Of a DNA stretch of 39,404 nucleotides, positions 1 through 39,404 are shown piece after piece; the first letter of the stretch is position 1; each line of letters starts with the position of its first letter. Where the stretch lies: assembly GCA_016184115.1 (NCBI GenBank), contig JACPDH010000046.1, positions 1 to 39,404 of the forward strand. The letters run 5' to 3'. The translations under genes and the position numbers were made by a program. The notes beneath the pieces are model-generated. The model searched no databases. It saw only the letters and a program-made list of their open reading frames with translations, and had not been told where the DNA came from. Source of the DNA: Acidobacteriota bacterium. GTDB lineage: Bacteria; Acidobacteriota; Thermoanaerobaculia; Gp7-AA8.

Positions 1-206
1 TGCTTCGGATCGAAGATCTCGCCGTTCGCGGTCGGACGCCCGGCGAATTCGTCCCCGTACCAGCTGGCAAGGCCGCGAAGCTCGACGACCTCACCGGGAG
101 GCGGAGGCGCCGGTCTCGTCGTCGCGCATGCCGCCAGCCACAGTGCCCCGAGCGCAAGCAGCGGCCACGAAGCCGGGTGCCAGCCACGTACGGAGTGTGA
201 GATCAA
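1..206 (-). CDS. rlpA: RlpA-like double-psi beta-barrel lipoprotein (3' end outside window)
   Basis: Reading the minus strand from a TTG at 206 gives a short N-terminus, a hydrophobic stretch ending in the lipobox LAAC, a proline-rich linker and then the start of an RlpA barrel: GLASWYGDEFAGRPTANGE, matching the family pattern ASWYGxxFxGxxTANGE. RlpA proteins are outer-membrane lipoproteins; some are septal lytic transglycosylases acting on denuded glycan, others only bind peptidoglycan. The window edge removes most of the barrel and any SPOR domain, so enzymatic activity cannot be judged. The TTG overlaps the purB stop as TTGA, implying translational coupling. The family call rests on this motif and the lipobox; the TTG start is inferred. 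Confidence 0.82.
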   Translation of the reverse strand, partial: MISHSVRGWHPASWPLLALGALWLAACATTRPAPPPPGEVVELRGLASWYGDEFAGRPTANGEIFDPK

Positions 207-1639
207 ACCCGCACCTCGCCGACCTCGTCCGCGACGAGATTGCGCCTACTCGCGAGAATCGGATCGACATCACTCTCGAGGAACCAGCCGACCTGCTCGG
301 GAGAGAGCCCGACGAACTCCGAAGGTCGAGCGAGCGCGCGGACGTCGTCGTCATTCAGTTCGATCGCCGGGTCGCTGGCGATCCGCTCGAGAAGGTCGTT
401 GTGTTGCGCGCCGCTCTTGATCGCATCGACAGCCGCCATCGAGTGAACGCGCACCCGCTCGTGCAGCTGCTGGCGATCGCCGCCGCGCCGCACCCCTTCC
501 ATCATGATGTTCTCGGTCGCGATGAACGGCAGTTCACGCGCCACGTTCGCTTCGATCACTTCTTCGTGCACCACGAGTCCGCCGACGATGTTGTCGTAGA
601 GCAACGCAATCGAGTCGGCAGCGAGGAACGCCTCGGGGATCGCAATGCGCCGATTCGCCGAGTCGTCGAGCGTCCGCTCGAACCACTGCGTCGCTGCCGT
701 GTGCGCCGGGTTCTGCGTGTTGATGATGAGGTGCCGCGCGAGCGAATCGATCCGCTCGGCACGCATCGGGTTCCGCTTGTATGCCATCGCCGAGGAGCCG
801 ATTTGCGACTCCTCGAACGGCTCCTCGATCTCGCGCATGTGCTGCAGCAGGCGCATGTCGAACGCAAACTTCGACGCCGACTGTGCAAACCCGCCGAGCG
901 TCGCCACGATCTGAGCATCGACCTTGCGCGTGTACGTCTGTCCCGACACCGGATAGCTGCGTGTAAATCCAGCCTTCGCGGCGACGAGCAGCTCGAGCTT
1001 CCGCACTTTCTCCGCGTCGCCGTCGAACAGCTTGAGGAACGACGCCTGCGTTCCGGTTGCGCCCTTCACGCCGAGGAGCCCGATCTGGTCGAGCCGGTAC
1101 TCGAGCTCGTGGAGGTCGATGAGCAGGTCGTGCAGCCAGAGCGTCGCGCGTTTGCCGACTGTCGTCATCTGCGCCGGCTGAAAGTGAGTGAACGCGAGGG
1201 TCGGGGTCGACTTCCATCGCCACGCAAAGTCGCGAAGTCGCGCGATGAGCGTCACGATCCGCCGTTGCATGATGCGCAAACCTTCGCGCATCTGAATCAG
1301 GTCGGTGTTGTCTCCCACGAAGGCCGACGTCGCTCCGAGATGGATGATCCCCTTCGCTCCCGGAGCCTGAAGCCCGAAGGCGTGCACGTGCGCCATGACG
1401 TCGTGCCGCACCTCACGCTCGCGTTTCTCCGCCTCCTCGTAATTGATCGTGTCGGCGTGTGCACGAAGCTCGGCAATCTGCTCTTCGGTGATGGGGAGGC
1501 CAAGCTCGCGCTCTGCTTCCGCGAGTGCGATCCAGAGCTTTCGCCACGTCGTGAACTTGAAATCGGAGGAGAAGACGCGGGACATATCCCGCGATGCGTA
1601 CCTTTCGGTAAGCGGGTTCGAAGGCTTGTTGCGATTCAC
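203..1639 (-). CDS. purB: Adenylosuccinate lyase
   Basis: Cleaves SAICAR to AICAR and adenylosuccinate to AMP, each with release of fumarate, in cytosolic purine synthesis. The fumarase/aspartase-superfamily signature GSSAMAYKRNP is at about residues 281-291, and the TFTHFQPAQ-like segment (LAFTHFQPAQ) holds a conserved active-site region. The sequence resembles the eukaryotic ADSL-type subfamily (YAS..MS near the N-terminus; KRNPMRAERI) more than the E. coli type. I choose the GTG at 1639 (478 aa): the frame stays open to an ATG at 1690, but the extra 17 residues are not family-like, and a TATAAT box lies 6 nt upstream of the GTG. The 3' end overlaps the RlpA-like gene. The family call is secure; the start is not. 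Confidence 0.95.
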   Translation of the reverse strand: MNRNKPSNPLTERYASRDMSRVFSSDFKFTTWRKLWIALAEAERELGLPITEEQIAELRAHADTINYEEAEKREREVRHDVMAHVHAFGLQAPGAKGIIHLGATSAFVGDNTDLIQMREGLRIMQRRIVTLIARLRDFAWRWKSTPTLAFTHFQPAQMTTVGKRATLWLHDLLIDLHELEYRLDQIGLLGVKGATGTQASFLKLFDGDAEKVRKLELLVAAKAGFTRSYPVSGQTYTRKVDAQIVATLGGFAQSASKFAFDMRLLQHMREIEEPFEESQIGSSAMAYKRNPMRAERIDSLARHLIINTQNPAHTAATQWFERTLDDSANRRIAIPEAFLAADSIALLYDNIVGGLVVHEEVIEANVARELPFIATENIMMEGVRRGGDRQQLHERVRVHSMAAVDAIKSGAQHNDLLERIASDPAIELNDDDVRALARPSEFVGLSPEQVGWFLESDVDPILASRRNLVADEVGEVRV

Positions 1640-1645
1640 TCCCGG

Positions 1646-1651
1646 ATTATA
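1646..1651 (-). promoter_or_regulatory. Candidate -10 box (TATAAT) of purB
   Basis: A perfect TATAAT on the minus strand ends 6 nt before the GTG chosen for purB, which would put the transcription start at the start codon. No good -35 is visible and there is no usable Shine-Dalgarno sequence, consistent with a leaderless message. Confidence 0.5.
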
Positions 1652-1755
1652 GGCCGGTCCCGGGTGGAGGGAGACGATTTTTTGTAGCAAAAAGAGAGGG
1701 CGAAATGAACGGCATAGAATGCTGCATCAACGATGCAAACAAAGACGCCGGTTAA

Positions 1756-2145
1756 TTAGTGCTCAATTTGCTGCCGATTCTCGAGGCGTCGAAGCTGTCC
1801 ACGCCCATCCCTGGCGACCTCGCCGTTCTCCTGCAGCACGTAGACAATCTCTCCTTCGCGCGACATGCCGAGGTCTTCGCGGGCGATCCGTTCGACCGCG
1901 AGCGTCGATTTGCGCAGGCTGGCGATTTCGCCGCCAAGCGTCTGATTCTCGGCTCTCAGCCTGTCGACGTCACCTTGCAGGGCGGCGACGCGCTGCCGCG
2001 ACTTCTGCAGCTCCGCCATCCCTCCCTTGCTGAAGAGGAACGACACGAGGAGCACGATCGAGACGACGCTCGACAGGAGGATGACCGCCTTGAGGGTGAC
2101 CTTGGAACCGGCCTTGGAGCCGCCGACTGAATTACGCTCGCTCAA
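1756..2145 (-). CDS. FtsB/DivIC-type septum formation initiator protein
   Basis: A 129-residue bitopic protein: a short Ser/Lys-rich cytoplasmic N-terminus, one membrane segment at about residues 19-41, then a predicted coiled coil (about 45-82, rich in Leu, Gln, Arg and Glu), and a C-terminal patch (ERIAREDLGMSREGEIVYVL) typical of FtsB/DivIC, which usually carries 'ARE.LGM...GE.V'. Family members join FtsL and FtsQ in the divisome. Here it lies upstream of purB in the same direction with a 116-bp gap to the chosen purB start. The palindromic element at 2157-2346 occupies its upstream region, so its promoter may lie in or be displaced by that element. Assignment is to family, not to a specific orthologue. 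Confidence 0.82.
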   Translation of the reverse strand: MSERNSVGGSKAGSKVTLKAVILLSSVVSIVLLVSFLFSKGGMAELQKSRQRVAALQGDVDRLRAENQTLGGEIASLRKSTLAVERIAREDLGMSREGEIVYVLQENGEVARDGRGQLRRLENRQQIEH

Positions 2146-2156
2146 TCGATACCATT

Positions 2157-2346
2157 CTAGTGTAGTGTTTCGTTAATCCCTTGCCTTTCGTTGCGGCGGA
2201 ATGGAGCCGAATTCGCGAAGCGCCGACGAGTCGATGTGGTACATCGGCGAGGAGGCGCGACAAAGAAAGCGGCTCCATTCCGCCGCAACCCGGAGGGCCC
2301 GTTTGTGCTCTGCGAAAGGCAACGGATTAACGAAACACTACACTAG
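2157..2346. repeat. 190-bp palindromic MITE/PATE-like element
   Basis: The ends 2157-2190 and 2313-2346 are inverted copies (34 bp, one mismatch at 2180), both ending in CTAG. Inside, 2191-2209 pairs with 2270-2288 (GCGGCGGAATGGAGCCG core) around a loop with a further small palindrome, and the right arm carries extra sequence able to form a GC-rich hairpin (GGGCCC). There is no ORF. It lies between the FtsB-like start and the wzt 3' end. Architecture matches a non-autonomous palindromic mobile element; no clear target duplication was seen. Confidence 0.75.
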
Positions 2347-2351
2347 GGTCG

Positions 2352-2374
2352 GAATCGAGAATTGAGAATTGCCA
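2352..2374. repeat. Heptad-periodic tail beside the wzt stop codon
   Basis: GAATCGA-GAATTGA-GAATTGC, three 7-nt units, lies 4 nt beyond the wzt stop codon. It belongs to the heptad class seen at many gene ends in this window. Confidence 0.6.
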
Positions 2375-2378
2375 ATCC

Positions 2379-3749
2379 TCAACTCGACTCGTCCGAATCG
2401 TCCAGCTCTCTCAGCGTCTTCTCGATCTCCGGTGGCACATCGCGCCTGCCCGCCTGCGCCTTCTCGAGCGCGATGCCACCGCGGAACGTCCACTCGTGCG
2501 GCGGACGGTAGATGCCGACGTCGTGGAGTCCCGAGCCGACGATGAAGCGGATCGCGCCTCGTCGATAGTCGTATGCGCGGCCATTCTTCGTGTGGATCGC
2601 GACGTCGAGCCGGTAGCTCCCGGCGACGAGATCGAGGGAAGGCATGATGAATTCGACCGACCCTTCCCCTTCGAGATTCCCGGGCCTCCACCCTTCGATC
2701 TCGGTGTTCGTTCCATACACGCAGGTTCCGTCGGCATGGTAGATCGCAACGCCGAAGACGAAGTCGGTCTGCGGCGTCCGCGCTGCCACGTCCATCCGGA
2801 CCGTGACGGGGTTTCTTCCGCCTAACGCCACGAGCTGGCGGCCCCGTTCGTCGCGTAACGAAACCTCGGTGATCAGCGCCTCCCCCGAGCCCCAGCGCTC
2901 CTCTTCGAGTGGGTCGTTCTCCGCCGGCTCTTCGGCCGGAGCTGCGGCAGCGCTTCCCTGCTCACCCCTGATGATGGGAACTTCGCTGGGAGCAGCCTGA
3001 TGGTTTCCCGCAACCTCCTGCAGATAGGCATCGACCACCCTCGCCGGATCGCCGATTGCCGCCATCGCCCCGCGCTCGATCCAGACCGCGCGGTCGCACA
3101 GCTCCTTCACGAGCGGGAGTTGGTGCGTGACGAAGACGAGCGTCGTGCCGCGCGCCTTCATCTGCTGGATCTTTGCGATGCACTTCTGCGAGAACTCTTC
3201 GTCGCCGACCGAGAGCACCTCGTCGACGATCAGAATCTCAGGGTCGACATGGACCGCGACGGCGAAGCCGAGCCTCACATACATCCCCGAGGAGTAAGTC
3301 TTCACCGGTTGGTCGAGGAATTCGCCGATCCCGGAGAATTCGACGATTCGCTCGAAGCGCCGGTCGATCTCCTTCCGCGAGAGCCCGAGCATGATGCCGT
3401 TGATGTAGATGTTCTCCCGGCCGCTGATCTCGGGATGAAACCCTGCGCCCAGCTCGATGAGCGCCGAAACCCTGCCGTTGACGCTGACGAGCCCCTCGGT
3501 CGGCTTCAAAATCCCGGAAACGATCTTCAACAGCGTCGACTTGCCCGAGCCGTTCCGACCGATCACGCCGAATGCTTCGCCGCGCGCGATGTCGAACGTC
3601 AGCCCTCGGAGCGCCTGCACCGACCCTTCGGGCTCGGGGCGGAGATCGCGCTTCAGCAGCGCGCTCTTGAGCGTCTGAAACTGCGTGCGCCGCCCGAAGA
3701 GGCGGAAGCTCTTCGAGAGGCCGCGCAGCGAAATCGCGGGCGAGCTCAT
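2379..3749 (-). CDS. wzt: Polysaccharide ABC exporter ATP-binding protein with Wzt-type C-terminal domain
   Basis: A 456-residue protein with an N-terminal ATPase: Walker A GRNGSGKST (64-72), the short signature YSSGM (152-156) typical of polysaccharide/teichoic acid exporters, Walker B EILIVDE (171-177) and switch His209. An acidic linker (about 255-290) leads to a C-terminal beta-rich domain (about 300-435) like the Wzt domain that recognises the non-reducing end of an O-polysaccharide before export. It overlaps wzm by 4 bp (ATGA), so the two are co-translated. With wzm it exports undecaprenyl-linked glycan across the inner membrane. The glycan is unknown: the only other glycan genes here are the GT4 at 8891 and rfbD at 27848, neither linked. 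A GTTAGGC heptamer in the CDS forces a TTA codon. Confidence 0.93.
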   Translation of the reverse strand: MSSPAISLRGLSKSFRLFGRRTQFQTLKSALLKRDLRPEPEGSVQALRGLTFDIARGEAFGVIGRNGSGKSTLLKIVSGILKPTEGLVSVNGRVSALIELGAGFHPEISGRENIYINGIMLGLSRKEIDRRFERIVEFSGIGEFLDQPVKTYSSGMYVRLGFAVAVHVDPEILIVDEVLSVGDEEFSQKCIAKIQQMKARGTTLVFVTHQLPLVKELCDRAVWIERGAMAAIGDPARVVDAYLQEVAGNHQAAPSEVPIIRGEQGSAAAAPAEEPAENDPLEEERWGSGEALITEVSLRDERGRQLVALGGRNPVTVRMDVAARTPQTDFVFGVAIYHADGTCVYGTNTEIEGWRPGNLEGEGSVEFIMPSLDLVAGSYRLDVAIHTKNGRAYDYRRGAIRFIVGSGLHDVGIYRPPHEWTFRGGIALEKAQAGRRDVPPEIEKTLRELDDSDESS

Positions 3750-4540
3750 ATCGCCTCCGCGAGCGTGTCGCGCAAACGGTCGAAGACGACGAAGCCGGTG
3801 GCGAGCGACGCGATCGCCCAGAACGCCATCAGCACGGCGTCGACGAGCGTCGGGGGCCGGCCGAAAACGAAGATGTCCTGGAACCCTACGACGAACGGCG
3901 TCATCGGGTTGAGGCGGAGCGCAGTGCGCATCAACTGCGACGGAATCTTGTCGAGCGAATAGATGATCGGCGTCAGAAAGAAGCCGAGCTGCAGGAGATT
4001 CTGAACGAGATCGCGAAGATCGCGAAAGAGCACCGAGGCCGACGAGACCGCCAGCGCGATGCCCGCCACGAACAGCGCCTGCAGAATCATCAGAATCGGC
4101 ACGAAGACGATCACCGGATGAAACGGCACCTTGCCTAACGCGAACGCGATGATGAACGCAGCGAGCAGCACCGGGAGCGCAAGAGCGAAATGAACCAGGT
4201 GCGACAACACGACCACGATCGGCAACGCCTCCGCCGGGAACATCACCTTCTTGATCAGCCCCGCGTTTCCCGAGATCGCGACGGTCGACTCCATCACCGA
4301 TCCGGAGAAGAAGATCCAGGGAAGAATCCCAGCGAACAGGAAGAGCGCGTAGGGCGAGATGTCGGGGCGCGGGAAGAAACGCGTAAAGACGAGCGTGTAG
4401 ACGCCGAGCAGCAGGAGTGGATTCGCAAGCGACCAGAAGTAGCCGAGCAACGAACCGCGGTACCGGGCCTTCAGGTCACGCGATGTCAGTGTCGTGATCA
4501 GCTGGCGGTGGCGGGCGAGGACGACGAGCTGGGGGAGCAT
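3746..4540 (-). CDS. wzm: Polysaccharide ABC exporter permease (ABC-2 type)
   Basis: A 264-residue integral membrane protein with about six hydrophobic segments (around 33-53, 65-85, 107-130, 145-170, 180-200 and 233-252). The N-terminal RDLKARYRGSLLGYFWSL is characteristic of Wzm/TagG/KpsM permeases, where it forms an amphipathic interface helix. It dimerises and pairs with wzt, which it overlaps by 4 bp. The start ATG follows a purine-rich GAGGG. The upstream gap contains a heptad-repeat hairpin that probably ends transcription of the FHA gene. A GTTAGGC heptamer in the CDS gives a TTA codon. Confidence 0.93.
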   Translation of the reverse strand: MLPQLVVLARHRQLITTLTSRDLKARYRGSLLGYFWSLANPLLLLGVYTLVFTRFFPRPDISPYALFLFAGILPWIFFSGSVMESTVAISGNAGLIKKVMFPAEALPIVVVLSHLVHFALALPVLLAAFIIAFALGKVPFHPVIVFVPILMILQALFVAGIALAVSSASVLFRDLRDLVQNLLQLGFFLTPIIYSLDKIPSQLMRTALRLNPMTPFVVGFQDIFVFGRPPTLVDAVLMAFWAIASLATGFVVFDRLRDTLAEAI

Positions 4541-4572
4541 CAGCGGCCCTCGGGGGGCGAACTGAGCGTTGA

Positions 4573-4655
4573 GAACTGAGAATCGAGAGATCGCACGGAC
4601 TCCGGGTCCCGCCGCATCGTCAATCTCTCAATTCTCAATTCTCGATTCTCAGTTC
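4573..4655. repeat. Heptad-repeat inverted pair (probable terminator)
   Basis: 4573-4588 (GAACTGAGAATCGAGA) pairs perfectly with 4640-4655. The right arm is a run of 7-nt units (TTCTCAA, TTCTCGA, TTCTCAG). It lies 11 nt beyond the FHA gene stop, so a terminator role for that gene is plausible. Confidence 0.65.
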
Positions 4656-4666
4656 GGCCGGCGACG

Positions 4667-5269
4667 TCAGTCGGCTTCCGTAACGATCAGCATGATCGTC
4701 GTCGTCCCGATCTGGAACTCAGCATGGTTGTAGAGCTCCACGGCGCCCGTGATCTTTTCGCCCCCGACCATCGTGCCGTTCGTCGACTCCATGTCGTAGA
4801 GCAGAACGGCCGGATCACGCACCTCGACGCACGCGTGACTGCGCGACGCCTCGATGTCGTTGAGGATCAGATCGCCCGCCGAGCGTCCGATCACCGTCTT
4901 CGTCGTCTCGATCCGGAACACCTTCCCGGCATCCGGGCCGTCGAGAATCGCGAGCGAGTAGCGCTTGTCTTCGGGGAGCTTCGGGCCCGCTTCGATCTTG
5001 TCCGTCGTTCTCGGCGGTACCTTCGCCTGTGCGGTCGCCCCCGATTCGGGTGCGATATATGCGCCCCCGCGCCGTGCGACCGTCGAGTCGAACCGCTCTT
5101 CCGATGAAGGAACTTCGTGCGCTGCGGCGGCAGACGCCGCGTATGACGGGTTCTTCACGTCGAAGACCGTCTGGCATTTCGAGCAGCGAATCTTCTTGTT
5201 CGGCTTGCCGTCGAACCGATCCTCGCTGTACTGATACTTCGCCGCGCATTGCGGGCACTCGATGACCAA
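4667..5269 (-). CDS. MJ0042-type zinc-ribbon protein with C-terminal FHA domain
   Basis: A 200-residue protein. The N-terminus is a zinc ribbon of the MJ0042 class (CPQC at 5-8, CSKC at 29-32), followed by a low-complexity linker (about 45-105). The C-terminal FHA domain has the canonical phosphothreonine-binding residues GRS (128-130), SRSH (142-145) and STNGT (162-166). FHA domains read Ser/Thr kinase signals; a kinase partner is not in this window. The start is TTG, preceded by GAGGA. No membrane segment is present, so it is probably cytosolic. The architecture is common in delta-proteobacteria and acidobacteria, but the cellular role is unknown. Confidence 0.9.
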   Translation of the reverse strand: MVIECPQCAAKYQYSEDRFDGKPNKKIRCSKCQTVFDVKNPSYAASAAAAHEVPSSEERFDSTVARRGGAYIAPESGATAQAKVPPRTTDKIEAGPKLPEDKRYSLAILDGPDAGKVFRIETTKTVIGRSAGDLILNDIEASRSHACVEVRDPAVLLYDMESTNGTMVGGEKITGAVELYNHAEFQIGTTTIMLIVTEAD

Positions 5270-5298
5270 TCTGGGATCCTCGATCTGAACTCTCGACG

Positions 5299-5328
5299 AC
5301 GATAGCAGACGCTAGAAAATGGTGTCAA
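5299..5328 (-). promoter_or_regulatory. Candidate sigma70 promoter of the FHA gene
   Basis: TTGACA (5328-5323) and TATCGT (5304-5299) are 18 nt apart, about 30 nt upstream of the TTG start. The -35 is perfect and the -10 matches 4 of 6. It faces away from the larE promoter. Confidence 0.5.
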
Positions 5329-5397
5329 TTCACGTGGAGTTTGCGATTCGTGACTTTGAGCGTCGCGGAGCGCTCCTATTCGCGGGCTTCAGCAGCA

Positions 5398-5403
5398 TAC
5401 AAT
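5398..5403 (+). promoter_or_regulatory. Candidate -10 box (TACAAT) of larE
   Basis: TACAAT ends 7 nt before the larE ATG, placing transcription initiation at about the start codon. No Shine-Dalgarno sequence separates them and no convincing -35 is seen. Confidence 0.5.
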
Positions 5404-5410
5404 CGCGCCG

Positions 5411-6241
5411 ATGAGCGTCCGGCCGATCGACGTCACACCCGATTTTCTTCTGTCGAAACTCGAAGACGCGCTTCGCAAATCGGAAGGCGTCGTCGTGGCG
5501 TTTTCGGGCGGCGTCGACTCGGCCGTTCTCCTCGCCGCCGCCGCCCGCGCGCTCGGCAGCCGCGCGATCGCCTTCACGGCCGACTCCCCGTCGATCCCTC
5601 GCAGCGAGCTCGAAGCCGCGCGGAAACTTGCCGCGTTGCTCGGCGTCGAGCATCACGTCGAGCAGACTTCGGAGCTCGAGAACGACGACTACAACCGCAA
5701 CGACGAGCGCCGCTGCTACTTCTGCAAACAGACCCTGTTCGAATCGGCGCGCGCCTTCGCTGCAAGCCGCGGCATCGCCGACGTCGCCTACGGATTCACT
5801 GCCGACGATGCCGGCGACTACCGGCCAGGCCAGCAGGCCGCCGCCGAGTGGTCGATCCGACGACCTCTTTTCGACGCGGGGCTGGGGAAACGGGAGATTC
5901 GCGCAATCGCGCAGCATCTCGGCCTCGAGATCTGGGACAAGCCGGCGGCGCCCTGCCTCGCCTCGCGCATCCCGTACGGTTCGCCGGTAACCGAGGAGAA
6001 GCTCACGCACGTCGAGCAGATGGAGGCTCTTCTGCACGAGCTCGGTTTCCGCGTCTGCCGCGCGCGCTACGACGGAGCGACGATGCGGCTCGAGCTCGAG
6101 AGCGACCAGCTCGCCCGGGCCGTTACGCCACCGATCAGGCAGCGAATCCTCGCCCTCGCAACGTCGCTCGCGATTCCGCTCGTCACGCTCGACCTCGAAG
6201 GCTTTCGGTCCGGCAAGCTCAACCGGGAGATCGGCCGTTGA
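5411..6241 (+). CDS. larE: ATP-dependent sacrificial sulfur transferase LarE
   Basis: A PP-loop ATPase of 276 residues, the usual LarE length. The PP-loop FSGGVDS is at 31-37. LarE adenylates the pyridinium biscarboxylate made by LarB and donates sulfur, sacrificially from a conserved cysteine in characterised enzymes, to build the nickel-pincer nucleotide. C182 in APCLASRIPYG is the equivalent position by motif; an extra pair C102/C105 (RCYFCK) is also present. The last codons overlap the larB start (TTGA). Only larE and larB are here; larC and a LarA-type client enzyme must lie elsewhere if the pathway is complete. PP-loop relatives such as NAD synthetase are excluded by the PCLASR motif and the larB neighbour. 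Confidence 0.93.
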   Translation: MSVRPIDVTPDFLLSKLEDALRKSEGVVVAFSGGVDSAVLLAAAARALGSRAIAFTADSPSIPRSELEAARKLAALLGVEHHVEQTSELENDDYNRNDERRCYFCKQTLFESARAFAASRGIADVAYGFTADDAGDYRPGQQAAAEWSIRRPLFDAGLGKREIRAIAQHLGLEIWDKPAAPCLASRIPYGSPVTEEKLTHVEQMEALLHELGFRVCRARYDGATMRLELESDQLARAVTPPIRQRILALATSLAIPLVTLDLEGFRSGKLNREIGR

Positions 6242-6987
6242 CGCTGCACGAGATTCTCGACGCCGTCGCGTCGGGCACGATGTCGACGGACGACGCCGAG
6301 GCTCGACTCGAGTCGTGGGGCTTCATTCGCATCGGGCACCAGAAGCTCGACGTGCATCGCCATTCGAGGACGGGCGTGCCCGAAGTGATCTACGGCAAGG
6401 GTAAGACTCTTGCGCAGCTCGACGAAGTGGTCGAGGCGGCCGCGGAGAGAGCGATGCGGCTGCTGATCACGCGACTCGACGGCGACGTTGCCGCGGAGCT
6501 CGGCCGCCGCCATCCGATGCTGAGGCTCGACGCCGCGTCGGGGCTCGCCGAGCTCGGCGAGCCGCACCCCGCCGCGCGAGGCCGCGTCGCCGTCGTGAGC
6601 GCGGGCGCTTCCGACCTTCGCGTCGCCGAGGAAGCTGCGGGCACGCTCGCGCATTTCGGAATCGAGACGATGCGCGCCTACGATTGTGGCGTCGCGGGGC
6701 TTCATCGGCTCTTCGCGCACGGCGACGAGATCGCCTCCGCAGACGTGATCATCGTCGTCGCCGGCATGGATGGCGCTTTGCCTTCCGTCGTCGCGGGCGT
6801 GTTCCCTCGACCCGTCATCGCCGTACCGACGAGCGTCGGCTACGGCGCCGCGTTCGAAGGACTCTCGGCATTGCTCACGATGATGAACTCGTGCGCCCCG
6901 GGGGTCACGGTCGTGAACATCGATAACGGGTTTGGCGCCGCCGTTGCCGCACGGGCGATGCTGGCGATGAACGAAACGCGAAGTTAG
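6238..6987 (+). CDS. larB: Nickel pincer cofactor biosynthesis protein LarB
   Basis: LarB carboxylates and hydrolyses nicotinic acid adenine dinucleotide, the first step to the nickel-pincer nucleotide. The frame is open far upstream, but the LarB-like sequence begins at TTG 6238 (LTLHEILDAVASG), overlapping the larE stop as TTGA and giving 249 residues, the usual length. The C-terminal half is the PurE-like domain: a VAVVSAGASDLRVAEEAA stretch, a DCGVAGLHR segment and VIAVPTSVGYG with the conserved SxGYG. The stop codon lies inside GAAGTTAGAACGC, a heptad tail like those at other gene ends. The M49 gene follows after 27 nt, so all three probably share one transcript. Confidence 0.93.
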   Translation: MTLHEILDAVASGTMSTDDAEARLESWGFIRIGHQKLDVHRHSRTGVPEVIYGKGKTLAQLDEVVEAAAERAMRLLITRLDGDVAAELGRRHPMLRLDAASGLAELGEPHPAARGRVAVVSAGASDLRVAEEAAGTLAHFGIETMRAYDCGVAGLHRLFAHGDEIASADVIIVVAGMDGALPSVVAGVFPRPVIAVPTSVGYGAAFEGLSALLTMMNSCAPGVTVVNIDNGFGAAVAARAMLAMNETRS

Positions 6988-7014
6988 AACGCAACTCTTC
7001 ATGAAGGAGCCTAC

Positions 7015-8730
7015 GTGAAACGAAGATTCTCTCGGCTGTTCGTCGCACTTACCCTCGCCATCCTTGCGGCCGCCTGCAAGAACGAGAAAGCCGCCGCGCC
7101 GCCCGCCCCCACCGCCGCGCAGGGTCCCGAGATCGTCAAGGACCTCGACGCGCGACTTGCAAAGCTGCCCCTCACGACGATCGACTACGACCGCTCGCTG
7201 CTCGACGAGTACGAGACGAAAGTCCTCCAAAAGCTGATCGAGGCGGCCAAAGTCATCGACGACATCTACTGGGTTCAGGTCGCCGGGGAGAACCCCGCGA
7301 TCAAGGCGGAGCTCGAGAAGGCAGCCGCGGCGTCTCCCGAGCATGCTAAGGCGCTCGCGCTATTCGTGATGAACCACGGCCGCTGGGATCGCCTCGCGGA
7401 AGATGAGCCGTTCGTCGCTCCCCTTGGGGAAGCGGGAAAGAAGCCACAGGGCGCCGGCTTCTACCCGACCGACATGACCAAGGAAGAATTCGAGGCGTGG
7501 ATCGCCGCGAACCCGAAGGACAAAGACGCATTCCAGGGCACCTTCACCGTCATCGAGCGCGACGGCAAAGGACTGAAGGCCGTCCCCTTCTCCGAAGCCT
7601 ACAAGGCGAAGCTGGAAGAAGCCGCCACGAAGCTACTCGAGGCAGCGGCGATGACGAAGAACGCCTCATTGAAGAGCTTCCTCGAGAAGCGCGCCGCCGC
7701 GTTCCTCTCGAACGACTACTACGAGAGCGACTTCGCCTGGATGGACCTCGATTCGCCGATCGAAGTCGTGATCGGCCCTTACGAGGTCTACGAGGACGGC
7801 ATCTTCAACTACAAGGCCTCATTCGAGGCATTCGTCTGCGTCGTCGACAAGGGAGAGAGCGACAAACTCAAGATTTACGAGAAACATCTCCCCGACATGG
7901 AGCGCGCGCTCCCAATCGCTGACGAGCACAAGAACCCGAATCGTGGCGGCGAGTCACCGATCAAAGTCGTTCAGGAAGTCTTCACCGCCGGCGACGCGCG
8001 AAACGGCGTGCAAACTTCGGCGTTCAATCTCCCTAACGACGAGCGAGTCCGCGAGGCGAAGGGCTCGAAGAAGGTGATGCTCAAGAACGTGATGGAGGCG
8101 AAGTTCAAGCAGAGTGGCGAGCCGATCGCGAAGCGAACGCTCGATCCGAGCCAGGTCTCCCTCATCAACTTCGACGCCTACTTCAACTTCGTTCTCTTCC
8201 ACGAGCTGTCCCACGGCCTGGGGCCCGGCATCATCAAGGGACCCGACGGCAAGAAGATCGAGAACAGGTTGCTCCTCAAGGAGCTCTACTCGTACATCGA
8301 GGAGTGCAAGGCCGATGTCGTCGGTGTGTGGGCCGTCCAGTATGCGCTCGACAAGGGGCTCATCAAGGAGTTCAACAAGGAACAGCTTCACGCGACGACC
8401 GCCGGCATGGCGTTCCGCTCGATTCGCTTCGGCATCGACGAAGCACACGGCCGCGGGACTGCCGTGCAGTGGAACTGGTACCGCGAGAACGGCGCGATCG
8501 TCCCCGGCGCCGACGGCACGTTCAAGATCGAAATGGCGAAAATGGATGCAGCCGTGAAATCGCTCGCGACCGAGCTGCTGATGATCGAAGCGACGGGCGA
8601 CTACGCCCGCGCCAAGGCTCTTCTCGACAAGTACGGCGTGAAGAATGCCGAGATCGACGAGGTCAACAAGAAGCTCGAAGACATCCCAACCGACATCACT
8701 CCCGTGTTCGTCGCGGCGGGAGAGAAGTAG
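7015..8730 (+). CDS. M49 (dipeptidyl-peptidase III-like) zinc peptidase, lipoprotein
   Basis: A 571-residue protein starting at GTG 7015, with AAGGAG six nt upstream. The N-terminus is a lipoprotein signal (hydrophobic core then LAAAC, Cys near residue 21), so it is probably tethered in the periplasm. The catalytic zinc motif is HELSH (396-400) with the second motif EECKAD (429-434); in DPP III the second Glu of EECRAE is the third zinc ligand. Classical DPP III has a six-residue HExxGH; a five-residue HExxH, as here, has been described for a Caldithrix abyssi M49 enzyme. It probably removes dipeptides from short peptides. The downstream position after larEB suggests co-transcription, but no pathway link is evident. 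Confidence 0.88.
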   Translation: MKRRFSRLFVALTLAILAAACKNEKAAAPPAPTAAQGPEIVKDLDARLAKLPLTTIDYDRSLLDEYETKVLQKLIEAAKVIDDIYWVQVAGENPAIKAELEKAAAASPEHAKALALFVMNHGRWDRLAEDEPFVAPLGEAGKKPQGAGFYPTDMTKEEFEAWIAANPKDKDAFQGTFTVIERDGKGLKAVPFSEAYKAKLEEAATKLLEAAAMTKNASLKSFLEKRAAAFLSNDYYESDFAWMDLDSPIEVVIGPYEVYEDGIFNYKASFEAFVCVVDKGESDKLKIYEKHLPDMERALPIADEHKNPNRGGESPIKVVQEVFTAGDARNGVQTSAFNLPNDERVREAKGSKKVMLKNVMEAKFKQSGEPIAKRTLDPSQVSLINFDAYFNFVLFHELSHGLGPGIIKGPDGKKIENRLLLKELYSYIEECKADVVGVWAVQYALDKGLIKEFNKEQLHATTAGMAFRSIRFGIDEAHGRGTAVQWNWYRENGAIVPGADGTFKIEMAKMDAAVKSLATELLMIEATGDYARAKALLDKYGVKNAEIDEVNKKLEDIPTDITPVFVAAGEK

Positions 8731-8787
8731 GGGTCAACGTCAGGGCGCGGCGAGGGGCGCGGCGAGGGCCGCGCCCCAACGAACCCC

Positions 8788-8893
8788 TGAAGTTAGAAGT
8801 TAGAACGGCGAACGTTGAATCCAGAAAGGAGGGCCGCTCAGTTGACGGCTTCTTTTCTGGATTCAACGTTCGCCGTTCTAACTTCTAACTTCA
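8788..8893. repeat. Perfect long inverted repeat of heptad units between convergent genes
   Basis: 8788-8826 and 8854-8892 are perfect inverted copies of about 39 bp separated by 27 nt. Reading outward from the glycosyltransferase stop, the arm has GAA every 7 nt: GAAGTTA, GAAGTTA, GAACGGC, GAACGTT, GAATCCA, GAAA. The right arm includes the stop codon of the minus-strand glycosyltransferase. Probably a bidirectional terminator for the M49 and GT4 genes. Confidence 0.85.
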
Positions 8894-9898
8894 ACAACCT
8901 TCCAAACGTCCAGCGACCATCACCCCCTCCAACGCCTCCCCCACCCTCCCCGCGCTGAATCTGCTCGCGACGGCGCGTCCCCTCTGGCGCAACCGCGCGC
9001 GCAGCTCCTCATCGTCGAGCAACTCGACGAGCTTCTCGCCGAGATCGATGGGATCGCCCTCCGAGGCGAACTGCGCGTAATCGTGCGGCTCGCCAAATCC
9101 GAGGAATGATGGGATCCGTGTGAGCACGCAGGGAAGACCTGCCGCCATCGCCTCGGCAGCCGGAAGACCGAAGCCTTCTCCCGCGCGGTTCGTGCCGAGA
9201 TAGACGTCGCACGAATGGACGACACGCGTCATCTCCGCGCATGTGAGGCTGACATGGAATTCGTCGACCGACTCACTCACCGGCTCTGCAAGTGAGGGCC
9301 GCCAGGGCGAAACGCGGACGAGTGCGATGGAGTGTCCGAACCAGCGAGCGTGCCCCACCGCGCCGTAGGCGTCGTCGATCCCCTTCGTCTCGACCTGCGC
9401 CGCCCCGACGACGAGCACGCGGGGAGGATCGTTTTCCGGCGGCAGCTTCGATCGCGCGAGCTCCGCGTCGACGATCTGTCCAATCTCCACGGCGTCACGA
9501 TGGAAGCCACGCGCGAAGGTCGCGAGATGCTTCGATACCGCGATCTTTGCAACAGGCAGCCGCCAGGCTGCTTCGATGCACGCGCGCTCGGTTTCGCTCT
9601 CTGCAAAATCGGGCTCGCGGCGCTGCACGAGATGAAGCGTCCGTGGTGCGCCGAGCGCGAGCGCCGGTTCGAGCGTCTGCCAGCTCGTCGCGATCACACA
9701 CTGGGGGTCACGGCGCTCGACCTCGGAGAGCTCGTCGACCGTGAGCCATTCGGCACGGGAAGCGCGCCATCCTGGAGTCGCCGCGGTCGTCGCGATCACG
9801 ACTTCGTGTCCCCGCGCGATCAGCGCGTCAGCCTGTGCCAACACGACACGCACATCACCCGAGATCGAGGTGTCGTCGAGCAGGTAGGCGATGCGCAT
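8891..9898 (-). CDS. Glycosyltransferase family 4 (GT-B fold)
   Basis: A 335-residue GT-B protein starting at ATG 9898. The N-terminal acceptor domain opens with MRIAYLLDD and has a glycine-poor Rossmann strand; the C-terminal donor domain carries the GT4 signature EGFGLPAAEAMAAGLP (241-256), where the first Glu usually contacts the nucleotide-sugar. It is slightly short for the family (commonly 350-400). No membrane segments, so it acts at the inner face on an unknown acceptor, plausibly a lipid-linked glycan or a small molecule. Monocistronic: the next gene upstream ends at 10041 behind another heptad hairpin. Donor and acceptor cannot be predicted. Confidence 0.85.
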   Translation of the reverse strand: MRIAYLLDDTSISGDVRVVLAQADALIARGHEVVIATTAATPGWRASRAEWLTVDELSEVERRDPQCVIATSWQTLEPALALGAPRTLHLVQRREPDFAESETERACIEAAWRLPVAKIAVSKHLATFARGFHRDAVEIGQIVDAELARSKLPPENDPPRVLVVGAAQVETKGIDDAYGAVGHARWFGHSIALVRVSPWRPSLAEPVSESVDEFHVSLTCAEMTRVVHSCDVYLGTNRAGEGFGLPAAEAMAAGLPCVLTRIPSFLGFGEPHDYAQFASEGDPIDLGEKLVELLDDEELRARLRQRGRAVASRFSAGRVGEALEGVMVAGRLEGC

Positions 9899-9942
9899 GG
9901 AAGGAGGCTACGCCTGGTGATGGCGCTGGTTCACGGAAAACC

Positions 9943-10042
9943 GGAAGTGAGAACGCGGAACGATGAAGTATGAACCCAGAAGGAAGCCTCTGCCGGCCTC
10001 TCATCTCTGGATTCGCACTTCATCGTTCTGCGATTTCACTTC
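9943..10042. repeat. Imperfect long inverted repeat of heptad units
   Basis: 9943-9980 pairs with 10005-10042 with a few mismatches. The arm reads GAAGTGA, GAACGCG, GAACGAT, GAAGTAT, GAACCCA, GAAGGAA. The right arm covers the first two bases of the stop codon of the minus-strand gene at 10041. Same family as 8788-8893. Confidence 0.8.
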
Positions 10043-10499
10043 AATCGTTCCCCTCCACCAGCGTCCCCGACAGCTCCGCCTTCTCGGCGCGACGCACGAT
10101 CTCGCTCCGTGCGATCGCATAGCCCGCAATTGCGTCGACGAGCAGCTTCCGCCCGTCGGTCGCGAAGAGAATCAGGATCTTCCGCCGGATCTCGCGGATC
10201 TCGACGATCTCGTCCCAGCGAAGCGTCGTCCCGCTCCCAGGGAACGGCAAGATCGTGTTCCGGTACCTCACGCAGACAGTGTCGACGACGATCTCGTCGC
10301 CGTACTGCATCAGCGCGGACGCGACGGTCCCCAAAAACAAGAGCGCGAGAGCGACGACCGAGTACCAGGCGATGTCGCCGCTCGCGAGGTACGCGACGAG
10401 GATTCCTGCCGACCCGAAGACGGCGGTGCAAGCCACAAGCCGCGCCAACGGCGTGCGATCGAAGACGAGCCTGTCAGCCGGGACGGTTGACTCTCCCAT
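10041..10499 (-). CDS. Small PH-like membrane protein of unknown function
   Basis: A 152-residue protein with two membrane segments at about 20-40 and 44-64, then a soluble beta-rich C-terminal region (about 68-140) with the pattern of bacterial PH-like domains (EIVVDTVCVRYRN, TLRWDEIVEIREI, ILILFATDGRKLLVDAI). Such proteins often sense or stabilise the membrane, but no function is established. It has its own heptad hairpin at the 3' end and AT-rich sequence upstream (10600-10660). The ORF is real by codon pattern and membrane topology; the PH label is by pattern only. Confidence 0.7.
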   Translation of the reverse strand: MGESTVPADRLVFDRTPLARLVACTAVFGSAGILVAYLASGDIAWYSVVALALLFLGTVASALMQYGDEIVVDTVCVRYRNTILPFPGSGTTLRWDEIVEIREIRRKILILFATDGRKLLVDAIAGYAIARSEIVRRAEKAELSGTLVEGND

Positions 10500-10652
10500 G
10501 CGCGTTCCTGCCTTCGCAACGACAATCGGGGTCAGCCTCTTCCGTCACGCTGGCGGAATGGCGAATCGAGAGTGGGCACGCCACGAGTCTGCCCGCGAAA
10601 TCGCGAATACCAACCGTTTTACCTTGCCAAATACATAGACAATAATAGCATT

Positions 10653-10680
10653 TTAATTTGCGATTCTTAATTCTCGATTC
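10653..10680. repeat. Heptad-periodic tract upstream of proS
   Basis: On the minus strand it reads GAATCGA, GAATTAA, GAATCGC, AAATTAA. It lies in an AT-rich intergenic stretch rather than at a stop codon, so it is an exception to the tail pattern. Confidence 0.55.
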
Positions 10681-10710
10681 ACTCGGCAGACGCCGGGCGA
10701 CCGATTCCGC

Positions 10711-10716
10711 TACAAT
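10711..10716 (+). promoter_or_regulatory. Candidate -10 box (TACAAT) of proS
   Basis: TACAAT 44 nt before the proS ATG, with a GGGCC/GGCCC hairpin in the leader (about 10728-10743) and GGAG near the start. The -35 is weak. Confidence 0.4.
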
Positions 10717-10760
10717 CTCCCGCCTCGTGGGCCGCAAAGGCCCGCGGAACGGAGCCCCCC

Positions 10761-12482
10761 ATGCGCTGGTCCCAGTACTTCGTCTATACCCTTCGCGAAG
10801 ATCCCTCCGACGCAGACGTCATCAGTCAAAAGCTGATGACGCGCGCCAGCATGATCAAGAAGCTCGCGGCCGGCATCTATACCTACCTTCCGCTCGGACT
10901 TCGTTCGATCCATAAGCTCGAGTCGATCGTTCGCGAGGAGATGAACCGCGCCGGCGCGGTCGAGCTCTCGATGCCTGCAATCCAACCTGCCGAGATCTGG
11001 CAGGAATCGGGCCGCTGGTTTCAGTACGGCAAGGAGCTCCTCCGGATCAAGGATCGCCACGATCGCGATTTCATCTTCGGGCCGACGCACGAAGAGGTCA
11101 TCACGAGCGTCGTCCGCGACTCGATCAACTCCTACCGGCAACTGCCGGTCAATCTCTACCAGATCCAGACGAAGTTCCGTGACGAGGTGCGTCCCCGATT
11201 CGGCCTGATGCGCGGCCGCGAATTCATCATGAAGGACGCCTACTCGTTCCACACGAGCATGGAGTCGCTCGATGATGCCTACACGGCAATGCGCGACGCT
11301 TACAACCGCATCTTCAAACGCTGCGCGCTCGACTACGTCATGGTCGACGCCGACACCGGAAACATCGGCGGATCGGCGTCACACGAGTTCCACGTCATGG
11401 CGAAGTCGGGCGAAGACGCAATCGCCCGCTGCCCGAAATGCTCCTACGGCGCGAACACCGAAAAGGCAGTTGGAACGATCGCCGACGCCGGCCTCGGTTC
11501 GGACGCCGCCGCGCCTCTGACCGAAGTCGCGACGCCTAACATGAAGTCGATCGAGGACGTCGCAAAGTTTCTCGGCGTCGCGACCTCCAGGGTCGTCAAG
11601 ACGCTGATGTACGACACCGACCTCGGCCCGATCATGGTCCTCATCCGCGGCGACCGCGAGGTCAACGAGATCAAGGTGAAGAACTACTCGGGGACTCAGT
11701 GGGTCGTCATGCTCACCGACGACCGCTTCGATGAGGCCGTCGGCGGCCCCGCCGGTTTCGTCGGCCCCGTCGGCGCGAAGAAGATTCGCGTCATCGCCGA
11801 CAAGCACCTCGAGGGAACGACGAACTGGATCACCGGCGCGAACAAGCTCGACGCGCACTACACCGGCGCGACCATCGGCCGCGACTTCGAAGCGCCCGAA
11901 TTCGCCGACGTGCTTCTCGTTCGCGAGGGAGACCTCTGCCTTCGCTGCGGCACCGCGATGGAGATCCACCGCGGCATCGAAGTCGGCCACATCTTCAAGC
12001 TCGGCACGAAGTACTCGAAGGCGATGAACTGCGTCTTCCTCGACGAGGCGGGCGAGCGCCAGCCGATGATCATGGGCTGCTACGGGTTAGGCGTCGGACG
12101 AACCGTCGCATCGGCGATCGAGCAGAACCATGACGCCGACGGCATCATCTGGCCGATTCCAATTGCGCCATTCGAAGTGATGATCGTGACCGCAGGCCAG
12201 GACGAGAACGTCCGTACGACCGCGGCTGCGATCCACGACAAGCTCGAAGCCGCCGGTATCGACGTCATGTGGGACGACCGCGACGAACGCCCAGGCGTGA
12301 AGTTCAAGGACGCCGACCTCGTCGGCTTTCCCGTGAAGATCACCGTCGGTGCCAAGAGCCTCGCCGAAGGGAACGTCGAGTGGAGCCTTCGCCGCGACCC
12401 GAAAGCGCGCAACATCGGCAAGCCCGACGAAGTCGTCGCGAAGGTCGTCGCGATGATCGAGGAAGCGAGAGGGACGAGGTAG
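10761..12482 (+). CDS. proS: Prolyl-tRNA synthetase, bacterial type
   Basis: Charges tRNA-Pro. The 573 residues match the bacterial (ProS, E. coli-like) form. Visible class II features are the N-terminal MRWSQYFVYTLRE, motif 2 region (FRDEVRPRFGLMRGREFIMKDAYSFH), the GPTHEEV loop, motif 3 (GCYGLGVGRTVAS) and the C-terminal anticodon-binding domain from about 465. Between motifs 2 and 3 is the YbaK-like editing insertion (about 225-390) that hydrolyses Ala-tRNA-Pro. Two GCCTAAC heptamers lie in the gene, one producing a TTA codon in GLGVG. The TAG stop runs directly into an array of GAATTTC units. Confidence 0.97.
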   Translation: MRWSQYFVYTLREDPSDADVISQKLMTRASMIKKLAAGIYTYLPLGLRSIHKLESIVREEMNRAGAVELSMPAIQPAEIWQESGRWFQYGKELLRIKDRHDRDFIFGPTHEEVITSVVRDSINSYRQLPVNLYQIQTKFRDEVRPRFGLMRGREFIMKDAYSFHTSMESLDDAYTAMRDAYNRIFKRCALDYVMVDADTGNIGGSASHEFHVMAKSGEDAIARCPKCSYGANTEKAVGTIADAGLGSDAAAPLTEVATPNMKSIEDVAKFLGVATSRVVKTLMYDTDLGPIMVLIRGDREVNEIKVKNYSGTQWVVMLTDDRFDEAVGGPAGFVGPVGAKKIRVIADKHLEGTTNWITGANKLDAHYTGATIGRDFEAPEFADVLLVREGDLCLRCGTAMEIHRGIEVGHIFKLGTKYSKAMNCVFLDEAGERQPMIMGCYGLGVGRTVASAIEQNHDADGIIWPIPIAPFEVMIVTAGQDENVRTTAAAIHDKLEAAGIDVMWDDRDERPGVKFKDADLVGFPVKITVGAKSLAEGNVEWSLRRDPKARNIGKPDEVVAKVVAMIEEARGTR

Positions 12483-12483
12483 C

Positions 12484-12525
12484 GAATTTCGAATTTCGAA
12501 TTTCGGATTTCGGATTTCGGAATGA
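12484..12525. repeat. Tandem heptamer array immediately after the proS stop
   Basis: GAATTTC three times, GGATTTC twice, then GGAATGA: six 7-nt units in a row beginning 2 nt after the proS stop. The cleanest example of the heptad class in this window. Confidence 0.9.
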
Positions 12526-12612
12526 ACGCGCGCCTCCGTAGCGGCGCGTTGTCGTTACGGCCCACTGCGTGCGGCAGCGCCTGAGAAAAGAAATGGACGC
12601 CGAGAGAACGAT

Positions 12613-12747
12613 TTGTCGCCCTGAGCGGAGCGAAGGGCTTCTCAGGCTGGTACAGACGAGGTGGTCAGCCGCACGCCTTCGCGCTAATGGATTGTCAGTA
12701 CCAACCTGAGAGGTTCTTCACTCCGCTTCGCTTCGTTCAGGACGACA
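12613..12747. repeat. Palindromic dispersed-type repeat (GTCnTCCTGA...CTCAGG arms)
   Basis: Left arm about 12613-12653 and right arm about 12698-12747 are imperfect inverted copies sharing TGTCG, CCTGA, AGCGAAG, CTCAGG and TGGTAC blocks; the right arm has a short extra GAAGCG-type stretch. No ORF. It lies in the proS-blaI gap and probably belongs to a genome-wide repeat family. Confidence 0.7.
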
Positions 12748-12946
12748 CGTCGCCTCGGTATGGCCGCCTAACTCGATCCTCGAGCCCAAACCACCGCCCA
12801 CTTCGTAACTCGTCGTGGCGTCCTGTCCCGCCGCTGCGCGGCTCGCCACCCGCTACGCTATTTCACGCCACCGGCGTGTGGAGCTCCTTCACACCTCCTT
12901 CGGGAAGACGACCGGCCCATCCACGCACCTTGTTCAACATTGCCCC
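12748..12946. other. Gene-free stretch before the blaI promoter
   Basis: No credible ORF. It holds short GC-rich inverted motifs (CCGCCGCTGCGCGG, CGCCACCGGCG) and one GCCTAAC heptamer (12766), but no recognised feature. It may be a decayed extension of the repeat at 12613-12747. Confidence 0.5.
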
Positions 12947-12975
12947 TTGACATCAAGCTACTACGATTGTAGTTT
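12947..12975 (+). promoter_or_regulatory. blaI promoter with Bla/Mec-type operator
   Basis: TTGACA (12947-12952), 17-nt spacer and TAGTTT (12970-12975). Overlapping the spacer and -10 is TACTACGATTGTAGTT (12959-12974), a near match to the BlaI/MecI operator consensus TACTACATATGTAGTA, with 12 of 14 core positions symmetric. Repressor bound here would block RNA polymerase, giving autoregulation of blaI and the M56 gene. AGGAG precedes the blaI ATG. Confidence 0.88.
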
Positions 12976-13002
12976 TTAATACGACAACACTAGGAGTCAT
13001 CG

Positions 13003-13419
13003 ATGGCGAAACCCAAAGAGGTCAACCTCACGAAATTCGAGCTCGAGATCATGGAAGTCCTCTGGGACATTGGCGAGGCCTCGGTCCGCGAGGTTCAGGA
13101 GAAGCTCCACGAGCGGAAACGGCCGGCCTATACGACGGTGCAGACGATCTTCGCGCGGCTCGAAGAGAAGGATGCGGTTCGCAGGACGCGAAAGATTGGC
13201 AACGCGTTTCTCTTCGAACCGCTCATCACACGCAAGTCGGTCTATCGCCGGCTCATCGACCAGTTCCTCGACCTGTTCGGCGGATCGGCTGAGCCGGTCG
13301 TCGCGCGTCTGGTCGAAACCGGGAAGCTCACGCTCGCGGACCTGAAGGCGATCGAAGAGCAACGCGCGGTTGCCTCCGAACCCACAGAAGGCTCGAACCG
13401 GAAACGAGGACGCAAATGA
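13003..13419 (+). CDS. blaI: BlaI/MecI-family transcriptional repressor
   Basis: A 138-residue winged-helix repressor. The N-terminal domain (about 7-75: TKFELEIMEVLW, ASVREVQEKL, YTTVQTIFARLEEKDAV) is a clear match to BlaI/MecI, with the recognition helix around YTTVQTIFARL. The C-terminal part (about 80-120) is the dimerisation region, followed by a basic tail. In studied systems the repressor is inactivated by cleavage triggered by the partner M56 peptidase. It binds the operator at 12959-12974 just upstream and overlaps the M56 gene by 4 bp (ATGA). No beta-lactamase is linked, so the regulon is probably not, or not only, drug resistance. Confidence 0.94.
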   Translation: MAKPKEVNLTKFELEIMEVLWDIGEASVREVQEKLHERKRPAYTTVQTIFARLEEKDAVRRTRKIGNAFLFEPLITRKSVYRRLIDQFLDLFGGSAEPVVARLVETGKLTLADLKAIEEQRAVASEPTEGSNRKRGRK

Positions 13420-15005
13420 ACGCGCTCGCGGACGGCTTCCAAAGTCATGTCAGCCACCACCTCCCGGCGTTTCTTTCTCACCTCTGGAGCTCGACGATCT
13501 TTCTCGCACTCGCGCTTTTCGTCGTTTACGCGCTACGCAAGAGGATCACCGCCGGCACGCGCTTCACGATCGTCCTCATCGGGATGGCGAAGTTCGCGAT
13601 CCCGGCGACGGCCGTCATGAATTCCCTGGGAGCCCTGCGGGAGATGATCCTGCCGACGCAGGCTCCGGCGCAGCTCGAAGTTCCGCTGCGCATGCTCACG
13701 GGACCCTTCACGCTCGCGAGCAAGACGCCACAAGAGGGGCTCGTGCTGCCGATCGCAGCGGCCGCGTCGATTCTGATCAGCCTCATCCTCATCGCGCGCT
13801 TCACGCTGTCGCGCCAACGCCTCATCGCTCTCTCGGTGCGGACGGCGCTTCCACCTGATCGGCGCGAAGTCGAAGCACTCGCGAGGGCGCGTCGCCGCGC
13901 GGGGGTCGGACGCAGCATCGACCTGGCGCGCTCGCCAATCCCCGAGGCGCCTGCCGTTCTGCGGACGTTCAGGCCGGTCATCATTCTCCCCATCACAGGT
14001 TGTGACGATCTTTCCGACGCCGAACTGGAGTCGATTCTCTGCCACGAGTGCGCACACGTGGCGAGACACGACAACGTCCTCGCGCGTCTGGAGCATGTCG
14101 TCTGCGCCCTCTTCTGGTTCCATCCGCTGATCTGGATTGCGCAACGGATCGCCGCGACGGAACGGGAGCGTGCGTGCGACGAAGTAGTCTCGGCTTCGGC
14201 CGAGCAACGTGACACGTATCTGGCGGCGATCGCGAAGTTCTGCCACGCGGCGATCGCGCCGCGGCTGCCGGGCGTGTCGTGCATGGCAACCTCGAAACTC
14301 AAAGAAAGGATGGATCACGTCATGGGTTATCCGGAATTCAGAACGCGAGCGCTGTCGCCGAGGCGCGTCGGGCTCGTGGCCGCAGCGTCACTGCTCGCGT
14401 TCACGGCAGCATCAGGCCTCGTGGGCGCAGGGAAAGCGTCGGGGGACTCCCCGAAGGAGCTCAAAGGGCCATACTCCGTCAAAGTCACCGCGGAGCGATC
14501 CGGCGAGAGCGTCACGATTCGAGGCTCCGTCAGCGAAGCCGGCACGGCAAAGCTGATCTCTGAACCGTCGATCGTCGTCGCAGCCGGCGAAAAGGCGACT
14601 ACCCGGTCGACGAATGGCGACACGGAGGTCGTATTCGATGCGGCGCCTGCAGGGAACGACGCGTTCCTCATCGAGGTGAGGATCTCCAGGAACGGAGAGC
14701 TCGTGCAGACTGGCCGCTTCGCGGTCGTCGTGGACAACAAAGACGAAAAGTCGAGGCCCGCGGAGAATCCCAGGTTCACTGGCGAGCCGATCGACTTAAG
14801 CCTGAAAAACGCCAACCTCCGTGACGTCATCAAGACGTTTGGTCAGCTCACGATGCTCGACATGAGACTCGAGTCGGACATCGAAGGAGTCGTCACGGTG
14901 GAATGGCACAACGTACCGTGGGACCAGGCGTTCGACGAATTGATGAAGGAGCATGGCCTAACATATCGCACCGAAGGGTCCGTGGTTCACATTCAAAAGA
15001 AGTGA
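13416..15005 (+). CDS. BlaR1-like M56 membrane metallopeptidase with C-terminal STN-like domain
   Basis: A 529-residue protein. Membrane segments at about 24-40, 50-68, 110-128 and 317-336 enclose an M56 zinc peptidase domain with HECAH (210-214) and the third ligand in ACDEVV (E256). Beyond the last membrane segment is a periplasmic part: an unclassified beta-rich region (about 350-442), then residues about 453-528 (IDLSLKNANLRDVIKTFG ... VVHIQKK) resembling the secretin/TonB short N-terminal (STN) domain. BlaR1 normally has a penicillin-binding sensor here, which is absent: no SxxK/SxN/KTG set is visible. The signal sensed is therefore unlikely to be a beta-lactam by the classical mechanism. 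Co-translated with blaI. Peptidase call firm; STN call by pattern. Confidence 0.88.
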   Translation: MNALADGFQSHVSHHLPAFLSHLWSSTIFLALALFVVYALRKRITAGTRFTIVLIGMAKFAIPATAVMNSLGALREMILPTQAPAQLEVPLRMLTGPFTLASKTPQEGLVLPIAAAASILISLILIARFTLSRQRLIALSVRTALPPDRREVEALARARRRAGVGRSIDLARSPIPEAPAVLRTFRPVIILPITGCDDLSDAELESILCHECAHVARHDNVLARLEHVVCALFWFHPLIWIAQRIAATERERACDEVVSASAEQRDTYLAAIAKFCHAAIAPRLPGVSCMATSKLKERMDHVMGYPEFRTRALSPRRVGLVAAASLLAFTAASGLVGAGKASGDSPKELKGPYSVKVTAERSGESVTIRGSVSEAGTAKLISEPSIVVAAGEKATTRSTNGDTEVVFDAAPAGNDAFLIEVRISRNGELVQTGRFAVVVDNKDEKSRPAENPRFTGEPIDLSLKNANLRDVIKTFGQLTMLDMRLESDIEGVVTVEWHNVPWDQAFDELMKEHGLTYRTEGSVVHIQKK

Positions 15006-15066
15006 GCTCCCGGATACGCTGGCGCTCTGACGCCTCCCTTCAGACCGCAGGCGTGACGTAGGGTAG

Positions 15067-15101
15067 CCGGTGGTGGCACGCGCGAAGCACGCCACCACCG
15101 G
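15067..15101. terminator. Strong hairpin between convergent genes
   Basis: CCGGTGGTGGC (15067-15077) pairs perfectly with GCCACCACCGG (15091-15101) around a 13-nt loop, 61 nt beyond the M56 stop and opposite the anti-sigma gene. No U-tract follows, so it would be a U-less hairpin terminator or an RNA-stabilising stem. Confidence 0.6.
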
Positions 15102-15214
15102 TGACGGCGCGAATTGAATGCGCGCACCCCGCAGGGACGCCGGCGCTCACGGCGACGGTCAGGGGCGACATGTTAGGGATCGAAGGCTTCGCCGACCACA
15201 CTGCACCGCTCCGA

Positions 15215-15241
15215 GGTGCGCACCGATCCATGGTGCGCACC
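15215..15241. repeat. Two copies of the palindrome GGTGCGCACC
   Basis: Identical 10-bp palindromes at 15215-15224 and 15232-15241, centres 17 bp apart, just downstream of the anti-sigma gene end. Spacing resembles paired operator sites, but no promoter is nearby. Confidence 0.55.
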
Positions 15242-15276
15242 GCTGGAGCGTTCGGAAGGCGGACGCGTCATCGGCG

Positions 15277-15528
15277 TCAGCTCTCTCGCGGCCGCTCCGA
15301 CAGACTTCGCACGAACCCATCGAGACGCCGCTTCGTGTCACCGGGAATCTCCTCAGCGGTCGCGTCGCGCAGCAGCGCGGGCGTCTCGCGATACGACGCG
15401 ATGAACGCGAGGCATCGAGGACAGCCTCCAACGTGCCGGTCGATCGATTCCATCACTCCCGCGGAGAGCACGCCTTCCAGGTAGTCCATCAGGAGCTCGA
15501 CTCCGCGGGCACACGTCACGTCGCTCAT
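15277..15528 (-). CDS. Zinc-finger anti-sigma factor (ZAS type)
   Basis: An 83-residue soluble protein whose first 45 residues match the zf-HC2/ZAS module: a helix with Cys6, then HVGGCPRC (H32, C36, C39), the usual HxxxCxxC zinc site. ZAS proteins bind and block their cognate ECF sigma factor, often releasing it on oxidation or another signal. It overlaps the sigma gene by 4 bp (ATGA), preceded by GGGAGG, so a 1:1 partnership is likely. No membrane segment, unlike many family members, which favours a cytosolic trigger such as redox change. Confidence 0.88.
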   Translation of the reverse strand: MSDVTCARGVELLMDYLEGVLSAGVMESIDRHVGGCPRCLAFIASYRETPALLRDATAEEIPGDTKRRLDGFVRSLSERPRES

Positions 15529-16130
15529 GGCAACCTCCCTGCGAGGTCATTCAGATAGCCGCGCAGCATCAATCGGGCGCGATGGACGCGCTGCCGCACC
15601 GCTGCTGGCTCGAGCCCGAGCGCTTCGGCGACCTCCGCGGTCGGAAGCTCTTCGAGATCGCGGAGCACGAACGCCTCGCGATAGCTCTCGGGAAGTAGGT
15701 CGAGCGCGACGTGAGCCCGTTCCGCGAGCCGCTCTCGGTCGATCCGTTCGTCGAGGTGTGACATGCGGCTCAGTGTTTCCGGCGTGTCCTCATGTCTGCC
15801 GCTTTCATCGAAACGCGGAAGAAACGACTCGAGCGACTCCCCAGGGCGGCGCGAAGCAGCGCGTCGTCGCATCAGGCACACGTTCGTGGCAATGCGATAG
15901 AGCCAGGTTCCGAATCGCGAGGCGCCTCGGAACTGCTCCAGATGCCGGTACACCTGAAGAAACGTGTCCTGCAGCACGTCAGGCGCTTCGGTTTCGCTCG
16001 TCATGCGGCATGCGAGCCGGTAGATCCGACTCTGATAGCGCTCCATGAGGAGCTCGAAGGCGCGGCCGTCTCCCGACGCGGCCAGAGCCGCGAGCGCTTC
16101 GTCACTCTGATCCGCGCCGGGGACAACCAT
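15525..16130 (-). CDS. ECF-type sigma-70 factor
   Basis: A 201-residue ECF sigma factor. Region 2 (about 24-95: AFELLMERYQSRIYRLACRM, VLQDTFLQVYRHLEQF, FGTWLYRIATNVC) binds the -10 and core polymerase. Region 4 (about 140-195: LLPESYREAFVLRDLEELPTAEVAEALG, AVRQRVHRARLMLR) binds the -35. The linker is acidic. It is co-translated with the zinc-finger anti-sigma downstream and starts 9 nt after the DUF1059 gene. A TAGACT box ends 6 nt before the ATG but overlaps the DUF1059 stop codon, so it may be coincidence. The regulon is unknown. Confidence 0.93.
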   Translation of the reverse strand: MVVPGADQSDEALAALAASGDGRAFELLMERYQSRIYRLACRMTSETEAPDVLQDTFLQVYRHLEQFRGASRFGTWLYRIATNVCLMRRRAASRRPGESLESFLPRFDESGRHEDTPETLSRMSHLDERIDRERLAERAHVALDLLPESYREAFVLRDLEELPTAEVAEALGLEPAAVRQRVHRARLMLRGYLNDLAGRLP

Positions 16131-16139
16131 ACGCCGAGT

Positions 16140-16337
16140 CTACGCCGTCCGGATCGCCGCCTTCACTTTCGCGGCCAGCTCCGGCGTCACTTCCTTCACG
16201 CCGTGATCCTGTGCCGCGTGCGCGGCGACCTTCTCGATCAGATCCTGATCGCTCTCTGCGCTCGCGGTGAACGCACAGCCCGCGACCACATCTCCGCAGG
16301 CAATGTGCTTACGCTTCGGTTTCTCGTTCGTCGTCAT
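16140..16337 (-). CDS. DUF1059 small protein
   Basis: A 65-residue protein with the DUF1059 pattern: IACGDVVAGCAFTASAESD near residues 12-30, two conserved cysteines and a HAAQDHGVKEVTPEL segment. Function is not established; the pair of cysteines near the N-terminus suggests metal or redox chemistry. A GGAGG Shine-Dalgarno sequence precedes the ATG. It ends 9 nt before the sigma factor, so the three genes probably form one operon, and the protein could take part in the sigma factor's signal or be simply linked. Confidence 0.85.
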   Translation of the reverse strand: MTTNEKPKRKHIACGDVVAGCAFTASAESDQDLIEKVAAHAAQDHGVKEVTPELAAKVKAAIRTA

Positions 16338-16489
16338 CTCAATCCTCCTTCCGGAAGTGTCCGGAACACCCTTGAGATGCCGCGATCGGAGATGTGTGAC
16401 ACGGCGCAGGCAGCGCGCCGCATGTCACAACTCACGACGAGCAGCATCCAAACATGCGTAGTCACTCCCAATTGAGAGGAATGCTCCGC

Positions 16490-17170
16490 ATGGATACGAC
16501 GCAATCCCCGAACCCGCTTCACGTCGCCGGCCTCTGGCGTTACCCCGTCAAGTCGATGGCGGGGGAAGCGCTGGTCGAGGCAGAGATCAATCGCGACGGT
16601 ATCCCGGGCGACCGCACTGTGTGGGTGTGCGGCCCCGAGGGGGTCCGCACTTCGCGCCGTCAGTGGAAGCTCCTTGGGCTCCAGTCAAAGTTCGATCGGA
16701 GTGGCCGGCCGTTCATCGACGGCTACCCGTGGGACAGTCGCGAGGCGGCGGCTCTCGTCAAGGCGGCCGCCGGCGACGATGCGTGGCTCGAGGAGTCGGA
16801 CGACGAAGCCCGCTTCGACATCCTCCCGTTGCTGGTCGCCACAGATGGTGCGGTCGAAGCGTTCGGGCGCGACGTCCGGCGTCTTCGGCCTAACATCCTG
16901 ATCGGCGGAGTGTCGGGCCTCGACGAGGTTCGGTGGCCGGGAACGGAGCTCCACATCGGCGAGGCCATCGTACGTCTCGACTCGCTTCGCGGCCGCTGCC
17001 CAATGACCACGGTCGACCCCGATACGCTGGAGCGCGATCCCGAAGTGCTTCGCGACATCGGACGTCGTTTCGGAGGACGTCTCGCGCTCAACGCCGAGGT
17101 GCTCCGTCCCGGAATCGTTCGCGTGGGAGATGCGGTGTCACTCGTGCGAAACGAAGTCGCGGCGGGATGA
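16490..17170 (+). CDS. MOSC domain protein (YcbX/mARC-like)
   Basis: About 226 residues from ATG 16490, the start best placed after the AGAGGA Shine-Dalgarno sequence; in-frame ATGs at 16454 and 16481 are alternatives. The N-terminal beta-barrel domain begins with the typical VAGLWRYPVKSMAGE, and the C-terminal MOSC domain has the conserved cysteine context RGRCPMTTVDPDT. MOSC proteins of this type bind sulfurated molybdenum cofactor and reduce N-hydroxylated compounds, usually with a ferredoxin or flavin partner; no fused ferredoxin domain is present here. It is shorter than E. coli YcbX for that reason. Substrate unknown. Contains one GCCTAAC heptamer. Confidence 0.88.
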   Translation: MDTTQSPNPLHVAGLWRYPVKSMAGEALVEAEINRDGIPGDRTVWVCGPEGVRTSRRQWKLLGLQSKFDRSGRPFIDGYPWDSREAAALVKAAAGDDAWLEESDDEARFDILPLLVATDGAVEAFGRDVRRLRPNILIGGVSGLDEVRWPGTELHIGEAIVRLDSLRGRCPMTTVDPDTLERDPEVLRDIGRRFGGRLALNAEVLRPGIVRVGDAVSLVRNEVAAG

Positions 17171-17195
17171 AGCGACGGATCGACAGAACCAAAAG

Positions 17196-17416
17196 GCGCA
17201 CGCCGGAGGCGTGCCAGAAGGTAGCCCCGGGTCGTCGCAGGCGACCCGGGGTGGATGTTCGAGAAACGGTTCGCACCCTGGAGGGGTGCCGGACGCAAAC
17301 GCATCCCCCGCCCTCCGGCACCTCCTCCGGGGTGCGAACCGTGCCACATTGCCAGTCCGGGGGTCGCCTGCGGCGAACCCCGGCTACCATCTGGCATCGC
17401 TTCGGGATGCGAGCAC
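17196..17416. repeat. Composite multi-branched palindromic element
   Basis: The outer arms, 17196-17226 and 17381-17414, are imperfect inverted copies (GCAnnCC, GCCAGA, GGTAGCC). Inside are three hairpins: CCCCGGGTCG/CGACCCGGGG (17225-17251), CGGTTCGCACCC paired with GGGTGCGAACCG (17267-17278 / 17330-17341), and GGGGGTCGCC/GGCGAACCCC (about 17360-17381). The outer arms contain small hairpins as well. Long ORFs across it are low-complexity artefacts of the repeat. It fills the gap between convergent genes. Confidence 0.75.
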
Positions 17417-17462
17417 GCCAAAACCAAGTCGCGACTTTCGCAGCCGAACCCCCCGCCCCGTC

Positions 17463-17506
17463 CCCTTTCTGGGTTCAGCACTCATCGTTCTGCGTTCTCG
17501 CTACGG
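17463..17506. repeat. Heptad-periodic tract near the 3' end of the fusion gene
   Basis: On the minus strand it reads GAACGCA, GAACGAT, GAGTGCT, GAACCCA, GAAAGGG, closely matching the arms at 8788-8893 and 9943-10042. Here only one arm exists, about 50 nt past the stop of the minus-strand gene. Confidence 0.7.
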
Positions 17507-17557
17507 CCGTTTTTCGCAAAACTCGAGGCCGTTGGGGTCACATCGAAAAGCCCACCA

Positions 17558-20500
17558 CTACTCCCCGTCCAGAAACCTCACCAACCCACCCCATCGCTGA
17601 TTTACCTGAAAGCCGTGCTTGGCGAACAAACGACCAAGGAAGAAGTTCGTCTTCGCAACCGTCGCTCCCTGAGCGGCCATTCTGACGCAGAAATCCTCGA
17701 GCAGCTTGCCGCCTAACCCCTTGTTGGTGAGCGAGTCGGCGACGACGATGCCGTCGACATACACCGATCCCGCCTCCTGCCAGCGATAGCAGAGGCCTCC
17801 GACGATCCTCTCCTCATCGTCGGCAATGACGAGATGCAGGTCGTGCTCCGCGACATGCTTCGGGTAGTCGCTTTCGAGCAGCAGGCGATAGAGGTGGCCA
17901 ATCTCCGCCGGCGATATCGGCTCGCGAACGACGTACGCGCTACCGCCCTCGTCGCAAACCTCGGAGCGAACGATCACACGATGCCCGGCGGTCTCGCCGA
18001 GAGCATAGAGCTCGAGTCGTTGCGTCCTCCTCGCCATCGGGAAGACCATCCGGCTGAAGACTTCGCGATCGCCGGAATCGGCAAGCAGCCCCTGCAGCGT
18101 GGATAGCTCCTCGAGGTGCCCCGGAAGCGCGCGCGTGTCGTCGAGCCGTCTTGCGATGAGCCGATCGAATGCCTCGTGCACGTCCGCGCCCGCGTTCCTG
18201 AAGTAGGTGTGCTGGTAGACGTAGTAGCGGTAGGCTTCGGGGAAGCGCTCGAAGCGATAGAGATGGATCATCTGGATGACGGCTTCTTCGCGCGCCGCGA
18301 AGCTCGCCGTCATGTTCGTCCGCTCCCAGTCGAGAAAGCGATGGATCGCACAGTGGACCGGCAGCGGAATGTAAGGACGGGCGTCGAGTCGCGCTCGGAA
18401 ACCGGCCAGCTCCCGCGATAGCAGGGCTACATCGGCGGAGGGCGCGACGCCCGAGAGCGCTGACTCGAGCATGTCGAGGAACGTCGTCGCCCGCTCCTCC
18501 CCGAGCGCTTCGATGCAGGCCTCGAAAATCCACTCCAGATTCAACGTCGCGCGACTGTGGGGATAATGCGCTTCCGTTAGGCGGTAGAAGCTCCTCAGCA
18601 ATGGCCTCACGAGAGAGAGCGGACCGGAATAGGGTCGCCATCCGGCGATCGAAAGGATGCTCGCCGTCTCGTGAAAGTCGGCATCGGGGAGGGCGACGTT
18701 CTCCGGCGTGACCGATCCCGGAACGATCCTGTATCCGCTCTGTTCCCAACCACGGAAGAACGCCGCCATCGATCTGACGAAGAGGCGCCGCCACGCCCAC
18801 GCCGTCGCCTCCGCATCGCGCACGTCGCGCTGACTCGAAAGCTCCCGGACCCGTTCCCACGCGGTGAGGTCGCTGACATAGGCGACTGCCATCGCGCCCA
18901 GGTCCCTCCGCCAGACGCCGAAGCGAGGAAACGCCGGCGCCCCGACGACGTGCCCCGAGAGCGCGGTCAGCCAGCGGACCGTCTCGCGAACCGCCGGCGT
19001 ACGCAGCGCTTTCCCAATGACGAGGAGCAGATCGTAGTGCCGCCCTTCGGAGAGGTTGATGCCTAACCGGTAGATGTGAAGCTGGTGCTGCGACAACATC
19101 GGAGAGATCCAGAGCCCCTCCGATGCGACGCGCGCCCATGAAAAGCGTTGGTCGCCAAACGCCCGCGCGATCGCCTCGACGAGAAACGTCGAGTCGAACA
19201 GCACGCCCTCGAGCTGCGCGCGGTCTACCGCCGGAATGCCGTACTCGAACACGACCTTGTCGATCGGACGGGCCGGCTCGGGCTCGCCTACCGCCTCGGC
19301 GAGCGCCTCACGGTACCAGTCGGCAAGTTTGTGCAATGCGCGATCCGCCTTCCGCGCGAGTGCCGGGTCCTCGTGAAACAGCGCCCAGCACGCGAGCTCC
19401 GACTGGACCGTCGCAAAGTACTCCCGGTCATGGCGCGCGAAATCGGCGAGGAGCCTGAAGCTCCGCTCGAACTGGCGCCGGCGTACCGGCGTCGCAGGCC
19501 ATTCGAGCGTCGTCCGGTAGTGGTAGAGCCGGTGGCGCAGTGACTGAAGCCGCCGCTCCCCTCGGCGCGCGCTTGCGATCAGCGCGATGCTCTCTGGCGT
19601 GAGGTAGGTCTGCCCTGACTCGAGGAACGTGGCGTACGAGTCGCTGCTCACCGATCCCGATTCATCGAGAAGCAGCACGCGATAGGCGAGCGCCCGGATC
19701 GCCTCTTCTCGGCGATAGGCGAGCGCTTCCAGGCGGCGATGAATGACCGAGGCCGTGCGTGCGTCAACCCGCGCGAGCTCGTGGTTGAGCGCTTCGACCG
19801 CGCCGCGCGCCTCGAGCTCGTCTCCGAAAAGCGCAGGGATGCAAAGCGCATGGATCTCGCGCAACCGGTCGTCGTCGAGGCGAGCTCGCGTGGCCAGGTG
19901 CGACGGTGCCGGCTCCGACTTCGGAATCCTCACCTTCTCCTCGACGCCACGCAGCGGGAGCTCCCACCCTGGCTTGCACGGCGAGAATGCGACGAGCGAC
20001 GCGTTCCCGATCCAGAGGCGCGGCTGCCGCGCGAAGAGGCCGAGATCGACGACGTCGCTCGCGAGCCGGTAGGCAAGATCGCCGACGCGCACCGAGCCAT
20101 CCACTTCGCGCACGACGGAGAGTCTCGTGCCGCTTCGGCGGTTCCTGACCCCGCCGTTTTCCACGACGATGTCGTCCTCGAGAATTCCGAGGTCGCGGAA
20201 GAACCAGCGCGGAATCCTGACGCGAAGCCGCCTCGCAATCAGCTCGACGTGGTTGCTCGCGTAGAGCTTGTCGATGACTTCCGAGAAGTTCGCCTCGATG
20301 TTCTTCCGGCGGAACGATCCCTTCGCGGTTAGTTCGTCCTTCTCCGCCTCGAAGTCGCGGTCGATCACGGCGAAGCGGACAGCGCGCTCGTAAGGCGCGA
20401 GCCCGGAATTCACTGAGGCGACGATCTGGCCAAGGTACTCGAGGACGTCCTCCTCGGAGCGCCCGTCGAGCACTGGATCGGTACGATCGGGGACGACGAG

Positions 20501-22171
20501 CAACACGTTGTGATCGCGATGATCGCCCGCGAGAAAGACGCGACGGAATCCCGGAACCGCCTCGAACCGCTGCTCGACCCGTTGCGGGGCCACGGTCTGA
20601 CCGCGACTGTTTTTGTAAATGTCCTTGATGCGATCGACGATCTCGAAATATCCGTTAGGCTGCCTCGTGAACAGGTCTCCGGTGGCGATCCACTGCTCGG
20701 CATCGGGATCGAGTGCGGGAAGCGATGCAGGAGCGCCCAACTCGTCGAGATACGTCGCGACATAGGGTCCAGCAATCAGCAACTCTCCCTGCTCGCTGAG
20801 CCGCGCGCGCAAACCCGGCAGCGGAATGCCGACCGATGCGTCGAGGTACTCTCCGGGAGGCGTCATGGTGATTCCGCCCGTCGCCTCGGTCATCCCGAAT
20901 CCGCTGCAGAGATCGACGCCGTGTCGCTGGAAAAACCGGAAGACCTTGGGATCGAGATAGCCGGCGGCGGAAAGCCCCCAGCGGAGCCGATCGCCAACGA
21001 TCTCGCGGAACATCGCCGCTTCGGTGTCGGTGTCGCCTGCCCGATCCATCGCCTCGAGGCAGGTGTCGCGAATCTGCGTCCAGCGGATCGGAATGCTGAT
21101 GAGCCCCGTCGGGCGGACACGTCCCATGTCGGCGATCAACGATTCGGCCGAGGGGCTTCCCGCGAAGATATAGGTCCCACCCCAGAAGATCGTCCCTAAC
21201 ATCTCGAGATACCGGCCGAAGGTATGAAAGAGTGGCAGATAGCAAAGGAGTACTTCGTTCTCCCCGACGGCTGGTAGTGCGGCGGCGCGGGCGAAGCGCT
21301 TCGAAACGAGATTGTACTGACTGAACACGACTCCCTTGGGATTGCCCGTGCTCCCCGATGTGAACATCACCGTGGCGGGAGCAAAAACGTCGGGGCGCCT
21401 CGACTCGAGTCGCGCCGCGGCGGCCGCGAGATCGATCCGTGCACAGGCCTGGCGAAGCGGCATCGCCTCGAGCCCGCGAATCGCCGGCAACGCGCTTCGG
21501 ACTCCAGTCTGGAAGACGCAGAAGCCGCGTCGAGTCTTCGCACGAACTTCGGCGAGACGCGCGAGCCGCTCGTCGCTGTCGGTCACGACGACGTTGATGT
21601 CGAGGCGCTCGAAGATCCACGAGATCGTCTCCACATCGAAATGGACGTTGAGCGGCGTGTCGAGGATCCCGTAGAGCAGACAGGCGAGGTCGGCACTCGC
21701 GGCATCGATGCCGTTGTCGCAGAAGATGGCGACGCGCGGCTCGGCCGGACAGGTCGTGAGAATCACCCCTGCGATCGCTCGCGCGTAGCTCTCGATCTGG
21801 GCGTAGGTCCAGCTCGTCGCGCCCTCGTCGCGGCTGTCCTCGAAGAGCACACGACCGGGATGTTCGCGCACACGCGCCGCGAGCAAGTCGCCGAGCGAAT
21901 AGCGACAACGGCGGATTGCCCGGAACGCCGTCTCTGCCCATCGTTCGCGCAAGCCGAGCTCAGGAAGCGAACGCAGAAACGCGCTCGTCCCCGTACGTTC
22001 GAGATAGTCGCGCCAGTTTGCGTGAGCGAGCTCGCGCGGGCTTCCCGACTCGAGCAGCGTCTCGACTCCGGCGACGACCTCGCGCGCTGCATCCTGCGCT
22101 TCCTCCGATTTCGGAGCTGCGTTGCTCCAGTGACGAAGGAGCTCCTCCAGATCGACCGCTTCAACGTTCAT
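17558..22171 (-). CDS. Three-part fusion: acyl-adenylating (ANL) enzyme, kinase-like middle, GNAT acetyltransferase
   Basis: About 1537 residues; positions below count from an in-frame GTG at 22222 that is probably upstream of the real start (ATG 22171, residue 18). The N-terminal third is an AMP-forming synthetase of long-chain acyl-CoA synthetase type: P-loop VMFTSGSTGNPKG (285-297), GFGMTEATGG (441-450), TGD (514-516), DRIKDIYKNSRG (530-541). The A10 region reads ELTAKGSFRRK (630-640), with Ser where LACS enzymes have the adenylating Lys. Residues about 1000-1230 look like an aminoglycoside-phosphotransferase-type kinase fold without the catalytic Asp (VPGSVTPENVAL, 1167-1178). The rest of the middle is helical and unassigned. 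Residues about 1425-1550 are a GNAT domain with the GLGGKLLED acetyl-CoA loop. Five (G/C)CCTAAC heptamers lie in the gene. Confidence 0.85.
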   Translation of the reverse strand: MNVEAVDLEELLRHWSNAAPKSEEAQDAAREVVAGVETLLESGSPRELAHANWRDYLERTGTSAFLRSLPELGLRERWAETAFRAIRRCRYSLGDLLAARVREHPGRVLFEDSRDEGATSWTYAQIESYARAIAGVILTTCPAEPRVAIFCDNGIDAASADLACLLYGILDTPLNVHFDVETISWIFERLDINVVVTDSDERLARLAEVRAKTRRGFCVFQTGVRSALPAIRGLEAMPLRQACARIDLAAAAARLESRRPDVFAPATVMFTSGSTGNPKGVVFSQYNLVSKRFARAAALPAVGENEVLLCYLPLFHTFGRYLEMLGTIFWGGTYIFAGSPSAESLIADMGRVRPTGLISIPIRWTQIRDTCLEAMDRAGDTDTEAAMFREIVGDRLRWGLSAAGYLDPKVFRFFQRHGVDLCSGFGMTEATGGITMTPPGEYLDASVGIPLPGLRARLSEQGELLIAGPYVATYLDELGAPASLPALDPDAEQWIATGDLFTRQPNGYFEIVDRIKDIYKNSRGQTVAPQRVEQRFEAVPGFRRVFLAGDHRDHNVLLVVPDRTDPVLDGRSEEDVLEYLGQIVASVNSGLAPYERAVRFAVIDRDFEAEKDELTAKGSFRRKNIEANFSEVIDKLYASNHVELIARRLRVRIPRWFFRDLGILEDDIVVENGGVRNRRSGTRLSVVREVDGSVRVGDLAYRLASDVVDLGLFARQPRLWIGNASLVAFSPCKPGWELPLRGVEEKVRIPKSEPAPSHLATRARLDDDRLREIHALCIPALFGDELEARGAVEALNHELARVDARTASVIHRRLEALAYRREEAIRALAYRVLLLDESGSVSSDSYATFLESGQTYLTPESIALIASARRGERRLQSLRHRLYHYRTTLEWPATPVRRRQFERSFRLLADFARHDREYFATVQSELACWALFHEDPALARKADRALHKLADWYREALAEAVGEPEPARPIDKVVFEYGIPAVDRAQLEGVLFDSTFLVEAIARAFGDQRFSWARVASEGLWISPMLSQHQLHIYRLGINLSEGRHYDLLLVIGKALRTPAVRETVRWLTALSGHVVGAPAFPRFGVWRRDLGAMAVAYVSDLTAWERVRELSSQRDVRDAEATAWAWRRLFVRSMAAFFRGWEQSGYRIVPGSVTPENVALPDADFHETASILSIAGWRPYSGPLSLVRPLLRSFYRLTEAHYPHSRATLNLEWIFEACIEALGEERATTFLDMLESALSGVAPSADVALLSRELAGFRARLDARPYIPLPVHCAIHRFLDWERTNMTASFAAREEAVIQMIHLYRFERFPEAYRYYVYQHTYFRNAGADVHEAFDRLIARRLDDTRALPGHLEELSTLQGLLADSGDREVFSRMVFPMARRTQRLELYALGETAGHRVIVRSEVCDEGGSAYVVREPISPAEIGHLYRLLLESDYPKHVAEHDLHLVIADDEERIVGGLCYRWQEAGSVYVDGIVVADSLTNKGLGGKLLEDFCVRMAAQGATVAKTNFFLGRLFAKHGFQVNQRWGGLVRFLDGE

Positions 22172-22341
22172 CGTGGCATCCCGTCCGCCCGGCGATTGCA
22201 CCACACCAGCAGAGTCGCGCACGGGAAGCTCTGCATCAGCGAGGGGTAACGCACGTCACATCGAGGTGTTCGAGGAAGGATGCGTCATGCCATGCAGGCG
22301 AGGCCAACGGCGAACGAGAGGTTCGTCACGAAGGACGTGAC

Positions 22342-22362
22342 GGGCGACGCAACGCGTCGCCC
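22342..22362. terminator. Hairpin downstream of the amidase gene
   Basis: GGGCGACGC (22342-22350) and GCGTCGCCC (22354-22362) form a perfect 9-bp stem with a 3-nt loop, 52 nt beyond the amidase stop. No clear U-tract. The rest of 22223-22413 shows no gene. Confidence 0.6.
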
Positions 22363-22413
22363 TGAGGAGTCAATCCGTGCGGGCGATCCTTCGCCGCTCG
22401 CTTCGCGGTAGCG

Positions 22414-23988
22414 TTACTGGAGTTTCTTGAGGAACTTCGGCTCACTCCATGCCTTCGTGGTTTGCTCGAACGCGTAGGCGAGACCGATGAGCTTCGGCTC
22501 GCTCCATGCCTTGCCGAAAAAGAGGAGGCCGACGGGAAGGCCGAGGACCTGTCCTGCCGGCACGGTGATGCTCGGATAGCCGGCGACCGCCGCCGGCGAG
22601 GAGGCGCCGCCCGTGTACGCGTCACCGTTGACGAGATCGATCGGCCACGATGGCCCGTTCGCGATCGCAACGAGTGCATCGAGCTTATGGCTCTCGATCA
22701 CTGCGTCGATCCCTTTCGTGCGCGTGACCTCATGGTTCTTCGCAAGCGCGTCGAGGTACTCTTTGTCCGTGAGCGGACCCTTCTTCGCGGCCATCTCGAA
22801 GATCTCCTGCCCGAAGTAAGGCAGCTCCTTTTCAGCATTCGCCTTATTGAAGGCGATCAGGTCGTCGATCGTCTTCAACTTCGCGCCGGGCCTCGCGGCG
22901 AGGTAAGCCTCGAGATCGGCTTTGAATTCGTAGAGGAGAACTTCGAACTCGCTCTCTCCGATCGTCTCGAGCTTCTCGATCTCGACCTCGACGATCGTCG
23001 CGCCCTTCGCCTTCATCGCGGCGATCGACGACTCGAGAATCGGCTCAACCTTCGGGCCCAGGCCGAACGACTTCGACCTCACGACGCCGATGCGGGCACC
23101 CTCGAGCGCGTTCGCGTCGAGGAATTTCGTGTAGTCGGGCGGAATGTGCTCGCCACTATTCTTCGTCTCGGCGTCGCGCGGGTCGCCACCCGCGAGCGCA
23201 CCGAGAAGCAGCGCCACGTCGGCGACTGTTCTCGCCATCGGGCCTGCGGTGTCCTGCGAGTGCGCGATCGGGACGATGCCCGATCGGCTGACGAGCCCCA
23301 CGGTCGGCTTGAGTCCGACGATTCCGCACACCGAGGCAGGCGAAACGATTGAACCATCCGTCTCGGTTCCGACCGCGATCGGCGCAATCCCGCTCGCCAC
23401 TGCGACCGCCGAGCCCGAGCTCGATCCCGACGAGTTGCGGTCGAGCACGTAGGGATTCCTCGTCTGGCCGCCGCGACCGCTCCAGCCGCTGACTGACTTG
23501 GTGGAACGGAAGTTCGCCCACTCGCTCAGGTTCGTCTTGCCGAGGATGATCGCGCCCGCCGCGCGGAGCCGCTCGACGACGAATGCATCGCGCTCGGGCT
23601 TCGAGCCGAGGAGCGCAAGAGACCCCGCCGTCGTCTGCATCCCGTCGGCCGTGTCGATGTTGTCTTTGATCAGCACTGGAATCCCATGCAAAGGGCTTCG
23701 TGCTCCCGACTTCGCCCTCTCGGCGTCAAGCGCCCGCGCGATCGCGATCGCGTCGGGGTTCAACTCGATGACGCTGTTGAGCTCGGGCCCCATTCTGTCG
23801 ATCTTCTCGATTCGCCTCAGATAGAACGAAACGAGGTCGACCGAGCTCAGCTCTCCGCTCGTCAGCATTCGCTGGAGATCGGGAACAGTAGCCTGGTCGA
23901 GCCGCACCGTCGCCTGGAGCTGCGTGGAGACAAGCGCAAGGGCGAGGGCTAGGGCGAAAGCTGGGGCGATTCGCGGGAAGCGAGACAT
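22414..23988 (-). CDS. Secreted amidase (amidase-signature family)
   Basis: A 524-residue amidase-signature hydrolase with a cleavable-looking signal peptide (hydrophobic core 9-20, then STQLQA), so it acts outside the cytoplasm. The catalytic triad is visible: Lys108 (VLIKDNID), cis-Ser189 in the Gly/Ser-rich motif (NSSGSSSGSA), and nucleophile Ser213 (ETDGSIVSP). These fit the Lys/cis-Ser/Ser triad spacing of the family (24 residues between the serines). Cytosolic GatA is excluded by the signal peptide and by the absence of gatB/gatC. Substrate unknown; relatives act on peptide amides and fatty or aryl amides. GGAGGA precedes the ATG; monocistronic, divergent from fbaB. Confidence 0.92.
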   Translation of the reverse strand: MSRFPRIAPAFALALALALVSTQLQATVRLDQATVPDLQRMLTSGELSSVDLVSFYLRRIEKIDRMGPELNSVIELNPDAIAIARALDAERAKSGARSPLHGIPVLIKDNIDTADGMQTTAGSLALLGSKPERDAFVVERLRAAGAIILGKTNLSEWANFRSTKSVSGWSGRGGQTRNPYVLDRNSSGSSSGSAVAVASGIAPIAVGTETDGSIVSPASVCGIVGLKPTVGLVSRSGIVPIAHSQDTAGPMARTVADVALLLGALAGGDPRDAETKNSGEHIPPDYTKFLDANALEGARIGVVRSKSFGLGPKVEPILESSIAAMKAKGATIVEVEIEKLETIGESEFEVLLYEFKADLEAYLAARPGAKLKTIDDLIAFNKANAEKELPYFGQEIFEMAAKKGPLTDKEYLDALAKNHEVTRTKGIDAVIESHKLDALVAIANGPSWPIDLVNGDAYTGGASSPAAVAGYPSITVPAGQVLGLPVGLLFFGKAWSEPKLIGLAYAFEQTTKAWSEPKFLKKLQ

Positions 23989-24036
23989 GCGGTCCTCCTG
24001 ACGTCGACGAAGCCGGAGCTCCGAAACGCGGGTTGA

Positions 24037-24042
24037 ATCGTA
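24037..24042 (-). promoter_or_regulatory. Candidate extended -10 of the amidase gene
   Basis: TGATACGAT on the minus strand: TACGAT with a TG one nt upstream, the extended -10 form. No good -35 is visible. About 49 nt before the ATG. Confidence 0.4.
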
Positions 24043-24158
24043 TCAGCCCGGCAGCCGTAGCGGATCGGCCGCGAGGAGACGTCGACTAGTCGCGCGCTCG
24101 AGATCGAGCAGCGGCATGAGATCTGTAGCGCCGTCGTGCCATCAGGCCGCGGCGTCGA

Positions 24159-24187
24159 TTGGACGGCCCGCCGAAAAGCCATATGAT
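24159..24187 (+). promoter_or_regulatory. Candidate sigma70 promoter of fbaB
   Basis: TTGGAC (24159-24164), 17-nt spacer, TATGAT (24182-24187). Leaves a leader of about 70 nt before the ATG. One of the two best-matched promoters in the window. Confidence 0.65.
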
Positions 24188-24264
24188 TCCCGACGACAGC
24201 GATACGAACGCACAGCGGGGCTGCTGCACGGCACCGCCAGAACCTCACAGATTGCGAGAGAATC

Positions 24265-25329
24265 ATGAACAACGAAATCGTCAAACTCCTCGGTGACAAC
24301 GGCAAGAATCTCCTCGAATTCAACACTCCGAAAATCGCAAAGGAGTCGCTCCACCTTCCAGGCCCCGACTTCATCGATCGCGTCTGGGCGGCGTCCGACC
24401 GCACTCCGCGCGTGCTCGCAAACCTTCATCGCCTCTTCAACACGGGCCGTCTCGCCGGAACCGGCTACGTCTCGATTCTTCCCGTCGATCAGGGAATCGA
24501 GCACTCGGGCGGCGCGTCGTTCGCGAAGAACCCGATCTATTTCGACGGCGAGAACATCGTGAAGCTGGCACTCGAAGGGGGCTGCAATGCCGTCGCCTCG
24601 ACCTACGGCGTCCTCGGGTCGGTTGCGCGCAAATATGCGCACAAGATCCCGTTCATCGTGAAAATCAATCACAACGAGCTGCTCACCTTCCCCAACAAGG
24701 CCGACCAGATCATGTTCGGCACCGTTAGGCAGGCGTACGACATGGGTGCGGCTGCAGTCGGCGCAACGATCTACTTCGGATCCGACGGCGCCTCGCGCCA
24801 GATCATCGAGGTCGCGGAGGCGTTCGCCGAGGCCCACGAGTACGGCATGGCGACGATCCTCTGGTGCTACCTAAGAAACAACGCATTCAAGAAGGACAAG
24901 GACTATCACCTCGCCGCCGACCTCACCGGCCAGGCCAATCACCTCGGGGTGACGATCCAGGCCGACATCATCAAGCAGAAGCTCCCTGAGAATAACAACG
25001 GCTACGGCGCCCTCAACACGGGCGAGTCGAGCTACGGCAAGATCGACAAGCGAATCTACAGCGACCTCTGCTCCGATCATCCCATTGACCTGACTCGTTA
25101 CCAGGTCGCGAACTGCTACATGGGACGCGCGGGCCTCATCAACTCGGGCGGCGCGTCGGGAAGCAACGACTTCGCTGAAGCAGCGATGACGGCGGTCGTC
25201 AACAAACGCGCCGGCGGCATGGGGCTGATCTCCGGCCGCAAGGCATTCCAACGCCCGATGGCTGAAGGAGCCAAACTCCTCAACCTCATCCAGGACGTCT
25301 ACCTCGACAACGACATCACGGTCGCGTAA
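24265..25329 (+). CDS. fbaB: Class I fructose-bisphosphate aldolase, FbaB/DhnA type
   Basis: A 354-residue Schiff-base aldolase closely resembling E. coli FbaB (about 350 aa): [53 protein letters not shown] and the phosphate-binding [11 protein letters not shown]. It interconverts fructose 1,6-bisphosphate with dihydroxyacetone phosphate and glyceraldehyde 3-phosphate, without a metal; the active-site Lys falls in or near the NNAFKKDK region by comparison. It is monocistronic, divergent from the amidase and convergent with glgX, from which it is separated by a palindromic element. A GTTAGGC heptamer forces a rare AGG Arg codon. Confidence 0.95.
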
Positions 25330-25378
25330 CCGATCCGGACCGGATCGGCCGAAGACGAAATGTGCATCGCGGCAGGCG

Positions 25379-25661
25379 CGCTTAGTACTGCTCCCCGGAA
25401 ATAGGTGGCCAGTCGCTGGTAGCGCTTGCCCGCGAGATCGAGGAGCGAGGAGGAGGCGATGCGGGGCCATCGCTGACGACGAGCGACGATGAGATCGCGG
25501 GGCAACCGCTACCAGCCCGGAGGGTTGTGGCGCGACGGCCTCGCTCGCATTGTCGCTCCTCCTCGACGATGTCCCAGCATCGCCTCGTCGTCGCTTCGCG
25601 CGATCGAGGCCGTCGCGCGCACAACGACTGGCCACGTATTCCCGGGGAGCAGTACTTAGCG
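25379..25661. repeat. 283-bp palindromic element whose right end overlaps the glgX stop
   Basis: Terminal inverted repeats of about 37 bp (25379-25415 / 25625-25661; core AGTACTGCTCCCCGG, about 3 mismatches). Between them are two independent nested inverted repeats: about 25415-25440 with 25500-25525, and 25535-25554 with 25605-25625. The whole could fold as a three-way junction. The right terminus CGCTAAGTACT contains the TAA stop of glgX. No ORF. Fills the gap between fbaB and glgX. Confidence 0.8.
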
Positions 25662-27785
25662 TCTGCCGCTGCGAAGCACGACGGTGGAGAACGCGCGCAC
25701 TTCGATCCGTCCGCCGTCGACCCTTTCCTCGCGCCCGGCGTCGACGATGTCGCGGGGGCTCGGCGCGGCCGTGTCGATCACCCGCAGCCACACCGCGCCG
25801 GAAGGGGGAGCCGGAAGCTCGAACGCAAGATCCTCGACCCAGGCATTCATCGCGACGTAGATGTCATCGTCCCCACCTGCCACATGCTCCCCCGCCAAGT
25901 GCATCGCGAGTGATCGGGAACCTGGCCCGAAGTCGGGAGCGCCGGCCGCCACACCGTGCCAGCTGACGTCGGTCCGGATTGAGCGCGCCGGCCCGCGTCC
26001 CGTGAGGAACTCGGCGCGACGGAGAATCGGGTGTGCCTTGCGGAATGCGATCAGCAGTTTCGTGAATCGATGAAGATCGGCATTCTCCTCGAGCAGCCGC
26101 CAGTCGATCCAGCCGAGCTCGTTGTCGTGACAGTAGGCGTTGTTGTTGCCCCGTTGCGTCCTGCCCATCTCGTCGCCCGCGAGAAGCATCGGCGTCCCCT
26201 GCGACAGGAAGAGAATCGCGAGGAAATTCCGCACCTGTTGCCGCCGGAGGGCGACGACCCGAGCGTCCGTCGTCGGTCCTTCGGCGCCGCAGTTCCAGCT
26301 GAAGTTCTCTCCGGCCCCGTCGCGATTCTCCTCGCCGTTCGCTTCGTTGTGCTTGCTGTTGTAGGAGACGAGATCGGCGAGCGTGAACCCATCGTGGCAC
26401 GTCACGAAGTTGATCGAGTGGTACGGCTTCCGTCCCGACGACTGGTAGAGATCGCTGCTGCCGGCGAGACGGGAGGCGAGCGTTGGCACGACGCCTCCGT
26501 CGCCGCGCAAGAAGCGCCTAACGTCATCGCGGAATGGTCCGTTCCACTCGCACCATCGCCCCCACGCTGGAAACGTTCCAACCTGGTAGAGACCGGTCGC
26601 GTCCCACGCCTCGGCGATGAGGGTCAGGTCTGCCAGTACTGGGTCGTCGGCAATCGTCTCGATCAGCGGCGGATCGGCGAGAACGCTGCCGTCGCGTCCC
26701 CGCGAGAGCACGGATGCGAGGTCGAATCGGAAGCCGTCAACGCCCATCTCGCCGCCCCAGTAGCGGAGGGCGTCGAGCACGAGCTCGCGCACCACAGGGT
26801 GGTTGCAGTTGAGCGTGTTGCCACAACCGGAGTAGTCGAGATACTTGCCGGTGCGCTTGTCCGCCATGTAGTAGATCGCGTTGTCGATCCCTCGAAACGA
26901 AAAGGTCCGGTCGGTCGGCGAGCCGCTCCCCTCAGCCGTGTGATTGAAGACGACGTCGAGGATCACTTCAATTCCGGCACGGTGCAGCTCGCGCACGAGG
27001 AACTTGAACTCGTCGACCTGCTCGCCTCTCTGCCCGTCGGACGCGAAGCGCGCGTTCGGCGCGAAGAAGCCGATCGGGTTGTAGCCCCAGAAGTTCGTGA
27101 GGTGCTGGCGGATCTCGGGATCCATCTGCGGGTTGACGCTGTCGTCGAACTCGTAGACCGGAAGCAGCTCGACGGTCGTAACGCCAAGATCCTTCAGGTA
27201 GTCGATCTTCTCCACGAGTCCGCGATAGGTTCCCGGATGACGAACCTCCGAGCTCGGGTGACGCGTGAAACCGCGAACGTGCATCTCGTAGATGATCTTC
27301 TCGGTTTCGGGTAGCAGCGGCTGATGCACGTACTTCCAGTCGAACGAGCTCGAGGCGTGAACGCCCCGCTTTTCGGCCTGCCCATCGACCCAGACTGTGC
27401 TGATCGCGCGCGCGTATGGGTCGACGAGCACGAGTGTCGCGTCATAGCGATGGAGCCCCTCGCGTGCCACGGGTCGACGGTCGAAGCGCCAGCCGTATTC
27501 GAACCCGCGCTCGAGACCATCGATGCAGACGTGCCAGACGTCGCCCGTGCGGAAGTATGGGGTGTCGAGTGGAAGCTCGAGAAACGGCTCCGCGTCACCG
27601 ATCGCGAAGAGAACGAGTGAGCCTTCCGTCGCGTTACGCGACACGATCGAGAAGTTGAGCCCTTCGCTCGTCCGCGTCACCCCGAGTGGAAGCGGTTTCC
27701 CCGGCATCACCGAGAAGTCGGCCCTCGTGAGCGCCACGAGCCTCGCGCGCGGGTCGCCTCCGGGCGGACGGACAGTTCCCGACAT
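25656..27785 (-). CDS. glgX: Glycogen debranching enzyme (isoamylase type, GH13_11)
   Basis: A 709-residue enzyme that hydrolyses alpha-1,6 branch points of glycogen or limit dextrins. The N-terminal CBM48-like domain (about 28-125) precedes a GH13 barrel with DVVFNHT (277-283), GFRFDLAS with nucleophile Asp355, EAWD with acid/base Glu392, and VTCHDG with Asp465. The C-terminal beta-sandwich ends with VVLRSGRR. Length and motifs match GlgX/TreX. Start ATG 27785 follows a TACACT box by 8 nt with no Shine-Dalgarno sequence. The stop lies inside the palindromic element's end. No glgA/B/C/P is linked here. A GTTAGGC heptamer forces an AGG codon. Confidence 0.95.
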   Translation of the reverse strand: MSGTVRPPGGDPRARLVALTRADFSVMPGKPLPLGVTRTSEGLNFSIVSRNATEGSLVLFAIGDAEPFLELPLDTPYFRTGDVWHVCIDGLERGFEYGWRFDRRPVAREGLHRYDATLVLVDPYARAISTVWVDGQAEKRGVHASSSFDWKYVHQPLLPETEKIIYEMHVRGFTRHPSSEVRHPGTYRGLVEKIDYLKDLGVTTVELLPVYEFDDSVNPQMDPEIRQHLTNFWGYNPIGFFAPNARFASDGQRGEQVDEFKFLVRELHRAGIEVILDVVFNHTAEGSGSPTDRTFSFRGIDNAIYYMADKRTGKYLDYSGCGNTLNCNHPVVRELVLDALRYWGGEMGVDGFRFDLASVLSRGRDGSVLADPPLIETIADDPVLADLTLIAEAWDATGLYQVGTFPAWGRWCEWNGPFRDDVRRFLRGDGGVVPTLASRLAGSSDLYQSSGRKPYHSINFVTCHDGFTLADLVSYNSKHNEANGEENRDGAGENFSWNCGAEGPTTDARVVALRRQQVRNFLAILFLSQGTPMLLAGDEMGRTQRGNNNAYCHDNELGWIDWRLLEENADLHRFTKLLIAFRKAHPILRRAEFLTGRGPARSIRTDVSWHGVAAGAPDFGPGSRSLAMHLAGEHVAGGDDDIYVAMNAWVEDLAFELPAPPSGAVWLRVIDTAAPSPRDIVDAGREERVDGGRIEVRAFSTVVLRSGRR

Positions 27786-27793
27786 GAGTCTTC

Positions 27794-27799
27794 AGTGTA
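27794..27799 (-). promoter_or_regulatory. Candidate -10 box (TACACT) of glgX
   Basis: TACACT ends 8 nt before the glgX ATG; no Shine-Dalgarno sequence and no -35 were found. Fits a leaderless start. Confidence 0.4.
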
Positions 27800-27847
27800 G
27801 CCGAGGAGAATCGCTCCCGGGCCGGATTCTCTCCCGTCGCGCGCAGC

Positions 27848-28744
27848 TCATCCTGCCGCGAGCGCCGACGACGGCCGCTTCGCAAAGTACTCCGCCAGCC
27901 CATCGATCCACGACTCTGGCGAGCAGCCTGTGACACGCCGGTACCGGTCGACCGAGAGCACCGAATAGGCCGGCCTCTGTGCCGGTCGCGGAAACTCCGC
28001 GGAGGTCGTCGGAAGCACCCTCGCACCACCGTCTGCGCTTCCTTCGCGCTTCATCTCCGCGACGATCGCGGTTGCGAAATCGAACCAACTGCACTCGGGA
28101 GCATCGGAATAGTGATAGACCCCGCCAAGCTCCGGAGACTTCCGCACGATGTCGGCGAGCCGGACGACCGCGCTCGCCAGGTGCGGCGTGTACGTGGGGC
28201 AGCCGCGCTGGTCGTCAACGACGCGGAGCTCCGTCCGGCCGAGGAGGATCTGCTTCCTGATCGCCTCGACGAAGTTCCAGCCTCGGACTCCGAAGAGCCA
28301 CGAGGTGCGGAGAATGACATGCCGCTTCGCAATCCGCGCGCGCTCCTCTCCTTCGAGCTTCGACCGGCCATACGCGGAGACCGGTGCAACCGGATCGTTG
28401 ATCTCGTACGGGCGCGTCGCGAGGCCGTCGAAGACGAAATCGGTCGAGATCTGTACGAGCAGCGAGCCGGCCCGGTTCGCGGCGTCGGCGAGCGATTCGA
28501 CCGCCCAGCCGTTGACTTTCGACGCGGTGGCTTCGTCCGCTTCGCAATCGTCGACCCGGGTGTACGCGGCACAGTTCACGATCACGTCGGGACGAATCTC
28601 GTCGACGAAGCGATCGACCGCCTCCGTGTCGGTGATGTCGAGGACGCCCTTGTCGACTCCGAATACCTCATCGCCGCGCTCATCGAGCGCCTGCGAGAGA
28701 TCGGTGCCGAGCATGCCGGTGCTGCCGGTGATGAGGAAGCGCAT
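27848..28744 (-). CDS. rfbD: dTDP-4-dehydrorhamnose reductase
   Basis: A short-chain reductase that makes dTDP-L-rhamnose, the last step of the pathway, using NAD(P)H. From ATG 28744 (GGAG upstream) the protein is 298 residues. The N-terminal nucleotide-binding loop GSTGMLG, the STDFVFDG strand, and the catalytic YGRSK (Tyr125, Lys129) with the DDQRGCPTYTPHLA segment are typical of RfbD. rfbA, rfbB and rfbC are not adjacent, so the pathway is dispersed. It may feed the wzm/wzt-exported glycan, but that is inference. A related sugar reductase cannot be fully excluded. Confidence 0.9.
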   Translation of the reverse strand: MRFLITGSTGMLGTDLSQALDERGDEVFGVDKGVLDITDTEAVDRFVDEIRPDVIVNCAAYTRVDDCEADEATASKVNGWAVESLADAANRAGSLLVQISTDFVFDGLATRPYEINDPVAPVSAYGRSKLEGEERARIAKRHVILRTSWLFGVRGWNFVEAIRKQILLGRTELRVVDDQRGCPTYTPHLASAVVRLADIVRKSPELGGVYHYSDAPECSWFDFATAIVAEMKREGSADGGARVLPTTSAEFPRPAQRPAYSVLSVDRYRRVTGCSPESWIDGLAEYFAKRPSSALAAG

Positions 28745-28760
28745 CAAAGCTCCATGAGTT

Positions 28761-28937
28761 TACTTAGTGCTGAGCACTTAGTGCTGAGTGCTGAGTGCTG
28801 AAAACTGAGGGAGGCTGGAAGCGACGACTCTGGGCGCCTCGTTCCGAGCTCCGAGTCCCGTGTCTTCTCGGTGTGCTTCTTCTTGTTCTGACGTCTCTTC
28901 GCTCGTACTCAGCACTCGGTACTCAGCACTCGTACTA
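28761..28937. repeat. AGTGCTG-type heptad tracts in inverted orientation
   Basis: Left tract about 28763-28810 (CTTAGTG, CTGAGCA, CTTAGTG, CTGAGTG, CTGAGTG, CTGAAAA) and right tract about 28905-28934 (its inverse, GAGTGCT/GAGTACC units). The right tract abuts the TAG stop of the DUF4388 gene at 28935-28937. Between them nothing recognisable. Likely terminator region for that gene. Confidence 0.75.
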
Positions 28938-29693
28938 GACCCTCACCTTCACCTTCACTCCGCCCGCGAGCTCCTTCACCTGGATCAGCTTGAGTGCGTA
29001 GAGAGCATAGAGGATCTTCGCGTTCTCCGCCGGCGCGAGGGGGCCGTACTGGATCAGCTCGTAGAGCGCCTTCGTCCCGTCGACGAGCTCGTACTGCACC
29101 TGTTCCTCCGGAGTAAGAGTGAGGTTCGAGAAATCGGCGGCGGGCACGGGCGCAAGAATCGTCGCTTTCTTCCCCATCCGGTTGACGAGCGTCCGCGCGT
29201 CGGCGATGCGGCGCACGCCCTGAATGACCGCCTGTCGCGTCGGAATGTTGAGTTTGATGAACTCCTGCGCTCGCTCGCGCCCAGGCTGGAAGCTGACGCT
29301 GCCTTCGGCCCATTCAAACACCGACCAGACGATGTCCTGCACCTGTTCCTTGACCGAAACGAAGAGCTGCTTCGGTTCGATCGCGCGCATCTCGACGAGG
29401 ATGACCCCCTGGCGCTTCGCCCCCGACTCTTTGAGCCGCGTGACGCTCTCGTCGAACTGCGCGTTCGTGATCAGCCCTTGCTTGAGCAGGCGAACACCGA
29501 GCGAGTCGTCGATGTTCGTCGACGTGGCGAAGATGATGTTGCCCTCGTCGATGAAGATCTGCCTCGTCTCGTCGCCGCGGACACACTCGACCACACCGGG
29601 AACCTTGTACCGGTGAATGGTGACGAGGACCTCAGGAAGCGGGGTTTGAGAGAGGTCGCCCTTGAACAGGCTCTTCGCGGAGTTCGCAGACAT
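28935..29693 (-). CDS. DUF4388 (PATAN-type) protein
   Basis: A 252-residue protein. The N-terminal half (about 5-105: FKGDLSQTPLPEVLVTIHRYKVPGVVEC ... QIFIDEGNIIFATSTNIDDSLGVRLLKQGLI) is the DUF4388 domain, found in delta-proteobacterial and acidobacterial proteins, often with response regulators or in motility and gliding systems. The C-terminal half is a second helical region of unclear identity (VRRIADARTLVNRMG; ALYELIQYGPL). No signal peptide or membrane segment. It lies 42 nt after tatA and may share its transcript. Role unknown. Confidence 0.82.
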   Translation of the reverse strand: MSANSAKSLFKGDLSQTPLPEVLVTIHRYKVPGVVECVRGDETRQIFIDEGNIIFATSTNIDDSLGVRLLKQGLITNAQFDESVTRLKESGAKRQGVILVEMRAIEPKQLFVSVKEQVQDIVWSVFEWAEGSVSFQPGRERAQEFIKLNIPTRQAVIQGVRRIADARTLVNRMGKKATILAPVPAADFSNLTLTPEEQVQYELVDGTKALYELIQYGPLAPAENAKILYALYALKLIQVKELAGGVKVKVRV

Positions 29694-29735
29694 CGTGAGC
29701 GTGTGCGGCGCGTCTGCCGCGCCTGTCGTCAGGGT

Positions 29736-29927
29736 TCAGGAATGCTGCTCTTTCTTGTCTTCGAGGGCGGCCTTGGAATCCTTGTCCTTCCCTTTGATCG
29801 AGTCGCGGAAATTGGCGATACCTTCGCCGAGCCCCTTGCCGAGTTGCGGCAGGCGGCCGACGCCGAAGAGCAGGACTACGATCGCGAGGATGACCAGCAG
29901 CTCCCAGATTCCAAGTGAACCGAACAT
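29736..29927 (-). CDS. tatA: Sec-independent protein translocase TatA
   Basis: A 63-residue protein from ATG 29927 ([22 protein letters not shown]): an N-terminal membrane helix at about 7-22, the conserved FG hinge ([17 protein letters not shown]), an amphipathic helix and a charged tail. TatA oligomerises to pass folded proteins through the membrane together with TatC, which is not in the window. The ORF extends 12 nt further to a TTG, but GGGAGG lies inside that stretch, so the ATG is right. A TACTAT/TATGAT-like region lies about 30 nt upstream. TatB is excluded by length and tail composition. Confidence 0.93.
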
Positions 29928-30041
29928 ACGACCTCCCAAGGACTTGCAATCATAGTATCAAACCCGATTCGGAGGTCGGGGAATCCCGAGGCCGGCGAGA
30001 GGCCGTAGGCCAAAGCAGGTGGTCGCCGATCTGCCGCCCTT

Positions 30042-30197
30042 TCGTAGCGGCGGATTCCAATCCGCCGCGGTCCCATCGTGCGTACCGAAGCGCGAATCGC
30101 TCCCTTCGCGCATTCTCTTCCGCGCTTCGCGCGGCACCGCGCATCGGAATGCGCGGCTACGAAGTGCCCTCGTAGCGGCGGTTTCCAATCCGCCGCG
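30042..30197. repeat. REP-like hairpin cluster upstream of pcrA
   Basis: Two direct copies of a CGTAGC-tagged hairpin: GCGGCGGATT/AATCCGCCGC (30047-30068, perfect) and GCGGCGGTTT/AATCCGCCGC (30175-30196, one mismatch), and between them an inverted copy with a CGTAG tag at its end (CCGCGCAT/ATGCGCGG, 30137-30156). The tag plus a short palindrome with a TTCC loop is REP/REPIN-like. No gene in 29928-30296. Confidence 0.7.
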
Positions 30198-30264
30198 CAC
30201 CGTTTCGACTGCTTTGCCCTCTGGCCTCTGGCACCGTTTCGACTGCTTTGCCCTCTGGCCTCTG
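30197..30264. repeat. 34-bp perfect tandem duplication
   Basis: 30197-30230 and 30231-30264 are identical 34-bp units (GCACCGTTTCG...CTGGCCTCTG). They begin at the end of the second REP-like hairpin and end 32 nt before the pcrA ATG. Confidence 0.92.
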
Positions 30265-30278
30265 GCCTGCCGCTCCGC

Positions 30279-30284
30279 TACCAT
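30279..30284 (+). promoter_or_regulatory. Candidate -10 box (TACCAT) of pcrA
   Basis: TACCAT ends 12 nt before the ATG at 30297, with no Shine-Dalgarno sequence between. A short or absent leader is possible. Confidence 0.35.
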
Positions 30285-30296
30285 GCGCCCCGCACG

Positions 30297-32603
30297 ATGA
30301 TCGACCTCTCGACACTCAACCCGCGGCAGCGCGACGCCGTCACTCACGAATCGGGTCCGCTGCTCGTCCTGGCGGGCGCCGGATCGGGCAAGACGCGCGT
30401 CATCACCTACCGGATCGCCAATCTCGTCGGAAACCTCGGCGTCGATCCCCGTTCGATCCTCGCCGTCACCTTCACGAACAAGGCGGCGAACGAAATGCTG
30501 GAGCGCGTTTCAGCGATCGTTCCCGGCACGAATGGCCGCCCGACCGTCGGCACGTTTCACTCGACCGCGGTGCGCGCGCTGCGCCGCTACGGCGACCTCC
30601 TCGGCTACACCCGCTCGTTTGTCATCTACGACACCTCCGACCAGCTCGCTCTGCTCCGCCGCGTGCTGCGCGAATCGGGACTGAGCGACGAACAGTTCCA
30701 GCCGCGCGCCGTCCTGTCTCGCATTTCGAAAGCGAAGAATCTGCTCCTCGGCCCCGCCGAATTCGAGAAGCGCAACACCGACTTCTTCGGTCAGCGGATC
30801 GCGGGGCTCTATCGCTCCTACCAGGCGAAGCTTCGCGAATTCGATGCGATGGATTTCGACGACCTGATCGGCAACTGGATCGAGCTGCTTCGGGATCACG
30901 AGTCAGTGCGCGACGAGACGCACGCGCGCATTCAGCACCTGCTGATCGACGAATACCAGGACACGAACCACGCGCAGTACACCCTGGTGAAACTGCTCGC
31001 GGGCGAGAAGGGAAACGTCTCCGCCGTTGGCGACGAAGACCAGTCGATCTATCGCTTCCGCGGCGCTGACATCGAGAACATCCTCCGTTTCGAGGAAGAC
31101 TTCCCGGGCGCACGCATCGTCAAGCTCGAGCAGAACTACCGATCGACCGGAAACATCCTCGACGCCGCCATCGGCGTCGTCTCCAACAACGTCGCCCGCA
31201 GGGGAAAAACGCTCTTCACCGACGCCGGCCGCGGTGAGCCCGTGCGCGTCGTCCAGTGCGAGACCGACCGCGACGAGGCACAGTTCGTCGTTCGCGAGAT
31301 CGATAGGCAGCGCAACGCTGTATCACTCCAGGAGTTCGCCGTCCTCTTTCGCACGAACGCGCAGTCGCGACCGTTCGAAGAAGAGCTCCTCAAACGGAAT
31401 CTCCCCTACACCGTCGTTGGCGGAACGCGCTTCTACGACCGCGCCGAGGTCAAAGACATCCTCGCCTACCTGCGTCTCATCGTCCGGCCGCACGACACGC
31501 CTTCGCTCGAACGGATCATCAACGTTCCGGCGCGCGGAATCGGCGACACGACCTGGCGTGCGATCGACAACACTGCGAAGGACGAATCGACGACCCCGTG
31601 GGCCCTCATCGAAGGCGACTTGCCGTTCCTCGCCGAGCGCGCTCGCAAGGCGGTGCGCGAGTTCCGCGAAACGGTCGAGGACCTTCGGCGCGCCGCCGAA
31701 TCGAACGAGGGCATCGGCCCGCTTCTCGAATACGTCGTCCTCCGCACCGGCTACCGCAAGGCGCTTCTCGAATCGAAGGATCCGCAGGACGAAGCGAGGC
31801 TCGACAACATCGCCGAGCTCGTCAACTCCGCGAACGAGTTCGCCGAGGCGAATCCCGGAGCTTCGATCGCGTCGTACCTCGACTCGGTGACGCTGATGGC
31901 TGATGTCGACGCGTACGATGCGAAGAAGGGCGTCACACTCATGACGCTGCACGCGGCGAAGGGACTCGAGTTCAGAGTCGTCTTCCTCGCGGGCATGGAA
32001 GAGGGAATCCTTCCCCACGCGCAGTCGAAGGACGACTTCGGCGACATCGAAGAAGAGCGTCGTCTTTGCTACGTCGGCATGACCCGAGCTCGCGAGCGGC
32101 TCTACTGCCTCCACTGCTTCCAGCGCCGCGTCTACGGGCAGATGCGCGAGCAGGAGCCATCGCAATTCATCGCCGAGCTCCCCGAGAACGCGATCGAAAC
32201 AATGCGCAATCAGTCAGCGTTCGGCAGCAGCTACGGGAGCGGCTACGGATCGTCGCGCGGGGCGTTGATGCCTGGGCGCGAGACTCCTCTCCGCGGCTCG
32301 CAGACTTCGTTCGCACCGCGCGGCGGCTCGCGCAAACCGGTGCAGAGCAACGTCGGCAACGTGATGGGCTTCTTCAAGGACGCGCCTGTCGCCTTCGACC
32401 CGGGCGCGATCAAGGCAGCGCGCGCGACGGAGGCCTCCGTGCGCGGCCTCACGCGTGGCATGCGTGTGCGGCACGAACAATTCGGCGACGGCGTGATCCT
32501 CAAGATCGAAGGCGAAGGGGACAACGCGAAGCTGACGGTCTTCTTCGACCGAGCCGGCAGTAAGAAGTTCGTCGCGAAGTTCGTGAAGCTCGAAAAGCGA
32601 TAG
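30297..32603 (+). CDS. pcrA: UvrD/PcrA-type DNA helicase
   Basis: A 768-residue superfamily 1A helicase, used in repair and removal of recombinase and stalled complexes. Visible motifs: Q-motif region LNPRQRDAV, Walker A GAGSGKT (27-33), DEYQDTN, VGDEDQSIYRFRGA, LEQNYRST, LMTLHAAKGLEF and YVGMTRARERLY. The C-terminal Tudor-like domain (GMRVRHEQFGDGVILKIEGE) is typical of PcrA and binds RNA polymerase in studied cases. A Gly/Ser-rich linker precedes it. The frame is open back to 30078, but that extra stretch is REP and tandem repeat sequence, so ATG 30297 is the start. Monocistronic. Confidence 0.95.
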   Translation: MIDLSTLNPRQRDAVTHESGPLLVLAGAGSGKTRVITYRIANLVGNLGVDPRSILAVTFTNKAANEMLERVSAIVPGTNGRPTVGTFHSTAVRALRRYGDLLGYTRSFVIYDTSDQLALLRRVLRESGLSDEQFQPRAVLSRISKAKNLLLGPAEFEKRNTDFFGQRIAGLYRSYQAKLREFDAMDFDDLIGNWIELLRDHESVRDETHARIQHLLIDEYQDTNHAQYTLVKLLAGEKGNVSAVGDEDQSIYRFRGADIENILRFEEDFPGARIVKLEQNYRSTGNILDAAIGVVSNNVARRGKTLFTDAGRGEPVRVVQCETDRDEAQFVVREIDRQRNAVSLQEFAVLFRTNAQSRPFEEELLKRNLPYTVVGGTRFYDRAEVKDILAYLRLIVRPHDTPSLERIINVPARGIGDTTWRAIDNTAKDESTTPWALIEGDLPFLAERARKAVREFRETVEDLRRAAESNEGIGPLLEYVVLRTGYRKALLESKDPQDEARLDNIAELVNSANEFAEANPGASIASYLDSVTLMADVDAYDAKKGVTLMTLHAAKGLEFRVVFLAGMEEGILPHAQSKDDFGDIEEERRLCYVGMTRARERLYCLHCFQRRVYGQMREQEPSQFIAELPENAIETMRNQSAFGSSYGSGYGSSRGALMPGRETPLRGSQTSFAPRGGSRKPVQSNVGNVMGFFKDAPVAFDPGAIKAARATEASVRGLTRGMRVRHEQFGDGVILKIEGEGDNAKLTVFFDRAGSKKFVAKFVKLEKR

Positions 32604-32721
32604 GCGCAGAATTTCGGGCCAGCTTTGGCTCGTGGCCGCTCTCCACCGGCCCGCCTTTCGCCTACTTTGCCTTCGCCTTTGGCTCGCCGTTCGCCTGCGT
32701 TGACCTTTGACGTTCGACTTT

Positions 32722-32734
32722 GGGCCTATGGCCC
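32722..32734. terminator. Short hairpin between convergent genes
   Basis: GGGCC-TAT-GGCCC, a 5-bp perfect stem just outside the stop of the minus-strand SUFU-like gene and about 120 nt past pcrA. The 32604-32721 stretch is rich in short GCC-containing repeats but has no ORF. Confidence 0.4.
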
Positions 32735-32736
32735 AA

Positions 32737-33339
32737 CTAATGCCGCTTCACCGTCTCGCGCTGCACGATGAAGCCCTCGCCCTTCTTCAACGGTCCGCGC
32801 GTGAGGTCCGTCATGTCGAGTTTCTCGCGCTCGACAGCGGCCCAAAAGCCCGGCTCGTCGGTCGACCGGAGAAAGCCGAGCTCGCACTCGAAGATCGGCA
32901 CGGCCATGAGGACATGCACCGAGAGCTCGGCGATGTCGAGGCGGCGCAGCTTCTCGTCGCCCCATCGATCCGTCAGCAGAAGGCGCTGGATTCCGCGACT
33001 TCCGGAGATCGGCTTCGGGAGGCCGATCGTATCGCCCGATCGCGGCGTTAGGCGGTCCTCGATCGGCGTTGTCGTCGCCACCTGAAGGGCCCAGGCGGCA
33101 GTGTCGATTCCCATCTGCTTCACGGCAAGAATGAACTCTACCCGGTGCGACGCCTCGGCTCCGTGATGTCGATTCTCGGCAAACCCGACCGTGGCGAAGG
33201 CGCGGAAGCCGAACGCGGTGCGATCCCATTCGTGGACCGTGACTCGCGGCTCGAATCCGCGTGCTCGCGGCAGCTCCTTCGACCGGACCGGCCGTCCCAG
33301 CGCGCCGACAAAATGTTCGAGGATCGCCTCGTGAATCAT
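32737..33339 (-). CDS. Suppressor-of-fused (SUFU)-like domain protein
   Basis: A 200-residue cytosolic protein. The order of elements resembles bacterial SUFU domains: a central VEFILAV strand, and a C-terminal LSVHVLMAVPIFECELGFLRSTDEPGFWAAVEREKLD matching the usual 'hxhhhhVPI...E..FL...G...' pattern. Bacterial SUFU proteins are of mostly unknown function; many are immunity proteins against polymorphic toxins. No toxin is adjacent here. A TACACT box ends 10 nt before the ATG with no Shine-Dalgarno sequence. It has a GTTAGGC heptamer. The family call is by pattern and moderate; the ORF itself is solid. Confidence 0.65.
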   Translation of the reverse strand: MIHEAILEHFVGALGRPVRSKELPRARGFEPRVTVHEWDRTAFGFRAFATVGFAENRHHGAEASHRVEFILAVKQMGIDTAAWALQVATTTPIEDRLTPRSGDTIGLPKPISGSRGIQRLLLTDRWGDEKLRRLDIAELSVHVLMAVPIFECELGFLRSTDEPGFWAAVEREKLDMTDLTRGPLKKGEGFIVQRETVKRH

Positions 33340-33349
33340 TCCGGAATCA

Positions 33350-33355
33350 AGTGTA
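33350..33355 (-). promoter_or_regulatory. Candidate -10 box (TACACT) of the SUFU-like gene
   Basis: TACACT ends 10 nt before the ATG at 33339; the ATTCCGGAAT palindrome lies between. No Shine-Dalgarno sequence. Confidence 0.35.
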
Positions 33356-33384
33356 CACGGTGAGGCCGGATTCTCCGCGCCGGC

Positions 33385-35244
33385 TTACCGCAAGTCGCGC
33401 CGGCTCTTCCGCTTCTTCCCGTGCAGCCGGTCGAGGAGTTTTGCGCTCAACCGGACCTGCTCGAGCAACTTCTCCTCGAGGCCGGCACCGCGCACCTTGA
33501 ACTGCTTCGCCTCGCGGAAGACCGCGCGTGCGCGGTCCTTCTCCCCACTCTCGAGCAGCGCCATCCCGAGGTGCATCAGGTTCGTCGGAGTCGGCCCCAG
33601 ATCGGCCGACTTCGCGAGGAAGTCGATCGCGGTCTCGAAGTCCTGCTTTTTGAAGTAGACCCACCCGAGCGCGGCGAGCGGAAACTGTCGCATCTCCTTC
33701 GGCGAGAACTTGAGCGCCAGCTTCGCCGACTCGAGCGCTTCGTCGAGGTTCTCGCCCATCTCGGCGAGGTTGTACGCCTTCTCGTAGTAGGCGATCGATT
33801 TCGCGTAGTTCGACTCGAACGTGCGCAGCATTTCCTCGAGCAGCCGGTTTCCTTCGCGGTAGTTCCCTTCCGCGCGCAGCGCTTCGACGAGCGTCGTCGT
33901 CGCCGCCGCCGCGACCATCTCGGGCGGCTCCTGCTTCAGAATCTGCCGTGCGATCGCGATCGCCTCGCGGTTCATGTTGAGGTGGGAGCAGAGGAGCGCG
34001 AATGGCACGAGCACGCCGACGTTCTCCGGCTCGAGCTTCGCCGCGCGACGATAGTGCTCGAGCGCGTCGGAGTACTTTCCGTCGGCCGCGAGCGACTCGG
34101 CCGCGGCGACCTCGCCCGCGGCGGGCCCCTCGATCGGCTCGTGCCCCTTCTGGTCCTCGTAAACGCGAACCGCCTGCTGGTACTCCATCTTGTTCGGGTT
34201 CAGCTCGAGCGCTTCCTGGAAGCACTGCACCGCCTTACGGTTCCAGTTCCGGTCGAGGAAACATAGCCCCAGGTGGTAGATCGCTTCCTCGTACTCCGGG
34301 TCGAGTTTGAGCGCGTCCTGAAAACACTTGATCGCACGATCGAGCTGTCCCTTGTCGTAGAAGATCGTGCCCAGGATGTAGTGCGCCTGCGGGATCGGCT
34401 CGAGCTCGATCGCCTTCTCGAGGAACTTCTGCGCGCGAAGCAGCTTTCCCTTCGCCGCGTAGATCGCGCCGAGCGAAAAGTAGGGAAGGAACGAGTCCTG
34501 CGAAATCTGAATCGCGCGACGCAGCCACCGCTCCGCTCCTCGAAGATCCTGTTCTTCGTGAAGCAGCACCCCGTAGAAGACCGCGGCGTCGAAATGGTCG
34601 GGCTGCACTTCGAGCGTGCGCTCGAGGTAGCCGCGCGCCCGGCTGAGATCGCCGTCATTGAAAAACATCTCGCCGAGAAAGAACGAGAGCTCGTAGTTCT
34701 CGCGATCGAGCTTGTATGCCTCTTCGAGCGCGCGCATCCCGCGTGCCTGATCGAAGCTGTCGATCGCCGCCTCCGCCTCTGTAATGAACGCTACGAAGCG
34801 GTCGCGCTTGTCTCCTCGAAAGAGCGAGAGAATCCGGTCCTTCCTCTCGGTGAATCGATGCCGCTTCTCGAGAGCGAGCATCTGCTCGCCCATCTTCGAT
34901 TCCCAGATCTCGACCATCTCGTCGCCCGTGATGAGCTTTCGCTTCTCGAGAAGCTCCTTGAGGGAGAGCAGGCCGGTCTGATTGATGAAGTTGGCGCGTT
35001 CCTGTTTCTGTAGGAGGTCGATCGCGGTCCGGAGCCCCTCGGCCGTGCGCTTGACGATCTCCTCGAGCGCCGACACGCGCTCGAGCAGATGCTCGTCGAG
35101 CGAGACGTCGCCATCGCGATACTCGTCGTCGAGCTCGTCGTCGTCGAAGCTCCCGACGCCCGACAGGACGAGCAGCTTGTTCTGACATCGGAAGCAGAAC
35201 TCGCGCTCGTCGTCGTTGAACGCACCGCAGGTCTGACAGAGCAT
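33385..35244 (-). CDS. Zinc-ribbon TPR protein
   Basis: A 619-residue protein. A zinc ribbon opens it (C3, C6, C17, C20; LCQTCGAFN...FCFRCQ). A helical region (about 45-150) follows, then about ten tetratricopeptide units through residue 590 (for example AIYHLGLCFLDRNWNRKAVQCFQEALELNPN). No signal peptide or membrane segment, so cytosolic; TPR arrays mediate protein binding. A good promoter (TTGACA/TGTTAT, 35269-35297) and AAGGAG precede the ATG, so it is independently transcribed. The end is basic (GKKRKSRRDLR). It resembles the zinc-finger/FHA protein only in having a zinc ribbon at the N-terminus. Function unknown. Confidence 0.88.
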   Translation of the reverse strand: MLCQTCGAFNDDEREFCFRCQNKLLVLSGVGSFDDDELDDEYRDGDVSLDEHLLERVSALEEIVKRTAEGLRTAIDLLQKQERANFINQTGLLSLKELLEKRKLITGDEMVEIWESKMGEQMLALEKRHRFTERKDRILSLFRGDKRDRFVAFITEAEAAIDSFDQARGMRALEEAYKLDRENYELSFFLGEMFFNDGDLSRARGYLERTLEVQPDHFDAAVFYGVLLHEEQDLRGAERWLRRAIQISQDSFLPYFSLGAIYAAKGKLLRAQKFLEKAIELEPIPQAHYILGTIFYDKGQLDRAIKCFQDALKLDPEYEEAIYHLGLCFLDRNWNRKAVQCFQEALELNPNKMEYQQAVRVYEDQKGHEPIEGPAAGEVAAAESLAADGKYSDALEHYRRAAKLEPENVGVLVPFALLCSHLNMNREAIAIARQILKQEPPEMVAAAATTTLVEALRAEGNYREGNRLLEEMLRTFESNYAKSIAYYEKAYNLAEMGENLDEALESAKLALKFSPKEMRQFPLAALGWVYFKKQDFETAIDFLAKSADLGPTPTNLMHLGMALLESGEKDRARAVFREAKQFKVRGAGLEEKLLEQVRLSAKLLDRLHGKKRKSRRDLR

Positions 35245-35268
35245 CCGGGCCTCTTCTCCTTCCGATCG

Positions 35269-35297
35269 ATAACAGGAATGGCGGTAATCTATGTCAA
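35269..35297 (-). promoter_or_regulatory. Candidate sigma70 promoter of the TPR gene
   Basis: TTGACA (35297-35292), 17-nt spacer, TGTTAT (35274-35269). Perfect -35, 4 of 6 at -10. The leader is about 18 nt and includes AAGGAG. Confidence 0.6.
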
Positions 35298-35346
35298 ATG
35301 CCGTCCGCCGCGCTACGCGGCGTGCGAGATATTTGCGCGACGCGCT

Positions 35347-35375
35347 CCCCCGGTTCCGCTTCGCGGGACCGGGGG
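35347..35375. terminator. GC-rich hairpin downstream of the dehydrogenase gene
   Basis: CCCCCGGTTCCGC (35347-35359) pairs with GCGGGACCGGGGG (35363-35375), 13 bp with one T-G pair and a 3-nt loop. No U-tract. It lies in the 273-bp gap before the TPR promoter. Confidence 0.65.
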
Positions 35376-35517
35376 CTAAGTGCCCCGTTCGCTAAATTCG
35401 ACGACGCATTCCGTGGCGCCGCGATGCGGAGTGTCGGCGTTGCCGGCTTCTCTCCGTGAACGTGAACGCGCCCGCTCCCGCGCCCGGGAGTCAGATCGTC
35501 TTTCGCGTTCCGCGTTT

Positions 35518-36369
35518 CTACTTCCCCTCGTACTCGTAGAAGCCGCGACCGCTCTTGCGCCCGAGCCATCCCGCGTCGACCATCTTCACGAGCAGGGGAC
35601 AGGGGCGATATTTCGGATCGCCGAATCCCTGTTCGAGAACGCGGAGGATGGCGAGACAGACGTCGAGACCGATGAAGTCTGCAAGCGTCAGCGGCCCCAT
35701 CGGATGGTTCATGCCGAGCTTCATGATTCCGTCGATCGACTCGCGCGTGGCGACTCCCTCGTACAGAGTGAAGATCGCCTCGTTGATCATCGGCATCAGC
35801 ACGCGGTTGGAAATGAAGCCGGGATAGTCGTTCGCCGGCAGAGGAGTCTTCCCCATCCGCTTCGCCAGATCTTCGACCTTCTGCCAGGTGGCGTCGGACG
35901 TCGCGATGCCGCGGATGACTTCCACGAGAGTCATGACCGGCACCGGGTTCATGAAGTGCATGCCGATGACGTCGGAGGGACGCGCGGTCTGCGCGGCGAT
36001 CTTGGTGATCGAGATCGACGACGTATTCGACGCGAGAACCGCACCCGGCTTCGCGATGCGGTCGAGGCTTCGGAAGAGCTCTGCCTTCGCAGCGAAGTCC
36101 TCGATGACTGCTTCGACGACGATGTCCGCACCGGCGACGTCTTCGAGATGGAGTGACGGAGTGATCCGTGCGAGGACCGCGTCCTTCTCCTCCGCGGTCA
36201 TCTTTCCTTTGTCGACGCCACGCTGCAGATTCTTCGAGATCGTCGACATCCCGCGGTCGAGGAGCTCCTGGCTGACCTCGACGAGAGTCACCGGAAACCC
36301 GGTCATCGCGGCCGTGTGCGCGATGCCGTTGCCCATCGTTCCTGCGCCAATGACGCCTATTGTGTTCAT
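35518..36369 (-). CDS. 3-hydroxyacyl-CoA (3-hydroxybutyryl-CoA) dehydrogenase
   Basis: A 283-residue NAD(P)-dependent enzyme oxidising (S)-3-hydroxyacyl-CoA or reducing acetoacetyl-CoA. The N-terminal Rossmann domain has GAGTMG (8-13, in [14 protein letters not shown]), and the catalytic pair His138 ([11 protein letters not shown]) and Glu150 (LVEV). The C-terminal domain carries the family's GISNR-like segment ([10 protein letters not shown]) and the final GRGFYEY. Length and C-terminus match Hbd/PaaH; no fused enoyl-CoA hydratase. No beta-oxidation partners are adjacent. Preceded by GGAGG and a full promoter at 36395-36424. The TAG stop is followed directly by GAA/GAAC heptad-like sequence. 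Confidence 0.95.
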
Positions 36370-36394
36370 GCGTTCCTCCGCTAAATTCGCGCGG

Positions 36395-36424
36395 AGTCTA
36401 TTGAACGGCCGGCGCGGGCGTCAA
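36395..36424 (-). promoter_or_regulatory. Candidate sigma70 promoter of the dehydrogenase gene
   Basis: TTGACG (36424-36419), 18-nt spacer, TAGACT (36400-36395). The -35 overlaps the stop codon of the upstream TPR lipoprotein gene. Leader about 20 nt with GGAGG. Confidence 0.6.
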
Positions 36425-37152
36425 CGACCGGGAGATTGAGACGGCGGCGACGCAGGCGGCTCGATCGGCTCCGGCAGTCCGAGCACCGGCTCGCGCTCTT
36501 CTTCCTTCGGTTTCGGCGCCTCGTAGCCGTCGGGCGCCGCGAGGAACTTGACCGACGCGCGGGCACTCCTGCTGTCGTAGAGCTCGAGCAGCGTCGCCGT
36601 GACGAGCTCCGTCTCGACGAGGCGGGGATTCCGCCTGATCTTCAGCATGTCGGGATCGATCGTGTAGGCCTTTGCGTAGTGATCGATCGCAGCCGAGGTA
36701 CGTCCGCTCTTCTCGTAGATGAGCCCGAGCGTGAAGTGCGCTTCGGCGTGACCTGGTTTCTGATTGACGACCTCTTTGAGGAGGCGCCGTGCCCGCCCCG
36801 AATTGCCCTCCGCGAGCTCGAGGATCGCTAGGTTGTAGCGAGCGGAGTAAAAGCGCTTGTCGAAGTGCAACGCGCGCTCGAACTCGTAGCGCGCGTCCTT
36901 CGGGAATCGGCGATCGAATAGAAGGGCGCCGAGCTCGTTGTGCATCTCCGGCGAAGTCGGGTCGGCGCGCAGGGCGTCGATGCGGAGCAGGATCTCCTTG
37001 TCGAGCCTGCTCCCTTCGTCGAGGTACTTCAGATAGAAGGGGTTCGCATAGCTCTCGCGCTCCTGCTTCTTGCGCTTCGCCTCCTCCAGGCTCGCGCAGG
37101 AAGTCAGCACGAGAAGGAGCGAGACCATGGCCATCGTTCTGATCGTCTTCAT
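36421..37152 (-). CDS. TPR-containing lipoprotein
   Basis: A 243-residue lipoprotein from ATG 37152 (a TTG one codon upstream is possible). The signal peptide ends LLVLTSC with Cys19 as the lipobox cysteine. Three or so TPR units follow (about 68-170: MHNELGALLFDRRFPKDARYEFERAL, ARYNLAILELAEGNSGRARRLLKEVV, AHFTLGLIYEKSGRTSAAIDHYAKAY). The tail is Pro/Glu-rich. It sits in the outer or inner membrane facing the periplasm and probably binds partners. The start shares its first base with the preceding stop (TGATG), so the two are coupled. Partners unknown. Confidence 0.88.
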   Translation of the reverse strand: MKTIRTMAMVSLLLVLTSCASLEEAKRKKQERESYANPFYLKYLDEGSRLDKEILLRIDALRADPTSPEMHNELGALLFDRRFPKDARYEFERALHFDKRFYSARYNLAILELAEGNSGRARRLLKEVVNQKPGHAEAHFTLGLIYEKSGRTSAAIDHYAKAYTIDPDMLKIRRNPRLVETELVTATLLELYDSRSARASVKFLAAPDGYEAPKPKEEEREPVLGLPEPIEPPASPPSQSPGR

Positions 37153-37742
37153 CAAGTCACCGGTTTCGCTTTGAGTTTGACCTTGCCGTCGACGGTCTCC
37201 ACGCGGAAGGCGACCGCGTCGACGTTGTAGCGGCCTCGCAACTGCTCCGCCTGCTTCTGCACGAGCGCCGCCACCTGCTCAACGCTTGGCGACGCTTTCC
37301 CGAGAGCCTTGTTCGCCTCCACGACGAGCCGGTGGATCTCAGCCATCGCGTCGCCGTTCGAGACACTCGCCACTTTCACATACGAATCATCGGTCCTCGG
37401 CGTTACAACCGGACGGCTCGGCGGCTCCTCGCCCCGCGGCGCGCTGTATGCCTTCTGCCGATCGCGGAAGTTGATTGGCCCTTCCTCGCGCTCGCGCATC
37501 TGCCGCGACCAGAGCTCCTGGAACCGGTTGTATGCCGCGACGATCCCGTTGTATCGGAAGCGGCTCGCGTTGTCGCGCAGTTTGCCGCGCATCATGTCGC
37601 GGAGCGCTTCCTCGACCCGCTTGCGGTCCTCCGTCGGCGGAAGCTTCCTGAGCCCGCGGAAGAACTGGTCGTACTGGATCTTCAGCTTTCTGATCTGCTC
37701 TTCGAGCCGGTCGAGCTCGTCCAATGCGGGGATGAGGGCCAT
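37152..37742 (-). CDS. MXAN_5187-like helical protein
   Basis: A 196-residue soluble protein. The first 90 residues form two long helices with the pattern IQYDQFFRGLRKLPP, DNASRFRYNGIVAAYNRFQELWSRQMREREEGP, which resembles the C-terminal domain of MXAN_5187-family proteins known from myxobacteria. A Pro/Arg linker leads to a small C-terminal alpha/beta region (about 125-194). No signal peptide. It is translationally coupled to the TPR lipoprotein. A TAGAAT box (37768-37763) lies 20 nt upstream. Function is unknown; the family label is by memory of the motif and moderate. Confidence 0.7.
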   Translation of the reverse strand: MALIPALDELDRLEEQIRKLKIQYDQFFRGLRKLPPTEDRKRVEEALRDMMRGKLRDNASRFRYNGIVAAYNRFQELWSRQMREREEGPINFRDRQKAYSAPRGEEPPSRPVVTPRTDDSYVKVASVSNGDAMAEIHRLVVEANKALGKASPSVEQVAALVQKQAEQLRGRYNVDAVAFRVETVDGKVKLKAKPVT

Positions 37743-37810
37743 CGTCGCGATCCGTAACGGTCATTCTACGTGGATTCCTTCCGCGCCGCTCCGTTCCACG
37801 AGCGCTCGGG

Positions 37811-37816
37811 TATCAT
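37811..37816 (+). promoter_or_regulatory. Candidate -10 box (TATCAT) of selA
   Basis: TATCAT ends 9 nt before the selA ATG, with no Shine-Dalgarno sequence and no good -35. The 83-bp gap also holds the TAGAAT box of the divergent gene. Confidence 0.4.
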
Positions 37817-37825
37817 CGGCGGGCC

Positions 37826-39187
37826 ATGGCCGAAAGGGACGATCCCGCCTCGCTCCGGCGCATCCCATCGATGGATTCGCTGCTCAGCGAGCCCGTGCTC
37901 GTCAAGATCGTTGAGACCTGGGGACGGGAACCGGTCAAGGAGGCGATCCGCAATTATCTCGACGCTCTTCGCGCCGCCGGCCACGCCCGCGCGTTCTCCC
38001 TCGAGAAGCTGACCTTAGCGATCGTCTCCTCGCTCGACACTTCGATGCGGACGACGCTTCGCCGCGTGATCAACGCGAGCGGCATCATCATCCACACCAA
38101 TCTGGGTCGCTCCCCCGTCGCGGCCGCTTCCTGGGATTCCGGACGCGAGCTCGTGACCGGCTACTCGAATCTCGAGCTCGATCTCGAGACAGGCGGCCGC
38201 GGCAAGCGCCATCTCCACGTATCGGAGCTCGCCGCCAAGCTCTTCGGTTGTGACGCTGCGCTACTCGTGAACAACAACGCGGCAGCGGTCCTTCTGCTGC
38301 TCTCCGCCATCGCTGCCGGCAAAGAGGTCATCGTGTCGCGGGGCGAACTCGTGGAGATCGGCGGTGCGTTCCGCGTCCCCGATGTGATTCAGCAGGGAGG
38401 GGCGAAGCTTCGCGAGGTCGGGACGACGAACCGGACGCGGGCCGCCGACTTCGAAGCAGCGATCGGGCGGCGGACCGGCGCGATCTTGAGCGTCCATCAG
38501 TCGAACTTCCAGATCGTCGGCTTCACCGAGGAACCCGAAATGCGCGAGCTGGCGCGAATCGCGAGAGCGAAGAAGGTGCCGTGGGTCGTCGACGAAGGCT
38601 CGGGCCGCGTGGTCGATCTCGCACGCTACGGCTTCCGCCGTCAGCCGACGGTCCGTGAGCTCCTCGCAGCCGGCGCCGATGTCGTCACCTGCTCGACGGA
38701 CAAACTCGTCGGCGCGTCACAGGGTGGGCTCATCCTCGGACGACGCGACCTGCTCGAGCGCTGCGCGACGCACCCACTCATGCGCGCCATCCGACCTGGA
38801 AAAGAGAGCTTCGCCCTCGTCGGTGACGCGCTTGCCGCGTTCCTCGCAGAACGCCACGAGGATCGCATTCCGATCTACCGGCAGCTCTCCACGTCACTCG
38901 ACGCGCTCCGCCAGCGCGCGGAGCGCATCGCTGCCGCAACGGGAGCGAAAGTCGTATCGTCCGACGCGGCGCTCGGCGGAGGCACGACCCCGGCCGAGTC
39001 GATCGCATCGATCGCGATCTCTCCGGACGGCGAGGCGAGCCGCATGCAGCGTGCCCTGCTCGAGCGAAAGCTTCCGATCATCTCCCGCATCAATGGCGAC
39101 CGACTATTGCTCGACCTCCGAACCGTGCAGCCGGACGAGGATTCCGAAGTCGCGGAAGCGATTTCGGAACTGCGAATTAAGAGTTGA
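37826..39187 (+). CDS. selA: L-seryl-tRNA(Sec) selenium transferase
   Basis: A 453-residue PLP enzyme converting Ser-tRNA(Sec) to Sec-tRNA(Sec) with selenophosphate. The N-terminal domain (RRIPSMDSLL, then INASGIIIHTNLGRSPVA) is characteristic; the PLP lysine is Lys293 in STDKLVGASQGGLILG; the DEGSGRVVDL segment is also conserved. The usual partner selB and the tRNA-Sec gene were not found in this window; selD also absent. It shows that the organism probably makes selenoproteins. The end is unusual: the last codons and stop form GAACTGC-GAATTAA-GAGTTGA, a heptad tail within the coding sequence. Confidence 0.95.
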   Translation: MAERDDPASLRRIPSMDSLLSEPVLVKIVETWGREPVKEAIRNYLDALRAAGHARAFSLEKLTLAIVSSLDTSMRTTLRRVINASGIIIHTNLGRSPVAAASWDSGRELVTGYSNLELDLETGGRGKRHLHVSELAAKLFGCDAALLVNNNAAAVLLLLSAIAAGKEVIVSRGELVEIGGAFRVPDVIQQGGAKLREVGTTNRTRAADFEAAIGRRTGAILSVHQSNFQIVGFTEEPEMRELARIARAKKVPWVVDEGSGRVVDLARYGFRRQPTVRELLAAGADVVTCSTDKLVGASQGGLILGRRDLLERCATHPLMRAIRPGKESFALVGDALAAFLAERHEDRIPIYRQLSTSLDALRQRAERIAAATGAKVVSSDAALGGGTTPAESIASIAISPDGEASRMQRALLERKLPIISRINGDRLLLDLRTVQPDEDSEVAEAISELRIKS

Positions 39188-39311
39188 ATTTACGCGGTAC
39201 GATATAACAATAGAATTACAATATCTAATATAAATCGACTAACGACTGCAAACACAAAGCAAGTTTATAAAACTGTTTATAACCATTATATTTTACCTCT
39301 CAATTTAACGC
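39188..39311. other. AT-rich intergenic island before the HAD gene
   Basis: 124 bp that are markedly AT-rich against a GC-rich genome, with repeated GTTTATAA, TATAA and TTATATTT strings. No ORF or stable hairpin is evident. It could be a promoter/UP-element region for the HAD gene. Confidence 0.6.
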
Positions 39312-39404
39312 ATGTTGCTCGCCGCGATCTTCGACTTCGATGAAACGATGGTGCTGCTCGAGGAGCAGCACGGAGCCGCGGCGGCGCAGCTTGCACGCGA
39401 GCAT
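39312..39404 (+). CDS. HAD-superfamily hydrolase (5' end only)
   Basis: The first 31 codons from ATG 39312 read MLLAAIFDFDETMVLLEEQHG, with the HAD motif I DFDET (Asp8 nucleophile, Asp10 acid/base). The frame is open to the window edge. Motif I followed by a helix suggests the phosphatase/phosphoglycolate-phosphatase group, but the substrate cannot be told from this piece. It follows selA in the same direction, though the AT-rich 124-bp gap argues for its own promoter. Confidence 0.75.
   Translation, partial: MLLAAIFDFDETMVLLEEQHGAAAAQLAREH

Follow-up and report, generated by a model that had tools for sequence, protein, structure and literature searches.

We identified a single gene of an Acidobacteriota bacterium in which an AMP-forming ligase-type domain, a degenerate kinase fold and a C-terminal GNAT domain are joined in one chain, and its product is probably a hitherto undescribed enzyme for acylating proteins of central metabolism. 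The gene lies in a stretch of 39,404 nucleotides (the window), where it occupies positions 17558..22171 of the reverse strand, with an ATG start at 22171 and a stop codon at 17558-17560; the coordinates of all parts of the protein given below refer to this strand. The locus is a single intact ORF of 1537 codons, encoding 1537 aa. An alternative GTG start 51 bases before the ATG would extend the ORF to 22222, but the ATG is favoured because the same-genus orthologue (L001, from a Thermoanaerobaculia MAG) is likewise exactly 1537 aa long from its own ATG. The two proteins share 82% identity overall, and comparison of the window copy with L001 gave a whole-chain dN/dS of 0.14, indicative of strong purifying selection. 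Values for the individual parts were 0.15 for the ligase, 0.27 for the beta-rich module, 0.09 for the helical array, 0.10 for the kinase-like core and 0.05, the lowest in the chain, for the GNAT. The sole relaxed segment was the fast-evolving N-terminal leader (residues 1-90; 21902..22171), with a dN/dS of 0.52. This pattern shows that the gene is intact and constrained, most strongly at the GNAT. By eye, short GC-rich inverted repeats were noticed in the intergenic region upstream of the gene (window 22220-22410).

A Pfam search with the 1537 aa sequence matched AMP-binding at residues 99-472 (PF00501, E 2e-52), AMP-binding_C_3 at residues 522-639 (E 2e-10) and Acetyltransf_1 at residues 1439-1521 (PF00583, E 4e-7; 30.9 bits against a gathering cut-off of 20.7), leaving approximately 790 residues (about 640-1430) with no match. 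NCBIfam returned nothing beyond ligase matches far below cut-off, and neither collection holds a model for the middle region or for the whole chain. This order agrees with the initial annotation, made from the sequence alone, which described a synthetase-like module, a long unassigned middle and a C-terminal GNAT, and knew of no characterised protein so arranged; we likewise found none in Pfam, NCBIfam, the PDB or the literature searched, and the open-licence literature contained no description of a ligase–pseudokinase–acetyltransferase architecture. The synthetase-type part matched AMP-forming families only, in both Pfam and NCBIfam. Carrier protein, condensation and reductase domains were absent from the Pfam matches across the 1537 aa, and a carboxylic acid reductase or NRPS-like reading was discarded on account of the missing carrier and reductase domains. 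An AlphaFold model of residues 640-1537, built with 42 relatives (mean pLDDT 86.7, pTM 0.80), resolved the C-terminal portion into a beta-rich module, a helical array, a kinase-like mixed domain, a helical extension and the GNAT, in that order. The beta-rich module (residues 641-760; 19892..20251) carries invariant P, W, G and Y residues and an invariant LWxGN motif, had no sequence match, and gave nothing usable in profile searches. The helical array (residues 768-961; 19289..19870) and the helical extension that follows the kinase-like core (residues 1261-1384; 18020..18391) were delimited from AlphaFold models.

Relatives of the middle region were found in 37 of 396 sampled Acidobacteriota and in 7 of 249 sampled Gemmatimonadota (the phylum of L002, Longimicrobiales), with full-score relatives in 16 of 296 sampled Bacteroidota (the phylum of L003, Bacteroidales); the remaining Bacteroidota matches were weak and involved the GNAT alone. 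The fusion is therefore present in 3-9% of the sampled genomes of these phyla. On complete contigs the relatives have frames of about 1500-1800 aa in which all three parts are co-linear, two being longer, whilst shorter relatives occur mainly at contig ends, together with a few split or fragmentary matches. These full-length relatives and the dN/dS values rule out a chance overlap or a frameshift fusion. Two relatives (L024:7747-14553(-) and L027:7554-13523(-)) carry, ahead of the ligase domain, an additional open stretch of approximately 400-700 residues in which Pfam matched nothing significant; it could represent an N-terminal domain or simply a missing stop codon. A profile of the architecture, proposed in the initial annotation, recovered the full-length co-linear fusion in at least three phyla, and no complete stand-alone middle region was seen. 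A tree of 54 proteins split into two groups of 27 (subfamilies A and B) with a support of 1.0, each holding Acidobacteriota, Bacteroidota and Gemmatimonadota members; the window protein belongs to subfamily A. The fusion is an old family, kept across two deep subfamilies. Its distribution is patchy, since just 2 of the 18 genomes of the window's own taxonomic family have it. No match was found in a plasmid search with residues 640-1537 or in a phage search with the kinase-like part, and an origin in a mobile element was rejected accordingly.

The kinase-fold domain (residues about 978-1260; 18392..19240) was located by AlphaFold modelling and fold search. A separate AlphaFold model of residues 964-1384, built with 54 sequences, reached a pLDDT of 91.1 and a pTM of 0.89, and the best 50 matches in a fold search with this model were all kinase-fold proteins. 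The best was Bud32 (Z 13.1, rmsd 4.2 A over 218 residues), followed among the matches listed by PsiK, the corramycin phosphotransferase, LxmK, methylthioribose kinase, RIO1 and APH; the kinase-like part of the 640-1537 model matched Bud32 with a Z of 12.5. In such searches a Z below 13 can arise by chance for helical bundles, but the kinase fold was accepted because the match spans both lobes and the list of matches is uniform. A true kinase fold in the middle region is thus established by prediction, and the likeness was ruled out as an artefact by the separate 964-1384 model and its fold search. The structure prediction of the middle that the initial annotation had proposed therefore points to a kinase fold, rather than to an unrelated known one. 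Foldseek with the longer model ranked Vps34, mTOR and ATM top with TM scores near 0.2, matches that we take to reflect only the predicted helical domain preceding the kinase fold. A sequence profile of the kinase-like part found just two short, chance-like matches. The domain resembles Bud32/PRPK, APH, RIO, methylthioribose kinase and LxmK in overall fold (Z about 10-13 over approximately 200 residues), but is only about 10% identical to them, and the window's subfamily lacks the catalytic Asp, the DFG Asp and the beta3 Lys.

The kinase residues were located by sequence pattern and the order of DSSP elements rather than by superposing coordinates. The HRD-type loop of the window copy reads PGSVTPEN (residues 1151-1158; 18698..18721), with Ser in the Asp position and Asn1158 kept, and the DFG position (SILSIAGW) contains no Asp. 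In subfamily A the loop follows the pattern PG-x-x-x-P-x-N, with a varied residue at the catalytic Asp position and the Asn in 27/27 sequences; the catalytic Asp is found in 15/27 sequences of subfamily B. Across the family the DFG position has Ser/Thr or mixed Ala/Ser/Asp without a conserved Asp, in a register uncertain by two residues, and no conserved Lys was seen in beta3 among the 54 sequences. The window copy was classified as a pseudokinase because it lacks the catalytic Asp, the DFG Asp and the beta3 Lys. Kinase activity would not be expected of such a domain, and for subfamily A an active kinase is ruled out by the missing catalytic residues. The kinase-fold-like segment lacking the catalytic Asp, as first described, is therefore recovered in both the fold match to Bud32 and the PGSVTPEN loop. 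Other positions are strongly retained: Arg1035 in beta2 (53/54), an acidic residue at 1047 in beta3 (53/54; Asp 46, Glu 7) and Asn1158 (46/54). The retention of Arg1035, Asp1047 and Asn1158 hints at a ligand pocket in the pseudokinase.

The ligase part belongs by profile to the ANL superfamily, a classification by which we do not claim ligase activity. Its AMP-binding N-domain (residues 99-472; 20756..21877) is followed by the AMP-binding_C_3 sub-domain (20255..20608). The A3, A5, A7 and A8 motifs are present in nearly all relatives (TSG-T-G-PKG, SGFGMTEATGG, TGD and DRxKD/E-IYKN, respectively), A3 reading TSGSTGNPKG in the window copy. The A10 motif (ELTAKGSFRRK, residues 613-623; 20303..20335) is unusual. 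All 54 sequences share the pattern LTxK-x-(S/T)-x-x-R, in which the residue after the Lys is almost always Gly, the usual Lys site is Ser/Thr in 54/54 (Ser619 in the window copy), and Lys617, two residues before it, and Arg622 are invariant. Three AMP-binding paralogues from the window genome retain the A10 Lys at the same spacing (ELTPTMKIRR, EITPSLKVKR and EITPTLKNIR). The A10 Lys is normally needed for adenylation, for which it moves into the active site, and K617 may take over this role. Studies of AcsA, luciferase and PrpE link the first half-reaction to the A10 Lys (PMC11255334); with Ser/Thr at that site throughout the family, ligase activity is putative. Among solved structures, the ligase part is closest to the adenylation domain of a carboxylic acid reductase (5MSO, E about 3e-25); unlike the window protein, however, carboxylic acid reductases have carrier protein and reductase domains, and their A10 Lys aligns with the Ser/Thr of the fusion family.

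The C-terminal domain (residues 1412-1537; 17561..17938) is a member of the GNAT superfamily as judged by Pfam profile and predicted fold. A profile of family residues 640-1537 found GCN5 histone acetyltransferases as its best match (E 6e-10), via the GNAT alone, and the modelled fold matched YhbS (Z 15.5), GCN5 (Z 15.4) and PCAF (Z about 15). Although GCN5/PCAF-type enzymes are the best profile and fold match, the fusion has no bromodomain or chromatin context, and its GNAT sits inside a bacterial fusion. Residue 1473, in beta4, is Asp or Glu in 54/54 sequences and lies, in the profile alignment, two residues past the position that we take to be the GCN5 general base. The first residue of the CoA loop (Arg/Gln-x-x-Gly-x-Gly/Ala) is Arg in 26/27 subfamily B sequences and mostly Lys/Arg in subfamily A. 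The loop of the window copy reads TNKGLG, with Thr where Arg/Gln is usual.

Flanking ORFs were clustered across loci, and citrate synthases were identified with NCBIfam. In subfamily B, 16 loci spread over Acidobacteriota, Bacteroidota and Gemmatimonadota have a citrate (Si)-synthase gene of the eukaryote type within about 2.5 kb, placed upstream, downstream or convergently. Eukaryote-type citrate synthase was present in 16 of the 18 Acidobacteriota genomes with subfamily B, against 112 of 396 overall, counts that ignore phylogeny. In the Bacteroidota loci L097, L099, L100, L104, L106 and L107, genes for squalene synthesis (HpnC/HpnD and HpnE) adjoin the citrate synthase, and could possibly form an operon with it and the subfamily B gene. 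Subfamily A showed a different association: 11 Acidobacteriota loci lie near genes for glutamate (methylaspartate) mutase subunits and methylaspartate ammonia-lyase, some of them also near a class I fumarase. Among the 15 genomes with methylaspartate ammonia-lyase, 13 carry subfamily A, all 13 coming from two families, and again the counts ignore phylogeny. Around the family's loci we saw no conserved biosynthetic cluster, and the neighbourhoods point to the regulation of central-carbon enzymes rather than to such a cluster. A neighbourhood is nevertheless an association and does not identify the target.

The window copy itself is flanked by an amidase gene and a gene encoding a MOSC protein, and fits neither pattern. 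The amidase-family gene just upstream (22414-23988(-)) clusters with genes near the subfamily A loci L041 and L045. Two further ORFs of the window, 128-1687(+) of 519 aa and 28860-29918(+) of 352 aa, had no Pfam match. The window genome contains neither a eukaryote-type citrate synthase nor methylaspartate ammonia-lyase; it does encode three other citrate-synthase-family proteins (G000:C91, C50 and C115), none of them eukaryote-type, and one sirtuin.

We favour, still tentatively, a role for the fusion as a multidomain acyltransferase of proteins: it would link the state of a carboxylic acid, CoA or nucleotide pool to the enzymes through which acetyl-CoA enters central carbon metabolism. The AMP-binding domain would bind ATP and a carboxylic acid and convert them to acyl-AMP and then acyl-CoA, or would only sense them. 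The helical array and pseudokinase may bind a ligand, a partner enzyme or both and determine how the chain is arranged. Through the GNAT, CoA would then donate its acyl or acetyl group to an amino group, for which a lysine in a metabolic enzyme is the likeliest candidate; for subfamily B the candidate target is citrate synthase. We infer catalysis at each of these steps, together with the acyl group and the protein target, and acyl transfer to a protein specifically because enzymes recur as neighbours and biosynthetic ones do not. Against this interpretation, the window genome and the neighbours of the window copy lack both metabolic links, and the window GNAT has Thr at the start of its CoA loop. 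The earlier suggestion of a self-contained acyl transfer machine is plausible as a hypothesis. Most ligase motifs and the GNAT acid are kept, and the A10 lysine is replaced. A more ambitious version, in which the single chain would make its own acyl-CoA, gate transfer through a ligand-binding pseudokinase and acylate citrate synthase or glutamate-degrading enzymes, seems to us quite improbable; if true, such a self-fuelled chain would be a regulator of TCA-cycle entry in several bacterial phyla.

A GNAT fold cannot tell a protein substrate from a small molecule, and GNATs often act on small amines. The fusion might thus be a biosynthetic enzyme whose GNAT acylates a small amine or an amino acid with ligase-made acyl-CoA, yielding an N-acyl metabolite, with the pseudokinase merely acting as a scaffold or binding the amine. 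Both half-reactions would then sit in one chain, and the fold matches include the small-molecule kinases PsiK and methylthioribose kinase and the corramycin phosphotransferase. We consider this unlikely, however, as no conserved biosynthetic cluster lies nearby and it is genes for citrate synthase and the methylaspartate pathway that recur as neighbours. Those same neighbours, as pathways that use or form acetyl-CoA, would suit an acyl-CoA ligase that supplies a CoA thioester to the adjacent pathway and is modified by its own GNAT as a feedback brake; GNATs are also well known to modify AMP-forming ligases (PMC11255334). Such self-regulation is improbable: the lysine usually targeted, that of A10, is Ser/Thr in 54/54 sequences (albeit with an invariant Lys two residues before it), and the large helical and pseudokinase part would be left without explanation. 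A sensor or scaffold role, directly analogous to type I Pat with its inactive synthetase-type domain, seems quite improbable. Here the ligase and pseudokinase would do no more than bind ligands (acyl-AMP, AMP/ATP or CoA), leaving catalysis to the GNAT and pooled acetyl-CoA. In its favour, the A10 Lys position is substituted family-wide, the pseudokinase lacks catalytic residues, and an inactive synthetase domain serves Pat types I/II as an acetyl-CoA sensor (PMC8556138). Against it, all other ANL motifs are kept, which is more than pure sensing requires, and the invariant K617 may take the place of the A10 lysine.

For the protein acyltransferase interpretation, the closest precedents are regulatory. 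In Pat types I and II, an inactive synthetase-type domain is joined to a GNAT, and the proteins regulate metabolism (PMC8556138). The fusion family shares with Pat/PatZ a link to acetyl-CoA metabolism and the joining of a GNAT to a large synthetase-type domain; the Pat synthetase domain, however, is an inactive NDP-forming one whereas that of the fusion family is an AMP-forming ANL domain, and Pat has neither the helical array nor the pseudokinase. On our best reading, the fusion family may work in the manner of Pat types I/II but is not a member, because of its AMP-forming synthetase domain, helical array and pseudokinase. The AcsA-AcuA pair of Bacillus similarly brings together an AMP-forming ligase and a GNAT in acetyl-CoA metabolism. 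However, AcsA and AcuA are two proteins, AcuA acting on AcsA in trans, whereas the fusion family is a single chain, and where AcsA has its regulatory A10 Lys the fusion family has Ser/Thr.

Bacterial GNAT protein acyltransferases have been divided into five types by their regulatory domain, none of which carries an AMP-forming ligase domain or a pseudokinase (PMC8556138). A conserved family with this domain order, present in several phyla and recurring near citrate synthase genes, would add another type of acyltransferase, and would make the control of TCA-cycle entry by acylation testable in little-studied phyla.

Follow-up and report, generated by a model that had tools for sequence, protein, structure and literature searches.

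A multi-hairpin MITE at the end of an acidobacterial glgX-like gene has a core common to several phyla and belongs to a superfamily that has probably exchanged its terminal repeats

The window, that is, the whole 39,404-nucleotide stretch of acidobacterial DNA analysed here, carries a 269-bp multi-hairpin inverted repeat (25386–25654) with a direct CTTAG repeat on either flank (Table 1). It is located between two convergent genes, one for a DeoC/LacD-type aldolase and one glgX-like. The 283-base span singled out in the preliminary description (25379–25661) comprises the element, the 5-bp CTTAG and two extra bases per side. The element contains no ORF as long as 100 aa.

Table 1 Features of the element and its neighbours in the window
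Feature	Position	Strand	Basis or remark
DeoC/LacD-type aldolase gene	24265..25329	+	Pfam DeoC; convergent neighbour, outside element
Left target duplication, CTTAG	25381..25385	.	Sequence; identical to 25655–25659
Left terminal inverted repeat/outer helix, type A (TACTGCTCCCCGGAAATA...)	25386..25414	+	Complementary arms
Hairpin 1, core conserved, stem variable but with compensatory changes	25415..25515	+	Alignment, consensus fold
Hairpin 1 core, GAGGAGCGAGGAGGAGGCGATG-loop-CATCG..GACGACGAGCGACG	25440..25488	+	Conserved across phyla
Mini hairpin, CCC-GGA-GGG, separating hairpins 1 and 2	25516..25524	+	Alignment, consensus fold
Hairpin 2	25525..25625	+	Inverted repeat, alignment, consensus fold
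Hairpin 2 core, read as GCGACGACGAGGCGATG-loop-CATCGTCGAGGAGGAGCGACAA	25551..25599	-	Sequence, alignment
Right terminal inverted repeat/outer helix	25626..25654	-	Complementary arms
Right target duplication, CTTAG	25655..25659	.	Contains glgX stop
glgX-like isoamylase/glycogen debranching enzyme gene	25656..27785	-	Pfam CBM_48, Alpha-amylase, Isoamylase_C; neighbour, outside element

The TAA of glgX (minus strand, 25656–25658) falls within the right CTTAG, outside the element proper, so the stop derives from the target site and not from the element. The preliminary description had the element supplying this codon, which is right for the span it marked, whose right terminus contains the TAA, but not for the element itself. 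Its further suggestion, that glgX may once have ended differently, was dropped: GlgX ends with VVLRSGRR before the stop, the usual end position judged by relatives (VVLRRVD and VVLVSR), and this agreement, together with a stop lying in the duplicated target, indicates that glgX was left intact by the insertion. Open frames of at least 90 codons are closed within CT(N)AG at 40 of 138 element sides (29%), compared with 22% among 859 other CTAG sites of these loci; the gene-end position of the element is largely a property of its target site.

The palindromic architecture first noticed at the locus was borne out. The outer arms (25379–25425 and 25615–25661) show 85% complementarity across 47 nt, and between them lie two separate inverted repeats (25415–25431 with 25500–25516, and 25530–25548 with 25600–25618). 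The 283 bases, folded as single-stranded DNA, reach −103.5 kcal/mol against −64.5 ± 3.6 for shuffled sequences (z −10.9, 0 of 200 as good). Folded on its own, the window copy has a rod as its energy minimum, with partial pairing between the two inner repeats; the consensus fold from alignment consists of two separate hairpins and a tiny third one (CCC-GGA-GGG, 25516–25524). This consensus lies closer to a four-way junction than to the three-way junction initially proposed. Comparing DNA energies across 11 copies, the two-hairpin form is the free optimum in four (L141, L159, L232 and L260) and is roughly 2 to 18 kcal/mol worse than the optimum in the other seven, the window copy included. Since the two-hairpin form is often suboptimal, energy alone is no argument for the junction; covariation is.

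Consensus folding recovers the same plan in 17 Sphingomonas elements and in 26 mainly acidobacterial ones, the latter hand-picked for differing ends from 62 rows thinned from 79 full-length elements. The shared plan runs from an outer helix (about 29 pairs) through hairpin 1 and the mini hairpin (CCC-NNN-GGG or CCGCNNNGCGG) to hairpin 2, in which the two loop sides are ordered the other way round from those of hairpin 1. Paired core columns of hairpin 1 are 0.97–0.98 identical in both alignments, the outer helix 55–72%. On paper, the loop sides of hairpin 1, (GGA)n and (GAC)n, could form repeating G-C and tandem G-A pairs. A Shine-Dalgarno-like AGGAGG stands a few bases before an ATG in the hairpin 1 core (25440–25464) and is kept in acidobacterial and Sphingomonas cores; the length of the frame after this ATG is not conserved.

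Double-sided changes occur in 55 of 95 consensus pairs of the Sphingomonas alignment and in 67 of 90 of the mainly acidobacterial set, with 97% and 92% of the stems, respectively, in Watson–Crick pairing. In the three variable stems combined, G-T mismatches balance A-C ones in Sphingomonas (12 versus 11 of 1083 cells) and in the mainly acidobacterial set (45 versus 41 of 1808), as they do in the outer arms of extracted elements (62 versus 71). The balance, with no excess of G-T, speaks for DNA rather than RNA. It bears on the reading that transposition has spread a structured non-coding RNA, or an RNA regulatory element, which is conserved for its function as RNA. Such a reading would make sense of the strong covariation, the conserved internal loops and the AGGAGG before the hairpin-1 ATG, but we consider it very unlikely, as RNA selection should favour G-U in stems where G-T and A-C are equally rare. 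Moreover, elements from ten loci gave no Rfam match (E ≤ 1), the surroundings of the window copy gave no sigma-70-like promoter or terminator match, and the frame opened by the core ATG spans just 2–5 codons in 12 of 22 host-genome copies, with five in the window copy. Membership of a structured-RNA class and coding content were both rejected on the Rfam result, the lack of G-U-tolerant covariation and the short frames.

How the stems change depends on divergence. Among close copies (at least 93% arm identity) 68 changes are one-sided and three are matched, and among diverged copies (60–75% arm identity) 938 are matched and 539 one-sided; one-sided changes thus dominate early and matched ones with divergence, which argues that a mismatch first appears on one arm and is compensated afterwards. 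The pattern is equally consistent with selection on the fold and with palindrome correction by template switching. Taking the stems together, we infer selection on structure at the level of DNA.

The expectation of a non-autonomous, multicopy element with matching termini was confirmed in the host genome. A BLAST-type search located the core at no fewer than 26 places (L001–L020 and L022–L027), and besides the window copy returned three copies at 97–99% identity and many others at 75–87%; the element is therefore multicopy, not a single-copy sequence conserved at this locus in distant relatives. The 75–87% matches are confined to the inner part (about bases 35–248 of 283). Read with their flanks, copies matching only there are elements of equal size with other ends. 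The host genome holds five end families, A to E, and only A-type copies have the ends of the window copy; in the others the sequence next to CTAG is TGGCCTGTA.. (B), TGTTCTGTCCGTGAATT.. (C), TGTAGTGTTTCGTTAATCC.. (D) or GGAACCTCTGAACAAGTT... (E). Copies of types A and B1 share 17% identity over the outer 28+28 bases and 84% over the rest, in a comparison where some averages are lowered by errors of a few bases in the called ends of L008, L019 and L023.

The same ends also occur around no core. Three core-less type A palindromes of 53–65 bp are present in the host genome (C91:426-483, C4:45760-45812 and C37:24841-24905), and core-less type C palindromes occupy about seven places at a uniform 56–58 bp (contigs C54, C83, C78, C90, C14, C98 and C114). 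The type C palindromes may move by themselves and, if these copies did so, their dispersal makes the core dispensable for dispersal. Of 21 listed host-genome places within one mismatch of TACTGCTCCCCGG, 15 mark the end of an element or of a core-less copy; the remaining six (L038, L039 and L041–L044) are lone matches, whose surroundings were inspected by eye. The transposase with matching termini (core AGTACTGCTCCCCGG) anticipated in the preliminary description was not found in the host genome at these 21 places.

Beyond the host, 12 of 60 relatives, its own genome counted, match the window copy. In the GTDB collection the exact hairpin-1 pattern matches at least 96 stretches, mostly from Acidobacteriota, and the matches listed include Gemmatimonadota, a Planctomycetaceae MAG and the isolates Sphingomonas lenta and S. 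rubra. At least 95 of 250 genomes of the genus Sphingomonas match a Sphingomonas copy, a lower bound as two candidates were scored per genome. Loci with a hairpin-1 pattern and paired ends on both sides yielded 109 extracted elements, 61 of them from 96 loci (L131–L226), in a set that loses copies cut by contig ends and in which some ends are off by a few bases. Typical elements are 264–272 bp long, and 79 of the 109 measure 259–276 bp. Neither a plasmid collection (queried with a Sphingomonas copy and the window copy) nor a phage collection (Sphingomonas copy) returned a match, and no viral contig matched two core patterns.

The core tree, built from 59 rows, requires at least 14 changes of end type against a least possible 11, and starred branches force changes for types B (3), G (3), C (2) and N (2). 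The idea that A-type ends belong to two lineages of cores was abandoned, as a single clade for A-type cores is not rejected (p-AU 0.33). Copies of type B diverge past the first nine or so end bases, and part of the end-type change may be end divergence rather than exchange. End types are mostly clustered on the tree, which would suit ordinary MITEs that arose repeatedly from different IS elements and whose cores are alike by convergence or gene conversion; a mainly IS-derived origin of MITEs is also the view given in the available text of a published account (PMC10969869). We regard repeated origin as highly improbable. The core is common to phyla at the sequence level, convergence over some 200 aligned columns is not credible, and gene conversion may explain likeness within genomes but not between distant ones.

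Both sides carry CTAG in 26 of the 109 extracted elements and CTNAG in 20; within the latter the middle base is equal in ten and complementary in two (chance 1 in 4, binomial p 0.014). CT(N)AG is found on one side only in 51 elements and on neither side in 12, some of these through miscalled ends.

Core-carrying genomes or their relatives also contain IS1182 and IS5 elements that are flanked by CTAG and have similar ends. A Sphingomonas IS of the IS5 family (about 840 bp; PF13340 plus PF01609, NCBIfam IS5_3) has the ends CTAG followed by GGTCAGGACCCATT, and in these 14 bp plus CTAG are identical to elements in other genomes of Sphingomonas; the two-ORF forms of the IS5 family we take to be IS427-like. 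An IS5-type IS of Planctomycetaceae begins with CTAG-GCTCTGT, as do the elements of that genome, and then diverges. The ends of an IS1182 IS from one acidobacterial MAG (CTAG, then AGATCCATCCGGAAACCCC) resemble end type N (AGGTCCGGCCGGAAACCCC) of others, and an IS5/IS1182-type IS with CTAG followed by CAGGCTGTTGAAGAAG resembles end types J and K. Like the element, IS5-family and IS1182-family members combine CTAG target duplication with similar terminal repeats; they differ in having a transposase, and the core was not seen in them. Two further CTAG-flanked IS with perfect ends were noted, an IS1634-family one with CGGGAGTTTACTGAGA (L328, G317), where the element ends differ, and one with CTAGCCCGGATTATGCATAA (L303/L315, G314), in a genome that carries an element with other ends.

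No IS and element with identical ends were found within one genome, no IS match was found for type A ends, and no IS element with the core inside was seen. Pairing like ends 0.5–5 kb apart, using 22 end strings on the fetched loci, gave three pairs, each with one end at five mismatches. The host genome has no match to DUF772, DUF4096 or DDE_3 transposases and one DDE_Tnp_1 IS with other ends, and the relative G011 has no match to DUF772, DUF4096 or DDE_Tnp_1; absence from these two is weak evidence because both are drafts with breaks at repeats. As a separate observation, G011 is a 99% complete draft with about 20 near-identical copies, many at contig ends (L113–L122 and L383–L386), a recent burst without a visible transposase.

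An alternative is that the core itself is recognized by a dedicated protein, for example a binder of structured single-stranded or cruciform DNA. The ends would then need only complementarity and a CTAG start, and their likeness to IS ends would be secondary or due to chance. A core that is near-invariant across phyla between wholly different ends, a near-constant element length and the high copy number in genomes where no IS4/IS5/IS1182-type transposase is visible all favour such recognition. Set against this, the ends form discrete families with counterparts among IS ends (identical over 14 bp in Sphingomonas), dispersed core-less copies bear those same ends, and no candidate gene emerged among the four transposase families searched. 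We consider recognition of the core unlikely.

Taken with the distribution of cores and ends, the IS likenesses point to a different reading as the probable one: a cross-phylum MITE superfamily with one structured core and exchanged terminal repeats, moved in trans by several DDE transposases. In this superfamily, a DDE transposase from CTAG-targeting IS5/IS1182 (IS4-like DDE) elements would act in trans and recognize the terminal repeats only, inserting the element at CT(N)AG sites that often overlap stop codons. The superfamily would repeatedly swap its terminal repeats, and hence its transposase, while keeping the internal core. Replacement of terminal repeats around a persistent core is visible as a pattern; our favoured guess for its mechanism is that the end of a neighbouring IS is copied into both arms by template switching. 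The arms would stay complementary because a single change is later matched, through either template-switch correction or selection for folded DNA. The conserved hairpin cores presumably serve the element in some way: a host factor might bind them, for example, or their mismatches might interrupt a long palindrome enough to keep it tolerable. It is possible, if somewhat doubtful, that the core is a mobile module in several phyla that changes ends and transposase, with selection at the DNA level for its fold and mismatched loops, probably as a binding site for a conserved host protein that aids persistence or transposition.

MITEs are usually viewed as by-products of one IS. If the trans-mobilized superfamily is real, a gene-less parasite could outlive its transposases by switching among them. 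The elements would provide numerous naturally compensated DNA hairpins for studies of palindrome correction and of cruciform-binding proteins, and in the genomes of Acidobacteriota and Sphingomonas the family would account for many long palindromes that lack annotation.

By the features tested the element is a MITE: it is 269 bp long (MITEs, 50–500 bp), lacks a transposase gene, and has terminal inverted repeats, a target duplication and dispersed copies; its IS partner and mobilization in trans are putative. Correia/NEMIS, RUP and QMITE1, as far as the available parts of their descriptions go, are likewise short and gene-less, with IS-related terminal inverted repeats, target duplication and presumed mobilization in trans, and often fold as long hairpins (PMC10969869, PMC2229807, PMC5896051). 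Stem-loop folds are described there for bacterial MITEs in general (PMC10969869, PMC2229807). The families depicted in those parts have one long stem-loop (PMC10969869, PMC2229807, PMC5896051), whereas the present element has two large hairpins plus a mini hairpin and a core that recurs across phyla with unrelated terminal repeats. The CIR repeats of Caulobacter, found in alphaproteobacteria, have two hairpin arms joined by a linker, and are placed apart from other repeats in the available portion of the source; by description, the element is set apart from them by their length of about 110 bp, their GANTC motif and the lack of a described outer helix (PMC2229807).

The preliminary description likened the element to palindrome-associated transposable elements (PATEs). 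Those of Haloquadratum walsbyi are palindromic, lack a transposase gene and have short core-deleted versions, but the available text assigns them to IS605-type elements and describes them as without terminal inverted repeats or target duplication (PMC3119063). The element has both, which rules out this class. REP and REPIN sequences with RAYT transposases are dispersed extragenic palindromes too; REPs are given, in the part of the source available, as 20–40 bp with GTAG or CGTC tags (PMC3733652), and this class was ruled out by size and ends (269 bp, CT(N)AG duplications and no GTAG/CGTC end tag). Full-text searches of an open-access collection brought up no paper in which we recognized a description of one core common to phyla with different ends.

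Several variants depart from the standard architecture. Elements of about 160–192 bp retain hairpin 1 with an incomplete hairpin 2 (L085, L090, L096, L143, L153, L156, L178 and L220), and two shorter variants in G011 (L111 and L112) have hairpin 2 only. One locus also holds a c-di-GMP-I-GGC riboswitch match above the gathering score (L133:1307-1393), unrelated to the element. In MAG nzgw75, palindromic inserts of about 22–24 bp, GCTGGGCCGCTGCGCGGACCCAG-like, lie in hairpin 1 (L148, L185, L186 and L202), and some copies have an insert beside the mini hairpin as well, a palindrome nested in a palindromic element.
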